From: Periconia sp. R9002 | Taxonomy: Eukaryota > Ascomycota > Dothideomycetes > Pleosporales > Periconiaceae | NCBI GenBank assembly: GCA_023627715.1 | Contig: JAMAHW010000002.1 | Span: 1-64,000, forward strand | DNA length: 64,000 nucleotides | Reading direction: 5' to 3' | In this document: in pieces, positions 1 through 64,000 of the stretch | Numbering within the stretch: the stretch's first letter is position 1 | Layout of the letters: each line of letters begins with the position of its first letter | Translations under genes and position numbers: made by a program | The notes under the pieces: generated by a model | Database searches by the model: none | What the model saw: the letters and a program-made list of their open reading frames with translations, nothing else | Told to the model about the DNA's origin: nothing

Positions 1-145
1 GGTACAGGAAGTAGCGTTGGGGGGTACGGAGGGAGTATCTGCGTCGGGGGGCGGTGGTTGTTTTTTTCTTGGTGATGGTTCGGTTGGTTGTTCTGTTGGT
101 GATGATGGTGTTATCGGTGGTTATGTGCGTGTTGGTTCTGTTGGT

Positions 146-205
146 GGTGGGCCTATTGGCGGTAGACGTTTTGGCGGTGGGCCTTTTGGCGGTGGACCCT
201 TTAGA
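146..205. repeat. 15-bp tandem repeat, about 4 copies
   Basis: Four consecutive 15-bp units of the form GGTGGGCCTWTTGGC lie at 146-160, 161-175, 176-190 and 191-205. Read on the minus strand they give a Thr/Ala/Lys-Arg-Pro pentapeptide pattern in a frame that stays open to the left edge of the window. They could therefore belong to the 5' part of a Lys/Thr-rich gene that leaves the window to the left. No convincing start codon is visible in that frame, so only the repeat is called. Confidence 0.6.
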
Positions 206-779
206 GGAAGTGGTGTTGGTTGAAGCGGTAGTCCTGTTGGGTTGGGCTCCGGTTTTGGAGCGGGTGAGGACCATTGTGGATGAAAAGATAGAGGATACGT
301 GTGTATAGGTGTAAATTCTTCAATTGGAAGGAAAAGTAGGCGGTATGTAAGATATGGTTTACTATAAAGTCACACTCTGTTATGCGATCACTGGAAGCTG
401 GGAACGTGAAGAGGATTGGAAAATGCTGGTCAAACGAAACGCAGTGTTTTGCTGACCGAAGACGAAGCGCAGCTTAGTGTTTGCTTTAAGCTGAACGGGA
501 CATGCATGGCGTGCGGGTGGAAACAACAAAGAAAACACGGCAGGACAATCGACGTGCCAGCTGCGATCATGAAAGGGGATATGCATTGTGAAGACGATGG
601 AACTGTTGACTGATGAAAGGCATTGCCTAAAAAAAGATGGATGGCTTGACATGGCGGATGGCACAAAGGATCTAGAACGAGGGCATCGAAAATAGTTCCT
701 TTCGAATGCTAGCAACTCTATTTAATACAGAAGTTTCTTACATTGTTTACATATTGGTACAAGATAAGGCGCACGTGCT
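206..779. other. Intergenic, nothing recognised
   Basis: Only short unrelated open frames are present. The right part is probably the 3' untranslated and terminator region of the uL5m gene on the minus strand. No RNA gene or element was seen. Confidence 0.5.
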
Positions 780-1941
780 CTACTTCCGCTTTCCGTAGAA
801 GGGCAGGCCGATGGCTTGGAGAAGTAGGAAGGCGTCCTTGTCGTTGGTCGCATCGGTGTGTATCGTGATGTAGCAACCGGGAATCATCTTTGGTGGGTAT
901 CTGTAGTATAGTGTTAGTCTGCAAGCGAAGCGTCATGCGAGAGATCAAACTTACGAATCGTAGTTGACCTCTATTTCGGGGAACAATGCTACTTGGTCTG
1001 GGGTCAAACCGAACGACATGTTGCCACTGTTGTCGCCGGTAGACGCGGGTACACCCTTCCATTCCTTAATCTTGGGCAGAACAACGTCGATCAGTTTGGA
1101 TAAAAAGTGGTGCGCGTCTTCACGTTCCATATCCGCGGTAGCTGACACCCATTTGCCCTCGCGCAACCCCCAGGATACTACGTTCTGCCGGGCTTTGTGG
1201 GGGGTGGCGCGAACGTTGCTGATGGCCTGCAGAACCATACCAGCAATGTGTAAATAGGCACTATTGTCTTGAGCTTCGGGGACCATGGAGTGGACTGTGA
1301 CCCTCGTGATTTTGGGTATGTTGCGGAATGTGCGCGGGGGGGTTAGGAGGCGAAGGACATCACCCTTTCCACGGGGCGGCCGCAAGGGTCGATTTTTGAA
1401 ATAAGGGTGATCACCCACCCATTCGCGCAGTCTTTGAGGAGCTTTGGGGGCACGATAGCCTGGTGGGTAATGTTGGTAGGTGAGGGTAAGGAGGTCCGAG
1501 GCGATGGTGCTCTGATAGGTTTGCTCCAGTCTGGGTAAGCTGAAGGGACCGGGTATGAATTGACGCGATGCGGGATCTGAGACGGGAGGAGGCTGATGAG
1601 GATGAAGGGGACCGCGGTAGTACTTGGGTGGGCGATATTGGAATCTAGCATCGTGTCAGTGTCTATTCCCAGATTGCAATTGGGGTTCTGGGATGGATGT
1701 ACCTGCTCGGGGGGAGAGGATTCTTGCCGCCTCTTCTCAGTTTACTGCGCTCGATGGGGTCGAATGACTTTGCGAGATCTTCGGACGGCGGAGGGACTGA
1801 AAGGGAGGATGCGTCTTCGACTTCTTTGAGGGGTTCGGTTGAAGCATGGCGGCACGAGGCTGGTTGGGCAGCACGTATGGCAGGTCGAGCGTCCCTGAAG
1901 AGGGCGGCGGCGGACCGGAAGGGCAACTCGCGCAGAGCCAT
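780..1941 (-). CDS. MRPL7: Mitochondrial large-subunit ribosomal protein uL5m (MRPL7-type)
   Basis: Structural protein of the mitochondrial 54S subunit, counterpart of bacterial L5 that contacts 5S-like and central-protuberance positions. Three exons: 1941-1703, 1644-955 and 900-780, giving 349 residues. The N-terminus (start MALRELPFRS) is Arg/Ala-rich without acidic residues, as expected for a mitochondrial presequence. The core shows family signatures: SDLLTLTYQHYPPG, a KNRPLRPPRGKGDVLRLL segment, and near the C-terminus MSFGLTPDQVALFPEIE followed by a PPKMIPGCYITIHT stretch typical of L5. Introns of 58 and 54 bp have GTACAT and GTAAGT donors. Codon phase is preserved across both junctions. 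Upstream in-frame Met codons exist, but the chosen start gives the expected presequence. Confidence 0.93.
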
Positions 1942-2790
1942 GGCAGGGTGAGGATGGCGATGGCGATGGCGACGCAGATGCAATTCAATTGCAGCAGCGA
2001 AGACACGACGTTGATGGCTAGTGTGAAGTTGAGATGGAAATCTTTGGCGCGAGGTACAGGGCAGGGGGTGGCCCTGGTCTGTTGCCTCGGCCAATCAGCG
2101 ACCAGCTACTCCGCTTGCACCTCCAGAGCCTAGGGGACCAATATGTAGAGAAATGAGTAGGCAAGTATGTAGCTTTCAATTGATGTGAGTATGATGCTTA
2201 GAGATGAATTGAGCTATTTTTGCACGCAAATGTCTTTGGAATAGAGCGACAATTCTACATGTCCGGCCTCCCATTTGCTACGGTTGGACTCGTGGAACCT
2301 GTACATTGGGACAGAGATTCACCCCGCGGCGCCGTCTTTGACCCCATCTTTCGAATCGTTTGATCAGCATACAATTAGCTACTGCCTACCTACGCTTGAT
2401 ACGTTACGCATGGATTCATCTACAAAGTTCTCCCCGTGAACTAACCATTGTACGTCTTGTACATCTACCATGCATCAAATATAGATAGAGTTGTGTCCCC
2501 CTGCTAGCCATCATGTCTCTCTCTCATTTATCTTCATCTCGTATCCCATCTCAACGCAAGAACCCAACACCCCGCCCCCATCCATCGCCACAACTACCTA
2601 CCCCCATCACTACTAGATCCTGCCAGCCCTCCCGCCCTGCCAACGGCCGCTACCACCCACCACACTACACCCCGCTCGCTACCTGTGTGCAAAACATTGT
2701 TGCCTTGCGACCGACTACAAAACACGCAAGCTTCCTGCCCGCTTGCTGTGCCCTCTTGTCCGTGGATGGGTGTCCCCTCGTTTGACAAAC
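1942..2790. other. Divergent promoter region of uL5m and the deubiquitinase
   Basis: About 850 bp separate two divergently transcribed genes. The right half (about 2510-2780) is pyrimidine-rich on the + strand, consistent with a fungal promoter and 5' leader. Open frames here are short and unrecognisable. Confidence 0.5.
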
Positions 2791-5597
2791 ATGAACGGCG
2801 TTTCGCGCTTCCTCAGCCGGCGTGACAAGCACCCCGAGAAACGGGCTGCGAGACACTGGCGCAACAAAGTAGGTCATCACTGTCCCCCTCTCATTCTGAT
2901 TCCTTCATTCTCTATCTCTCTCTCCGTCTCGCTCCACGTTCAGGCTCGTAGTGTGCACCCCCTCGCTGCCATCTTCCAGCTAGGTGGGTCAACGCACCTC
3001 GAACCTGTTCTGCTGCAGCCGTCTAGCGCCGCATCTAGGTATCCCGACAATGCCCTCGCTCTACCAACCATCCTTGCCATACCTGCATACCAAATCACCT
3101 CCTACCATTCAACTATCCCCTGTCTACATCGTTGTTTCTACAAACACCCTCTCTAACCGTTTATCCTTGCAGTCGCGCTCAACTCCAACCACTGTATCCT
3201 CTGACCTCTACAAAGTCTTCACCAACGAAGCCACCAATGGATCCACGACCACGGTCAAAGACAAGGAAGTCGAGAAGAAGGTGTGCCGTACCGTTTTGCG
3301 CAATAGACCACGAAAGTTGTGCTAAACGGACAATAGATTAAAATGCTGCTTAATCGTCTTCAAATCAACGGCATCCCCAGTCTAGGAGAGGAACAGGTCG
3401 AACATGCCCTCCGCTGGTGCCCCGACGATCTCGACAAGGCCTATGACTTGCTAGTGCTCGTCAACGAATCGTTTGAGGGCGAGCTGAAAGAGTACAACCC
3501 AAACATCACAATGCTAGGAGCAATTAACCGCAACATGGTGACTTGCTACCTGGATGCGCTCCTGTTCGCCATGTTCGCATGCCTTGATAGTTTCGAGGCC
3601 ATGCTATACAACGAATTCAGTGATGAGCCGAGGAAGAAGCTCGCTGGTATACTGCGCCTTTGGGTCAATCTCCTCAGAAATGGGTGGCTCATCAGGACCG
3701 ATCTGGTAGGTACCGTACTACCTACTCGTCCAACTCGTGATTGTTGATGCGTCTGTTTCAGACAAAGCACCTCCAGGACACGATAGCAAAGTGCGGGTGG
3801 GAAGACGCAGCACTCATTCGCCAGCAAGATGCTTCGGAAGCCTTCACTTTTATAACGGGCGCTCTGGATCTTCCACTACTAACTTTGAAAATGGACATTT
3901 TCCATACCGGCCGCGAAGACAAGGAAGACGACCACAAATTCGTGAATGAGCGGCTACTAGAGGTGGCCATCCCCGAGCCGGAGGACGGCAAGGTTGTCAC
4001 TCTTGAACAATGTTTGGAAGACTACTTCAACAATCGCATCGAGGTCAAACGCCACCTTCAGCGCCAAAACACTCTTTCCTCTGTACATACCGGCACAGAC
4101 TTCGAAAAGGGTCAGACCATCCACATAGAAGCTCTCGAAGTCTCGGGAGCAGAATCACCGACTGTCGCTACCCCAACCACAATTGAAGCCCCTCCCACCC
4201 TGACATCTCCCACCAGGCCACCGGCAGGCCGTCGACGGGGAGATAGCATCTTCACCGAAAGATACACGGCCAGCAGTAAATTGAACTTTGACGAGAAAGA
4301 ACATCTGGAAGAGATGCTCGGAAAGAGTTCTGAAGGCCGGCCTCGGTCAGCATCCTTGCGTAAGGAGGTCATGATGCCCGCCTGGCAGTTTTTTAGCCTC
4401 ATTCCTTGGTACCACACTGACAATCTCCCGCAAACGGATGCTCAAGTCGCCGCCCACTTCTCCTCCAAACGTCCCGTGCTGGGAATATGCCTCAAACGTT
4501 ACATGATGACAGTGAAAGGCGCCCCCAAACGTCTGGACACGTTCATTGATATTCCTCTAGAAATCGGACTGCCTCATTTCATCTCTGACGAGCGACTCAA
4601 CGAAGAAGGACCCATGTTTGGCAACTTCAAACTGGTACTCCAGTCCGTTGTGTGCCACAGAGGGGTTTCCGTTAATTCTGGACATTACATCGCCCTTGTG
4701 CGGTCCAAGAAGCCGCCCAAACCGGATCGACCAGGGAGTGCGCACTCGGAAGACGAGGCACCGGACACTTGGATTCGTTTTGACGACCTTGCAAACCCCA
4801 GATCCTCCGAAGTCGACATTATCAAGGCCCTGAAAGAGGAGTCACCTTACCTGCTGTTTTTCCAGGTCCAACCGATCGATGAGGAGCTAGCATCGAGAGG
4901 TGATCCACCTCCTTATGCCGAATCTCAACCCAATACACTCCGAACTGGGCCATCGAAGGAAACTCTCGTTTCAGAAGCAGATGGATATTCGACCACAGCA
5001 GAAAATGGCATGGAATGGGAAGGCGTAACAGCAGCAGACACCGTCCCTTCCATTGCTGGAACAGTCGTTTCAGAAACACCTGGCCGCAGCAGCATGTCTA
5101 GTAACCGAGAAGGCAGCACAGTGCTGGAAGAGTTGGACAGTCGCGGCAGATCAGGGCCATCTACACCTGCCGAAGACAAGGTGGGCTTCTTGTCTAGCAC
5201 TTCTCGCCGCAACTCCAGAGCATGGCTACCTGGTGGCAAGACCAGCCGACCTGAGAGCCAGAACGGCGAGAACCGACTATCTGTGACAATATCACGCCTG
5301 ACTGGCAGAACCAGCAAAGACAAGTTGCAGGTGGAGACGCGAGATCTAAGTCAGGATCCCGTCATCACGGTCAACGATGTTAGCGGCACACAATCGAATG
5401 ATACCGTGCAGCCTTCTTCAAGTCCTCCAAAGAAGAAGAAAGAGAGCGGTACATTGGGACGCAGTAAGAGCAAAAAAGTCAGCAAAGAGGAGAAGAAGAT
5501 CAACAAGAGCAAAAGCCTCGAGCCCATCAATGGAGTGGCTGTCAAGGGCAAGGGCAAGAGCAAGGAGCGCCCTGATCGCGAATGCCGCGTTATGTAG
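2791..5597 (+). CDS. USP-family ubiquitin C-terminal hydrolase with predicted C-terminal CaaX box
   Basis: Peptidase C19 deubiquitinase. Inferred exons 2791-2868, 3173-3280, 3337-3705 and 3762-5597 give 796 residues; the last two junctions are strong and the first exon is less certain because its intron is 304 bp. A UBA-like segment (about 63-110) precedes the Cys box, where C132 sits in NMVTCYLDALLF. The QQDASE box is near 206-208. The His box SGHYIALVR is near residue 493 and is followed by WIRFDD. The tail from about 560 is Ser/Lys-rich and low complexity. The last four residues are CRVM, preceded by a polybasic stretch, which matches a CaaX prenylation signal. The substrate is unknown. 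Catalytic residues are all present, so it should be active. It is not one of the yeast Ubp proteins I can name. Confidence 0.85.
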
Positions 5598-6392
5598 GTG
5601 GGCGTGAAAAGTCAACCTATTGCACGGTGAAGTATATTTCCCTATCTCTGTTTGTTTTTTTCTTGTTTCATGTCCCTTTCCAACATTGCATATGAAACCA
5701 GAGATGGTCGCCGCAATCGTCATCAGATTACTGCGGCGTCGACACAGGTAATGTCCAGCATTGCATATGAGAACATGTTTGCATTTTCGACAGCGCCGGC
5801 GTTTTCCGGCGGCATGGTGCATGGCGCCTGGGATGGAGTTTTGGGGATCGGCTCGTATAGGCACCAGTAGGAAGAACAAAGATACCCTGGCAGTACAAAT
5901 AGATTTCTAAAATTCAATTCAGAACACGAAAAAAATTTAAGAAATTCATTCTCGTATACTCTCATTCAATTAATCAGTTAAAAGTACAAAAACATACGTG
6001 TAGGTAGGTAGGTACAGACCAATTTACACGAACTGCATGCAAGAGAAACCGCTTGCGTCAACGCTCCCGCCCCCATCATCGCGTAATACAAGAAAACGCC
6101 AAGCCTAGGTTACGCCTCACGCCCGCAGCCATCCCATCACCATCCAAAGGCCTCCATCACCTTCCACCACCCCATCTGACCAACACCCTTCGCACTCGTA
6201 CTCCCCCAGTATCCATCGCTCGATCGCGGCAGCCCCGAACAAACGAATCATAACATAACGCTCGCACCCACTTCCCGCTCCGCCCGCCGCCCGCCGCCCG
6301 CCGCCCGCCGCCCGACCTCGTTCTGCGAGAGCTCGCTGTTGATAAGGAACTAAGTCGAACAAGATAGAAGTGGAAAGGAAAGGATCGACAAG
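5598..6392. other. Intergenic region and 5' leader of V-ATPase subunit f
   Basis: About 795 bp between two co-oriented genes. It contains a 7-bp minisatellite (annotated separately) just upstream of the V-ATPase gene and no recognisable coding sequence. Confidence 0.5.
6281..6314. repeat. CGCCCGC 7-bp minisatellite, about 4.9 copies
   Basis: Perfect head-to-tail copies of CGCCCGC run from 6281 to 6314, about 80 bp upstream of the V-ATPase subunit f start, probably within its promoter or 5' UTR. Repeat length is likely variable between strains. Confidence 0.85.
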
Positions 6393-6976
6393 ATGGTTAA
6401 ACCACTGGTTTCGGCTATGAATGCTTGGACGTGGTATGTAGTATACCCGCTGCTTCAGTTTCTATTTTGGGGTATAATGCTGGAGGAGGAAAAGGAAGGA
6501 GGAAGCTATAAAGAGAGAGAGTGTAGATATGGTGCTAACGGCTTTGTCACAGTGTCGTCGTATCCGTCTTCGCGATCGTTATTCTCTCGGTTATTGGGTC
6601 GTTGTTTAAGGTATGTTGGACGGGTTTTCTTTGCACATGGGTTTGGATGGGGGGATGAAGAGAGAGAAGAGGCGAAGATAACTGGTTTTTGGATCTCTGA
6701 AAGGAAGCTAACTCCACCACAGTCCGGATCCCCCGTAATGATGGGTTCGGAAGAAGACCCCAAGGATGGAAGCGCCGTCGCGGGCGCTGTATTCGGCGCC
6801 GTGTTCATCTACATCGTACGTTACCCACCCAACCACTCCCAACATCGTCTATGACCAGGAGGGCACAAAAAACTAATGCGAGTGTGTGTTGTTAACAGGG
6901 ATTCTTCGTCTTCTGCGGTTTCCAAGCCCTCCTTCACTATCGCGAGAGTCGTCGTGGTGCTATCGCTTTATCATGA
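6393..6976 (+). CDS. V-type ATPase Vo subunit f (YPR170W-B / RNASEK-like)
   Basis: Small membrane subunit of the Vo proton channel in vacuolar and endosomal membranes. Four short exons (6393-6433, 6553-6610, 6723-6815, 6899-6976) encode only 89 residues, so gene finders easily miss it. Two transmembrane helices are evident: about residues 14-32 (CVVVSVFAIVILSVIGSLF) and about 52-75 (AVAGAVFGAVFIYIGFFVF and on). Between them lies the conserved EEDPKDG loop. The order MVKPLVSAMNAW, helix, DP-DG loop, helix, FVFCGFQ matches yeast YPR170W-B. Donors are GTATGT, GTATGT and GTACGT; acceptors are CAG. The hydrophobic start and the compact size agree with the family. Confidence 0.9.
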
Positions 6977-7592
6977 TCGCCTCTCTCCTCTCCGGTTTCT
7001 TATTTCTTGGATTGGATTCTTGAACGAGCCAGCGAAACACTACGACTTCCCATCTCTACATATGTACCGGTCATTCTAGAGAAATTTCATACCGGGTTTC
7101 TAGTCACTCGCGCGCGAAACTTGTATTACCACGCACACAATGTGGTTTTCTCCTTCCCTCACGCGGCGAATGGATGAATGGCTACTTCAGTCTAAACCTC
7201 ATCCTCGTCCGCACCTTCTTGGCTTAGATTCTCATGGCGTTGTAATGGCATGGGTGTTCTTTTTTTTTTGTGTACAGAATATAAGTATTAGCATATATAA
7301 GGGGGTTGTTGGGATAGTTGTATATGCCGTTTCTACCCCCCCTTGAAGGCAGGTTACGTACGTCATGGCGGTTGCGGAAATCGATGTGTATTAACACATA
7401 TGAAAAATGTTCTTGAATGATGTGATGAAGATTTTGTGTGCGTGAGTGATTGATTGATGAGGTGATTATCATCTACTCTAAACCAAACAGAAAAGAAGAC
7501 GCCGACCCAATGCATACATACATATATAACCCATTCCATTCCCTTCCTTCACCCCCAAAAAAAGACGCCACCCCCAACTACCCTCCCTCCAC
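6977..7592. other. Convergent 3' region between V-ATPase f and ELP3
   Basis: About 615 bp between two converging genes, presumably holding both 3' UTRs. It is T-rich on the left and C-rich near 7540-7620. No coding sequence or repeat recognised. Confidence 0.5.
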
Positions 7593-9586
7593 CTACTCCC
7601 TCACCCACCCCCCATCCAACCTCTTACTCATATACGGCCCATCCAGCCAATACCCCAACTTAGCATAATACCCCCTCACCCCGACCCCCGAAATAACACT
7701 AATCTTCTGACTCCCATGCTCCTCCCTCGCAATCCGCTCCGCCTCCTCCATCAACAACGTCCCAAACCCCTGATGCTGAAACTTCCGCGGGTCGCGCGCA
7801 TGCACCGGCACCGCACTCCCATACACATGCAGCTCCCGCACCAAACTCGACGGTTGCGATGTGAGTTCGGGGCGGAACGTGTGTTCGGTCGAGCACTGGC
7901 GGAGACGCAGGAGCGCGATGAGGATGTCCTGCTTGGGGTCCTCGTACGCGAGGAACGTTTCCCACCCGCCGTTAGCGACGTAGTCGCGGCGCACGAGCTC
8001 GACTTGGTCGGGTCGGATTTTGTGTTTGACCTCGTTGATGCCGACCTCGCGTGTTCGTACATCGCGACACGTGGTGCCGAAGTCCTTCATACGCGCCAGG
8101 GCGAGTTCGCGGAGATTGCCGTTTTCGACGCCCGAGGTGACGAGGGGCATGGGGATGTCGCGCTGGACGCGGTAGATGCGGGTCCAGGGGGGCACGAGGG
8201 CGAGGATGCGGGCGACGAGGTCGACGAGGGCGTTTGGGGTGTAGTTTTTGTAGCGGCCCGTTCGCCAGAGCTCGTAGAGCCCCGTCCCGCGGATGACGAG
8301 GGTGGGGTAGATTTTGAGGCCGTCGGTGCGGAAGGCGGGGTTGGAGAAGTATTCGACGAATTGGTCGAGGTCGCGGTCCATGCCGACGTTGGGGAGGTCG
8401 GGCATCATGTGCGAGACGACTTTGAAGCCGGCGTCTTTGGCGAGGCAGAAGGTTTTTGCTACCGCGACGACGGTGTGCCCGCGGTTCGTGTCGCGCGCGA
8501 CGTCTTCGTAGAGGGATTGCACGCCGATTTCGAGCCGGGTGCAGCCGTAGCGGAGCATGGAGGAGAGGTGGGTGTCGAGGCAGTAGTCCGGCCGGGTTTC
8601 GATGGTGATGCCGACGCATTTGATGTTGCTCATTTCGCCGGCGGCGACGGCTTCGTCGACGTTGGTGGTTTGGTACCCGGAGAGCGCGTTGTGGAGTTGC
8701 GAGATGAATTCGTCGCGGTAGGATTCCGGGAGCGACATGAAGGTGCCGCCCATGATGATGTATTCGACTTTGTCGACGGAGTGGCCCAGGGATTTGATTT
8801 GGTCGACGCGGCCTCGGGCTTGCTCGTAGGGGTCGTACCGGGCGCGGATGGCGCGCATGCTGGTGGGTTCGTAGCCGGTGTAGGATTGCGTGCTGTATTC
8901 GAAGTCTGAGTCTGGTCCGCCGGGGCAGTAGACGCAGATGTTGCCTGTGTAGGAGATGTGGGGGCATCGGTGTGGTTTGCACATTACGGCTACCACGGCG
9001 ATGCCGGAGGATGTTCCTGAGAGACGGTCAGTTTGGGATTCAGAATGCATGTGTAGACCGACGAGGGGAGAAGCTGCATGACTTTGAAATTCCCCTTTTT
9101 TGGACTTTGGGGGATTGGTGTTTGCAATGGCTATTGCGAATACTTGAGATATCAAGAATCACAAAACTTTGCAACTACGCACAGCACAGAACAGAGACAG
9201 TTTGAATATAAGATGAAAAGAAGAGGAAGAAGTCACATAAGAAGAAAAAGACACATACGAATCGGCTTCGCAATCAACTTTGGCAGAATGTACTTCTTAT
9301 AATGCTCGGGAACCGCCGCAATAATCGCCGTCAACGGCGGCTGGCTCTTCAAATAATGCTTCTTGCTGATCTGGCCCCTCAAATGATTCAAATTGATATC
9401 CTTCTTAGGCGTCGCCGGGTCCGTATTTTGCTGCTGCGCTTCATAGTCCTGGATCAGCGCCGACGCAATGTCCGCGCAGGCGCGCATGTAACGCTCATTT
9501 TCCGGTGCGAGCTTCACGTTTTTGGGGAGCCGATTTTTGCCAGTGTGCGTTGAGGGTTGGTGCTGGGTGAGGGTTTGGGTCGCCAT
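7593..9586 (-). CDS. ELP3: Elongator complex catalytic subunit Elp3 (tRNA uridine acetyl/carboxymethyl transferase)
   Basis: Radical SAM plus acetyltransferase enzyme of the Elongator complex. It makes the cm5/mcm5 modification of wobble uridine in tRNA. Exons 9586-9259 and 9016-7593 give 583 residues; the 242-bp intron has a GTATGT donor and CAG acceptor and phase is preserved. The N-terminal domain holds the [11 protein letters not shown] motif. The radical SAM cysteines are in [14 protein letters not shown], followed by [26 protein letters not shown] type sequence. The C-terminal GNAT domain carries the acetyl-CoA loop [17 protein letters not shown]. Length and domain order are normal for Elp3. 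A long open frame exists on the opposite strand, but it is a GC-biased shadow. Confidence 0.96.
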
Positions 9587-10831
9587 GGTGGGTTGCCCTC
9601 GGATTCCCTTTTATTATTATTTTGAGTCCTTCTCTTTCAGTGTCTGCCTAAACTGATTGGGTGGATTTGGAGTGTAGAGGGATAACGGATTTCGTTGTTC
9701 AGACAAAATGGCGAGTCTGGATCGATATTTGATGTTTGAAGTGCTGGGGCAAAGTCACGGGTGGGGTGGATTTTAGTTTTTTGGGGAAGAGGGTTTTGGG
9801 CGCTAAACCCCGTATAGCTTAGGACGTGGATGTTGATCCAACGTCATGTTCATTTTGGGAGGCAGGAATTCTGAAAGTTTTTTGTAACAATTTCTTACTC
9901 CGAGAATCTAGTCATTGAATTAAAGCCCTGATCATATGCCCTGAAGACAGTATAAAAGATAGTGCGGTTCGCTTTCTCGTCACTGATGGTCGTGTCGTCC
10001 CGGACCGAGAAAATCTCGATTTCAAGGTGTTGTGGAATCATTCATGAGACATTCGAGATGCTAACAAACGAAATTGATGAGGTATCCAAAGAAGATAAAA
10101 CCATATATGAGAGATGAGAGGCGGTTATAATTCTGACTGATAGTGACAAAAGAAACAAATATCTCTTCTATCGCCACTCTTGACTCAGCACTTGAGTGTG
10201 TAAACTCATTAATCGTTTCAATGAACAGTGTTGTTCTAATCACTTCGCCACTTTCCCATTAATGTTATCGTCAAAATTCTCTAGCCCTAAAACACCTTTG
10301 CACGTACCACAATCTTCTGTAGTTTGGTACAGCATATCGTTGGGACCACCCAGTCACGCGGGCGACAAAGAAAGCCGCGCACTGTAATTCACACTAAGAC
10401 CATCCTTTTAGTAAGAAACACCACTTACTTATAAACTACTCCTATTTCTAAGAAATAAATACTCCCCTACAACATAACAAAATAGAATTCTAAATAGATA
10501 GAAATACACTTTAGCTTATAAAATATATCTAAAGAAAAAATTAAATTTATATAGTGTAAGTGTAGGTTATTGTATACAATACAAAAGATGGCATTGCAGT
10601 GTGCGGCTTTTTTTGTCGCCCGCGTGCCAGTGTACCTCGGGGCACTCCAGCTGGACAAATACCAAAGTTTTATCGATTGGATGCAGGGAGAACAATAAAT
10701 AACCTCCTGCAAGTAATCAATACAGAATAGAGAACTGCGGAATCACTCGAGTTAGACAAGAGGATTTGCTCAAAGTATTTATTCCTTCAGAATTCGCGGC
10801 GTGACAGTACTTACGCAGTAGGTAATAACAA
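9587..10831. other. AT-rich intergenic region containing a MITE-like inverted repeat
   Basis: About 1.2 kb upstream of ELP3 and downstream of the rhodopsin-domain gene. Apart from the inverted-repeat element at 10355-10626 no coding sequence is recognised. The centre (10390-10600) is markedly AT-rich compared with the flanks. Confidence 0.5.
10355..10626. mobile_element. MITE-like element with 34-bp terminal inverted repeats
   Basis: Arms at 10355-10388 and 10593-10626 are reverse complements over 34 bp with three mismatches, all transitions. The arm starts CACGCGGGCGACAAA and ends in an ACTG(T/C)AAT stretch. The 204-bp interior is AT-rich and has no coding potential, as expected for a non-autonomous DNA element. 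Clear target-site duplications are not visible, so the true ends may extend slightly further out. Confidence 0.6.
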
Positions 10832-11956
10832 CTACGGAGAAGGTAGTTCCCTCACCGACACAGTGACCATGTCTATATCATACGGTGGAACTGGAAGGGT
10901 GTCCCCCGCTTCACCGGGATAGTCATCCATGTATGTAACGATCCCGAGAGACGTGTATTGGCGTAACCGAACTCGTTGAACAACTTCCCTCAGCCGTTGA
11001 ACAACTTCCCTCAGCATCCAAAAAATGAAAATATATGACGGAACAACACAAATTATTACGCTCAGCATAACGCCCAACGCAGACAAGAGTCCTAGGTAAC
11101 TTTTTGAGTAGATGAAATCTGGTGAAGTGGCATAAGGAAGAGCCTTCAGTCGTAGAGCGGATATGATGAGCACGCTACATTGAGTAAGTGACACGGAACT
11201 TTTGACAAAACTCAAACTTGAACCGTTTACTTAGAAGAGGTGATACTCACAGAGCCCCAACTCCGAAGGCAAAACAAGGCCAAACCTTCTTACTTAACGA
11301 CGCGTGCAACCCCAGAATCTTGTGAACCGGCAAAATCAAAATGATCAAGTCGAGACATATACCAAGAATTTCCAATATAATGAAGGATAGCCTCTGGTTC
11401 CCACATGTGGCGTTGACTGCTGCGTTCCATTGTGCTGCTATAGGCCGGCATATCAAGGAGAGGTCAAGGACAGAAGCAAGAGCGTGAATTGTGGCAGTGC
11501 AGATAATAGCATAGATCCAGTATTTCGTTTTCTGATCAAAACCAAAAAGACGGTTGAGAAAAAGACAGGCTGATATGCGAATCAGAGCGTTGACTATCGA
11601 CCAAAGCACTTCGTGAATGATGATCGACTGTTCAAGTCCAGCGGATGGTGATTAGCAGGATTTTCGCAACGCTTTGCATTTTTCATGTGTTAACATACTC
11701 TGGCAAGCATTTCGATCTGTCCATCTCTTAGCTCGTTCTGATGTTCCGCTTTCCCCTCTGCGATTATGGCAAAGGTGTTTTGAGCTACAAGGACCACGGC
11801 GATAATAAAGGCGGCATGATTGAGGAATTCAGATGCCTCGGTGCGACGGTGGTACAGCATAGCGATTGTTCCGAGAGCGAGAGATACGAAGGCAAGCGCA
11901 GTAGCTACCCAGGAGACGATGATGGTAGTGTGGCCGAGGGGTGTGATATATACCAT
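10832..11956 (-). CDS. Fungal rhodopsin-domain integral membrane protein (PTH11-like superfamily)
   Basis: Seven-helix plasma-membrane type protein of the fungal rhodopsin-domain family; ligand and function are unknown. Exons 11956-11699, 11627-11251 and 11174-10832 give 325 residues. The start MVYITPLGHTT places the first hydrophobic helix (TTIIVSWVATALAFVSLALG) immediately after a short outside segment, which is usual for the family; earlier in-frame Met codons exist. Family features include the FLNRLFGFDQKTKYWIYAI loop, a Cys-bearing second half of the protein and a final helix before a cytoplasmic tail. The tail contains a 21-bp exact-unit duplication giving LREVVQR twice. Introns have GTATGT and GTGAGT donors. 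Confidence 0.78.
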
Positions 11957-13028
11957 TTTTGTACATAGTTTTTGGCCTCTGGCATGGGAGGAAACTATCT
12001 GTTTAAAAAACATCGTTGGGGAGAGGAAATGGTAAATTTCATACGCTGGCATTTCGTGGCGCAGTCCGAAGATGCAGCAAGGAGATATCAATCGAAATAT
12101 CGAATCAGAAAGCAATGTTGCCGCCTTCAAGCTGCCTCCAGCTCAACGCGAAACTCACCGGTCTACAATCGTACATAGGGGATAAACGGCCAGGGGGCGC
12201 AATATATGGCTGCAGGACAGTATCCCTTTGGGTGTGATTTCTCGAGATCTTGTACTCGCGCCATGGCAGCTTGATTTGGGGAAAATAGGCTAGCGTCGCG
12301 CGAGTATATGTACATTCAGCGAGGTTTCTCGAGGAGGATGGCTGTTCTTAGCCGGGACCTGCATGTGCATGCGGGGGCAGATTGCGTTTTCAAATATTCG
12401 TCCACCCAAGCAGGATGTTTGTACAGAGCAATGAGAGTGAGTCTGAGAGCAAGCCTCACATGCTTTCACATGATAGTTTTCCAAGCACGGTCCTCGAGGT
12501 CACCTGCGTTGAGAGCATCATTCGTGCTCGTGATACTTTGAATAATAAGTGCGAAGTGAAATATTCCTCTCTCGATGCTTTGTTTTAGGATGCGATGATC
12601 ATCGACCAGTCTGACTACCGCTTGTGCCGGGCTGATGTTGAGGAATGATCTGATTGGTCCAGGGGTTCCGCCACCGTGAAGGAAAAAAATAAGCAGGGTA
12701 ACCTTACAATAATGATTGTGGACTTGGGCACGGCTTTGTATCGTAGAAAGACTGTTATTGATCATTTTGAATGCGGAAACTCACTGTTCAAACATCTTCA
12801 AGCAGCTCATTCGTGAATACTTTTTTTTTCAGTGAAAACTCTATTTTTGCCTCCGAGTCTGGCGCGCATACGTTATCGATAAGGCTGCTTGCGTATTTGG
12901 TGTTAAGGCACAAGTGGGCTGTGGGCTAAGGCGGGGCAACCAATACGTGAAAACCCTCCGCCGAATTTTAACTCCCCTTCTCTTCCACCACCTCCTCCCC
13001 ATACCCTCCCCCCACAACTACACTCAAA
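11957..13028. other. Intergenic, possible decayed coding relic at 12340-12765 (minus strand)
   Basis: About 1.07 kb between a minus-strand gene start and the ARB1 start. On the minus strand an open frame from about 12765 continues in the same frame beyond an internal TGA near 12463-12465, with protein-like composition (for example ALRLTLIALYKHPAWVDEYL after the stop). I do not recognise the family. It may be a relic or chance. Confidence 0.25.
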
Positions 13029-14996
13029 ATGGTCTCCGCATCGAAAGCTGCCCGTGAGGCCAAGCGCGCCGCCGCTGGAAAGGAGCCCAAGAAGACGGCC
13101 GCCTCCAAACTCTCCTCCAAGAACGCCTCCAAGAATGCCTCCAAGGCGTCCTCCGTCAATGGCGATGACGCTGAGGATCTCGAGCTGAACGAGGAGGTCA
13201 AGAAGCTCACACTTCAGGAAGACAAGCATGGTCTCTCCGACCGTGTCACAACGGGTGTGCTCTCCTCGCTCGAAGCCTCTCGCGATGTCAAAATCACTTC
13301 AGCCTCCCTTGTGTTCCACGGCCGCGTTCTTTTCAACGACACCACCCTCGAGGTGAACTACGGCCGCCGATACGGACTGTTGGGAGAGAACGGCTGCGGA
13401 AAATCTACTCTGCTCAAGGCCATCGACAAGCGCGAGTTCCCCTTCCCCGAACACATTGACATCTACCTTCTGGACAAGGGCGCTCCCGCCACTGAGTTGG
13501 GTGCCCTCGAGTGGGTCGTGAGGGAAGCTGAGAATGAGCTCAATCGTCTTGAGAAGATGGCCGAGGATATTCTAGAGAAGGATGGTCCTGAAAGCCCTCT
13601 GCTTGATGAAATCTACGAGGTAAGTCTGGCCATATCCCAGCTGAACTGATGCATCCAACTGACTTCGCCCAGCGACAAGAAGGAATGGATCCCTCAACTT
13701 TCCACACTCGCGCCTCGCTTATCCTGACCGGTCTTGGGTTCAACAAGCACACCATCAACAAGAAAACCAAGGACATGTCTGGTGGCTGGAAGATGCGAGT
13801 GGCTCTTGCGAAGGCTCTGTTCGTCAAGCCTTCCCTTCTTTTGCTCGATGACCCCACCGCCCATTTGGATCTCGAGGCCTGCGTGTGGCTCGAAGAGTAC
13901 ATGAAGAAGTGGGATCGCACCCTCATTCTCGTTTCCCACTCCATGGACTTCTTGAACGGTGTCTGCACCAACATGATTGATATGCGCATGAAGCAACTTC
14001 TGTACTATGGTGGTAACTACGATACCTACATCAAGACCCGCACGGAACAGGAAGTCAACCAGACCAAGGCCTACGAGAAGCAGCAGGATGAAATTAAGCA
14101 CATCAAGAAGTTCATTGCTTCCGCTGGTACCTATGCCAACTTGGTCCGACAGGCCAAATCTCGCCAGAAGATTTTGGATAAGATGGAGGCTGATGGCTTC
14201 ATCCAACCTGTCGTTCAAGATCGTGTCTTTACCTTCCGTTTCGCAGATGTCGAAAAGCTGCCTCCGCCAGTGTTGTCGCTCGACGACGTGACTTTCTCTT
14301 ACTCTGGCAACATGGACGACACTCTTTACGAAAACCTAGATTTTGGTGTCGACATGGATTCCCGAACGGCTCTTGTGGGTCCCAACGGTGTAGGAAAGTC
14401 TACTCTTCTTCGCATTTTCACCGGTCAACTGTCCCCCACCAAGGGTGTCGTTTCCCGTCACACTCACTTGAAGCTCGGAATGTACACCCAACATTCTGCA
14501 GAGGCGCTCGACCTCACCAAGTCTGCTCTTGATTTTGTCCGCGACAAGTACGCCAGCACATCTCAGGACTACCAGTACTGGCGACAGCAACTCGGTAAAT
14601 ACGGTCTGAGCGGTGATTCCCAAACGGCAAAGATGGCCACGTTGTCTGAAGGCCAGAAGAGCCGTATCGTTTTCGCCTTGTTAGCTATTGAGAGCCCGAA
14701 TATGCTGTTGCTTGACGAGCCTACCAACGGTCTCGATATCCCTACCATTGACAGCTTGGCAGATGCCATCAACGCTTTCAGCGGTGGTGTTGTGGTTGTT
14801 TCTCACGACTTCCGGTAAGTTTTGACCTAATTTAGTATCAACAGAGATGTGTTTGCTAACGACATGTAGATTGCTCGACAAGATCGCAAAGGACATCATG
14901 GTGTGTGAACACAAGACGGTCCGAAGGTGGGATGGCTCTATCGGTGACTACAAGAAGCATCTCCAGAAGAAGATGCACTCCACGGGGGCCATCTAG
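13029..14996 (+). CDS. ARB1: ABCF-type ATPase ARB1 (ribosome biogenesis / ABCF2)
   Basis: Soluble twin-cassette ATPase needed for 40S and 60S ribosome maturation and shuttling between nucleus and cytoplasm. Exons 13029-13619, 13673-14814 and 14870-14996 give 619 residues, close to yeast Arb1. After a Lys/Ala/Ser-rich N-terminus, cassette 1 has Walker [13 protein letters not shown], signature MSGGWKMR and Walker [13 protein letters not shown]. Cassette 2 has [20 protein letters not shown] and [11 protein letters not shown]. The Asp-Asp-Pro-Thr-Ala form in cassette 1 and the linker with CTNMIDMR are typical of Arb1 and distinguish it from other ABCF proteins. No membrane segments are present. 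Both introns are short with GTAAGT donors. Confidence 0.96.
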
Positions 14997-15804
14997 AGAG
15001 GGGGTGTGAGTTAGTTCAGATTCGTAAATTGCATACATTTCTACGAGGAGGGATCCGGATACGAACCAAAAAGCGCTGTTTTAGATGCAGATTCTGCGCG
15101 CATATGCCGGAGGCTTGCAGCCCCTTCGAGGCCCGCTCCAGTGCTTCTGGCCACACACACGAGTGCGTGTGGACAGCACTGCATCTGGATTGTGCGTCCG
15201 TTTTTCTTGCTGCATTGGGTCCTTAGAGGAGTTTTTAGACAGCACTTTACGTTATGAGAAAATGGAATTCGACAATAGAAGCACAACAAACCGCGTTTGC
15301 GAGGTTTAGTGATGTCGCGCATGCAAAGTTGTCATCTCAGACACTAGGTTGCTGTTCAGAAGTGTTAATTAGACATCAGGGCCGTATCAGTGTTGCAATG
15401 ACATATTGTGAAGTTTTGAAGACTCTGCGTCTCACTGAACCGGTAGGTAGTGTGAAAGCAGAGTCACGTGTTTTTGTGTATGATTTGATGTATAAACCTC
15501 GGAATCTGTATGCGCATTCTGACGATTATTGAGACGAGGATAATAGGGGAGCGCATTGCGGATATCTGATGAGGGATTAAGAGCAAGGCTCAAGGGTAAA
15601 GTCGGGTGCGAACGAACCCTTGCCGGCTCGAGCTTCGAACAAAAGTTTTAGATTGTCAGCCAAGGAGACGATTCCGAAGAGCGACCGGCCATAGCTGCCA
15701 GCATCTCTCCCGTCTACGTTCAACCACAGATTCACCCCATCCGCCGTATACCCATCCCCATTTCTTTTCTTCCAGCTTGTTCTCGTGACACAATCATAGT
15801 CACG
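14997..15804. other. Intergenic, nothing recognised
   Basis: About 800 bp between two co-oriented genes, holding the ARB1 3' UTR and the promoter of the succinyl-CoA ligase gene. Open frames are short and unrecognisable. No repeat or RNA gene was seen. Confidence 0.5.
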
Positions 15805-17117
<1,313 letters not shown>

Positions 17118-17463
17118 AGTTTTGGATCGCTGTGATAGGAGTAGGGAGGCAGATTTTTTATTTTGGTCTGGCAATGTGTTTAGAGCGCGGGCATATTTTC
17201 CACAACAATCGGCATGAGTATGAGAGCTCTCGCGCGCATGAACGGGATGATGTTGTGTACCTATCTATTCCCGTCCAACTGTACATTTAGTTCTTTAAAA
17301 AATGCATACGTGCGATTCCGAAGAAGCCTTCTGCTTGTTTGTCGGCATGTGGGTGGTCCAAGCTCAGAATTTCTGATAATTTGGTCGGTAGATCCACGCC
17401 TCAGATCTCCCCGCAGCTTAACTTCCAACCATCTTTAGACAATATACATAAAACCAATTCGCA
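17118..17463. other. Short intergenic region between co-oriented genes
   Basis: About 345 bp with no recognisable feature. It must contain the LSC1 3' end and the promoter of the rRNA methyltransferase gene. Confidence 0.5.
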
Positions 17464-18510
17464 ATGTCCAAAACAAAAACGAAGCGCCGCCATCGCGAGC
17501 TCAAGCGGGAATCTGCACGCAAACTCGCCGTCTCGCATCGCAAAGCCGCTGCTGCTACATCCAGTAGCAAACTTACCAACGCACCAGCAGCAAAGAAACA
17601 AAAACCAAACGCTCCAAAAGCAACTTCCCAGTCCACCAATGCCCCAAATATCTCAGCGCCTTCCAAACCCAAATCCCAAACCTATCAAGCCTCCCAAAAA
17701 CCTCCCATCCCCTTCGGTACCTACGATAAAATCCTCCTCGTCGGCGAAGGTGACTTCAGCTTCACCCGCAGCCTCGTCATCGACCACGGCTGCGCAAACG
17801 TGACGGCCACCAGCTACGATTCGCGCGAGGAAGTCCTCGCCAAATACCCCCGTTTCGCCGAAATCGAGGAAGAACTGACGAGTCTAACACCACCGGTCCC
17901 GCTCCACTTCAACATCGACGCGACGAAAGTCGCAACCTACAAGACCGTCCGCCCAGCCGAGGAAGACTTCCCCACGGACACCAACAACGCCGGAAAACGA
18001 ACCGGAACCTGGGACACCATCGCCTTCATGTTCCCCCACACGGGCGGCCTCTCCACAGACGTAAACCGCCAAGCGCGCGCAAACCAATCCCTCATCGTAT
18101 CCTTCTTCTCCTCATGCCTCACCTCCCCACCACCTCCTCCTTCCACAAAGAAACAACACCTCTCTCCGTTCCTCAAACCCGGCGGCAAAATCCTCGTCTC
18201 CCTCTTCGAAGGCGAGCAGTACGACCGCTGGTGCATACGCAACCTCGCGCGCCACGTCGGCTTGAAGTGTCAGACGAGTTGGAGGTTTGAGTGGGAGGAG
18301 TACCCGTCGTATCGCCATGTGCGGACGTTGGGGACTGTCGAGGGGGGTGGTGGGTGGAAGGGGGAGGATAGGGAGGCGAGGTTGTTTGTTTTTGAGAAGG
18401 AGGGGGAGGTGGGTGGGAAGGGGGGTGGGGAGAAGGGGAGGGGTGAGAAGAGGAAGAGGGGGAAGAGTGTTGAGGAGAGTGGGAGTGGGAGTGAGAGTGA
18501 GGGGGGTTGA
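17464..18510 (+). CDS. BMT5: 25S rRNA (uridine-N3)-methyltransferase, BMT5-like
   Basis: Nucleolar Rossmann-fold SAM methyltransferase of the DUF2431/Bmt5 family that modifies a uridine of 25S rRNA. Single exon of 348 residues. The first about 85 residues are Lys/Arg/Ala/Pro-rich (nucleolar targeting type). The SAM-binding start ILLVGEGDFSFTRSL near residues 93-107 is the family hallmark. It is followed by TATSYDSREEVLAKYP, the FMFPHTGG motif, and a KPGGKILVSLFEGEQYDRW type strand. The C-terminal tail is Glu/Gly/Lys low complexity encoded by a G-rich stretch. The ATG at 17464 is the first in frame. Confidence 0.9.
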   Translation: MSKTKTKRRHRELKRESARKLAVSHRKAAAATSSSKLTNAPAAKKQKPNAPKATSQSTNAPNISAPSKPKSQTYQASQKPPIPFGTYDKILLVGEGDFSFTRSLVIDHGCANVTATSYDSREEVLAKYPRFAEIEEELTSLTPPVPLHFNIDATKVATYKTVRPAEEDFPTDTNNAGKRTGTWDTIAFMFPHTGGLSTDVNRQARANQSLIVSFFSSCLTSPPPPPSTKKQHLSPFLKPGGKILVSLFEGEQYDRWCIRNLARHVGLKCQTSWRFEWEEYPSYRHVRTLGTVEGGGGWKGEDREARLFVFEKEGEVGGKGGGEKGRGEKRKRGKSVEESGSGSESEGG

Positions 18511-19195
18511 ATTTTCTCGAACGAACGGAGTGAAAGTTTGGAAAGGAAGGAGAGGTGACTACGGCCCTCATACGGCGTCTTCCTGTCTTTCGAACATCGC
18601 TCTCGCACGCAGACATACTTCTTCGTGTCGGAAAACAAACAAGCAGGCGGTGTCAATTAGAGCGATTCACACCATTACCGTCAACTGCACATTTTGTCCC
18701 AGCGTACGCCGCGCGTCGATCAAAATCGCTTGAACCGCCTACACACCTGCAACATACATCTGCCACGACTTCTTCATTCCACGAATCGAGAGAAATAGAC
18801 AGGAGATAGATGGGCACTTCAGAATCTAATAGCGCGATCGAATCGCTATTACGAAAGCACTCCCGTAAAAAAACCATCGCACTGCAATATTGGCACGCAG
18901 GAATTCTCCTATATGTCGGGCATTTGATCGTATATATGAGTGAGGAGATGGAGAGAGAGCTTTGAGGTTTGAGGCGCGTGAGCCATGGGTTATGCTGAAT
19001 GGTACCAGCGGATGTATGTACATACAACGAGGAGTGGAAACGGATATACGTAGAAGATCCCATATACTGGGTGGGTTGGTGGGTAGGTGGATGGGTGGAG
19101 TTGAACCCTGAACTCCATTCCTTGACCTTAAAAAAAGAACGCAAAACACCAACGCTATGCAAGAGAAGAGAAATCGAAAACACGAGCATCTCCGC
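18511..19195. other. Convergent intergenic region, nothing coding
   Basis: About 685 bp between converging genes. It contains a short G/T simple-sequence run around 19068-19100 (GGGT/GGAT units). No gene recognised. Confidence 0.5.
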
Positions 19196-20634
19196 TCACA
19201 TTATAAAAACCTTCCTAACCGCACTCTCCCTCCACTTCTCCCCGCCCAACCCCTCCCCGGGATCCCTCACCCACCCCCTCTCCGTCCCAAGCCCCTCATT
19301 GAAAACCCTCAATCTCTCCTTCCCATACACTCTCCCATTCGGCAGAACCACCGGATCCGCTTCCACAATGCTCTTCGTGTGCAACGCATACGGCACATTA
19401 CGTGCGAGGTCGTTGAGCTCGGTGCTACAGATGGGGCAGACGGAGGTACTGGAGGAGTGCGTGGGGGTGCCGGATGTAGCGGGGTACTGCGAGTGGCAGG
19501 AGGGTGTTTTGAGCGCGGAGAGGCCGGCCGAGAGCGCGATGTGCAGGAGGGGCCGGGGTGGGAGGGAGTAGAGTGCGTGGTGGGTTTTTATGAAGAGTGT
19601 GGCGAGGGAGGTCCAGCGTTCTGGGGAGTAGAGGGACTGTTATTTTGGGATTGTTAGTTGGTGGGTTGGTTAGAGGGTGAGTAGAAGGGGGAAAGGGAAG
19701 GACGTACGGCGTAAGGTTCTACTTCGTCCCATGGCTTGTATGCGAGGAGTCCAGCTGCTCTCCCTAGTAGACCGAAATCCCCACTGTTACTCAGATACTT
19801 CTTCGCGTGCGCCCTGGCCTCCATTAATTTCTGCTCTCCGCCACCGCCACCGCGCGAGTTCTCCAAGCTGACGCCGTTCATCCCGTCCCCGTACATGTCG
19901 ATGTCGCCGCCGCCGATGCCCTTCTCGTGCCCCTGCCGCACCAATTCAATGTACTGCTGCAGCCGGAGCTGGAACTCGAGGTAATTCTGCTGCTTCTTCA
20001 ACTCCTTTGCGTTCTCCTTGCACCAGTTGAGCGCGAGCGTCGTGTTCTTTTCTTCGCGTAGACTCTTTTCGATCTTGTGGCATGCTACGAAGGCGTCTAC
20101 ATCCACTAAATCTTGTATCCCTTGACTCGCCGCCAAATGCGCCGCACTCTCCGAATATCCCTCACGCAGAAGGTAATCCACGAGTAATCTTGATAACCGT
20201 ATCCGGCTCCACTCGTCGTATTTGACGTCGACTAGGCTTTGCACTTCGTAGAGGTCTTGCAGGTGTTCTAAGCGCGCGCGGTTGCTTTTGTGGATGCGCA
20301 TTTCTTCCTCGTGCAGGTTCTCCATTTTGCGCTTCAGGCCTTGCATTTTCGAGATCATGGTGTCGAGGGAAGCTAGCGTGGCGTCGGGTGAGCCGGATTT
20401 AGAGGCTGCCTTCGTGGCGGTGGTGAGGTTCGAGAGGATGTCTTTGTTGGTGTTTTCGACGTAGCGTTGCGCGGTTTTTTGGTTGCGGCGGGAGAGCTCG
20501 TAGGGTGTGCGGAGGAGTGGTTGATCCTTTGGTTTAGACTGTTAGATTGTTGGTCTTATGAATGGAGAAGGGAGGGTAGGTACCAGGATGAGGTGCGATT
20601 CCGCGTTGAGCTTCGTGGTGGTGAGCTCCGCCAT
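19196..20634 (-). CDS. FYV10: GID/CTLH E3 ligase RING-like subunit Gid9/Fyv10 (MAEA homologue)
   Basis: Catalytic-core subunit of the GID/CTLH ubiquitin ligase, which in yeast degrades gluconeogenic enzymes on glucose return. Exons 20634-20584, 20526-19708 and 19636-19196 give 436 residues. Order seen: N-terminal coiled region, LisH (RLSRLLVDYLLREGYSESAAHLA), CTLH (ACHKIEKSLREEKNTTLALNWCKEN), CRA-like helices ending at YKPWDEVEPYA, then the degenerate Gid-type RING beginning CPICSTELNDLARNVP with later SIVEADPVVLPNGRVY. The acceptor of intron 1 is AAAG, weaker than usual, but phase fits and the protein continues correctly. The length is shorter than yeast Gid9, as is usual in filamentous fungi. 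Confidence 0.92.
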
Positions 20635-22856
20635 GGTGGGCGGTTTGAGCAGCGGGTTTGTTGTAGTTACGGGCTGTGGTTTGTAGCTGTTTTCTTTACG
20701 GGCGATGATATTGTTAAGTTCGCGTAGAACGTGATATGAAGTTTTTATCAGATAAGTAGTGAAAGAAGGTGTAGAGAGCTAAAGATGGGTGTTTGAGTGA
20801 AGTCGAGATTCAAGCTCTCCGCGGGGTCCCCAATCGTCACTACTGCGGGATCGCGGTTCGCTGGCCGGCACGTGCTACATGAACCACCTCACCGCATGCT
20901 CACCAGATGACCACCAGAATGAGCTTGGAGTATCACTTCAGCTCGAATAAGCAAGGGTCGACTTAGCTGATGTCATCTTCACTGAAATTGAGTTGTTGGT
21001 GCAACGCCATGTTTCTCGACTTCAAATGCAATCAACCTTATGTTGTGCTCCTCCACCCACATGTGGATGTACAACATCTTCATTGGATTTACTTGTACGA
21101 AAAATGCGGGATTTCGATCCTGATTTTCTGGCAATGTATCACTGCACAAGCATTCTCATCGTTCATTCTTAACAGAGTAGTGCTGTCTATTTATTCACTG
21201 AACCTGAAACCGGTCCAAATTATTTATGTGTAGCCGATGAACGAAGAATGCGTATGTACATTGCATTGACATACGATGCGCTAGGAACTGAGTTTTATTT
21301 CTCTTGAGTTTTAGTTCTCTTTTCGGGGACAACAACAGCTTTTCGTTTTTCAACTGTTCTTTGTATCACTGTTTCATGCCTCCCCCGTTGTACCACGATA
21401 TCCAATCGGCGGATTATAGCACATCTTGTCCCCCATGTCTTTCGAACCTTGTTTCCAGAATCCGAAGTTCTATTTAGCATCAGATTTCCAGTCGACTTCA
21501 GTGATTAAAGCTCGATACACAACTTTTTTTGGCCGCATATCCCATTTTAAGGATGCATTTATATGTAGGCAGGCTACAGTGGCGCTTTCATAAGTGTACT
21601 TTAAACTCCAGCTTCCTCACCATATTAATCGTGAAAATCGTGTTCAAGACCTTTTTCACATTGATCTCTTACATTTCTGGTGGAATTCCCGCCCGCAAAC
21701 TTCCTACAGAATCACTTAGGAATGTTACTCTGAAGCTCAGGTGAAAGGAGATGGACAATTGCCTCTGAGAAAAGTTCTAGGTAAGCCAAAAGAATGGTAA
21801 AGAGAATGCTGTTTTAGAGGAATGTGACTTGCCACAATGTGTACCTATGCTCACATGATGGCGTAGACAAAGAACAAGTGAAGAGAGAAAGAGCAGGGGC
21901 TGATCAACTCGAGGGACTTCTAAATGTGCAGGCTGTAGCGTGATTAAATCAGTTTGTGCGGATTTCATATCAAAAAATGATTGAGTAGGTTCGTCTTTCT
22001 CAGGGCCTGAATTTAGAACATATTGTTTCCTTTTTCTTCTTGAAGTTTTCATGAATACCACCTGAAAGGCTGACTAAAGCTGTTCAACGTGTCTATCGAG
22101 TTTTCAACCAGTTAAACCTACAACAAGTGTAATTAATTCATGATTAATATGGCAATATATGCGGAAGCACTGGTAATATGTTACAACCTTTTTCTTGAAA
22201 TTTTTGATATTTCAAGAGCATACATATGTATGTACCTAACACTGCAAAGAATGTGCTGTTATCACCGAAGGAAGGGAGAAGTACATATGTATGTACGATC
22301 CGGAATCTCGGGATCGTATCTATGCTACTCGATAATGAACTCACTACTTTCTGAATCTTTGGCTGAGAATATGGGTTGTACATAAAGGATGAATGGAAAC
22401 CAATTTATATGAGTCACGTGACCATCACGTGATTACGCGAGGACGCGACGCAGATCGGGAGGGTGCATCGGAGTGGCAAATACAGATCTTATCTGTTCCC
22501 TCCCACGCCTGCATTGTCTTTACTCAACTGCCACAAGTCTATCTTTAACACTGGTGGATTTCTTTCACTTCAACCCTGTCAACTAGCATTTTGCCACCTT
22601 CGCGCAGAGGAAACTTTCAACGCGAGCCAGTCGGTGGCGGAATAGCTCAGGGGCCTGCAACCCTTGATTGACCACTTGTATCTGGCTGTACTTTCTTTTT
22701 CTGTCACTCTCAGAAGTCGCTCGTACTGCCGCCTTCATTCTACCTTCTTTTTCAGATCACCTTCTTTCCGCATACAGAAAGACACTGGGCACTACTTGCA
22801 ATTGTTGATAGACTTCTTATCATTCTTTCATTCGAGGGTCTCTCATTTTTCTCACA
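20635..22856. other. Long divergent promoter region between FYV10 and RAD16
   Basis: About 2.2 kb with no recognised coding sequence. The segment 21000-22380 is AT-rich. The motif ACATATGTATGTAC occurs twice near 22226 and 22283. Paired CACGTG and ACGCGA motifs lie at 22414-22448 (annotated separately). Confidence 0.5.
22414..22448. promoter_or_regulatory. Paired TCACGTGA and ACGCGA (MCB-like) motifs upstream of RAD16
   Basis: Two perfect TCACGTGA palindromes at 22414-22421 and 22425-22432 are followed by two ACGCGA motifs at 22435-22440 and 22443-22448. ACGCGA matches the MluI cell-cycle box bound by MBF in yeasts, and CACGTG is the bHLH core site. They lie about 410 bp upstream of the RAD16 start codon. 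The clustering of four sites in 35 bp supports a regulatory role; the bound factors are inferred. Confidence 0.5.
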
Positions 22857-25800
22857 ATGCCGCCACGACGTTCCGGCCGTAAATCGGCGGTCATGGAGAG
22901 TGTCTCGCCTGTGGTAGGGGACAGCAGTAAGTATTGACGCACGCTGTTGCCTGTTGCTGGTCACGTTTGCTAATCCCTTGCATAGTCGCGGTAGCCACTC
23001 CCCCGAACCCCCGCTCAACCACCACCAAGCGCTCACGAACCTCTCGTACTTTCGTGCCTGACTCTTCTGAGGCTGAGGACAACATCGAAGAACCTAAAGA
23101 GATCTCGCTACCTGTCAGACGAGTTCTGAGGGAGGTGGCAATTCCAGCCAAGATGGGCAACAAAACCAACGAGGCTATCTCTCGAGTCGATCAGCACAGT
23201 CACGACAGCTCAACTCGCTCCTCTTCTACACAAATCTCAGACACGGAAACCCCGAACACAAGTATCTCAACCACGCCCGTTTATTCACACTCTCGTCGTA
23301 AATCCAACCGCAAAAGTGGTCTCAGCCAGGCTGTAAGCGCGGGTCTTGGCAGCTCTAGTTCACACAAACGGCCATTGTTACTGGTCGAAGACACTGAAGA
23401 TGAAGCGGAAGAGACAGATGTAGATCTGGACTTTGTGGAGGAGATGCGCACCCGCAAGCGCCAGAAGACCGCCACCATGCCCACCTCTGCGGCCAAAGGC
23501 AAGGGGAAAGCAAAGGCTACGGATCAGGACGCGATCATGATTGACAGCGATTCCTCTTTGACAGATGTGCCCGTCACCAACTCTAAAGGAAAAGGAAAAG
23601 CCAAAGCCAAGACAACTGGACGCCGCTCTCTACGTGCAAGTGGGGTCAAGGCACAGGCACCCATGATATCGGATGACGGTTCTGATTTAGAGATGTCAGA
23701 CTTTGTCGCTGAATACGATTCGGCCTCTGAGCCTGAGTGGGAACGTCCCTTCGGAATGGTTATTAGCGATGATTCTTCCGAGGATGTACCTCTTGCTTTC
23801 AATAACAAGCCTGCTCCGTCCAAGGTACCCCGTGGAAAGGACGCGAAACGCGGGAAGGCGAAGAAAAAATCTCGGTCTGAAATGAGAGAAATCAATGCTC
23901 GTCGCGCTAGGTTCGCACACATATCGGACAAATGGGAGCGGAAGCGCGCCATGAATCGCGAACGAGCGGAACAATCTCATCCCAAACTTCTCACTATGTG
24001 GGATACTTTGGCTGAGGTGCCTATCCTCGAAGTCGAGAAGATTGAGCAACCCAAAGCAATCAACCGACGACTGAAACCCTTCCAGCTCGAAGGTGTGTCC
24101 TGGATGATTAGACAAGAGAAAACCCCTTACAAGGGTGGTCTTTTGGGCGATGAAATGGGCATGGGGAAAACTATCCAAGCCGTTTCCTTGATAATGTCAG
24201 ATTTCCCAGCCAAAGACCCCACTCTTGTCTTGGTCCCTCCTGTCGCATTGTTGCAGTGGTCAAATGAAATCAACGAGTACACGGATGGCAAATTGAAGGT
24301 GCTTGTCTACCATGGTACTAACTCAAAGTGTAAGAAAATGACGGTCAAAGACCTGAAGAAATATGATGTGATCATGGTGTCTTATAACAGCTTGGAATCT
24401 TTGCACCGCAAGGAAACCAAGGGATGGAGCCGTGGCGAAGACATTATCAAGGAGAGGTCACCGCTTCATGCGATTCACTATCACCGTCTGATCCTTGACG
24501 AAGCTCACAGCATCAAATCTCGAACTACGGGCGTAGCAAAAGCTTGCTTTGCACTGAAGGGAACTTACAAGTGGTGCTTGTCAGGCACTCCAGTGCAGAA
24601 TCGCATCGGCGAGTTTTTTTCACTTCTGCGCTTTCTCGAAGTCCGACCCTTTGCAGACTATTTCTGTCGAAGCTGCGATTGCGAGCAGCTTCATTGGTCT
24701 GTAGATGATGACCACATGTGCACAGCCTGCAATCATGGAGCCTCCGAACACATCTCCGTGTTCAATCAAGAGCTTCTCAATCCCATCACAGGAGATGATC
24801 CAGAACTACGCGAGGATGCTTTGGCGAAGTTGCACATGATCACTGCCCGAATCATGTTACGCCGCATGAAGCGTGATCACACGAACTCAATGGAGCTTCC
24901 CATGAAGGACATCGTGATTCACAACGAGTTCTTCAGTGAGATTGAGCGCGACTTCTCGTCGTCGATCATGTCCAATTCCGCTCGAAAGTTCGATACTTAT
25001 GTCGCGCAAGGAGTGATGCTCAACAACTATGCCAACATTTTCGGTTTGATCATGCAGATGCGGCAGGTCGCCAACCATCCGGATCTTCTGCTGAAGAAGA
25101 ATGCAGCTGAAGGTAGCCAGAATGTCTACGTTTGTAACATCTGTGATGAGCCGGCTGAAGATGCAATTCGCTCACGCTGCCATCACGAGTTTTGTCGGGC
25201 TTGCGTCAAGGATTTTGTGGAGACTTGTGAAGCCTCCGGTACTGATGCTGATTGTCCACGCTGCCATATAGCATTGTCTATCGATTTCGAGCAGCCAGAG
25301 CTTGAGCAAGACGAAGACAGCGTGAAGAAGACATCTATCATCAATCGCATCAAGATGGAGAATTGGACCTCGTCTACGAAGATTGAGATGCTCGTCTACG
25401 ATCTTTACAAGCTGCGTAGCAAGAAGCAGACACTGAAGTCGATTGTCTTCAGTCAGTTCACATCCATGTTGCAGCTGATCGAATGGCGTCTGCGTCGCGC
25501 AGGTTTCAACACAGTCATGCTCGACGGTTCCATGACACCTGCTCAGCGACAGAAGAGCATTGAACACTTCATGACAAACCCGGACGTGGAAGTGTTCCTC
25601 GTATCTCTCAAGGCTGGCGGTGTTGCCTTGAATTTGACGGAGGCCTCTCGGGTTTTTATCGTTGACCCGTAAGTGTCCCCCTCGTTTTGTTTTCGTGTCT
25701 GCTTGCTAACACAATACAGTTGGTGGAACCCAGCTGCCGAATGGCAGTCCGCTGATCGATGCCATCGCATTGGACAGAAGCGTCCTTGCGTGATTACGCG

Positions 25801-25948
25801 ACTATGCATCGAAGACAGTGTAGAATCCCGAATGGTAGCGCTGCAGGAGAAGAAAGCAGCCATGATCGCGGGCACGGTCAACAATGACAAAGTGGCCATG
25901 GATCGCCTTAGTCCGGAGGATTTGCAATTCCTTTTCCGTGGTACCTAA
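22857..25948 (+). CDS. RAD16: Nucleotide excision repair SNF2-type ATPase/RING protein Rad16
   Basis: Subunit of the NEF4/GG-NER complex (with Rad7) that finds damage in non-transcribed DNA and has E3 ligase activity. Exons 22857-22926, 22986-25668 and 25720-25948 give 993 residues. About 370 N-terminal residues are Ser/Lys-rich and disordered with acidic patches. The SNF2 helicase core has [16 protein letters not shown] (Walker A), [11 protein letters not shown] (DEAH) and a [19 protein letters not shown] motif. A C3HC4 RING ([12 protein letters not shown] to CPRCH) is inserted between helicase lobes, which is diagnostic for Rad16. Lobe 2 ends with the [18 protein letters not shown] motif. 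Introns have GTAAGT donors. Confidence 0.96.
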
Positions 25949-27416
25949 GCAACGAGAGACGCTACGTATTTGTGGAATGCTCACCGTCTATGTGGGCATT
26001 AAGAGCATATTTTCCACGCAAGAGCCTGGAGCACAGGTGTGATTTTGAGTTTCTATGGGGTACAATGGCGCTTCAGGGATACTGGAATGTTTCAATACCT
26101 CTTCATTCGGATAAATGGGATTTCAAAGGTTCAGTGCGAGCAAGCAACATGGCGTATACGGCTTAACAGGATATGACCTAGACATCGTGGTAGAATTGCT
26201 CAGCATGCTCTATCGTGAAATATTCTTAGTGTAAAAATCAAGTATCTCATAAATAACTTTCTGAAACAGTGAGTTGTGAGACTTGTAAGTTCAGCTCGTG
26301 GTAAGGACGAAAAGCGACTGTCTATGAGACAATATGGGGGAACATGCCAAGCATCATCGAGTGGGGGCGCTAAGCATCATCTGATCGATTATCGGCTCCA
26401 TAATTCCCTGCATCTTCCAACTGCAGAGAGAACATCCACAGACAACATTCCCATCCAAGATTCCCATCACAATTCCCATCGTTTATCTTGCATGTAACTT
26501 GCTGCTTCCGGTCATTAAAAGGATAGTATCTGTTTAGACGTGGACCTTGCTTCTAGCTTGTAGTTTCCCCTGCAAATATAGCGACCATAAGAGGTACTTG
26601 AAACCATCACGTCTCAATAACAACACTTGGACAAGAATCTACAGCCATCAGAGAAGATGCCTCCAGCAAACTTAAACTCTAATGTCACCCCGCGGGCCCG
26701 AGGAGATGCATCAACGTGCATAGTTTCTGTTACGTGATGCTGGTCTTTGTTACGTACAAAGAATCCTCAAACTAGCTACCGTTGACGCAAAGTACCGCAG
26801 CCGTACAACGTACCATCTGCGATCGTCATCGCTTCGTCGCGCGGAAACCAAAATCCGACGTTTAACTTTGGTATTTTTTCGTACCCGGCTACTTCTTCTC
26901 TACGCATTCGAGGTTTTCGCTGGATGAATACCGCCCCCTGCTGCTGTGTTAGGCGTAATATAATGGTCACTTGAGAACTAAACAGCAGATCTTTTCTCTC
27001 TCTTTTTCCTCACATCCCAGGATACGACTCGGATCACATTCCTTGACATTCCCATGGAGACCCGTATTTCGGAGTATATATACATTGTATCTCGTACGTG
27101 TTTACGGTATTGGGCAGTCGTCTGAGTAAGTTACACATACTGCAGTTACGAAAAGAAGTCTTACCGCAGGTTTATTTCGGGCAAGAGTTAGTTTATGGCG
27201 TGCTTGTTCGTCTATTGGGAGACTGTGACTGCGAATCGGGTATAAGCACTCCTCTGCTCCATCTTCCTGCGCCGCATCTTCCTTGGGCATTGAATTACTG
27301 CCACGTCGTTCCAATCCTCGGTTTCAATACAAGAGCTTTAAGAGTTATCATGTATCGGTGACATATTACCTACCATTCCTACCTAATCTGTCTGTCGGAA
27401 CGAAGCAATTCGCATC
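25949..27416. other. Intergenic, nothing recognised
   Basis: About 1.47 kb between co-oriented genes. Open frames are short, without protein-like composition, and I see no repeat or RNA gene. The right part is the promoter of the HPP gene. Confidence 0.5.
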
Positions 27417-28533
27417 ATGATATCTCTTTCTCAAACGGCAAAGTGGAACTTCGACATCGACCGCTATGTCAACAAGATCGTTCCTCCTTCACCGTTACAC
27501 AAGCTTCCCACAACTATCTCGAGATGGTTCGGTTACAGGAAAGAGCAAGGACCGGATATTGGTAACGTGATGGGAGCCTTTTGGTCTTTTGTAGGCGCAT
27601 TTTGCGGGTTAGCTGTCATTGCGGCTGTTTTTAACAATGTGGTCGATATTCAAGCGCATAATCCTCCCGCGTTGATTGCGAGTTTTGTAAGTTTTTGAAA
27701 AATCTCATTTCCATACCCACTTCTAGGTTCATCCACACGACGCCATAACAGAGCAAAACAACAACTTTATTAACCAAGTTTCTAACCACCCCCAGGGCGC
27801 CTCTGCAATCCTCGAATATAATGTAATCCGTTCTCCCCTAGGCCAACCCCGCAACGCTCTCCTAGGACACACTTTCTCCGCCCTCATTGGTGTCAGCATA
27901 ACTAAACTCTTCCTCCTGCATCCATCCGCTTTCCCCCATCTCCGCTGGATCGCTGGCGCTGTCTCTTGCGGCCTCGCCTCAGCCGTGATGCTGCTAACCG
28001 GCACCGTGCACCCACCAGGAGGCGCGTCCGCCGTGCTCGCCGCTACCAGCCCTGAAATCACCGCTATGGGATGGTATTTCGTTGGCCTTGTCATGCTCGG
28101 CACGTCGCTGATGCTGTGCGTCGCGCTCGTGATCAACAACATCCAGAGGACCTTCCCTGTGTATTGGTGGACACCTTTGGATGTCAAACGTACGAGGAGA
28201 AAGGACGAGGAGGTTATGCCGGATGCCACGGGTGGTTTTGAGTTTGAAAGTGAGGAAAAGGAAAAGAGTACCAGCACAGGCGGGAAAGACGACGACAAGG
28301 GAACGAGTATTCTCATATCATCGACCGGTGTGTCGTTGCCGGCCGATCTCGCACTCAACACGGAGGAAGCAAAGCTGTTGGAACGTTTGAAGTCTAGGCT
28401 AGCAAAAATGGAGAGGACTAGTGAGGACGAGGAAACGGAAGGTTCAAACGCGTCGGTCAGGTCGAGCACTGAGATTACGATGGTGCCTAGTCACCATGCT
28501 GCGGGGAGGGATAGCGACGGCGGCATCCCTTAA
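27417..28533 (+). CDS. HPP family integral membrane protein
   Basis: Membrane protein of the HPP family (Pfam HPP), which in plants and cyanobacteria includes nitrite transporters of chloroplasts; fungal members are uncharacterised. Exons 27417-27686 and 27796-28533 give 335 residues. The N-terminal part has a hydrophobic helix (VMGAFWSFVGAFCGLAVIAA). After the intron, GASAILEYNVIRSPLGQPRN, an ALLGHTFSALIGVSITKLFL helix, and the name-giving TGTVHPPGGASAVLAA motif follow, then a last helix with LVMLGTSLMLCVALVINNIQR. The C-terminal about 115 residues are charged and predicted cytosolic. The four-helix arrangement is normal for the family. Transport substrate not deducible. Confidence 0.88.
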
Positions 28534-29423
28534 CTTATCATCGCTATGCGATGGGGCTACTTCACGCAAAATTTTTCTCCGCCGTCATTCAGAATCCAAC
28601 TTGAACTGGCTGCGAAAGATTGCCAGTTACGAAAAAATTAAACATGACAACCGTATGATACCCCGAGCAATCATTGCTTTTGCGATGAAACTATCATTCT
28701 TTTGATACCTACCATACCACGTTACATCTGCCCTCATACCTTCTAATCGCCTATCCCATCCCGCCTCCCTATCCCTCTATCGCACCTTCCAAAAACAAAA
28801 CCTCTCCATCTACCCCAAAGAAGCACTATACTCGCTCCCACAATACCTCCCTCGTCCATAACTTCTCCCAACTTTTGAAATAATTCATCTACAACCCCCC
28901 CCCCCCCCCCCCCCTCCACCCACTCCTTCAACACCCCCTTCCTGTCACACCCAAATAACTCACCTCAAGTGCTACATGAACAATACTCTAACATACGATC
29001 AACGTACTTCTAACAAGTCAGAACTCAGCAACATTAGCATATTGCGCCGTATATGAGGATCATGAACTAGACCGCCTCTCTCAGGTGGGTAGATTAAAGA
29101 TGTTTTTGATCGACAAAGGTATCGTAATTATTAAAAAATTTGGAATGTTAAACATTACTCTTCCTTCATGCACTCTTTCTTTACCAAATACTACTTCTTG
29201 ACCTTCCTTTGCCCACCATCATCATGTCTGTGATGAGTCGGAGAATCATTGTCACCATACCATAGTTAGATTATTATAGGACATTAAATCTAGGATGATC
29301 ATTGTCCTCTGAATCCCAAGTCTTTAAGTTCAAGATTTGTCCATTCAAAACACTATATCATTACGACATTCGATTATCGCTCTTTCACTGCTTCGGATGC
29401 CTGGAATTTATTATCTAGCCAAC
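28534..29423. other. Convergent intergenic region with poly-C tract
   Basis: About 890 bp between converging genes. A homopolymer of about 20 C residues lies at about 28895-28914. Nothing coding is recognised. Confidence 0.5.
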
Positions 29424-31944
29424 CTACGTGTCCTTTTTCTTCAGGGTAAACATGTCCTTGATCCGTCTGAATGATGTTCTCTTCCTTTCCTCGTTTGCAG
29501 CAGACTTCATACCCACCTTCACCTGCGAGAGCTCATTACGACAACGAATAGTAATGTCATGTTCAGAGCCGTACGTTTCTACATATCCCCGGTACAATCG
29601 TTCATACAACTCTACAGACTCGCTGTATTCATTCAATTCATACAAGGTCACGGCAAGCGACCGTACCGTAACCAGCGTGAAGGGGTGCCGCTCCCCTAGC
29701 ACTTCCTCCCGCTTTCCAAGCACTTTTCGGAAAATTGACTCTGCAGCCTTGTGCTTCCCCTGTTTTGACATTATTTGCGCTATGGTATATGTGCACAACA
29801 GTGTTCTTTGATCTTGCCCCCCAAATTCCTTCTCGAATCTTTCTAACACTTGTCGGGTGAGTGCTTCAGCTTCCTCATACTGTCCTAAATGGTTCAACGT
29901 AGCTCCTAAATACAGGAGAGTTCGTGGATTGAGATACTCCATGTACTTCCTCTCGTCTTCTAGCAATTTCCGAAATAGTGTTTCTGCTTCTTTAAACTTC
30001 TTCTGATTACGCCAAATCGATCCTAATTGGCCTCTACAATTTAGCGTTATAGGATGTTCCACTCCTAGCTGTTTCTCGAATCCCTGTAGCACCTGCAGAG
30101 TACGCTCCTCCGCTTCCATATATTCTCCGAGGCTTGAAAGTATGAGAGCTAGGCATTCGACACTGCGTAGTGTGCCTAGACTCTCCAATCCAAGCACACG
30201 CGTTCGAATCTCAACTGCTTTCCTCGCTATCTGTTGCGCTGCGCGGAATTTGCCTAATCGTTCCAGATACCATGAAACACGAGTCAACAACTTCGCCTGC
30301 GCCTCCATCCCCTTCTCTGAGTCAGGCTCGGCGTTGAGCAAAGGCTCGATGTGTGGAAACAGCTGCTCACATATTGGCCAATTCTCATATACTCCGTTTG
30401 GGAATTGCTCAGCCATTATCTCTAGAAAAATGTCACTCCAATACACCAAGTTTCCGGTGGACTTGAGCCAGACTTGGGTACAGAATTGCACGAGAGGGTG
30501 CATCCCACACATGGTGCCATCCGCTTCGATTGAGACTATTGAGTAGGCGTGGAGCGTGTTAAGGTCTTCATCCAAGGTCTTCTCAACTGGAGTACTTCGT
30601 CGTAGCACCCATTCCGGGATCCCCTGTGGATTAAAGAAGCTCAGCAACGATAACAATTCGGTTGCCGTCCGCCGTTCTTGCTGGATCTTCTCAAAAGACA
30701 TCTGCCACGTCGTCATCACCGAATTTGATGCGGTCTCATCTCGTCGGAGATCATCAGCTTCATGATGCAGTAGCCTCTCACGTTTCTCTTTGCTGGAGAG
30801 GAACGACTGGATGAAAGCTGATATCGACGAGATCGCCTGTCGATTGATGTACGCTGCGGCTTGAGCAATGGCCAGAGGCACACCATTAAGAATGTTTACC
30901 AGTTTTTCCAGTTCATCGGGATAGGTGCGGGCCAACTTTTCATCTGATAGCTTCGTGCGTAAGAGCTGTAGGCTTTGATTTTGGTCCATTGTCGTTACTT
31001 GCTTGATATTTTTGTGGCCTCCCACTAGCCTAGCCGCTGCTTCATTGTTGCGTGACGTAATTAGTATCGATCCGTTGCCATTTTTCGGGAGGTAGGTTGC
31101 CAGCGACAAAGGAATTGTATCTTGTTGCTGCGGACTCGGATCTCCTTGTGGCGGTGACGGGAAGAAAGTGTCTGTATCATCCACGTTGTCTAGTACTATC
31201 ATCCACCGTTCAGTTCTTTCGTCTTCGAGCCAGTTGCACACTAATCGCAGTTCGTCTACGTTTGGTTGGTTATGGCCTGGTAGTTGAAGCCTGTGTGCGA
31301 TGTTTTTGTACGCCTGCTCGAATCGAGGGCGAGTGCTGGCGTGCACCCAGAACACATGGGGGCGCGGCTCTGTTCTGAAAAAATCGTGGGCATATTGTAT
31401 AGCAAGCTGCGATTTACTACCTATCTTCAGACTTGTTACTCTCGAGGGGCAAAAGCCTACTTACCCTACTCCACCAAGGCCCACCAGCGCAGCGCGAGCA
31501 CCCGGTGGGGCACATTTATTGCGCACCCAGTCGAGGATCTCAACCCGTTTGACAAAATCAGGATCTGGGGCAAATGGGATGGTGGAAAAAGGTTCATTTG
31601 GTTCAGTTTTTTTATCTTTCGGTGTGTCAGTATCAGTAACGTAAATTATTCTGGTCCTACAGGGGTATGACATGTCGGGAGGACACATATCGGGCAGCTA
31701 GTGTACCAGGTTCACAAATCAGATAACTATACCAGACATACTACGTAGGTAGTAGAGCTTCTAATTTGTAGAACCTATTAGTCCTCCCGATATGTGACTT
31801 CCCGGCGTGTCACTCCTCTGTACTAGACGTACCTTGCGGCACGGGTCCATAGTAATTGTTCATGGTGGCCCCCTGCTCGAAGCGTAGGCCTGCGAAAACA
31901 TTGTGGCCCTCAATAGCTCCATTGAAATTCGTGGAATTTGACAT
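29424..31944 (-). CDS. NB-ARC/TPR NLR-like receptor with N-terminal amyloid-signalling-type motif
   Basis: Fungal NOD-like receptor. Exons 31944-31833, 31615-31465 and 31416-29424 give 751 residues. Residues about 5-30 form a short Gly/Asn-rich segment (F7-N8, then G13-H14-N15-V16, G19, R21-F22, G25) with no globular domain before the NB-ARC. Walker A GLGGVGKS is at 83-90, split by a 48-bp intron exactly inside the motif. Walker B is RWMIVLDNVDD near 159-168, and GVPLAIAQAAAYI marks the GLPL-type motif. From about 490 onward at least five kinesin-light-chain TPR repeats follow (for example GEYMEAEERTLQVLQGFEKQ). Intron 1 is 217 bp because it contains a 161-bp MITE. The gene is divergent from a SesB-like hydrolase bearing a matching motif. 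No repeats of WD or ankyrin type. Confidence 0.88.
31660..31820. mobile_element. 161-bp Tc1/mariner-type MITE in NLR intron 1
   Basis: Long imperfect terminal inverted repeats (over 40 bp) begin CAGGGGTATGACATGTCGGG at the left and end, as complement, with CAGAGGAGTGACACGCCGGG at the right. Both ends share the inner CACATATCGGG block and a later GGTT..ACAAAT block. TA dinucleotides flank the element at 31658-31659 and 31821-31822, consistent with TA target duplication. The element lies wholly in the first NLR intron; without it that intron would be 54 bp, the usual size here. Confidence 0.8.
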
Positions 31945-32461
31945 GCTCAATGCTAAGCAGCTCGAGCCGCAAAAATACTCATATTTGATACAAAAGAGTG
32001 TACCGAAGGTGAAAGTAAGTTAATGATAGGAGGATAGCCAGGCTGGCGCTTAGCAGCTGAAGAGATGCAGAGAATGCTGCATGTTTTACATAATCTGATA
32101 TATCCTTGTCGTACCTGACACGAAGAGCGACAATGAAGGATGATGTACATGTACCAGACATCTAGAAGTACCACACACGCCACAGTGATTTATATGAATG
32201 TGCACTAGTCTTATGGATAGGGATACTGTAGCGCACCGAACACAGCAGCAACTTCACGGTTTTTTTTATAATTGATTGAAGGATTATGGCTGTCTTTCAC
32301 TGGGTTGGTAACAGGGCTTCAGGTTCCTGAATCCTGATTGAGCGTGATTGGGCGTTCTACCCCTGCCCATAAAAGCTGGAGCCTTCCTCAGCCTTGTATG
32401 TTTCGCAGTCTCTTGAACCACCGCAATAAGAAAATATAGATAATTCTTTCTTGAGATATCA
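31945..32461. promoter_or_regulatory. Shared divergent promoter of the NLR and the SesB-like hydrolase
   Basis: About 517 bp between the two start codons. No coding sequence or obvious motif was recognised. Divergent arrangement suggests co-regulation of receptor and effector. Confidence 0.45.
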
Positions 32462-33801
32462 ATGCATTCCATCAAAAATTTTGTCGGTCGATTATCACCG
32501 CGCGCTGTAGTAGGTGCAGAGCCGACACAAGACCAAGCTCCAACAGATGAGCTCTTCTCCACAGCTGGTGCCTACGGCCTTCGAACATTATCGGAAAGCG
32601 CCGAAAACACGGTCGAGTATGTCACTTTGGTGAATAGCGCGTTGGCCTCTAACTGGCGTTACTAGCATTGTGTTCGTCCACGGTCTGACTGGGAATCGCG
32701 AAAATACATGGACCGACAAATCCGCCCACGTATTTTGGCCTCAGGATCTTCTAGCCAAAGATTTACCGAAGGCGCGGATTGCCACGTTCGGGTATGACGC
32801 CGACATAGTGGGAGGATTGAGCATGGCTGGGAATGGCACTTTGAGAGATCATGGTAAGGCTTTGGCTGAAGACGTCGCGATGTGGCGTAAGAGGTCACGC
32901 ACTGTAAGGTTTCTGAAGTAACTCCAGTCTGGTAGAGGATGTAAAAAAGAGAGACGTATGTTGACCCGAATGATAGAATCTCCGTCCTCTGATATTCGTC
33001 GCACACAGTCTCGGTGGTCTGGTAGTTGAACAGGTGAGTTACTCAACGACACGCAAACTCGCTACAACTCCATTGATACAAAGATAGTCTCTTCTTGTCT
33101 CTCGCGGTTCAGCACAGCAGCACGTCAAAGACCTGCTTGAAAGCACTATAGCAATTGCGTTCATGGGCACGCCACATCTCGGGGCGAACCTCGCTAATTG
33201 GGGGACTCCTATCTCCAGGCTGTCCAACCTACTGCGTAAAACAAACACAGAAATCGTGGCACTTCTCAAACCCGGTTCCGAAATGCTTGCCGCGGTTCAA
33301 CAGGAATTCCACACCATGCTAGATGATCGAAGTAGAAACGAGGGCAAACATCTCAACATCTACTGTTTCTATGAGGAAGTTGGGTACACGGGCATCGGCG
33401 AGGTATAACAAAGTACTACTACCCTCAGTATTATATCATCTAAGTCTTTATAGATTGTACCGAAGCAATCCGCTATTCTCACCGCATACCCAAATAACGC
33501 TATCCACTCAACACATACTGGTATGCCGAGGTTCAAAACAGCCATGGATGCCGGGTATATACGAGTCCAAAGCCAACTCTGGCTTTGGTACAACGAAGTT
33601 GAAGAAAACCTGGAAAGATTGAATCGGGATGAGACTGTGGCAGGAACGCAGCAACAGCAACACTCTCTTCCACCTGGTAGGGATGAGAACGGTGGTAACA
33701 GAGGGGCTTCGGACGGCGGTGTCGTTTTCAACGCACCCGTCACTGGTCACAATGTAGTGAATGGTGCGAGATTTACGGGAGGTACTTTACACTTTTCTTG
33801 A
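32462..33801 (+). CDS. SesB-like alpha/beta-hydrolase (serine esterase) with C-terminal amyloid-signalling-type motif
   Basis: Putative lipase/esterase effector. Five exons (32462-32616, 32666-32903, 32977-33033, 33088-33402, 33454-33801) give 370 residues. The oxyanion segment VFVHGLTGNRENTWT is near 54-68, the nucleophile S142 sits in VAHSLGG, and the catalytic His is probably H276 in STHTGMPRF. GTPHLGANLANWG is another SesB/DUF676 family landmark. A Gln/Gly/Asn-rich linker leads to the last about 25 residues, where F347-N348, G353-H354-N355-V356, G359, R361-F362 and G365 match the NLR N-terminal motif in spacing and identity. Exon 3 is only 57 bp. All junction phases agree, so the gene appears intact despite several stop codons in unspliced frames. 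Cell-death activity is inferred, not shown. Confidence 0.85.
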
Positions 33802-36506
33802 TATAGGCGAATGTGTGCGATGGACGTTGGGGAGGTCTAATTAGAGTTATGGAGCTAACGCGCGACTTCCCAGAATGAAATACAGATGTAACCATGGGTT
33901 TTGATACACGATTTTAGTAATACACGTAGCCCACTGTTTTGAATACTTGGATTTTTGTTTCATTGTTACATAAGTATACATTTGTTCCAAAATTCTTGTA
34001 AAGGTACAGAAGGGTCGCACACTAGGTCGAAGCATATCGGGAGGTCCAGCTGAACTATGTTTCCATACAAATCAGAAGTCAGGCCTTTCACCTCCATTTG
34101 ATACAATCACCTAGGTAGTTAATTCTTAGCGAGTGCACCAACCACCGGATGATATGCAGGGTCCCATTTCCGTACCCCCAGTATCAAATGATGTAAGTAG
34201 GCATTCATCGATGCAAATTAGAAGTTAGACCTGCCTCCTCCGCTGAATACACTTCACAATATCTTCCTAATAACTAACCCCCGGTATGAACATCCTCTGA
34301 CAAATGATCTCAAGCTAGCAGCCAGCATCAATCATTCTAATGTGCATGTGGTCAAGAATGGGTAGTCGCGTGCTACCAATCTCCATCAATACCATAAACA
34401 GCCTGCCGATAGATATGTCTGCCCCTCATAGCGCAAATGTCTGCATTCTTCTTCGATCAACAGCCTGCTTTCTTTCCTTATTTTTCTTGTCTCATTGTTT
34501 TAACACTATAATGCTATATCGCTTTCAACCACCTGTTTACCCCAAAAATCAGCTTAACCAAGAGTTCTACGAAACCACTACGAAGATACTTTTTTCTTAG
34601 AGTGTTCATACCCGACACTACACCTAGGCATCTCTACCATTCCTGAAATTTTCAAGAACATACACCTAGAAATGCGTTTATATTCCAGCCGAGGGCTTTA
34701 TAATCCTTTTTCTTTTGTAATCGGATTGATCACCAGCGGTATAGACACAAGATGGCATTTTCAAGAAGATGTCCAGGCTAGGATCTACATATAGACACCC
34801 CATACTTAGGCGATAATCTGCTCTTCTACCTTTTTATGCACTGTCAAGGCAAGCAATTCCAATCACCGAAGAACAATAGATGTACAGATTGTCATGTTGT
34901 TACGCGTTTTTATTTTGATTTCTAAGCTCCTGGCTGTGTATATACCGCGTGTGACTTGCATCAAAAGAAGAATTACATATCGACCGAAGAATCAAAGTCA
35001 CCCAAACCACATGCCACTCCATGACGGCTCGTCACATGCACTAGGCACGCACGCTCAGCATGCTGTACAACATAGCGTAGGCAGTTTACCCATGCACAGC
35101 ACAGTCATAGTGCATATACACCTAGGCATACATGACATGTGGATACCTCAGCCTTATGGACGACGTGCAGCAAGGCTCGCGATCGGTCGGTCGGTCAGAG
35201 AAAGAGTGAACGGTGTAGCAGATGCATCGCCAAAGTGTATCGCGTCTATGCTCGCGTTTATGCGGGCAGCTGGGAGATCGGCATATATTCATTTTGATAC
35301 TACACGGATTCACACTCTTTACCAGAGGAGTGCAGTAATAATGAAGGAATGTTGATAAAGGAATAGACATATTCATTCATGTGATGATGTAGGAGAGAGT
35401 ACGTGGACCGGAGGCTTGGAAGGCTAGCGGCCCACGTCTGTAGGCTCCACTCTTTGAGACATGATTTGGACGAGTCAGCCCTAAGAGATCGCGTGAGAGA
35501 GGATGGGTCATGCGCTTGAGATTTCCTGTTTCTATTCTTGATTTCCAAGGTGGAAGGTGAGGTAACGGCGTGCAAATGGATAAATGGATGGGATTTGTAA
35601 CAAACAGTGGGGAGATGATGGGGTTTAGGTGGTGTGATGGTAATGCGGTTTTGAGGCGGGTCGGGGGGCTAATAGAGTTCAAGGTCTTTGTATGAAATTT
35701 GTTCATTCTTTCTTTCTTTGTTGCCATAGCCCATAACTATTAGTTAAGAATAACTTCACGAGATAGAGATGGTGACGGATAAATGCGGTAAGTTAGCGTA
35801 CGTGGTCGCGGTAGTGTACAGGTGTAAGGATACTCCGAACTCGAACTCGCCTTGTGCCCCGCGGCGCGGCCCCCGCCTCCGCCCTGTGCCGCCACAGTTT
35901 TCAGCTGGGCATCGCGATACGGTACTAACATGTGGCCCCCCAGTCCACTCCAAACACCCCCTTCCGCTTTCTCCGTAATTGATGCAAACCATCCTTTCGG
36001 GGTTGACGCTGCCTTATCGTGCACGCACTGTGCAATGCCTACCTGTTCTTAACCTAACCTTTGACCCGACCCCCCCTCGTCATTACTCCCCTCCCATCAT
36101 TCCGCTCCCGCCACCCTCAACACCCCTTTGAATAACACACTCGGGTCCCTCGACACCCCCAACACTGTACACTCCGCTCCACGCAACCGCGCAAACCCGC
36201 CCCCGCCTGCTACAGCTTCTGAAACGCGGGCACGATAGGAAAGGATAGGATAGCATAGGACAGGACAGGACAGGTAGAGCGCGGCAGCGTCCGCCCCAGC
36301 AAGCCGCGTCTGCTGCGGGGTTTTCCACGCTACCTCATTCTGCCCTTTCCCGCCCAACTAACCAACTACTACCTGCCCAACTACCGTACCACCCTACCGT
36401 GTCGACCCACCAGCTATAGTGTCCTCTTTACGACTTTTATCATACTCGCCCGCCCGCTCGCCCACACTCGCCCGTCCAAAAATCCGCCCGAGTCCCAAAT
36501 GCGAGC
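33802..36506. other. Gene-poor 2.7-kb region with diverged MITE relic and simple repeats
   Basis: No convincing gene. The motif CATATCGGGAGGTCC at 34033-34047 followed by an ACAAATCAGAAGT block resembles the MITE in the NLR intron, and a second ACAAAT/GCAAAT..AGAAGTYAG block lies near 34214-34240, suggesting a decayed copy. A GGATA/GGACA microsatellite occurs at about 36238-36275. The segment 36050-36500 is C-rich on the + strand, typical of a promoter and 5' leader for ATG101. Confidence 0.4.
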
Positions 36507-37141
36507 ATGGAGCCCAGAAGACGACCCGAGTACCACATCGACATCTTCGCCGATTTGGCTTGTGTCAAAGACGTCGTCAAAGCCATTCTCCACACCATCT
36601 TCTTCCACCGATACTTCACCTCCATTCTGCCCCTCACCCGCGACCTCCTCGACCTTACCCTCCCCGCCATCGACGATGTCGACCTCGAGACGCTGATTGA
36701 CCAACGCACCATTGCCCTTGTGCGCGCCATAGAGGGAACACACCACCAGCGCGGGAAGGGCCAGCTTGTTGTCCAGTTCTTTGAGAAGAGGCGGCGCAAG
36801 TCGTATTTTTTTGGTAAAGCCGATGAGGATGTATGTTGGGAACAGTGGACCTTAGACGTGACCCTCGCTACCCCGCGCACGGAGACAGGTATGTATACGT
36901 TGTTCACTGCCCTTTTTCGTGGGTACTGACTTTGGATATAGATGTGCTCAAGGTTCGGCGCGCCATGACCAAGTCCCTCGAAAAAGCCGCGCACAAAATC
37001 ATCACCATCGTAAACCGCGACAAAGACCATATCCCTCCCATCACTACCACCGACGCCAACCCTTTCCCTTACCAGGTCCTCGTCAACCCAAAAGTCGCCG
37101 CCGATCAAAACATGTGGGGTCCACGCATGGGCATTTTCTGA
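36507..37141 (+). CDS. ATG101: Autophagy-related protein 101 (HORMA domain)
   Basis: HORMA-domain subunit of the Atg1/ULK autophagy-initiation complex that stabilises Atg13. It occurs in filamentous fungi and animals but not in budding yeast. Exons 36507-36888 and 36942-37141 give 193 residues. Recognised features are the early HTIFFHRYFTSILPLTRD helix, the DLTLPAIDDVDLETLI segment, the VVQFFEKRRRKSYFFG strand, and CWEQWTLDVTL, which matches the WE-x-W motif of Atg101. The C-terminal half has KSLEKAAHKIITIVNRDKDHIPP followed by a PFPYQVLVNP strand. The intron has a GTATGT donor. Fungal Atg101 is usually about this size. Confidence 0.92.
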
Positions 37142-39801
37142 ATTATCGCTGCCGAATGATATCAACGACGCTGTTCCAGGAGAGACATACGTCATATGGG
37201 GATTGAGAGCTGTTGTAATGCTATTGTACATACATGGGACGGAAAAGAAAAAAAGTTCAAAACGACGGGCAACGAAACGAAAAGACGAGACACATTAATC
37301 ACATTATTTTACGACAAGGCACGAGAGAATCCGACGGACGTTCAACACGGACCAGTTGGCGGCCGCGATGCGTTGTATTTCGTCGGCGAGGAGATTTGTT
37401 AAGAGAAATGAAGCGCTTTGTTGTGTCCAAGAAAAATGGAGTTGATCGAGAGAGAGAGCGTGCCCGGAATCCCGGTGAAGAGATGAAAATCGACAGGAGT
37501 TGTTAATGTTCAATCAGGAGTTAACTCGTCGTCTGACGGGAAAACTCGACGCTCATATCTTGGGCATTTCAAAAGATGGAAGACGATAAAGCAAAACAAT
37601 CAACGCGATGCTGCTCCAAGTCAACCTGGTTTTCGAAAATATTGCCACCGCCAACCCGTCATTCTCAGCCAAGCGCAACATCTCACGGTTCGCTGCCTAA
37701 CTATCACTCAGACCACATTTACCGCTTTCACAGGATGGAGAAGAAAGAAAAAGTTCCTCTGTTATCGTGTTGTTGGTTTGTCCTCCGCGTTCGGCAAGCG
37801 GAAGATTTCATAAAGAGAGAGAGAAAGGTTTTGGGCCGAAAAGAAAAATAAAGCGTTTCCTGCTTAATGTTGTAATCCCCTCCTTTCCCCCCTCTATTTC
37901 TCGTTTCAAGTTTTCCCTCCCCCAATTTCTTTTTTTTCTACTCTTCTCTTTCTGTCTTTTCCCATCCCATCGCGACTTGCAGTTTTTTTTTCTTTTTCTT
38001 AAACGAGATACCCCCCTTTCTCCAAATACCATACATCCATACATATATCTATCTATCAATCAAAACAAACTCAAAAACACTGCAAACATCATTGATCACG
38101 AACTGTCCTTTTCAACCCAATCTAAACCAAACCAAACCTACCCCACGCGTGCGTACGTGATACTTTTACACACACCAAAAAAAATTGACGTCATCATGTC
38201 TCTAAAATCCATCTATCTACCCCACTACTATGCAGGAAGATGTGCGAAAAAATTCCCAATACGCACTATTCCCGATCGTAATCACGCGCGTGAGTCAGGG
38301 TCGGTCGGTCGACCCACGAGGCGAAGCATGAGGTGGCTGGCGTGCCAGCTAGCCGGGAGGGGAGGGGAGGATGGATAAACGCGCGCGCTACTCGCTACGC
38401 GTACACTCGGTAAATGTGGTTGGTTGGTTTGGTTTGGTTTGGTTGGACTAGGTAGGTAACTACCGCTTGGTAAGGACGTAGGGACTGTGGGAACCGGTCA
38501 ACACACAGGCCGCGTTGTATAGGTATTATAAGGTTGTTACGAGGGGTGTTATAGGGGTATGGGAGAGGGTAGGAGAGAGTGGAAGGGAGGGAGCTTGAGG
38601 GGATGGTGTGTTTGCACGTTATGTACGATAGATGGAAATAAATGTGGGGTGGAGTATCATCCTAGTGGGTGTGTGGTTAGATAGGGAATGGTTTGTTAGA
38701 GGGAAAGGTGTTTGTTGTGGATGCTTATGCTTTTATATTCCTTGTACTTATATTCTGTCTCCTTTCTTTCCTTGGTATAGAACACATATGTACATATCCC
38801 TCTGGGGTTTGGGTGGTTGATTTCTTTCTTGGGAAGGAAATACTCTTGTCTTTTGATTTTTGTTTAACTGTTGTGGCGGTGAAGTAAATAAATTCTATCT
38901 ATTTGTTCAACGATAGTATTTTGGGGGTACTTATTGTGTGTAGGTAAGTCTGAGTTAAGTCTCTTAAGTTGATGTTCTAGACTTCATTCTTTTACTTGGT
39001 GGTCCTGGGCTTTGGTATATTATATGTATAGGCTGGTTCGTTCCCATTCGTTTCTTTTACATAGGTATGGTACTAGGTGGTGTTGCTTGGCTTTAATGAG
39101 AAAGGAAGATGGTGTGATAGGGGTGATTGGGTAGGTAGATAGGATTTTTGCACTGCCTTGCGTTGAGCTTGTGTTGGGGGGATGCGGGGATTTTTGAATT
39201 GTAAACCTGATGGTGTTGCTACTGATTAAGTTATGAGATAGCTAGAGCTGGTTCGGGTTGGGCATGGGTGTGCTTAATTGTGGTAACCATGCACTAGTAC
39301 CTCGTGCTACCTTACCTCAAAAAGGAGAAATTCTGCATATAAATTTATGGATTCGGATGCATCAGGCCTAATTATCATTCAGTGATGCTCTTTTAGTCCT
39401 GCCGAGAGCCGTGACCCAAGGCGGTGCAACCCTACACGAGCCAATCACGACCATCATCCCCCAAGCTACTGTGCCTTGATCCGCCCACGCGACAGTTGGC
39501 ATAATTCTCCATATAAAAACCTTCAGTCGCGAATTGATGTCATGGGTGCCGTAGCCTATGACTATGATTCTTTGACAATGCTGTGTATTACCCGTTATGA
39601 GGCATTCGAAATGCAGTGCGAGATCCGTAGCACTTGTTCTCTCAAAAATACAACTGGCTACGACAAGGCACTTTTCACCACTTCACTGCCTCACTGATCT
39701 TTACACGATTGTATATGATTCCGAAAATCACGTCTATGGATAATTAGTTCCTCGCACGATTCCTCTCGCAAGACTATCTTATTATCAAATTTCGAAGCGC
39801 T
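37142..39801. other. Gene-poor 2.7-kb region with GGTTT simple repeat
   Basis: No gene recognised. A GGTTG/GGTTT run lies at 38418-38446, and its complement AAACCAAACCAAACC at about 38122-38137 could pair with it. The right third (38900-39500) is G/T-rich. Open frames are short and lack family signatures. Confidence 0.4.
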
Positions 39802-41040
39802 ATGGGATCTTTTCGTGGACCTGTGCGACGGGCTTCTCGTCCTTTACATTCTTTTCGCTACTGCATACTCTTCGTAGCAACAGTCTTGTGTTTTTTGCAC
39901 CAGCAGCGTCTATTTTACAGCTACCAGGCCGCTCTGTCGGCAAAGTATTCACCGACGTATTTTGGTGACGATGCCGAACAGCTTCCATCGCAACCGGGCG
40001 TGTCTAATGAAGAAGGAACTTCACTGCAGGATGAGTTGCTCGCCAACCGCGAGTCATGGAACGTCCTTGGGGAAGGTTGGGAAGGGACGATATATAGTTA
40101 CAAAGACATGGTCATCAAGACGTTCAAGATCGGACAGAGCCCGCTACGTAATTGTATGACAAGGTCAGCAGATTCAAGATGGCCCACCGAGATACCAGCA
40201 ACCGCATACTTCGGAGCCATGACCCTCTCAAACCCTTCCAACAGGTCTTCAGAAGACACATCAATAACACGAGGAGGCTTTCTCCCTGTCCACGCCTACT
40301 TCCAAGCCGCGTCAAACCCTACTTCAGCTACGCAATGGCATCTCGTGACCCCCCTTATCGCCGGAGGCAACCTCAAAAACCTCGCAAAACAAATCCGGGA
40401 AAGCGAACACTTAAACACTTTCCATGCCCTTGACGCACAGTACCGACCGACATTCCACCGCCTCCTCGAAACGCTCGACACCATGCACCGCTCCGGCTAC
40501 TGCCACGACGACATCAAGCCGGGCAACATCTTCGTCGAGACCTCGCATCACTGGGCGCTGGGCGATCTAGGAAACGTGCGACACATTTCACACCCGTACC
40601 ACACGTCACGCATATGGACGGAAAACAAGCAATACACAGATTGCCGCGCCAACGATGTCGTGAGGCTGCTCAAAACGTACCTCTACTTCCTCCGCCGCGC
40701 ATCTAGCGACCCTGAGCGCTTCGACGCAGAGTTCTTTGCCCGTGGGGAACCGCTTAGTAGGTTGTTCTGGGACGTCGTGTCGAAGGGTCGGACTATGAGC
40801 GCGAGACAGCTACGGTTGCTGTCGTTCTCGGAGGCACCTTCGCGGGAAGATGGATATGGTGGTGAGCGGCACGGTCCGTCGCGTTTCCCAGCTTTGTTCG
40901 AGCGTATCCCTTTCCCTTCGCCTCGCACGGTTCTGCGTCGTAAATCCATTGATGAGACGCTTCGAACCAGTATGAGTGAGGGGAGGGCTAGGTTCTGGGC
41001 TATGGTGTGGTTGTTCAAGATCCCAGAGACGCCTTGCTGA
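39802..41040 (+). CDS. Membrane-anchored protein-kinase-like protein
   Basis: Single exon of 412 residues. A basic N-terminus is followed by one hydrophobic segment (about 20-36, YCILFVATVLCFL), giving a type II signal anchor that would place the kinase domain in the secretory lumen, or a tail in the membrane. The kinase fold is degenerate but has key residues: Gly-loop LGEGWEGTIY (89-98), Lys in VIKTFK (K106), catalytic loop HDDIKPGN (D237, K239, N242) and DLG instead of DFG (D255). Activity is therefore possible. I do not recognise a named family. The C-terminus FALFERIPFPSP and later is Arg/Ser-rich. Confidence 0.75.
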   Translation: MGSFRGPVRRASRPLHSFRYCILFVATVLCFLHQQRLFYSYQAALSAKYSPTYFGDDAEQLPSQPGVSNEEGTSLQDELLANRESWNVLGEGWEGTIYSYKDMVIKTFKIGQSPLRNCMTRSADSRWPTEIPATAYFGAMTLSNPSNRSSEDTSITRGGFLPVHAYFQAASNPTSATQWHLVTPLIAGGNLKNLAKQIRESEHLNTFHALDAQYRPTFHRLLETLDTMHRSGYCHDDIKPGNIFVETSHHWALGDLGNVRHISHPYHTSRIWTENKQYTDCRANDVVRLLKTYLYFLRRASSDPERFDAEFFARGEPLSRLFWDVVSKGRTMSARQLRLLSFSEAPSREDGYGGERHGPSRFPALFERIPFPSPRTVLRRKSIDETLRTSMSEGRARFWAMVWLFKIPETPC

Positions 41041-41791
41041 GGGGGATCAGATCGGATTGATCCCATACACTACGAACACCTCCCCTCATACACACACACC
41101 CTCGTTCTACCCATCGCTACAGTTACCTATACATATGTACAAGACCTTGCCAAGAGTTGCTTGTATGTCCGTCCTCGCCGAGGACGTTACCATGTGCTTT
41201 TTTTTTCTGCCTGCGTCGATACCCAAGATGACAATCCTTTACGATGATCAATTTATACTTTTTATGTAAAAAGACCTTAGCTCCTCAAGCTTCATCCCAC
41301 TCACTTCCGTAATTAAGGCCACGAATAGTCTTCCCTTCTTTGTGGTGTCATGTATTGATGCTTTAGGTCTTCGACAGTTGCACATTGCTATTTCCACAGG
41401 TTACTTCCCATCGATAGGAGTCACCTCTAAAAGGCCCCTGCAACACATAAGCCTTACTATTTGCTCCGAGATGATCAGGTGGTCCCAAGTTTACTGAAAA
41501 CCACATGCATGGGAAGTCGACGTTTTCATTTCGAACCCCGTGGCCTGGCACTTGGCTACCACGTTTATGAAAATTAAATTCTCGAAGTCTACATTGGAAT
41601 TTCCCATATGTTCATCATTCGGAATTAAAAACAATGATTTCCTGGATTAGTGAGAGATTGAATGGGGAATGTGGTTCATGTTTATGGAATGCCAAGACCG
41701 GAGCGGCAGAACCGCACCTCCGACTTGTCGCGTCGCGTCTTCGAGGAGCGGAATGGAATCATGGTCAATGGCACAACCAGAAAAACGAACC
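41041..41791. other. Intergenic, contains one copy of a dispersed palindromic repeat
   Basis: About 750 bp between co-oriented genes. The segment 41156-41191 is a member of a small dispersed repeat family (see separate entry). No coding sequence recognised. Confidence 0.5.
41156..41191 (+). repeat. Dispersed palindromic repeat, copy 1
   Basis: Contains GTCCTCGCCGAGGAC followed by GTTACC and preceded by GTTGCTTGTATGTCC. The same block occurs at 57226-57261 in the same orientation and at 54695-54732 in the opposite orientation, with diverged flanks. Confidence 0.55.
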
Positions 41792-43537
41792 ATGGCGATA
41801 ACGAAGCGGAAGAGGGAAGATGATGGGGATGCAGCGGATGTGACCCCGCGAAAATTGCGCGCCCAGGTTCCAGACGAAGAAGAAAGCGCCAACGAGCCCG
41901 ACGTACAAACACCATCGAGGAGAGGGCGAGGGCAAGCTGGACCAGTGGCTGCGACACCTAGGTCGATTCTCAAGAAGACTGGGCTATTTAGCGATGCTAA
42001 TGGAGGTACCCCGAAATCCACTCGGAAACTCGTCTTCGAAACCCCTTCAAAGTCAGGCAAAGATGAGACCCCAAACGGGACTCCGACCATTGTTCGAAAT
42101 GCCGACCGCAGCGCACGCCGGAAAAGCAATCGAAAGCTCATAGAACGCACAATAAACGGCGTGGATAGTGATGAAGAAGCTTTGGATGAGGAAGAAGCAT
42201 TGGCGGAACAGATCTTGAGTGATCAGGAAGAAGAGCAGACCGGAGGCATTGAGGTGGCCATCCCAGAGGAGCCTCCGGTGCCTGATACCCCTTCAAAGAG
42301 AGGAAGAGGGAGACCAAAAGGTTCAGGGAAAAATCAAAAGCTGCGCAAGCAACGCTCGCCCACGCCACCGCAGGAGTTACCACCACACGAAGAATACTTT
42401 TGGCAAAACCGTCCGGGAGGTACAAAGACGTCGAATAATACACTTTCCGCGCAGCGTTTACTTAATCACGACGAATATTTCGAAGCGATGCAGTCGTATT
42501 CAGAACGTCATGAGCCGGAGATGGATTTGCTGTTGGAGCTTCATAGCCGTGCATACGACCAGTGGATGTTTGAGCTCGAGGAAGGCTTCAACATATGTCT
42601 ATATGGATATGGATCTAAACGACCCATTACCGAAGCCTTGACTGGGCACATGTTCGAGCGGCTTCTGAGTCGGCCGCCGTACAAAGGAACAAAGAAGACA
42701 CCTAAGATCGTAGTGGTAAATGGTTACGCGCCTAATACCTCGTTGAAAGACATACTGGTGATGATAGCTTCCGTCATCATTCCGACCAACAAGAAGCTGC
42801 CCAACCAATTAGCGCCATTACTTAACTATATCCTGGAGTATCTTACTGAAAATCCGCCTGCTCATCCTGTTCCAGTCATCATCAATTCGATGGACTCACC
42901 CTACCTCCGCAAGACTCCATCACCCTCCTTACTCGCGAGCCTTGCCTCACACTCTCAAATCAACCTGATATGCACTGCCGACACTCCGAACTTCCCTTTG
43001 CTCTGGGACATCGGGCTCAAGACTCAATTCAAATTCCTGTTCCACGACGCCACGACATTTGCCCCGTACGATGCCGAGATCGACGTGGTTGAAACCGTCA
43101 ACGAACTCCTCGGCCGCAGCGGCAGGAGAGTCGGTGGAAGAGACGGTGTCGGCTTCGTTCTACGATCACTACCCGAGAACGCGCGCTCGCTGTTCCGCAT
43201 TCTCGTTACAGAACAACTCGCATTGTTATTCATGGATGACGGGGATGCTTTTGACGACGATCCAGCAACCCCAAAGAACAAAAAGGTGGCTACTACCACC
43301 AAGAACACCCCCGCAGAGAGCGTTCAAGGGGTCGAATACCGTGTGCTGTATCACAAAGCGGTAGAGGAGTTCGTTTGTTCAAGTGAAGTAGGGTTTAGGA
43401 CCTTGTTGAAGGAATTCCACGATCATCAAATGATTGAGAGCAGAAAGGATGCTATGGGGACTGAACGGTTATGGGTGCCTTTCCGGCAGGAAGAGCTGGA
43501 GGGTCTGGCTGAAGACTTATCCGGCGATTTGCTGTAA
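41792..43537 (+). CDS. ORC2: Origin recognition complex subunit 2
   Basis: Subunit of the six-protein ORC that loads MCM helicases at origins. Single exon; start at 41792 (MAITKRKRED) chosen because its ACCATGG context is better than that of the upstream in-frame Met codons; 581 residues. The N-terminal about 230 residues are disordered, with an AT-hook-like TPSKRGRGRPKGSGK and Cdk-type TP sites. The AAA-like core begins HEEYFWQNRPGG and has LLLELHSRAYDQWMFELEEG, then the degenerate P-loop region FNICLYGYGSKRPI, and NSMDSPYLR. The winged-helix end is VLYHKAVEEFVCSSEVGFRTLLKEFHDHQM. This order is diagnostic for Orc2. Confidence 0.95.
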   Translation: MAITKRKREDDGDAADVTPRKLRAQVPDEEESANEPDVQTPSRRGRGQAGPVAATPRSILKKTGLFSDANGGTPKSTRKLVFETPSKSGKDETPNGTPTIVRNADRSARRKSNRKLIERTINGVDSDEEALDEEEALAEQILSDQEEEQTGGIEVAIPEEPPVPDTPSKRGRGRPKGSGKNQKLRKQRSPTPPQELPPHEEYFWQNRPGGTKTSNNTLSAQRLLNHDEYFEAMQSYSERHEPEMDLLLELHSRAYDQWMFELEEGFNICLYGYGSKRPITEALTGHMFERLLSRPPYKGTKKTPKIVVVNGYAPNTSLKDILVMIASVIIPTNKKLPNQLAPLLNYILEYLTENPPAHPVPVIINSMDSPYLRKTPSPSLLASLASHSQINLICTADTPNFPLLWDIGLKTQFKFLFHDATTFAPYDAEIDVVETVNELLGRSGRRVGGRDGVGFVLRSLPENARSLFRILVTEQLALLFMDDGDAFDDDPATPKNKKVATTTKNTPAESVQGVEYRVLYHKAVEEFVCSSEVGFRTLLKEFHDHQMIESRKDAMGTERLWVPFRQEELEGLAEDLSGDLL

Positions 43538-43792
43538 TTTTAGCTGTATAATACGACTAGTGACGTTTATCACTTGTGTAATGTCCGTTTTTGCTGTTAT
43601 CTTTTCGTGATGGGCTATCACGATGTGAAACATGTTGGGGCTGCTGAGTTCAGCAATATCATACATAAAGGCAAAGTACACATGCTGTCAATAGTCATAC
43701 TCAAGCTACATGGAATATATCAACTAACATAACGCTGTCCCCATACCCAAAAAAACAAGCTAAAAAAAACCAAACAACACAAAATCAAAAAC

Positions 43793-46041
43793 CTAACAAC
43801 ACCCCTTCCCCTTCCCCTCCCCACCAAACGCCAGCTGACTAATCTTATCCACCAGCGTACCGCCTTGCCTAACACCACTCGGCACACTGCAATAGCTAGG
43901 CGGGACATCCAAGCACGGGTTCCTAGTGAAGAAGTTGCGGGGACGCAGGAGTAGCGTCATGGGTTCGGCCGGCATGACGGGGAAGTCTTCAGGCGAAGGG
44001 AAGTGCGTGATGCCGAAGGTGTGCCAGAGCACGACGTCTGTGTCGACGAGGTTTGCGGAGGGATTGGAGGCGATCCATTGGGGGATGCCTTGGGAGGGGG
44101 TTCCGGAGGTTTGGGGGACGTGTCGGCCGGCGGGGTGGATTTGTGTGTCGTCGTCTGTGAATTGAGGTTAATGTTGTTTTCTTTGGGGGGAGAAAGGGGG
44201 GTTTAAGGGAGGCATAGACTTACACTTTGTAACATGCACCGCATGCCTCGCAAACCCCGCGCGATTCCACACTAAACTCCCTGGCTTAGGGAGTAACTCT
44301 GGCACCTCCCTACTCACCAACTTATACGACACGGGTTTCTTGCTATAAGGGTTGATCTTCCCCTCATTACACATCTCCCACGTCCGACTCGTCGCGCCGT
44401 TATAATCCGTCTTTGCCTGCTCGGGGGTCTCAAGCTTCGTCTTCTTCGCGTAGAACGCATTCCCGTAGAAGTTCTCTTTACTCCCGACTTCGCCGTCGCC
44501 ACGCATCGCGTCGACCATGAAGACGGAGTTGTTGGGCCCGTCGATGTTGGGGTCGATGCGGAGACAGAAGAGATGCTGGTGGTTATGTGCGTTGACGCCG
44601 GGGTAGACTTCGGTGCCCCAGCCGTGCAGGTCCTCGCCCGGGTTCATGGCGTATGTGTTGAGGATGCCCGTAAGTTTGATTTCGAGCTGGATGGTGCCGT
44701 CCTGGTGGAAGATCCAGTAGACGCAGTACTCGTAGTTTGCGGCGGTGAAGACGTGTGAGATGACGAGTTTCCGCGCCCGTGTCACGGTGCAGCTGTCGTC
44801 GCGGAAGTCGGTGTGTTTGAAGAGAATCCCGGCGTCCTCTTCGTGGATGCAGATTGCGTTTTTGATGGTGATGGGGGATCCCGCGCGGTTCACGAAGGCC
44901 GCGTCCATGTAGTGGATCGCGCCTTTGCAGTCGCATCCGAGACTGAGCGAATTGGTCATGTAGCCGCCGCCGTATTCGCCGAGGTCGAAGGCGTGTTTGC
45001 GTTGGTGAGGGTGCTCGGGGTTTCCGTAGGGAACGACCATTTCGGCGAGGGAGAGCCTCCAGAATGTGTCGCGGACGTTGCCTTTGTCGTTGAAAGTTAT
45101 GTTGGAGAGAACCATGCCTTCGCGGTAGTTGAAGCCAATGTGGAGCTTCCAGTTTTGCCAGCTGATGTAGCGGCCGTCCATGGTGAATGATACACCTTCT
45201 GGTTGGGTGATGTGGATGGGTTTAAGGTCTTTTCTGAAGCCTCCTTCTGCCTCTATAGCCTGAGCATGATAGTTGTTCGGCAGGGCTTTGTTTACTGGGC
45301 GGCGGACTTTAGGAACGTCGATATGGATGATTTCTTGGGTGTCGGAGTTGTAGATGGGGCAGAAGTCGAGTGGATAGGAGTATTGACTATCATCGACGTG
45401 AGGGCGGTAGTACATCAAAGCTTGCTGAAGGCGAATATTCGTTCCAAATCGTTCGTCGTATCCGATTGTCCATGCTTGGTCATGGTTAGCAATTGAGGAG
45501 TAATGACTGATGGTTAGCCACTTACGATCGCAGTAAACCTTATGCATATCTTCCGGAGGAATTCCAATAATACCACACTGCTCAATAACCTTGGGATCCT
45601 TCCTCACCACCGACTCCACAATCTGCAAATCCTCCATAGTAATCTAGCACTCCCATCAGCCATTGTCCCACAGTCTCAGACCACAAATCTCCATTTCCCA
45701 CTTACCAAAGGCTGTACCCCTTCCGTCTGTACCCAATCCAACAACTTTCCCTCATTCAAATCAACCGTTCCATCAAACACCTTACTCCCCGCCCCAATAC
45801 ACACAACATCCGCTACTCGATGCGGTCTCGGCGTGTGCTCGGGGTCTTTAATCCAGGCCATCATCTCCGCCTTGCGCGGCTCCCACAAGGTAACCGCATT
45901 GAAGAAGACATTAGGATACTCTTTGCGAACAACAGCGACAGCTTTCTCAATCTCGGCCTCGGAAAGCGGGTCGAAAGGGTGTGGCGGCTGGCCGATGCCA
46001 GTGACGTGAGCGGCAGCTTGTTTAAGGCGATCGAGAGCCAT
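43793..46041 (-). CDS. Copper amine oxidase (primary-amine oxidase)
   Basis: Topaquinone enzyme that oxidises primary amines to aldehyde, ammonia and hydrogen peroxide. Four exons: 46041-45706, 45643-45526, 45474-44224 and 44154-43793, giving 688 residues. The TPQ precursor Tyr is about Y399 in TAANYEYCVYW. The catalytic-base Asp is about D315 in FDLGEYGGGYM, followed by LGCDCKGAIHYMDA. The copper His pair is in NAHNHQHLFCLRID. Late landmarks are AGRHVPQTSG and LWHTFGITHFPSPEDFPVMP. There is no signal peptide, which suggests a cytosolic or peroxisomal enzyme; the C-terminus ends CC, with no evident PTS1. Intron 2 is 51 bp, a multiple of three, and open in frame; leaving it in would insert 17 residues inside the conserved CDPWTIGYDERFG motif. 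Confidence 0.94.
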
Positions 46042-47170
46042 TTGTGCAAGTACTCAAATCTTCGAGACTCCAAGAACCGCAATTGAAGAGTGAGGATGGG
46101 GATCTAAGAAGAGGGGCGCATCGGGAGGGGTAACCGTGTTATATGTATCTCTACGTAGACGCAGATTATCTTGGAAACTCTATCTCCGAACCAAACCCAT
46201 CAATTGGACTAGATCATTTCTTCTTTTTACGCGACGCGACTGACACACACACGCTTATAACATGGCTTGGTCCTGCACTCCACAGCGCCGCTAATCGATA
46301 GTTGAGAGAAACCATTGCATAATGTGAATGTTAGGCTGGGGGGGCGATGATAAGCTGCCGTTTAGTTGGACTGGGGGTGCTTTATCGATAAGAGGGGGAT
46401 AGCATCACCTATCCAAGGTTAGCGTTCTTGTAGAACGAACTCTAATCGGCTCTCAATGGATACATCTCGCATTTTTGTAGATGAGATTCACAGCTACTAA
46501 TCAAAAAATGTTGTTTACTGTTTCCACCTACAGCTCTTGTTTTCTGAAATGTGATACGGAATTTAAATCAATGCAGATTGCCAATTCACACGAAGCACCA
46601 TCCTCCACGGTTCAGACATCCAACCCTCTAAATTCGCAAGTTTCTACAGTATTGATCCCACGGAATCATCATTCCTGCTAAAGACTATCTCGTGGGTTCC
46701 ACGTTGATTAGTTGCAGATATGATGGAGATGTCGGTTCTCTCGCTTGGGACTGCCGAATCTGCACGAGCGACATCGGCTGAGTGGGTCCAGATCACATAG
46801 ACTATTCGAACTAAGAATGTACTTGGTATTTAGGTATCCTTGGGTATATAATCTGGACTTTGGATGTTTCTTGTACCAATCTCACAAGTATTCTATAATC
46901 TGAAGAGTTATTGAAAGTACTATACACAGCACTTGAAGTGCATCTCTAGCAGTCAAGTAGTTCACAGGTTTATGACGAGATAATCGAAAACAAATACCTC
47001 CTTCTCGGGACCCTTATTCCACCCAACTCTTTGAAGCTCAAGTGCTTGAATGTTTACTCATCTCAACTCAATCCTCCCAGAACGCTTAGAAATCCCACTC
47101 ATCAGTCCAAGTCCTTTCCACCATCCAGTCAGTCTAGCGGAATCTTAGAAATCACACGTGATCTCATGGT
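46042..47170. other. Intergenic with fragment of duplicated viperin 3' flank
   Basis: About 1.1 kb. The left part is the amine-oxidase promoter. The segment 46756-47140 is a diverged duplicate of 50897-51251 (separate entry). Nothing else recognised. Confidence 0.5.
46756..47140. repeat. Duplicated viperin 3' flank, copy 1
   Basis: Colinear with 50897-51251, starting GAATCTGCACGAGCGACATCGG in both and including shared blocks such as CAGCACTTGAAGTGC and GAGATAATCGAAA. The right end corresponds to the last codons of the viperin gene; there the reading is broken (the positions of Cys and the final Trp of viperin have become TGA). It is a pseudogene remnant of a second viperin copy. Confidence 0.75.
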
Positions 47171-49644
47171 TTAGCAGGCTTGCGATGAGTTAGATGCGGC
47201 CGCTGAGATCAAATCAGCAGCTTTCAGGCCCAACATAGTGAGCGGCAATTGTAGAAAACTGCTAAGAATGCGGGGGAACACCGAGGCATCCACGACTCGC
47301 AAACCCTTCACCCCGTTTACGCGAAATTGGGAATCGACGCAGTGGGTTTGCGCACCTCCAGCACCCATTCTGCAAGTAGACCCTGCATGATGCGAGAAGG
47401 ATTCGTCGAGCAAGCTCTGGCGAAGACTCACGCCCTCGGCAGGCTGCACAAGGGGAAAGGAGCAGTTGGTTCTCTAGCTCGACCGAAGACTCGCTGTAGA
47501 AGCTCTAAAATGGGGGGTACAAAATTACTCCATGTAAGTCAAGAAGCATTGAAACCTTGATGTATACATACCTCCTGCCTCAACCAAAGCATTCAACTCT
47601 CTCTCCATACGCGCCATTGAACCAGTCGAAATTGATCTCTGGAACGTCGCGTGGGTTCGCCGAGCGCAACGTCACTGTTCCTTTTGCTTCCTCGCCAGGA
47701 GTCTGACTTCTCAACATGGACATGGAAAACATCTCTGGCGCAGGTGGTGGTCTTTCGAAGCCAGGGTAGAATCCGCGAAATACCATCCCTGCGTAACCCC
47801 AGAACCAAATGTCTGTGTCCTCATTCTCGCTCTGGCTAGTGCGATACCGCATAGAGAGAGTAGCCGCGCCTTGGGTATAAGGCCCGAAGCCATTCTGCCA
47901 TTGCAGGAAACAAGGATCGGACTCATTGAGCTGCATCGTGCAGGCCGCCATAGGGTCGTCCCCAAATGGCACTGAGGCGTTCACGCGAAAGATGCCTTCA
48001 ATATGATCTTGCAAGTAGGCGCCCTATTAGAAGAACAGTTAGGCATATTTTGTCGGAGGAACGAGATACTATTTTCGAATCTAGGAATGATGACGCGTAA
48101 TACTTACCACGGTGGGAGAGTCGACTATGACGTTGATTCCAAGGTTTTCCAGCTCTTCGCGAGGACCAATGCCACTCAACTTGAGGATCTGAGGCGTGTT
48201 GAAGGTACCGCCGGCAACGATGACCTCCCGTGTTGCAGTGATCTAGATTGTTGACACGATTTCCGAAATTAGCGCTGTCCATCCAAGCTTCGATATGCCA
48301 TCTTGGAATAACTCACATTTTTCAAGACGCCTGACTGCGAAGCGTTGTAACGTTCGTCCGCAGCATACAAAGCCTCACCCTCCATGTATTCAACGCCGTA
48401 AGCAGTATTTTCTTTGAACAAGACCCGAGTCGCTAGAGAGTTGGGGCTAACAGTAAGGGGAAATCCTGCCTTGACCGTCTCCGTAATGTAATTGCGCGGT
48501 CCAGATCGACGTTTGTTCTCATCACTTGATGTAACGATCTCATAAATTCCAGGGGCATAGCTGTTCTCTGGAGCATTCGAGTCACGATTGAGGAGTTCTG
48601 TGAGATGCTCCATGTTCTTGACCGTAACGTTCTCCGTTTCCAAGGCGGCATTGAACATGATCGGGGCGACATTCGGCCTTTCCGTTATGTAAGAGGCGTT
48701 GTTGATATTCGACTGTTTTTCGTTTAGCAGGTCTCATGCTTACAAGCAAGTTAGATGTGCAGAAAGAACTCACAGATATAATTCCATCGAATCCATGATT
48801 AGGGTCTCCGGGCGAGCAATATATACAGTTATCCACTGCCAGGAAGTACGGTGCCATGGCCTTTGCACTCCACGATGGATCCGATGTGTAGTTGGCCATC
48901 CAATCCCACTGGTAATAAGTCAGCTTAGCTTCACAAAACACATAAACTATGTGTCTAGACGCACCTCGCTTTCGGGAGCCTTAGCCCAATTCAGGGCATT
49001 GACTTGACCGCTCCCACCAAGGATGGCCCCTCGAGGGTACAAGATACCAAGGCTAAACGAATGGTTAGTGGGATTACCTAGTGATGAAAGAAGCGATCCC
49101 TTACGGCTTAGCATCAGGTGGTGGCAGGAATCCGTAATAAAGAGATCCATTCGTGAGCTGAGAGGTAAACTTCGAGTCCCGGCGATTCTGCGTTTCATTA
49201 CGCCAGTGACTGATTCAGAAATTCCAGGAATGCCCTGGCTCGGCTGCAGCAACACTTGAGCTGAAAGCCTCTGTCAATTTCTCTATAAGAATCCTAAAAA
49301 AGGCAAGAGTGTATGAGGTCCAGGTGGAATTCGAATCACTCTTGTGTCTCATACTTACAGCGCTGGAATCGTTTGCAGTAGAGAGTCCCCTCGATCACCG
49401 CCCGCTTCAATCAGAAACACAGAATGCCCTTTCCGTGCAAGACTTGCACTGTGAAATCGCGTGTCAGAGAAATTGTTTGTTGATAGGGTCGCTTTGTATC
49501 AGATACTGCTTACGCTACGGTGCCACCGCCTGTTCCAGAGCCCACGACAATATATTCGTACTGCGACTGATTCTGCGAAGTAGGGTATGCGCTCGCAAAA
49601 GAGAAGGCAGCAGTCAAAATTGGGAGAAATTCGAGCCAGGTCAT
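47171..49644 (-). pseudogene. GMC oxidoreductase pseudogene
   Basis: Related to secreted FAD-dependent glucose-methanol-choline oxidoreductases. It starts at 49644 with a signal peptide (MTWLEFLPILTAAFSFASA), then the FAD loop VVGSGTGGGTVAASLA spliced over an intron. Later landmarks are PRGAILGGSGQVNALN, TREVIVAGGTFNTPQILKLSGIGP and SFSHHAGSTCRMG with VDASVFPRI near the end. At least eight introns can be placed. Lesions: an in-frame TGA at 49217-49215 after HSWNF; a frameshift at a GA run near 47594-47604; another in the C/T-rich run near 47450-47461. Both frames continue homologously beyond each lesion, so this is a decayed gene rather than a wrong model. Sequencing error cannot explain all three easily. 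Confidence 0.8.
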
Positions 49645-49909
49645 TGTGAATTTTAGATTTCTTGGTGAGTAACAGTGAAGAAGGTCCGGTGAGATGGAAA
49701 TTCACGAGGTCGAACTTGCTGAACTTATATATCGCGCATGTCTTTCCATAATCTTCACTCCATAGTCCACAGCCGTTTCTATCTTAGGATATATGACGCA
49801 CAATTATCTCTTCCAATTCACGGATTTAATGTGATGGGCACATATCCGGGGCTTGATCAAGCTAACGAGCGCTTTGTTTTTGTATCGCTACCGATTGTCA
49901 GCCCAGCGA

Positions 49910-50006
49910 GCTGTCACTTTCAGAAAAGTATTAGCCAGCCGCCTAGAAAGCTGTCACTTGCGGAGGAGTATTGGCCAGCTACCTGGCGAGATGTCATTGC
50001 CAAGTC
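49910..50006. repeat. 40-bp tandem repeat, about 2.4 copies
   Basis: Units at 49910-49949 and 49950-49989 begin GCTGTCACTT and share GTATTRGCCAGC; a partial third begins GATGTCATTG at 49990. Upstream of the GMC pseudogene. Confidence 0.65.
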
Positions 50007-50080
50007 ATGAACCTAGCCAATCGCGTCATCACATAACGAAAAAGTAGCTACTGAAGGATAGGTGCTTATACAGGTCTAAA

Positions 50081-50116
50081 ATAACTTGTTATTCTATCAG
50101 ATAACTTGTTATTCTA
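50081..50116. repeat. 20-bp tandem repeat, two copies
   Basis: ATAACTTGTTATTCTA occurs at 50081-50096 and 50101-50116, separated by TCAG. It is AT-rich and non-coding. Confidence 0.65.
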
Positions 50117-50679
50117 ATTAAATCAGCCTCATATTCCTCCGATGCTAGGTACCTATAGAGTAAGGTAGTTTTCCGTCCATAGATTTGGTAGTTTTAATAG
50201 TACTTTTGTATAATTCCTATTGCGCTAATACGCAATTGTTCCTGGTTACCCTTCTTATGTGATACCTATCGCACGTGGTTCGCAGCCGTACCAGAGGCGT
50301 ATTGCTCAGAGTCGTCACAATAATCAGGAAACTAGGACTCTAGGAGGGTAGCTAGCAAGGCAAAGCAGAATGTTTCATAAAGCTTAGCCTTAGCGCTGCA
50401 TATGTTAGCCTCTACTCATGATTGTTCCGTATATACAAAATTCTTCTTAAAGCATCATGTAAAAGTATAGGAAAAATACGATATATACCATCTTTTGTAT
50501 ACACGGGTCGCCCAAACCTACCCAGACACATAATTCGCTGATAAGACCAATCATCTTCTATGAAACTGAGTTACGAGCCAAAGATGATTCACTCCGCGTC
50601 TTGAGAGGCTGTGCAATTGTGCAAACCCAAGCTTTTGTTCCAGCGTGACTGACGCAAGCCTTGGGTGTAGAGTGGCATT

Positions 50680-50895
50680 ACTTCTAATTCCTTCCCTCAA
50701 GAACCCTAAACTTCCACCAAAAACTTATTACTAATTTTTCATAAGCTGTAAGCAAATATTCACTGGGAAATTGAATTGGATCCTCACAGAGTATTGCTAG
50801 CAGATATTCACTATATTAGTAGACTAGGGCTCCGACCTACATAAACTAAACTTCATTCTTATCTTTACCTGTATTAGGTCCGGTCATGTTACTCC
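50680..50895 (+). pseudogene. Remnant of a duplicated UMP/CMP-kinase-like 5' end
   Basis: Two blocks match the upstream and exon 1/intron 1 part of the intact kinase gene. Block 50680-50723 (TTCCCTCAAGAA, AACTTCCACCA) matches 52458-52504. Block 50872-50895 (TATTAGGTCCGGTCATGTTA and on, 24 identical bp) matches 52571-52594, which spans the exon 1 end. The coding sequence between the blocks has decayed. At 50896 the kinase intron sequence joins directly to the viperin 3' flank, marking a tandem-duplication breakpoint. Confidence 0.7.
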
Positions 50896-50896
50896 A

Positions 50897-51251
50897 GAAT
50901 CTGCACGAGCGACATCGGATGAGTGGGTTAGTGGGTCCGGATCATACAGACTATTAGAACTAAGAATGTAGTCAATGATTCTTGACTTGGACTTTTTTAT
51001 ACCAATCCCACGGCTAGTCAGTCATTTGAAGATTTATTGAAGGTACCATACACAGCACTTGAAGTGCGTCTCCAGAGTAGTTCGTAACTCCATAAAGAGA
51101 TAATCGAAAGTAACACTGCATTCTCAGAGCCGTTATTCCATTCAACTCGTAAGAGCTCGAATTTTTACCCATATCCACTCCATCCTCCCAAAACGTTCAG
51201 GAATCCCTCTCACCAGTCCAACTCCTTCCCACCATCCAGACAGCCTCCCGC
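50897..51251. repeat. Duplicated viperin 3' flank, copy 2
   Basis: Colinear partner of 46756-47140. Here its right end is the intact 3' end of the viperin gene. Gaps and substitutions are spread along the alignment, so the duplication is not recent. Confidence 0.75.
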
Positions 51252-52259
51252 CTCCGTACTCCCCCAATCTCTCTCCCTCCCCCAATCATAGACCCCACCC
51301 CTTCTCTCAAACGCCTCCCGATCCCACACAACCTCCGCCATAGCCTGCTTCACTCCAACCTCCAAAATCGACCGACTCAGCTTCAGCCCGCCGGGCCCCT
51401 TATCCAAAAAGCGCATCTCCTCATCAAGCAGCAAATAACTCCCTGCCATCGTGCTATTATCCTCGGGCACGAAGCACTCCAAATGTTTATGGCGATTGCA
51501 AAACGTGTTCCACTGCTCGTCCGTGACGAGGAATTTCCGCGCGTCTCGGATCCTCGTTTCATCTTCGTTCTCCCCTTCGACGATTAGGCATTGGAAGACT
51601 TTCCACCGGAATGGGGCGAGTTGTGTGATTTGAGACACCATGTCTTCTGACCAGTTGTATGCGTTGACGACGGTGTTGAGCTTGAATTTGATGCCGTATT
51701 TTCTGCACCAGCTCGCGACGCGGACAAGCTGTTCTACGTGCTTGTCGCCGTCGTCGCCGCGTCCAATCACCTCGTTCGTCTCTTTCACAAAGGAGTCACA
51801 AGATACGGCTAGGATATCGATGTACTTTCCGTACTTCTCGAGAAAAGACTCGGTGATCTTGCTGCCGTTGCTGATGATGCTTACGCTGTCGAGATGCAGC
51901 TCTTCTTTGCTGTACGCGACGAGTTTTGCTAGGAAGCGTGGGTGGAGGAAGGGTTCACCGCCCGCGATGTTGAGCTTCTGCATGCCGGCCTCATGGAGGA
52001 GCTTGAGGCCTTGTTGGGCTTTGGAGATAGGCAACATTGTCGAATTTGTGTCCGTATGAAAGCAAAAACCACAGGCATAATTGCACTGGCGAGAGGGGAA
52101 GTAATTAACGGATATTGGGGCGTCGGGGCTGGTTTGTTCTTTCTGGGTTCGGAGTTGGAGTGCTTGTTCATGGTGTTGATATAGGTGAACGGCGATCAAG
52201 ATGCAACTGAGAACTGGCCAGTAAGCAGAGAGTAATTCGAAGATTTGTAAGAGCACCAT
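51210..52259 (-). CDS. Viperin-like radical SAM enzyme (RSAD2 homologue, ddhCTP synthase type)
   Basis: Radical SAM protein strongly resembling vertebrate viperin, which converts CTP to the chain-terminating ddhCTP. Single exon; start at 52259 (MVLLQIFELL) gives 349 residues, close to human viperin; an upstream in-frame ATG at 52427 would add 56 residues without family resemblance. A hydrophobic/amphipathic N-terminus (1-26) could bind ER or lipid-droplet membranes. The cluster is CNYACGFC (C59, C63, C66). Other viperin landmarks are KLNIAGGEPFL, SIISNGS, ILAVSCDSF, EVIGRG, RWKVFQCLIVEGEN, and a C-terminus ending ELDW, as in human viperin (the C-terminal Trp region recruits the Fe-S assembly machinery there). 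It is divergent from a nucleotide kinase gene. Product is inferred from family. Confidence 0.93.
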   Translation of the reverse strand: MVLLQIFELLSAYWPVLSCILIAVHLYQHHEQALQLRTQKEQTSPDAPISVNYFPSRQCNYACGFCFHTDTNSTMLPISKAQQGLKLLHEAGMQKLNIAGGEPFLHPRFLAKLVAYSKEELHLDSVSIISNGSKITESFLEKYGKYIDILAVSCDSFVKETNEVIGRGDDGDKHVEQLVRVASWCRKYGIKFKLNTVVNAYNWSEDMVSQITQLAPFRWKVFQCLIVEGENEDETRIRDARKFLVTDEQWNTFCNRHKHLECFVPEDNSTMAGSYLLLDEEMRFLDKGPGGLKLSRSILEVGVKQAMAEVVWDREAFERRGGVYDWGRERDWGSTEAGGCLDGGKELDW

Positions 52260-52515
52260 TTTGTTCGTGGTTTCGTGGAAGTGCGTTGAAGTCTGTTTGT
52301 TTCGTGTTCGTATTTCCTTGTGAGTACTCGGAACGGGAAGGTAGAGAATGGCAGGTGCGGCCAGCGGCAGTAGCGTTCTTGTACCAGATAAAGATATCAC
52401 CGATGCTTCCTTTTGGCACTTTCCCAATTGATTGTTCTACTCATCGCACCTAAATATACTTCCAATACTTTCCCTCAAGAATCCCAAACTTCCACCACAA
52501 AAGCAAACATTCACC
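52260..52515. promoter_or_regulatory. Shared divergent promoter of viperin and nucleotide kinase genes
   Basis: 256 bp between the two start codons. It is compact enough to act as one bidirectional control region. No known motif was recognised. Confidence 0.5.
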
Positions 52516-53331
52516 ATGTCAGCAGAGCGGGGCCCCGACGCACCCAAACCAAACTTCCTCCTCATCTTCATATTAGGTCCGGTCATGTTACTCCACATAA
52601 ACAACAAACTTAAAGCATCTCACTAACATGCACGCAAACAACAGGAGCCCCAGGTGCTGGAAAAGGCACTCTTTGCTCGTACTTAGCACAAACATATAAT
52701 TTGGACCACATCTCAATCGGCGATGCACTCCGCTTGTACATGCAACAAAACCCACAAACGCCTCTGTCCTCCCGCATCAAGGACAAACTTGCTAACCAGG
52801 GGTTTCTTTCATTCTTGGAACTAAGACCGTTTGTGGAAGAAGGGATACAGGACGCGGTCAAGAGTCGGCGGAATGGGATTCTGATAGATGGGTTCCCTAG
52901 GTCTGTGCAGCAGAGTGGGGACTTTGATGCATGGGCTGAGGAGGCGGGGATCTGGAGTGGGAAGGCAGAATTGATGTTGTTGCTGAAGGTAGAGAGGGCG
53001 AGAGCGAAAGAGAGGTATCTTGCACGAGCTAGAGATGATAATGATAGTGGGGAGAAGTTTGAGCGGCGTTATGATGAGTTTGAGAGGGAGGGTTGCGGGG
53101 TCGAGGAGAGATATAGGAGGAAGGGTGTGCTTATTGAGGTGAGTTTCTCTTCGCAATTTTCCCTTCTTTTTTGTGGTTCTCCAGCTGAGTTTTGTTGATA
53201 ATTGTTTGTAGATTAATGCGAATGGTTCTAAGGAGGAGAATGTGAAGGAAATGAATGGGAAATTGAGAGAGAATGACGTGTGGCGGAAAGTTTTGGTCGA
53301 AAAGGAAGTGGGGGAAGCTGTGACAGGTTGA
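52516..53331 (+). CDS. UMP/CMP-kinase-like nucleoside monophosphate kinase
   Basis: Adenylate-kinase-superfamily NMP kinase. Exons 52516-52576, 52645-53138 and 53212-53331 give 224 residues. Walker A is GAPGAGKGT (21-29), the NMP site ISIGDALR, the core DGFPRS, and a short LID with RARDDND followed by a KFERRYDEF helix, which is the short-LID form of UMP/CMP kinases. The residue after FPR is Ser rather than the Asn usual in UMP/CMP kinases, so substrate preference is uncertain. Intron 1 has an atypical donor GTCCGG, but phase and protein continuity require it. Next to viperin, it would supply CDP/CTP or phosphorylate ddh-nucleotides; this is inference from the vertebrate RSAD2-CMPK2 pair. Confidence 0.85.
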
Positions 53332-53477
53332 AGTGGAGGTTCAATCCAAGAACACATCTGATTGATTGGAAATTATGCAGGCGATGGAGTACGACATGGC
53401 GGGGAAAGCGGAGCCGAACAAGAGTCTGATAATGAGCGTTCGAGCAGAAGTCAGAACAATCACAAATACACCAAACC

Positions 53478-54445
53478 ATGGCATCTTCTGATCTCAGCGC
53501 ATCGTCTCTCTTCAGTGTTCGCGGATTGGTTGCTGTTGTGACTGGAGGAGGAACAGGTAGTCCTTCCTTCACGTCCAGTACTTTCCACGCACTCACAATG
53601 CAGACAACTAACCATTAAAAGGCATTGGTTATATGATCACCAAAGCCCTAGCAGCCAACGGCGCCAAACGCATCTACATCATCGGTCGCCGACAAGATAT
53701 AATCAATCAAGCCGCCAGGACCATCGACCCGACCATTGTAATACCACTCCAAGGCGACGTGACCGACCTTTCCTCCCTCCTCCAGCTCTCCGAAACCATT
53801 CAATCCTCCACCGGCTACGTTAACCTTGTGGTAGCCAACGCCGGCGCAATGGGTCCAAGACCTTTAAAACCATCGCCAGGTTCCACAACACCGCCTACGC
53901 TATCCGAGTATCGCGCTCACGCTCTGAAAGCTCCAATGGAAGACTTCACGCAGACTTATGCTGTCAATGCTACAGCCGTACACTACACCGCCCTTGCATT
54001 CCTGGACTTGCTAGGCGAAGGCAACAAATTGCAAAACATGGGTCCCGACTGGCGCAGCCAGATCATAGCAACGAGTAGCATCGGCGGGTTCAGTCGCCTA
54101 AGGGGTGCGTCGTTCGCGTACAACAGCAGCAAAGCAGCGGTCACGCATATGATGAAGATGATGGCCACGGCATTTGTGCCCTACGGGATCCGGTGTAATG
54201 TGCTGGCACCGGGGATCTTCCCGAGCGATATCACCACTAGCATTTTTTCGAACAGTGCAGTAGCAGGAGCGGAAGGCAAAGTGAAGAAGTTCGAGAGGGA
54301 GATGATTCCTGCGGAGAGAGCGGGCAAGGAGGAAGACATTGCGGGTGCGATACTCTGGATGGCCGGAAAGGCTGGGTGTTATTTGAATGGGAGCGTGGTG
54401 GTTGTAGATGGGGGTAGATTAGGGACACTCACTTCGACATATTAG
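53478..54445 (+). CDS. Short-chain dehydrogenase/reductase
   Basis: NAD(P)-dependent Rossmann oxidoreductase of the classical SDR type; substrate unknown. Exons 53478-53556 and 53622-54445 give 300 residues. The cofactor loop TGGGTGIGYMITKALA spans the intron. VVANAGAMGPR is the NNAG motif, the catalytic set is Ser in SSIGGFSRL and Tyr/Lys in YNSSK, and RCNVLAPGIFPSDIT is the PG motif. The C-terminal VVVDGGRLG is typical. It follows the nucleotide kinase in the same orientation after 146 bp. No link to pyrimidine metabolism is visible in the sequence itself. Confidence 0.92.
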
Positions 54446-55052
54446 TTTATTAGTGACTTGACGAATCTACGAATGACATGGTGCTGATCAGATGTTGTTC
54501 CATCCCGTATTGACTTGAGGGAACCGTAGAGAAGACCGTAGTACGGACTTCAAGGACTGCAAAACACTTGCTAAGTACGTGTCTATAGGTGTAAATAGAA
54601 CGGGTTCTCATAGCCTAACAAGTATCAAAAGTGTTTTCTTCTTCGCAATTAATTGGTGTAATCAGTCACGGTATCAACACTGGTTTGGATCTCAGGTAAC
54701 GTCCTTTGGCTAGGGACATGCTCACAGGTAACCATTGAATCTAACAAGTATAAGGATCAAGAGATGGTTTAACGGCTTGCGTTTCTTTGGTGGAGAAGAG
54801 AAATCTCCCTTTGTTTATCCTTGATCAGAATCACTGTAGAAATAGTCTACATAACTAATGCCCTTATCTAACAGATCCAGCAAGCAGACCACATTGCTAA
54901 ACCAAGATGCACTATACTAGCTTCACTTAACTATCCAGTTTCTGCTAGTTCACTATCTTGTCCACCCAAGAATCTCCATCCAACGAAAGTAAACCCAAGA
55001 ACAAATCCGTGAAATTCCTTATGCCTCTCGTTTATGTAGCGGAGAAATGCAA
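54446..55052. other. Convergent intergenic region with a dispersed repeat copy
   Basis: About 600 bp between converging genes. 54695-54732 is the inverted copy of the dispersed palindromic repeat. No coding sequence recognised. Confidence 0.5.
54695..54732 (-). repeat. Dispersed palindromic repeat, copy 2 (inverted)
   Basis: Reverse complement reads GTTACCTGTGAGCATGTCCC, then TAGCCAAAGGACGTTACC. It aligns with 57226-57261 and 41156-41191. Confidence 0.5.
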
Positions 55053-57032
55053 TCAATCAATATGAGTGGTGTTGAATAACCGATTGCCCGTATCAGTTGT
55101 TCCTTTGCCAGTGAACTTGTTCTCAGAGAAGCGAAGAGCGACCAGACTGATATCTCCCCAGCGGCCAAGGTCCTCAAGACTTCCTCCATGAATGGACTGT
55201 GCTTGGACGACACCAGCAACTACGACAACGCGAATAGTGGCATGAGAGTTACGGACGTGTCGTATAAAGTCCACCACCGTCTTACCACTGTTCACCACTG
55301 AATCAACCAGTACTACAGTGCGTTGGTGCTGAAGATGATCAAGCTTGACGTCTTCAGGACGGAAAGCGTGAACAAACGTGGCGCGTGGGAAGGCCTCGTT
55401 GATCCCAAGAGCCATGGGCTCTCCACCGCGCATAAGCGCCACAATAGATGTCTGCTCCTCATGGAGAAGCCGATGGGCGTTTGTGAAGTGACCTTGAACA
55501 TGCGAGATTTGGTATTCTTCAACTCCAATCAGATCGGTTAAGAACTCAGTGGCTAAGTACCAACCGACACGCTCATGCGCCTTCCTCAGGTCAGGACCGG
55601 CAACTGCTGCATCGCGCATTCGTGCCATCATCAGTTTAGCCGCATTTTTCTCGGTCGCATGGAACACCTGAAGGCGGCGGCGGCAGAGGATGGAATCGAT
55701 AAAACCAGGATCCTGGAGTTGGATCAGCGGAAGCCCGGCGGGATCCAGTCGAGGTGTTGCATTGCCGGGAAGTAGAGCTTGTCGAGCCCGGAGACCGCTA
55801 CTGAGTGCCAGCATTAGGGCCGCGTCCATGGTCTTGCTCCTAGACTCTTCCTTGCCAGTTACGACAATGGCTTCATCCGCCTTGTGTAACATCTCTAGAT
55901 CCAGCGGACTGTCTCCAAATGCCCAAACATAGACGCGATGTACGTCTTGCAAGCGAGTGACCAAAGCGGCCTTCACTGCAGAGGTAACGACAAAGCCATC
56001 TAGGATGCGTCCACCACCTAGAACGCTCACCGTCTTAGACAAGCCCTCACGCTTCAGCACTATCTCCCAGACCCGCCGAAGCCCACATGTGGCAAGCATT
56101 GCACCAATATGCCCTTGTTCGGCTACCCGGCGTAGCAGCGACACAAACTCAGGATACATGGTCACCTCCGATGCCACCTCTTGACAGAGCGCCTCATACT
56201 CCCGATCGCTGGCCGTCTCTTCGTACAGCAAGACGGCTTGGCGGAAGGCGGTGTACGAGTAGCCCAAAGGACCACTGAACAGGGCTTTTAGAGGACCTTC
56301 ACGTTGGCCGGCCTTCCTCCAGAATATTTCGCCGGTATCCACTTCCGCCAACGTCCTATCTGCGTCTATGACCAAGACCGTCTCGACTTGGCTCTTTCGA
56401 GCAAGAACCTCATCCAGCCTGCTGTTAGCGCGAGATTGATTGTACTCTTCAGTATGGTGTTGGAAATCGTGTAGGAGCATCGACACCTTCGGAAAACCCA
56501 GGGGTGAATCGTGAAAGGTTAAGGAAGAGAAGAGGATTCCATGGTCGCGACAGACACGCTGCAGCTCGGTCTTTTCAGCCATTTGCCATTTTTCGATTTG
56601 GGTAACTGATATAGCTGCACGGAACCTGTTCGTATCGTTCTGACGACGTTGCGCGACAATGGCAGCGGGGACATCCAAGTAAAAGATGTGGGTGTACGTG
56701 CTAAGGTCATGCTCAGTACACACTATATGCCCTACTTCTGCTTCATCCATGAACATAAAATGACCAGCAACAATCCCCATTTTTCCGCTCTCGGCACAGT
56801 CCTTGCCAATCTTGTTAATAGCAATTCCCCGCCAGTGCTTTCTCTCCTTCTCTCCAAGGTTCCGGAATTCAGCGAGTCCACCCGGGACAACGGCAGCAAT
56901 TGCCCCGGAGCCATCGTAGAAGGCAAAGTTGTCTTCTCCAAGCTCTTTATTTAGCCAGTTCAGGAGAAACGTTTTGCCAGAGCCGGAAACTCCATATATG
57001 CCAACAACTACTGCCTTTTTGTTGGCAGACAT
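55053..57032 (-). CDS. Three-domain P-loop kinase / HAD phosphatase / uracil phosphoribosyltransferase fusion
   Basis: Single exon of 659 residues with three enzyme modules. N-terminal P-loop kinase: Walker A GVSGSGKT (14-21), with GIVAGHFMFMD and an HIFYLDVP strand. Middle HAD hydrolase: motif I DADRTLAEVDTG with D223 and D225, later AFGDSPLDLEML. C-terminal UPRT-type phosphoribosyltransferase (about 470-659): HERVGWYLATEFL, an ALMRGGEPMALG segment and the PRPP loop VVLVDSVVNSGKT. UPRT makes UMP from uracil and PRPP; the other modules suggest a nucleoside/nucleotide kinase and phosphatase acting in the same salvage route. This fusion occurs in fungi to my knowledge, but its role is not established. 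It lies 2.8 kb from the viperin/kinase pair. Confidence 0.87.
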   Translation of the reverse strand: MSANKKAVVVGIYGVSGSGKTFLLNWLNKELGEDNFAFYDGSGAIAAVVPGGLAEFRNLGEKERKHWRGIAINKIGKDCAESGKMGIVAGHFMFMDEAEVGHIVCTEHDLSTYTHIFYLDVPAAIVAQRRQNDTNRFRAAISVTQIEKWQMAEKTELQRVCRDHGILFSSLTFHDSPLGFPKVSMLLHDFQHHTEEYNQSRANSRLDEVLARKSQVETVLVIDADRTLAEVDTGEIFWRKAGQREGPLKALFSGPLGYSYTAFRQAVLLYEETASDREYEALCQEVASEVTMYPEFVSLLRRVAEQGHIGAMLATCGLRRVWEIVLKREGLSKTVSVLGGGRILDGFVVTSAVKAALVTRLQDVHRVYVWAFGDSPLDLEMLHKADEAIVVTGKEESRSKTMDAALMLALSSGLRARQALLPGNATPRLDPAGLPLIQLQDPGFIDSILCRRRLQVFHATEKNAAKLMMARMRDAAVAGPDLRKAHERVGWYLATEFLTDLIGVEEYQISHVQGHFTNAHRLLHEEQTSIVALMRGGEPMALGINEAFPRATFVHAFRPEDVKLDHLQHQRTVVLVDSVVNSGKTVVDFIRHVRNSHATIRVVVVAGVVQAQSIHGGSLEDLGRWGDISLVALRFSENKFTGKGTTDTGNRLFNTTHID

Positions 57033-57575
57033 TGCAAAGACTTGAGGCTCGTGTAAAAGGTAAGCAGAAGATTGTTGGCCTGTGAGATTTATGAGACTTG
57101 ATGAACGAGATATCGAGCGGCCGTCGGGGTTTAAATAGTGGGGGAGAGGTGTGCAAGCAGGATCTAACTTTATTTGCTAACGGAGCGGACAAACGGCGAA
57201 CGATTGGTAGTTTTACGTGGCACCTGTTGCCTGTGTGCCCGTCCTGGCCAAGGACGTTACCCAGTGTAGGGATACTCTGTGAGGATCAAATTCAATTTCA
57301 TACGTGGCACCTGATTGCACAATAGTGAATCATCAAGTCTTTCAATTCACTGCGAGCTCGTCTTAGCTAGCGGCTGTGTTTGCTTGCGCTACAAACCTAT
57401 ATCCAGCTCCTCTTACCTGTACTCTGCCCGACCGCCCACCGACGAGTAAAAGAGAATCTAACGATAGGCGAGTTACACGACTACGTTTTCCACTTCACTA
57501 AAAGCTTGCCTTGACTAATGACTTCGCCAAAGTCACATCGTACCTGCCATTACCTACAAAAACAACCTTTTTATA
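57033..57575. other. Promoter region of the UPRT fusion, with repeat copy
   Basis: About 540 bp. It contains the dispersed repeat copy 57226-57261 and a direct repeat TACGTGGCACCTG at about 57213 and 57302. No coding sequence. Confidence 0.5.
57226..57261 (+). repeat. Dispersed palindromic repeat, copy 3
   Basis: GTTGCCTGTGTGCCC followed by GTCCTGGCCAAGGAC and GTTACC; the central 15 bp are nearly a perfect palindrome. Confidence 0.55.
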
Positions 57576-57961
57576 ATGGCGAAGAAGAAATCCTCGAAGC
57601 CCAAGGGAGAGACGAGAGTCTCCTTGATGTTTCCGCCGCTCCTCCAGAGCGTCGTGAACGCAGTCGCCCACGAAGTCACATCAAGTTGGTTCCACGAAAA
57701 TAACAGCAACAGAGCACCAGACCCACGTCATGGGGAAGTTCGAGTGCAAGGCCTGCTTCAAGAGCTGGAGCAGCAAAAAAGGTTGCCATATTGATAAAGG
57801 GATATCCTGGGAATCGGTACAACGCTGAGGTGTTCAATCAGCGGTGCAAACCCTGCAACCAGCTGGGCACAGTGTCACTGAACGAGAAGTCGTATGTTGA
57901 CTGGGTCGCATACCGGCTCAAGAAGTGGGCAGACATTGGGGTGGAGGAGCAGAAGATGTGA
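57576..57961 (+). pseudogene. zf-3CxxC zinc-finger protein pseudogene
   Basis: Resembles the fungal 3CxxC-type zinc-binding family (related to receptor-transporting proteins). The first frame starts MAKKKSSKPKGETRVSLMFP and runs to about 57715. A second frame then gives MGKFECKACFKSWSSKK, and after an A6 run at 57775-57780 a third frame gives VAILIKGYPGNRYNAEVFNQ, RCKPCNQLGT and YVDWVAYRLKKW before a TGA at 57959-57961. Two frameshifts and loss of the third CxxC pair mark it as decayed. An intron does not explain the first shift because no GT donor is nearby. Confidence 0.65.
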
Positions 57962-58152
57962 ATTATACCTAAAAATAAGGTTGAGGCTAACCGTAAACAA
58001 ACGAGGGCCGGCGTGTGGGGAAAACGCAAAGCGGATCCCCGAAACGCCAGGATGTCTGGTGCGTCAGTGCTAGCTAGACGAGATGTACAACGTTGCAAAA
58101 CTGTTTCTCTCTCTTTTTGAACATGTTCACTTTCCACTGATACAATCCCACC

Positions 58153-59324
58153 ATGCCCCTCGCGACCCCATCGCGTAGACGCAGCAACGAATTGCTGCAG
58201 TCTCAGGGCTTCATTGGAGCGGTAGCGCGCTTCTGGCAGGTACGACATACCACACGGTTCACAATTGCAGTGTCGTCTGCTGCATTCTCGATTTCATCTT
58301 CAGACTTATGCGATGGATGATGGCTAATTTGAACAGCGCTCGTATGCTTCGGATTATGTCGGGCTTGCTATGCTGATCGCTGGATGGATCGTCGTACGTC
58401 TACAAAGTGTAGCCATCTACTTCCTCAACATCGAGTATTAACAACATAACTAGATCCAATTCTTCGGCGATCCCTTCCACCGCATGTTCTCCCTCGATAA
58501 CCTCGCGATCCAATACCCTCACGCCGAAGTCGAGCGCGTCTCAGTCGGTACGTGTAGCCCCCCTCACCTCACAACCCGCAATCGCTGACAACAACTCGAA
58601 AACAGCATGGCTTTTCGTCTACTGCGGTGCAATCCCACTCGGCGTCCTCGTCGCCTGGGCCCTCATCTTCCGCCCGGGCGGTCACAAAGCACACGTCACA
58701 ATCCTCGGATGGTTCATCTCGCTCATCCTAACCGTCTTCATAACCGACCTCATCAAAAACGCCGTGGGACGACCCCGTCCGGACCTCATCGCGCGCTGCA
58801 AGCCCGCACCGGGGACGCCAGACCACACACTCGTCACCTTCGAAGTCTGCACCGAGACCAACCACCACACGCTCCACGATGGCTGGCGGAGTTTCCCGTC
58901 GGGCCACAGTAGCTTCTCGTTCAGCGGGCTTGGATACCTCGCTCTTTTCATCGCAGGCCAATGCCACGTCTTTCGTCCCCGCACCGACCTCGCGCGCGTC
59001 CTACTAGCTCTCGCTCCCTTGCTCGCTGCAGCTCTCATCGCTATTTCCCGCTGCGAGGACTACCGCCATGATGTCTACGACGTTACTACTGGATCTTTGC
59101 TGGGTCTACTCGTCGCGTATTATACGTATCGAAGGTATTACCCCCCGCTGCGCAGTGCGAAGTGCGCGACGCCGTATCCGAACCCTGGGGATGGGGTTGC
59201 AGGGTTGAAAGCGAAGGATGATGAGGAGGAGAGGGTTAGAGGCATAAATGAGTTTGACTTGGAGGATATTGAGGAGAGGGAAGAAGAGGATGAAGAGCAT
59301 CGGTTGTTGAATACTCGGAGATGA
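58153..59324 (+). CDS. PAP2-family lipid phosphate phosphatase (DPP1/LPP-like)
   Basis: Multi-pass membrane enzyme dephosphorylating phosphatidate, diacylglycerol pyrophosphate or related lipids. Exons 58153-58239, 58337-58393, 58454-58547 and 58606-59324 give 318 residues. The three catalytic motifs are KNAVGRPRPDL, PSGHSS and SRCEDYRHDVYDV (His nucleophile region). Hydrophobic helices include SDYVGLAMLIAGWIVIQFF, VYCGAIPLGVLVAWALIF, GWFISLILTVFITDLI and VLLALAPLLAAALIAI. The C-terminal about 60 residues are acidic and cytosolic. Small early exons are normal for fungal members. Organelle (vacuole or ER) cannot be told from sequence. Confidence 0.93.
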
Positions 59325-59807
59325 GAGGGTGAGTTTGGAGGGATATGATGTGATATGATATGATTTTTGTAGGTTTTGATGTTGTATGAGTATTTTCAGC
59401 GATGTAACGAGACATAAAACCGGTGTTTTGTTTTCAAACTGATGTTAAGATGTACTATTTTTTTTTCTATCAAGCGTTATCCAAGCTGTTTTCTTCCTCA
59501 TCAACGCGGCCTTCAAAACCGTAGGTTTGGTGTCTAGAAAGTAGCTGGTTTGGCCATCCAATATGCAGTTCTCATAGGCTACACGGTCCTCTTCGAGCTA
59601 AGCTGTCACTATCGCCCGGAACTGCGCTCCTCCCCCGAATCTTCTGTCAGAGAAACCGTTACCTCACTTCCAAAACATAATACATACATAAAAACACCCA
59701 CCCAAAACTCTTTTTCTATCCCGCAAACCCGAATGCATGAGTTTAAGTCCCCCAAAAAGAACATGCGCCAAGAAGGGGGTAAAGAAAAAGAAAGATAAAA
59801 AGACACT
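59325..59807. other. Convergent intergenic region, nothing recognised
   Basis: About 480 bp between converging genes, presumably both 3' UTRs. A short TGATATG repeat lies at about 59346-59362. Confidence 0.5.
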
Positions 59808-61136
59808 CTACATATTGAACCTCGTCCTCTGCTTCTCCATGCCCGCCTTCCACTGCCACTCCTGGCCACTCCTCCACTGGATCCCACGATCAATCCGTCT
59901 CAACTTAAGCGTACACCGTGGCCCAATCTCCTGCATGCCGACCCTCAAATCCTCCACGCCCGCCATGGGTTTCCCATCCGTGCCAACAATACTCTTCTCG
60001 CTCGCGCGCTTCTCTCTAAAAATATACCGGTGGCGTCTCAGGAAGATGTAATCGCGTTGATTGTGGAGCGTGACAGCCGTGCGGCCTTGCAGTTCGGGTT
60101 GGGCGGGGAACAGGGATTTGAAGAGGTGCGCGGTGAGGAGACCGAGGGGGGTTTTGAAGTTGTTGAGGATGAGCTCGGGTTGGAACCCCTGGTCGATGCC
60201 GTGGCCTGGGAGCGCTTTTCCCTCAACCCAGTTCGTGATGGAGAAGTGGACGTGTGGGCCAGACGGGAGGATTACGACGTCTAGGCCGTCGGGTTTTTTT
60301 TCGTGTCGCGCTTGCATGAGGATGACGAGCGCGGTGAAGTCGCGGTTCGCGGCGTAGGAGGCGATTTCGCGGACGGAGTATTTGTGCGCGTGCGCGTGGG
60401 CGCTTCGGCGTATGTAGGTGCTGTTGGGGAAGAAGCTGCAGAGCGTTTCGGCTTGGCTGTGGAGGGTCGAGTGGAGGGATGTGGTGACCAAGATTTTGGG
60501 CTGTTCGGGGGGGTCGAAGATTTTGGGGAATTTGTTTCGAAGGAATTCGGGAGACAAGTCGAGGTTGGTGGCGGTTGTTGAGGCACTGGGGCTGGATTCG
60601 CGCTTGGGCGGAGGCGCGTTTGTTTTCGAGGAGGATTTGCGTTTCCGTGAGCGCGATGTTGAAGAAGCGGAATCAGAGTCTGAATCGGAGTCGAGCATGC
60701 TGTCTGCTTCGTCGTCTTCTTCATCCTCGAAGTCGGAAGCTTCCGCCTCGTCCCGTTTCCGAAGTTTCGACAGCAGCCCTCCCTCATCTTCATCCTCCTC
60801 CTCACCTTCTCCGCGCGCAGCAGCTTCTTCCTCTTCCAACTTCTGCTTTTTCCTGGCCCTGTCCACGCTTTCTAGATCCACCGACATCCCCAGCCAATCT
60901 CCTTCGTCCCCCAAATTTGCATTGTCATAAACTCGTTTGCTCTCAATGGTTGCTGGGACATTGCGTGCCTGACGTTCTTCGCGTAGTTCGGGGTTTTTCG
61001 CTTCTTCTCTCTTGCGCTTGAATCGTTCGTCTCGTTTCGTGCTTTCTTTGCTACGCTTGATCTTGAGATAGGCGGCTTGCCTACGGAGCTTATTTTTTGG
61101 CCGAATCCCAGACGGTACATCTGATTTAAACGCCAT
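59808..61136 (-). CDS. RPF1: Ribosome production factor 1 (Brix domain, 60S assembly)
   Basis: Nucleolar Brix-domain protein needed for pre-60S maturation. Single exon of 442 residues. The N-terminus has GIRPKNKLRRQAAYLKIKRSK and RKREEAKNPELREERQARNVPATIE, which are specific to Rpf1, followed by an acidic and Ser-rich linker. The Brix domain begins PKILVTTSL and includes FFPNSTYIRR, GLDVVILPSGPHVHFSI, an FKTPLG motif and FLRRHRYIFREK, ending in EIGPRCTLKLRRIDRGI, the sigma70-like motif. It is divergent from the glycyl-tRNA synthetase gene across a 260-bp promoter, a pairing of two growth-related genes. Confidence 0.95.
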   Translation of the reverse strand: MAFKSDVPSGIRPKNKLRRQAAYLKIKRSKESTKRDERFKRKREEAKNPELREERQARNVPATIESKRVYDNANLGDEGDWLGMSVDLESVDRARKKQKLEEEEAAARGEGEEEDEDEGGLLSKLRKRDEAEASDFEDEEDDEADSMLDSDSDSDSASSTSRSRKRKSSSKTNAPPPKRESSPSASTTATNLDLSPEFLRNKFPKIFDPPEQPKILVTTSLHSTLHSQAETLCSFFPNSTYIRRSAHAHAHKYSVREIASYAANRDFTALVILMQARHEKKPDGLDVVILPSGPHVHFSITNWVEGKALPGHGIDQGFQPELILNNFKTPLGLLTAHLFKSLFPAQPELQGRTAVTLHNQRDYIFLRRHRYIFREKRASEKSIVGTDGKPMAGVEDLRVGMQEIGPRCTLKLRRIDRGIQWRSGQEWQWKAGMEKQRTRFNM

Positions 61137-61396
61137 TACGAAGGTAGTGTGGTAGGTCGAAACCTGGGGCAGTTGTTGATTGTCGTCGCGAAAGAAATCT
61201 GGATTCGAGAAATTTTGGCGGGCCCTCGGCCCGGTTTTAATTTTCTCCGCGCTTGCGATACCTCAGCGTCAGTCGGACGCGTGAACCAGTCATAATAGCT
61301 CGAAGAGTCATCGACGTAGGATAATCTGTATTTATATTGTATTATAGTATTCCCTGAGTTTCTCCTCCCCTCATTTAAAGGAGGATATATTCGTGC

Positions 61397-63813
61397 ATGC
61401 GCCCGCTGTCGAGCTTAGTGCGCGCCAATTGCTGCCCTTTTTCCCTCCGTACACCATTTTCTAGGACGACCCCACCTTACCAACTGGTCTATCCCACCAA
61501 AAGCTTCACCACAACACCCCTCCACCACCGATACCAGGCGCCCAAGCGGAAAAGCAACCAACAGCCCACCATGGCTTCGGATATGACTACGCTCAAGGGC
61601 AAGCCCTTTGACAGAAACGCCCTCGAATCGCTCATGAGAGTAAACACGCGCCGGAATTCATGTGCGAAAGAGTCATGCTAACAGCTCGCAGCGGCGCATG
61701 TTCTACACCCCGGCCTTTGATATCTACAACGGAGTTTCTGGTCTCTACGACTATGGCCCTCCCGGCTGCCAACTCACCAACAACATTGTTGACTTATGGC
61801 GGAAACACTTTGTGCTGAAGGAGAATATGTTGGAGGGTATGATGGACGCATGCAACCTCAAGTGAACAAACAATCTGACGTGAAACAGTCGACTGCACCA
61901 TGCTCACTCCCTACGACGTCCTCAAAACATCCGGCCACGTCGACAAGTTCGCCGATTGGATGTGCAAAGACCCCAAGACCGGTGAGATCTTCCGCGCCGA
62001 CCATCTGGTGGAGGAAGTGCTCGAAGCACGGCTCAAGGGCGACAAGGAAGCGCGCGGTCAGAAGGTGGAGGCTGAGGAGGAGGACCCCAAGAAGAAAAAG
62101 AAGAAGGTCAAGACCATCGCTGTCGTCAAGCTGGACGATGCAGTGGTCCAGGAATACGAGGAGATACTGGCAAAGATTGACAACTACAACGGCGAAGAGC
62201 TCGGCCTCTTGATGAAGAAGTACGACATCCGAAACCCGGCAAACAATGGCGAACTTCTCCCTCCCGTTGCCTTCAACCTCATGTTCCAAACCTCCATTGG
62301 GCCTTCCTCGAATCTTCCCGGCTACTTGCGCCCCGAGACGGCACAGGGCCAGTTCCTCAACTTTGCGAAGCTGCTCGAATTTAACCAGCAGCAAATGCCT
62401 TTTGCCTCCGCCTCCATTGGCAAGTCTTTCCGAAACGAAATCTCTCCACGCGCTGGTCTGTTACGGGTACGAGAATTCCTGATGGCAGAGATTGAGCATT
62501 TTGTGGACCCCGAAGGTGGCAAGAAGCACCCATACTTTGACGAGGTCAAGGACGTTGAGCTCGAGCTGCTCAATCGCGAGGTCCAGCTTTCGGGCAAGAC
62601 CACGGTCGAGACGACCAAGATTGGCAAGGCTGTCGAGACCGGCCTCGTTGACAACGAGACGCTCGGCTACTTCCTTGCGCGCATCCAACTTTTCCTCCTC
62701 AAGATCGGTATCGATCCCAAGAAGATTCGCTTCAGGCAGCACATGGCCAACGAAATGGCACATTACGCAGCGGATTGCTGGGATGCCGAGCTGTTGACGT
62801 CTTACGGCTGGATCGAGTGCGTTGGCTGTGCTGATCGCAGCGCGTACGACTTGACGGTGCACATGAAGAAAACTGGCGCTCCGCTGATGGTGCGAGAGCC
62901 GCGGAAAGAGCCCCTTAAGATTGAAGAGTGGCAGTGCGAGCTCGATAAGAAGAAGTTCGGTCCCAAGTTCAAGAAGGACGGCAAGACTGTGGAAGCTGCC
63001 ATTGATGCTCTCACTCAAGATATACGAGAGAAATTGTCGCTCGATCTTGAAAAGGAGGGTAAGATTGTTATCGACGTACCCGGCGTCGGTGACGGCAAAG
63101 TAGAGGTTCCCAAGGAACTGATCACAATCGAGAAACGCACAAGGATAGAGAACGTGAGGGAGTACACACCCAACGTCATCGAGCCTTCCTTCGGTATCGG
63201 TCGAATTGTCTATGTAAGATGGTACCAACATGGACTATAAACCCCCACGCTAACATAAGATGCAGGCACTTTGCGAACAGTCCTACTGGACGCGTGAGCA
63301 GGATGAGGCTCGCGGAGTCTTGTCCTTCCCTCCCATCGTCGCACCAACCAAGGTTCTCATCGTACCATTGAGCTCGCACGGCGATTTCAAACCTTTTGTG
63401 CGTCAGCTGAGCAACAAATTGCAAGAACTCGGCATCTCCAGCCGCGTAGACGACTCGGGAGCCTCCATTGGCAAGCGATACTCTGTAAGCATCCCCCTTA
63501 TATAACTCTTCTCTCACAATAGCGTAAGCTGACAAACGCCATAGCGCAACGACGAGCTCGGTACCCCGTTGGGCATCACCATTGACGTAAGTATCTTTCG
63601 GTCTCCATGCTACAAAACTCCTTATCTAACGTTCTGCAGTTCCAATCCGTCAAAGATAACACCTTCACACTCCGTGACCGTGACTCGACAGAGCAGGTCC
63701 GCGCCGGCCTCGACGAGATTGCGAATGCGATCGCCGGCATCGTCAACGGCAAGGAGGAGTGGAAAGACGTATCGGCGCGTCTCCCCAAGTTTGAGGGTCA
63801 GGAAGTGGATTGA
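61397..63813 (+). CDS. GRS1: Glycyl-tRNA synthetase, probable dual mitochondrial/cytosolic
   Basis: Class II aminoacyl-tRNA synthetase charging tRNA-Gly. Exons 61397-61639, 61692-61836, 61889-63213, 63266-63484, 63545-63586 and 63640-63813 give 715 residues from the first ATG. Residues 1-58 are Arg/Thr/Ser-rich without acids, a mitochondrial presequence. A second Met (61571, MASDMTTLKG) has an excellent CCACCATGG context and would start the cytosolic form, while the first ATG context is poor, which fits leaky scanning. Catalytic landmarks are VSGLYDYGPPG, the motif 2 region SIGKSFRNEISPRAGLLRVREF, PSFGIGRIVY (motif 3) and the anticodon domain APTKVLIVPLS. A Lys-rich insertion (KKKKKKVK) lies about residue 195. 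Confidence 0.95.
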
Positions 63814-64000
63814 GCGCTTCGCAAGAGGACTGGTAGGATATACAGAAAGAGTGTTCTTTTAGTCATGGGTTTGCGGTCGGTCAATGGGACACGGGATGGA
63901 CATTTACTGGTAGAACACGGTCACCGTGTACGTACTGGTGTGTACGTACTACATCTTCACCGCGGAGTACGCAGATACAAAAGAAAGAAAGAAATTCCGG

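Follow-up and report, generated by a model that had tools for sequence, protein, structure and literature searches.

Two divergent neighbouring genes in the window (the whole 64,000-nucleotide stretch of Periconia sp. R9002 DNA analysed here) encode an NB-ARC/TPR receptor (NLR; minus strand) and, on the opposite strand, a SesB-type hydrolase of 370 aa, and it is confirmed that the two genes share a motif above chance. Judging from sequence and from analogy with known systems, we propose, with a probability of roughly 0.78, that receptor and effector signal through amyloid-type templating of this short motif. A first-pass annotation had already read the locus as an amyloid-signalling pair, and that reading is supported by homologues with the motif on both sides and by the published layout. 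PMC3321046 and PMC5485727 describe STAND/SesB pairs with the same arrangement: two divergent genes side by side, a motif at the NLR N-terminus and its match at the effector C-terminus.

The start codons of the two genes lie 517 bp apart (Table 1). The NLR starts at an ATG at 31944 on the minus strand, carries the motif at F7-G25 and contains an NB-ARC domain with a P-loop followed by TPR repeats. The hydrolase is encoded on the plus strand by five exons (32462-33801, 370 aa), with the motif at F347-G365. The residue numbers that the first-pass annotation had given for the two segments (7-25 and 347-365) hold in these gene models, and the two cores of 19 residues agree at 10 positions. An earlier 360-aa hydrolase model used a wrong acceptor for intron 3 and was superseded by the 370-aa model. 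DUF676 (PF05057) matches the hydrolase with 24.6 bits against a cut-off of 20.3, as scored on the 360-aa model, and the sequence offers a nucleophile elbow, Ser142, the conserved His276 and Glu246 as candidate catalytic features. By these features and by modelling of a homologue, the protein is a SesB-like (DUF676) alpha/beta hydrolase with predicted enzymatic activity. The model of homologue P0003 has an alpha/beta-hydrolase fold, with pLDDT below 50 at residues 350-377, where the motif sits, and from this low-confidence region we take the C-terminal tail to be probably disordered. Foldseek returned generic alpha/beta hydrolases (9-16% identity among the 50 matches listed).

Table 1. Features of the receptor and hydrolase genes, in window positions
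Feature	Position	Strand	Basis or remark
NLR-side motif FNGAIEGHNVFAGLRFEQG, residues 7-25	31870..31926	-	gene model; HMM of foreign hydrolase tails
NLR exon 1, motif exon	31829..31944	-	donor position hypothetical
NLR exon 2, linker and P-loop start (GLGGVG)	31465..31656	-	
NLR exon 3, remaining part of NB-ARC, a DUF7779-like region and TPR repeats	29424..31416	-	
MITE-like element, inverted repeat ends CAG...CTG	31660..31820		TA at 31658-31659 and 31821-31822; breaks up the NLR linker
Hydrolase exon 1	32462..32616	+	
Hydrolase exon 2, VHGLTGNRENTW	32666..32903	+	
Hydrolase exon 3, AHSLGG, Ser142	32977..33033	+	
Hydrolase exon 4	33088..33402	+	acceptor gives back SLLVSRGSAQ, aligned with residues of P0001 and P0003
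Hydrolase exon 5, containing His276, the linker, the C-terminal motif and the stop codon	33454..33801	+	
Effector-side motif FNAPVTGHNVVNGARFTGG, residues 347-365	33727..33783	+	

Under the proposed mechanism, ligand sensing by the TPR part would lead the NB-ARC receptor to oligomerise, and oligomerisation would gather the N-terminal motifs into a beta-arch or amyloid-like fold. The folded NLR motifs could then act as a template for the matching motif of the SesB-type serine hydrolase, which lies in a presumably flexible tail at the C-terminus. Templating would cluster and activate the enzyme, whose substrate is probably a lipid or another ester. By comparison with the SesB/HET-eN and PP systems, the outcome may be growth arrest or cell death in non-self recognition or pathogen defence.

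The likeness of the two segments extends to foreign proteins. An HMM built from 18 hydrolase tails, with the window hydrolase left out, detects the window NLR motif with an i-E of 2.1e-4 among 121 N-termini, 0.0044 among 121 full-length NLRs and 0.0088 among 244 proteins. Altogether 39 of the 121 NLR N-termini were positive, the window's included; among the motif-negative NLRs, many are truncated or start with another domain. Both window motifs have R15, which occurs in none of 37 pattern-matched NLR motifs and none of 18 hydrolase motifs. The two genes use different codons for this residue, CGC and AGA, and their motif cores agree at 28 of 57 nucleotides, which makes recent copying improbable. 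F16 also occurs in P0153 and is therefore not peculiar to the window pair. When identities are simply counted over 16 positions, three foreign hydrolase motifs match the window NLR motif as well as its partner does (9).

The first-pass annotation had staked its reading on homologues that carry the motif and on co-variation between the two partners. The former stood: the motif was found in 21 of 120 listed hydrolase homologues (HMM at 0.01; the other 99 were without it at this threshold), including the four closest among the matches listed (P0001-P0004), and on the NLR side as well. Co-variation is no more than suggestive over the four pairs compared: of 24 ways to combine the motifs, the cognate one comes first by identity and second by BLOSUM. 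A search for the pair in other genomes, which the annotation had recommended, found motif-bearing hydrolases and NLRs on equally long contigs in three named fungi, namely Talaromyces amestolkiae (P0004 and P0153, with consecutive tags BHQ10_009463 and BHQ10_009464), Tricladium varicosporioides (P0003 and P0129) and Zopfia rhizophila (P0063 and P0122). In a comparison by eye with the 120 of 988 NLRs listed, an NLR on an equally long contig was seen for at least 3 of the 10 hydrolases from named fungi that bear the motif. No further copy of the motif was found in stop-free frames of loci L001-L048, a search that split exons can escape (best foreign match, i-E 11).

When 94 hydrolase domains are placed on a tree, those with the motif fall into two clades, the window clade being nested in a group with another tail, and the starred branches require at least two gains or losses of the motif. 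In a tree of 68 NB domains, motif-bearing NLRs are interspersed with HET-fused NLRs. One HET-domain protein, P0242, has the motif at its end, and it is among the five proteins retrieved when the final 40 residues of P0066 served as query; in addition, the PNP_UDP-motif-NB-ARC chain P0193 is a fusion with the motif inside. As judged from their sequences, the HET-fused NLRs, P0242 and P0193 are cis and trans forms of one link.

The family consensus is about F-N-G-P-I-x-G-R/H-x-V-I-x-G-T-Q/H-x-x-G-G-T-x-N-F-N-F. The suggestion that it might be a variant motif family was borne out as far as it could be tested: neither PF17046, named as the PP profile in the part of PMC12261475 available to us, nor the sigma profile PF17106 matches any of the 49 motif instances. 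PF17046 matches its positive controls, the C15 pair of this genome and P0218, and PP membership was rejected; sigma membership was likewise rejected, on a profile run without a positive control, and PF17106 found nothing in this genome. Consensus strings for PUASM and GDQN also matched 0 of 49 instances, in a weak test, as a relaxed PP string searched for in the same way failed to find the genome's own PP pair. The family has no label in the text of the literature searched. According to the available text of PMC3321046, the sigma system of Nectria haematococca (SesA/SesB/HET-eN) likewise has a SesB-type hydrolase with a C-terminal motif adjoining an NLR with a matching N-terminal motif, and its NLR gene too had an overlooked intron in the 5' region; in contrast, the sigma motif consists of three repeats of two units, A (GxGxQFNxx) and B (GGTQNINT). 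The PP system of Chaetomium globosum (PNT1/HELLP/SBP) resembles the window pair in a motif near the extreme N-terminus of the NLR and in effectors that include the SesB-type lipase SBP, in the portion of PMC5485727 at hand, whereas its profile is negative on the window family and positive on the C15 pair. PUASM, HRAM and GDQN, in the accessible accounts, also place a short motif at the NLR N-terminus and the effector C-terminus, but their effectors are PNP_UDP, HeLo or HeLo-like, and SesA. A cluster called NLR34 in PMC9815663, with 28 positions in 29 NLRs of Ascomycota, for which that study found no effector partner, would fit the window family in length, taxon and missing label, as compared by its description.

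The window pair is one of three SesB/NLR pairs compared in this genome. The PP profile detects both motifs of the C15 pair (E 2.6e-10 and 1.5e-7), and the third pair, C104, shares yet another motif of the GNAxRDI type. Cognate scores of the three pairs were 53, 69 and 77, against 17-37 in 12 non-cognate comparisons, and the best match of each pair was its own partner. Another hydrolase-tail profile (SGGGxxFxGNxxAGRDF, 19 sequences) matches the C104 motifs with i-E values of 0.019 and 0.044; because this match is weak, kinship between that tail and the C104 motifs is a guess.

Three other explanations of the shared segment were weighed. Glycine- and asparagine-rich segments on both sides could produce a chance or composition-driven likeness of low-complexity tails, and the best ungapped score of 53 was indeed reached in 1 of 500 shuffles over the two full-length proteins; yet none of 5,000 shuffles of the 45-residue termini attained it (maximum 45), the HMM of foreign hydrolases detects the motif but none of 721 controls made by reversing or shuffling, and the homologues already argue against coincidence, which we regard as nearly negligible. 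A diverged ordinary member of the PP (RHIM-like) family would explain the G-x-Q core of many members of the window motif family. It would also accord with SesB-type effectors under PP control (PMC3321046 and PMC5485727) and with the usual position of the PP motif at NLR residues 5-9 (PMC9815663), as the available parts of these papers have them. The failure of PF17046 on every instance, although it matches both C15 motifs and P0218, and scores of only 20-27 between window and C15 motifs, close to shuffle level, make this improbable. Docking without amyloid, in which the shared segment would bring the hydrolase to the NLR, is improbable too: templating and simple binding look alike in sequence, but both partners bear the same motif, and by analogy PUASM, a motif of the same layout, aggregates (PMC9815663, in its available part), as does the HET-eN sigma peptide (an unpublished result cited in the accessible text of PMC3321046).

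The receptor gene is split between its motif exon and its NB-ARC exons by a 161-bp MITE with a TA duplication, a feature absent from the first-pass annotation and new in this analysis. A genome search found 40 places of this element in the main orientation, the window's own and 39 others at 84-89% identity. With the MITE in this position the continuous NLR is a splicing hypothesis, and the receptor in this strain would work only with the element spliced out; the question of mRNA ends raised in the first-pass annotation thereby gains substance. In-frame introns across the MITE exist, but against the fungal donor consensus their donors look weak. Together with the stop codons in the MITE between the motif and the P-loop, and a branch of 0.72 for the window NLR against a median of 0.082 in the NB-domain tree, this makes it a real possibility, somewhat short of even odds, that the NLR is a pseudogene in which the MITE has parted the motif from the NB-ARC and orphaned the hydrolase. 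Against this, exon 3 stays open across about 1,990 bases and the P-loop, Walker B-like and MHPLVQ segments are retained, as well as the in-frame introns. Such decay is compatible with the reading of the family as amyloid-signalling.

More broadly, we see an evenly balanced case that the motif represents another family in fungal amyloid signalling, distinct from PP, sigma, HRAM, PUASM and GDQN and spread across what we take, from the class assignment of the named fungi, to be several classes of filamentous ascomycetes. It would connect NB-ARC/TPR receptors with SesB hydrolases as well as with HET (TIR-like) proteins, and hence with two or more effector types, and beside PP and a third, GNAxRDI-type SesB channel it would form one of three insulated prion-like lines in one genome, with tails swapped between hydrolase lineages to rewire them. 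If true, a signalling principle known in fungi, bacteria and mammals would gain a motif family for which both receptor and effector partners have been found. Three pairs within one genome, each matching its own partner only, would provide a ready test of insulation between prion-like signals, and the HET-domain carrier, should others turn up, would tie amyloid templating to the main effector domain of fungal incompatibility.

The start codons of the two divergent window genes lie 517 bp apart, and our models give a hydrolase of five exons and 370 residues with a Pfam match to DUF676, and an NLR with matches to NB-ARC and TPR. The genome searched comprises 42.9 Mb in 267 contigs, and the window opens contig C2. 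Named proteins ranking nearest among the matches listed in the homologue search are from Phaeosphaeriaceae, Eremomyces, Tricladium and Talaromyces; together with the introns and the NLR content, they indicate a filamentous ascomycete. An alternative exon-4 acceptor, which shortens the hydrolase by ten residues, was dropped because the acceptor retained restores a segment aligning with ALLVSRGSAQ of the close homologues P0001 and P0003. Beside the NLR 3' end, open frames at 27417-28533 encode a membrane-like protein containing TVHPPGGAS, which we take to be perhaps of the HPP family.

Gene-model features of the window pair (nucleotide positions) and domains of the homologue P0193 (residues)
Feature	Position	Strand	Remark
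Hydrolase exon 1	32462-32616	+	gene model
Hydrolase exon 2	32666-32903	+	gene model
Hydrolase exon 3	32977-33033	+	gene model; acceptor 33088 follows, before exon 4
Hydrolase exon 4	33088-33402	+	acceptor 33088 restores SLLVSRGSAQ
Hydrolase exon 5	33454-33801	+	gene model
NLR exon 1	starts at ATG 31944	-	gene model; carries the motif
NLR exon 2	31656-31465	-	gene model
NLR exon 3	31416-29424	-	gene model; open frame
MITE between NLR exons 1 and 2	31660-31820		161-bp inverted-repeat element; CAG/CTG ends, TA target duplication
P0193 PNP_UDP	14-130		one sequence
P0193 motif	363-386		one sequence
P0193 NB-ARC	430-609		one sequence

The first-pass annotation had proposed that the NLR N-terminus and the hydrolase C-terminus carry the same motif, and this is borne out: FNGAIEGHNVFAGLRFEQG in the NLR and FNAPVTGHNVVNGARFTGG in the hydrolase, at residues 347-365 as originally numbered, are identical at 10 of 19 positions. 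Their ungapped score of 53 was reached in 0 of 5000 shuffles of both 45-residue termini and in 1 of 500 when the full-length proteins were shuffled. Independent support comes from an HMM built solely from the 18 tails that fit a simple pattern among the best 120 of 918 hydrolase homologues, the window hydrolase being excluded. Within the first 80 residues of 121 NLRs (the best 120 of 988 homologues plus the window NLR), this HMM found the motif in 39 (i-E <0.01), including the window NLR (2.1e-4), and matched none of 121 reversed or 600 shuffled N-termini at the same threshold. Scanning of full-length NLRs returned 37 of 121, with starts at residues 4-9 in 35, at residue 56 in one and at 363 in one; the window hydrolase itself scored 1.3e-6. 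Homologues lacking the motif had been named as evidence against the proposal; the four closest listed hydrolases, P0001-P0004, all carry it, whereas 99 of the best 120 (of 918) fail the HMM at 0.01 and 21 pass.

The motif had initially been left without a class, which holds for the PP and sigma families: neither PF17046 (Ses_B, the PP motif according to PMC12261475) nor PF17106 (sigma) matched any of 49 motif instances, both window ones included, at E up to 10, a test in which HMMER filters discard most matches above about 0.1. A string search for PUASM and GDQN, which is a weak test, gave 0/49. PF17106 also returned nothing from this genome. PMC9815663 includes unlabelled motif clusters, NLR34 being one, in which the NLR half of this family may already have been recorded, with no partner assigned.

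Two further pairs occur in the same genome. One, at C15:590244-590788, is a PP pair by Pfam profile, with a HeLo-domain effector ending near GNTGLQVGHNSG and an NB-ARC/TPR-type NLR starting near GNQGLQVGHNSG. The other, at about 13970-15839 of contig C104 (L011, L032), is a SesB-type hydrolase with an NLR following it in tandem and in the same orientation; the hydrolase ends near IIQQGSGNAARDIVHGN and the NLR begins near TFQQGAGNAGRDIYNGK (score 69, 0/5000 shuffles), their common motif, QQGxGNAxRDIxxG, differs from that of the window, and neither terminal piece has a Pfam match. Cognate scores of the three pairs are 53, 69 and 77, against 17-37 in 12 non-cognate comparisons, the highest being between the C104 and PP effectors (37, z about 4).

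Both partners also carry the motif in Talaromyces amestolkiae (consecutive tags BHQ10_009463 and BHQ10_009464), Tricladium varicosporioides and Zopfia rhizophila, within each species on contigs of exactly equal length. By eye, and among the best 120 of 988 NLRs, such a contig match was seen for 3 of 10 motif hydrolases from named fungi and for no hydrolase lacking it. When the window pair is added to these three, the cognate pairing ranks 1/24 by identity and 2/24 by BLOSUM, which favours co-variation but is suggestive only. R15, common to both window motifs, is found in none of 37 pattern-matched NLR motifs and none of 18 hydrolase motifs, and F16 only in P0153 among the same NLR motifs and in none of the hydrolase motifs. 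The resemblance is not accounted for by recent copying or conversion, as the R15 codons differ (CGC and AGA) and the motif cores share 28 of 57 nucleotides. However, the identity between the window partners over 16 positions (9) is matched by three foreign hydrolases.

For the Tricladium hydrolase P0003, AlphaFold2 (run on an alignment of 43 sequences) confidently predicts an alpha/beta-hydrolase core and places the motif within a tail (350-377) with pLDDT <50; Foldseek returned alpha/beta hydrolases. Ser142, His276 and Glu246 of the window hydrolase are kept across 15 aligned sequences, except for the serine segment of P0004; the identity of the triad acid is a guess. In P0004 as deposited, from Talaromyces amestolkiae, the catalytic-serine segment is absent, either because an exon was missed or because the copy is dead.

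By analogy with NWD2/HET-S, HET-eN/SesB and PNT1/SBP, as described in PMC3321046, PMC5485727 and PMC12881547, the NLR would oligomerise and bring its N-terminal motifs together, these would template the effector motif in an amyloid fold, and the hydrolase would thereby be activated on a putative substrate, with a presumed effect on cell fate. The window receptor gene is interrupted by the MITE, which introduces stops in the three frames examined. Five in-frame GT-AG introns are predicted in this stretch, with weak-looking donors GTGCCG, GTCTAG and GTGACA; the better donor GTACGT gives no in-frame intron. The element has at least 39 other places in the genome at 84-89% identity, thus at least 40 with the window copy, a lower bound from a 171-base query in the main orientation with 40 of 121 candidates scored. 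Rapid evolution or decay could account for the long branch of the window NLR; what is concluded for the family holds whether or not the receptor of this strain is functional.

In an IQ-TREE phylogeny built from 94 hydrolase domains, using rows 290-430 aa long after removal of their tails, the motif occurs in two places: in the window hydrolase with P0001-P0004 (100/99), within a supported group of 14, and in a distant clade of 17 rows, 16 of which carry it. Eight rows of the group of 14 have a different tail, SGGGxxFxGNxxAGRDF (loose pattern). The starred branches force at least two motif changes, gains or losses, and whichever the direction, tails have been swapped or replaced. The SGGGxxFxGNxxAGRDF tail is present in 24 of the best 120 hydrolase homologues (loose pattern) and near the start of none of the best 120 NLRs listed (stricter pattern). 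A tree of 68 NB domains, chosen from 122, intermingles motif NLRs with NLRs having a fused HET domain, a label for which at least three changes are forced, and nests P0193 among the motif NLRs. P0242, a 300-aa HET-domain protein from a 1700-base metagenome contig, carries the motif at its end, FNGPISGRYVISGAYTTGGTANFNFPA; its model is possibly truncated at an intron, yet the end falls where the hydrolases end. HET/STAND pairs are absent from those reported under the criteria of PMC3321046. Taken together, the mixing of motif and HET-fused NLRs and the single sequences P0193 and P0242 suggest that the motif occupies the place that a fused effector domain has in other NLRs.
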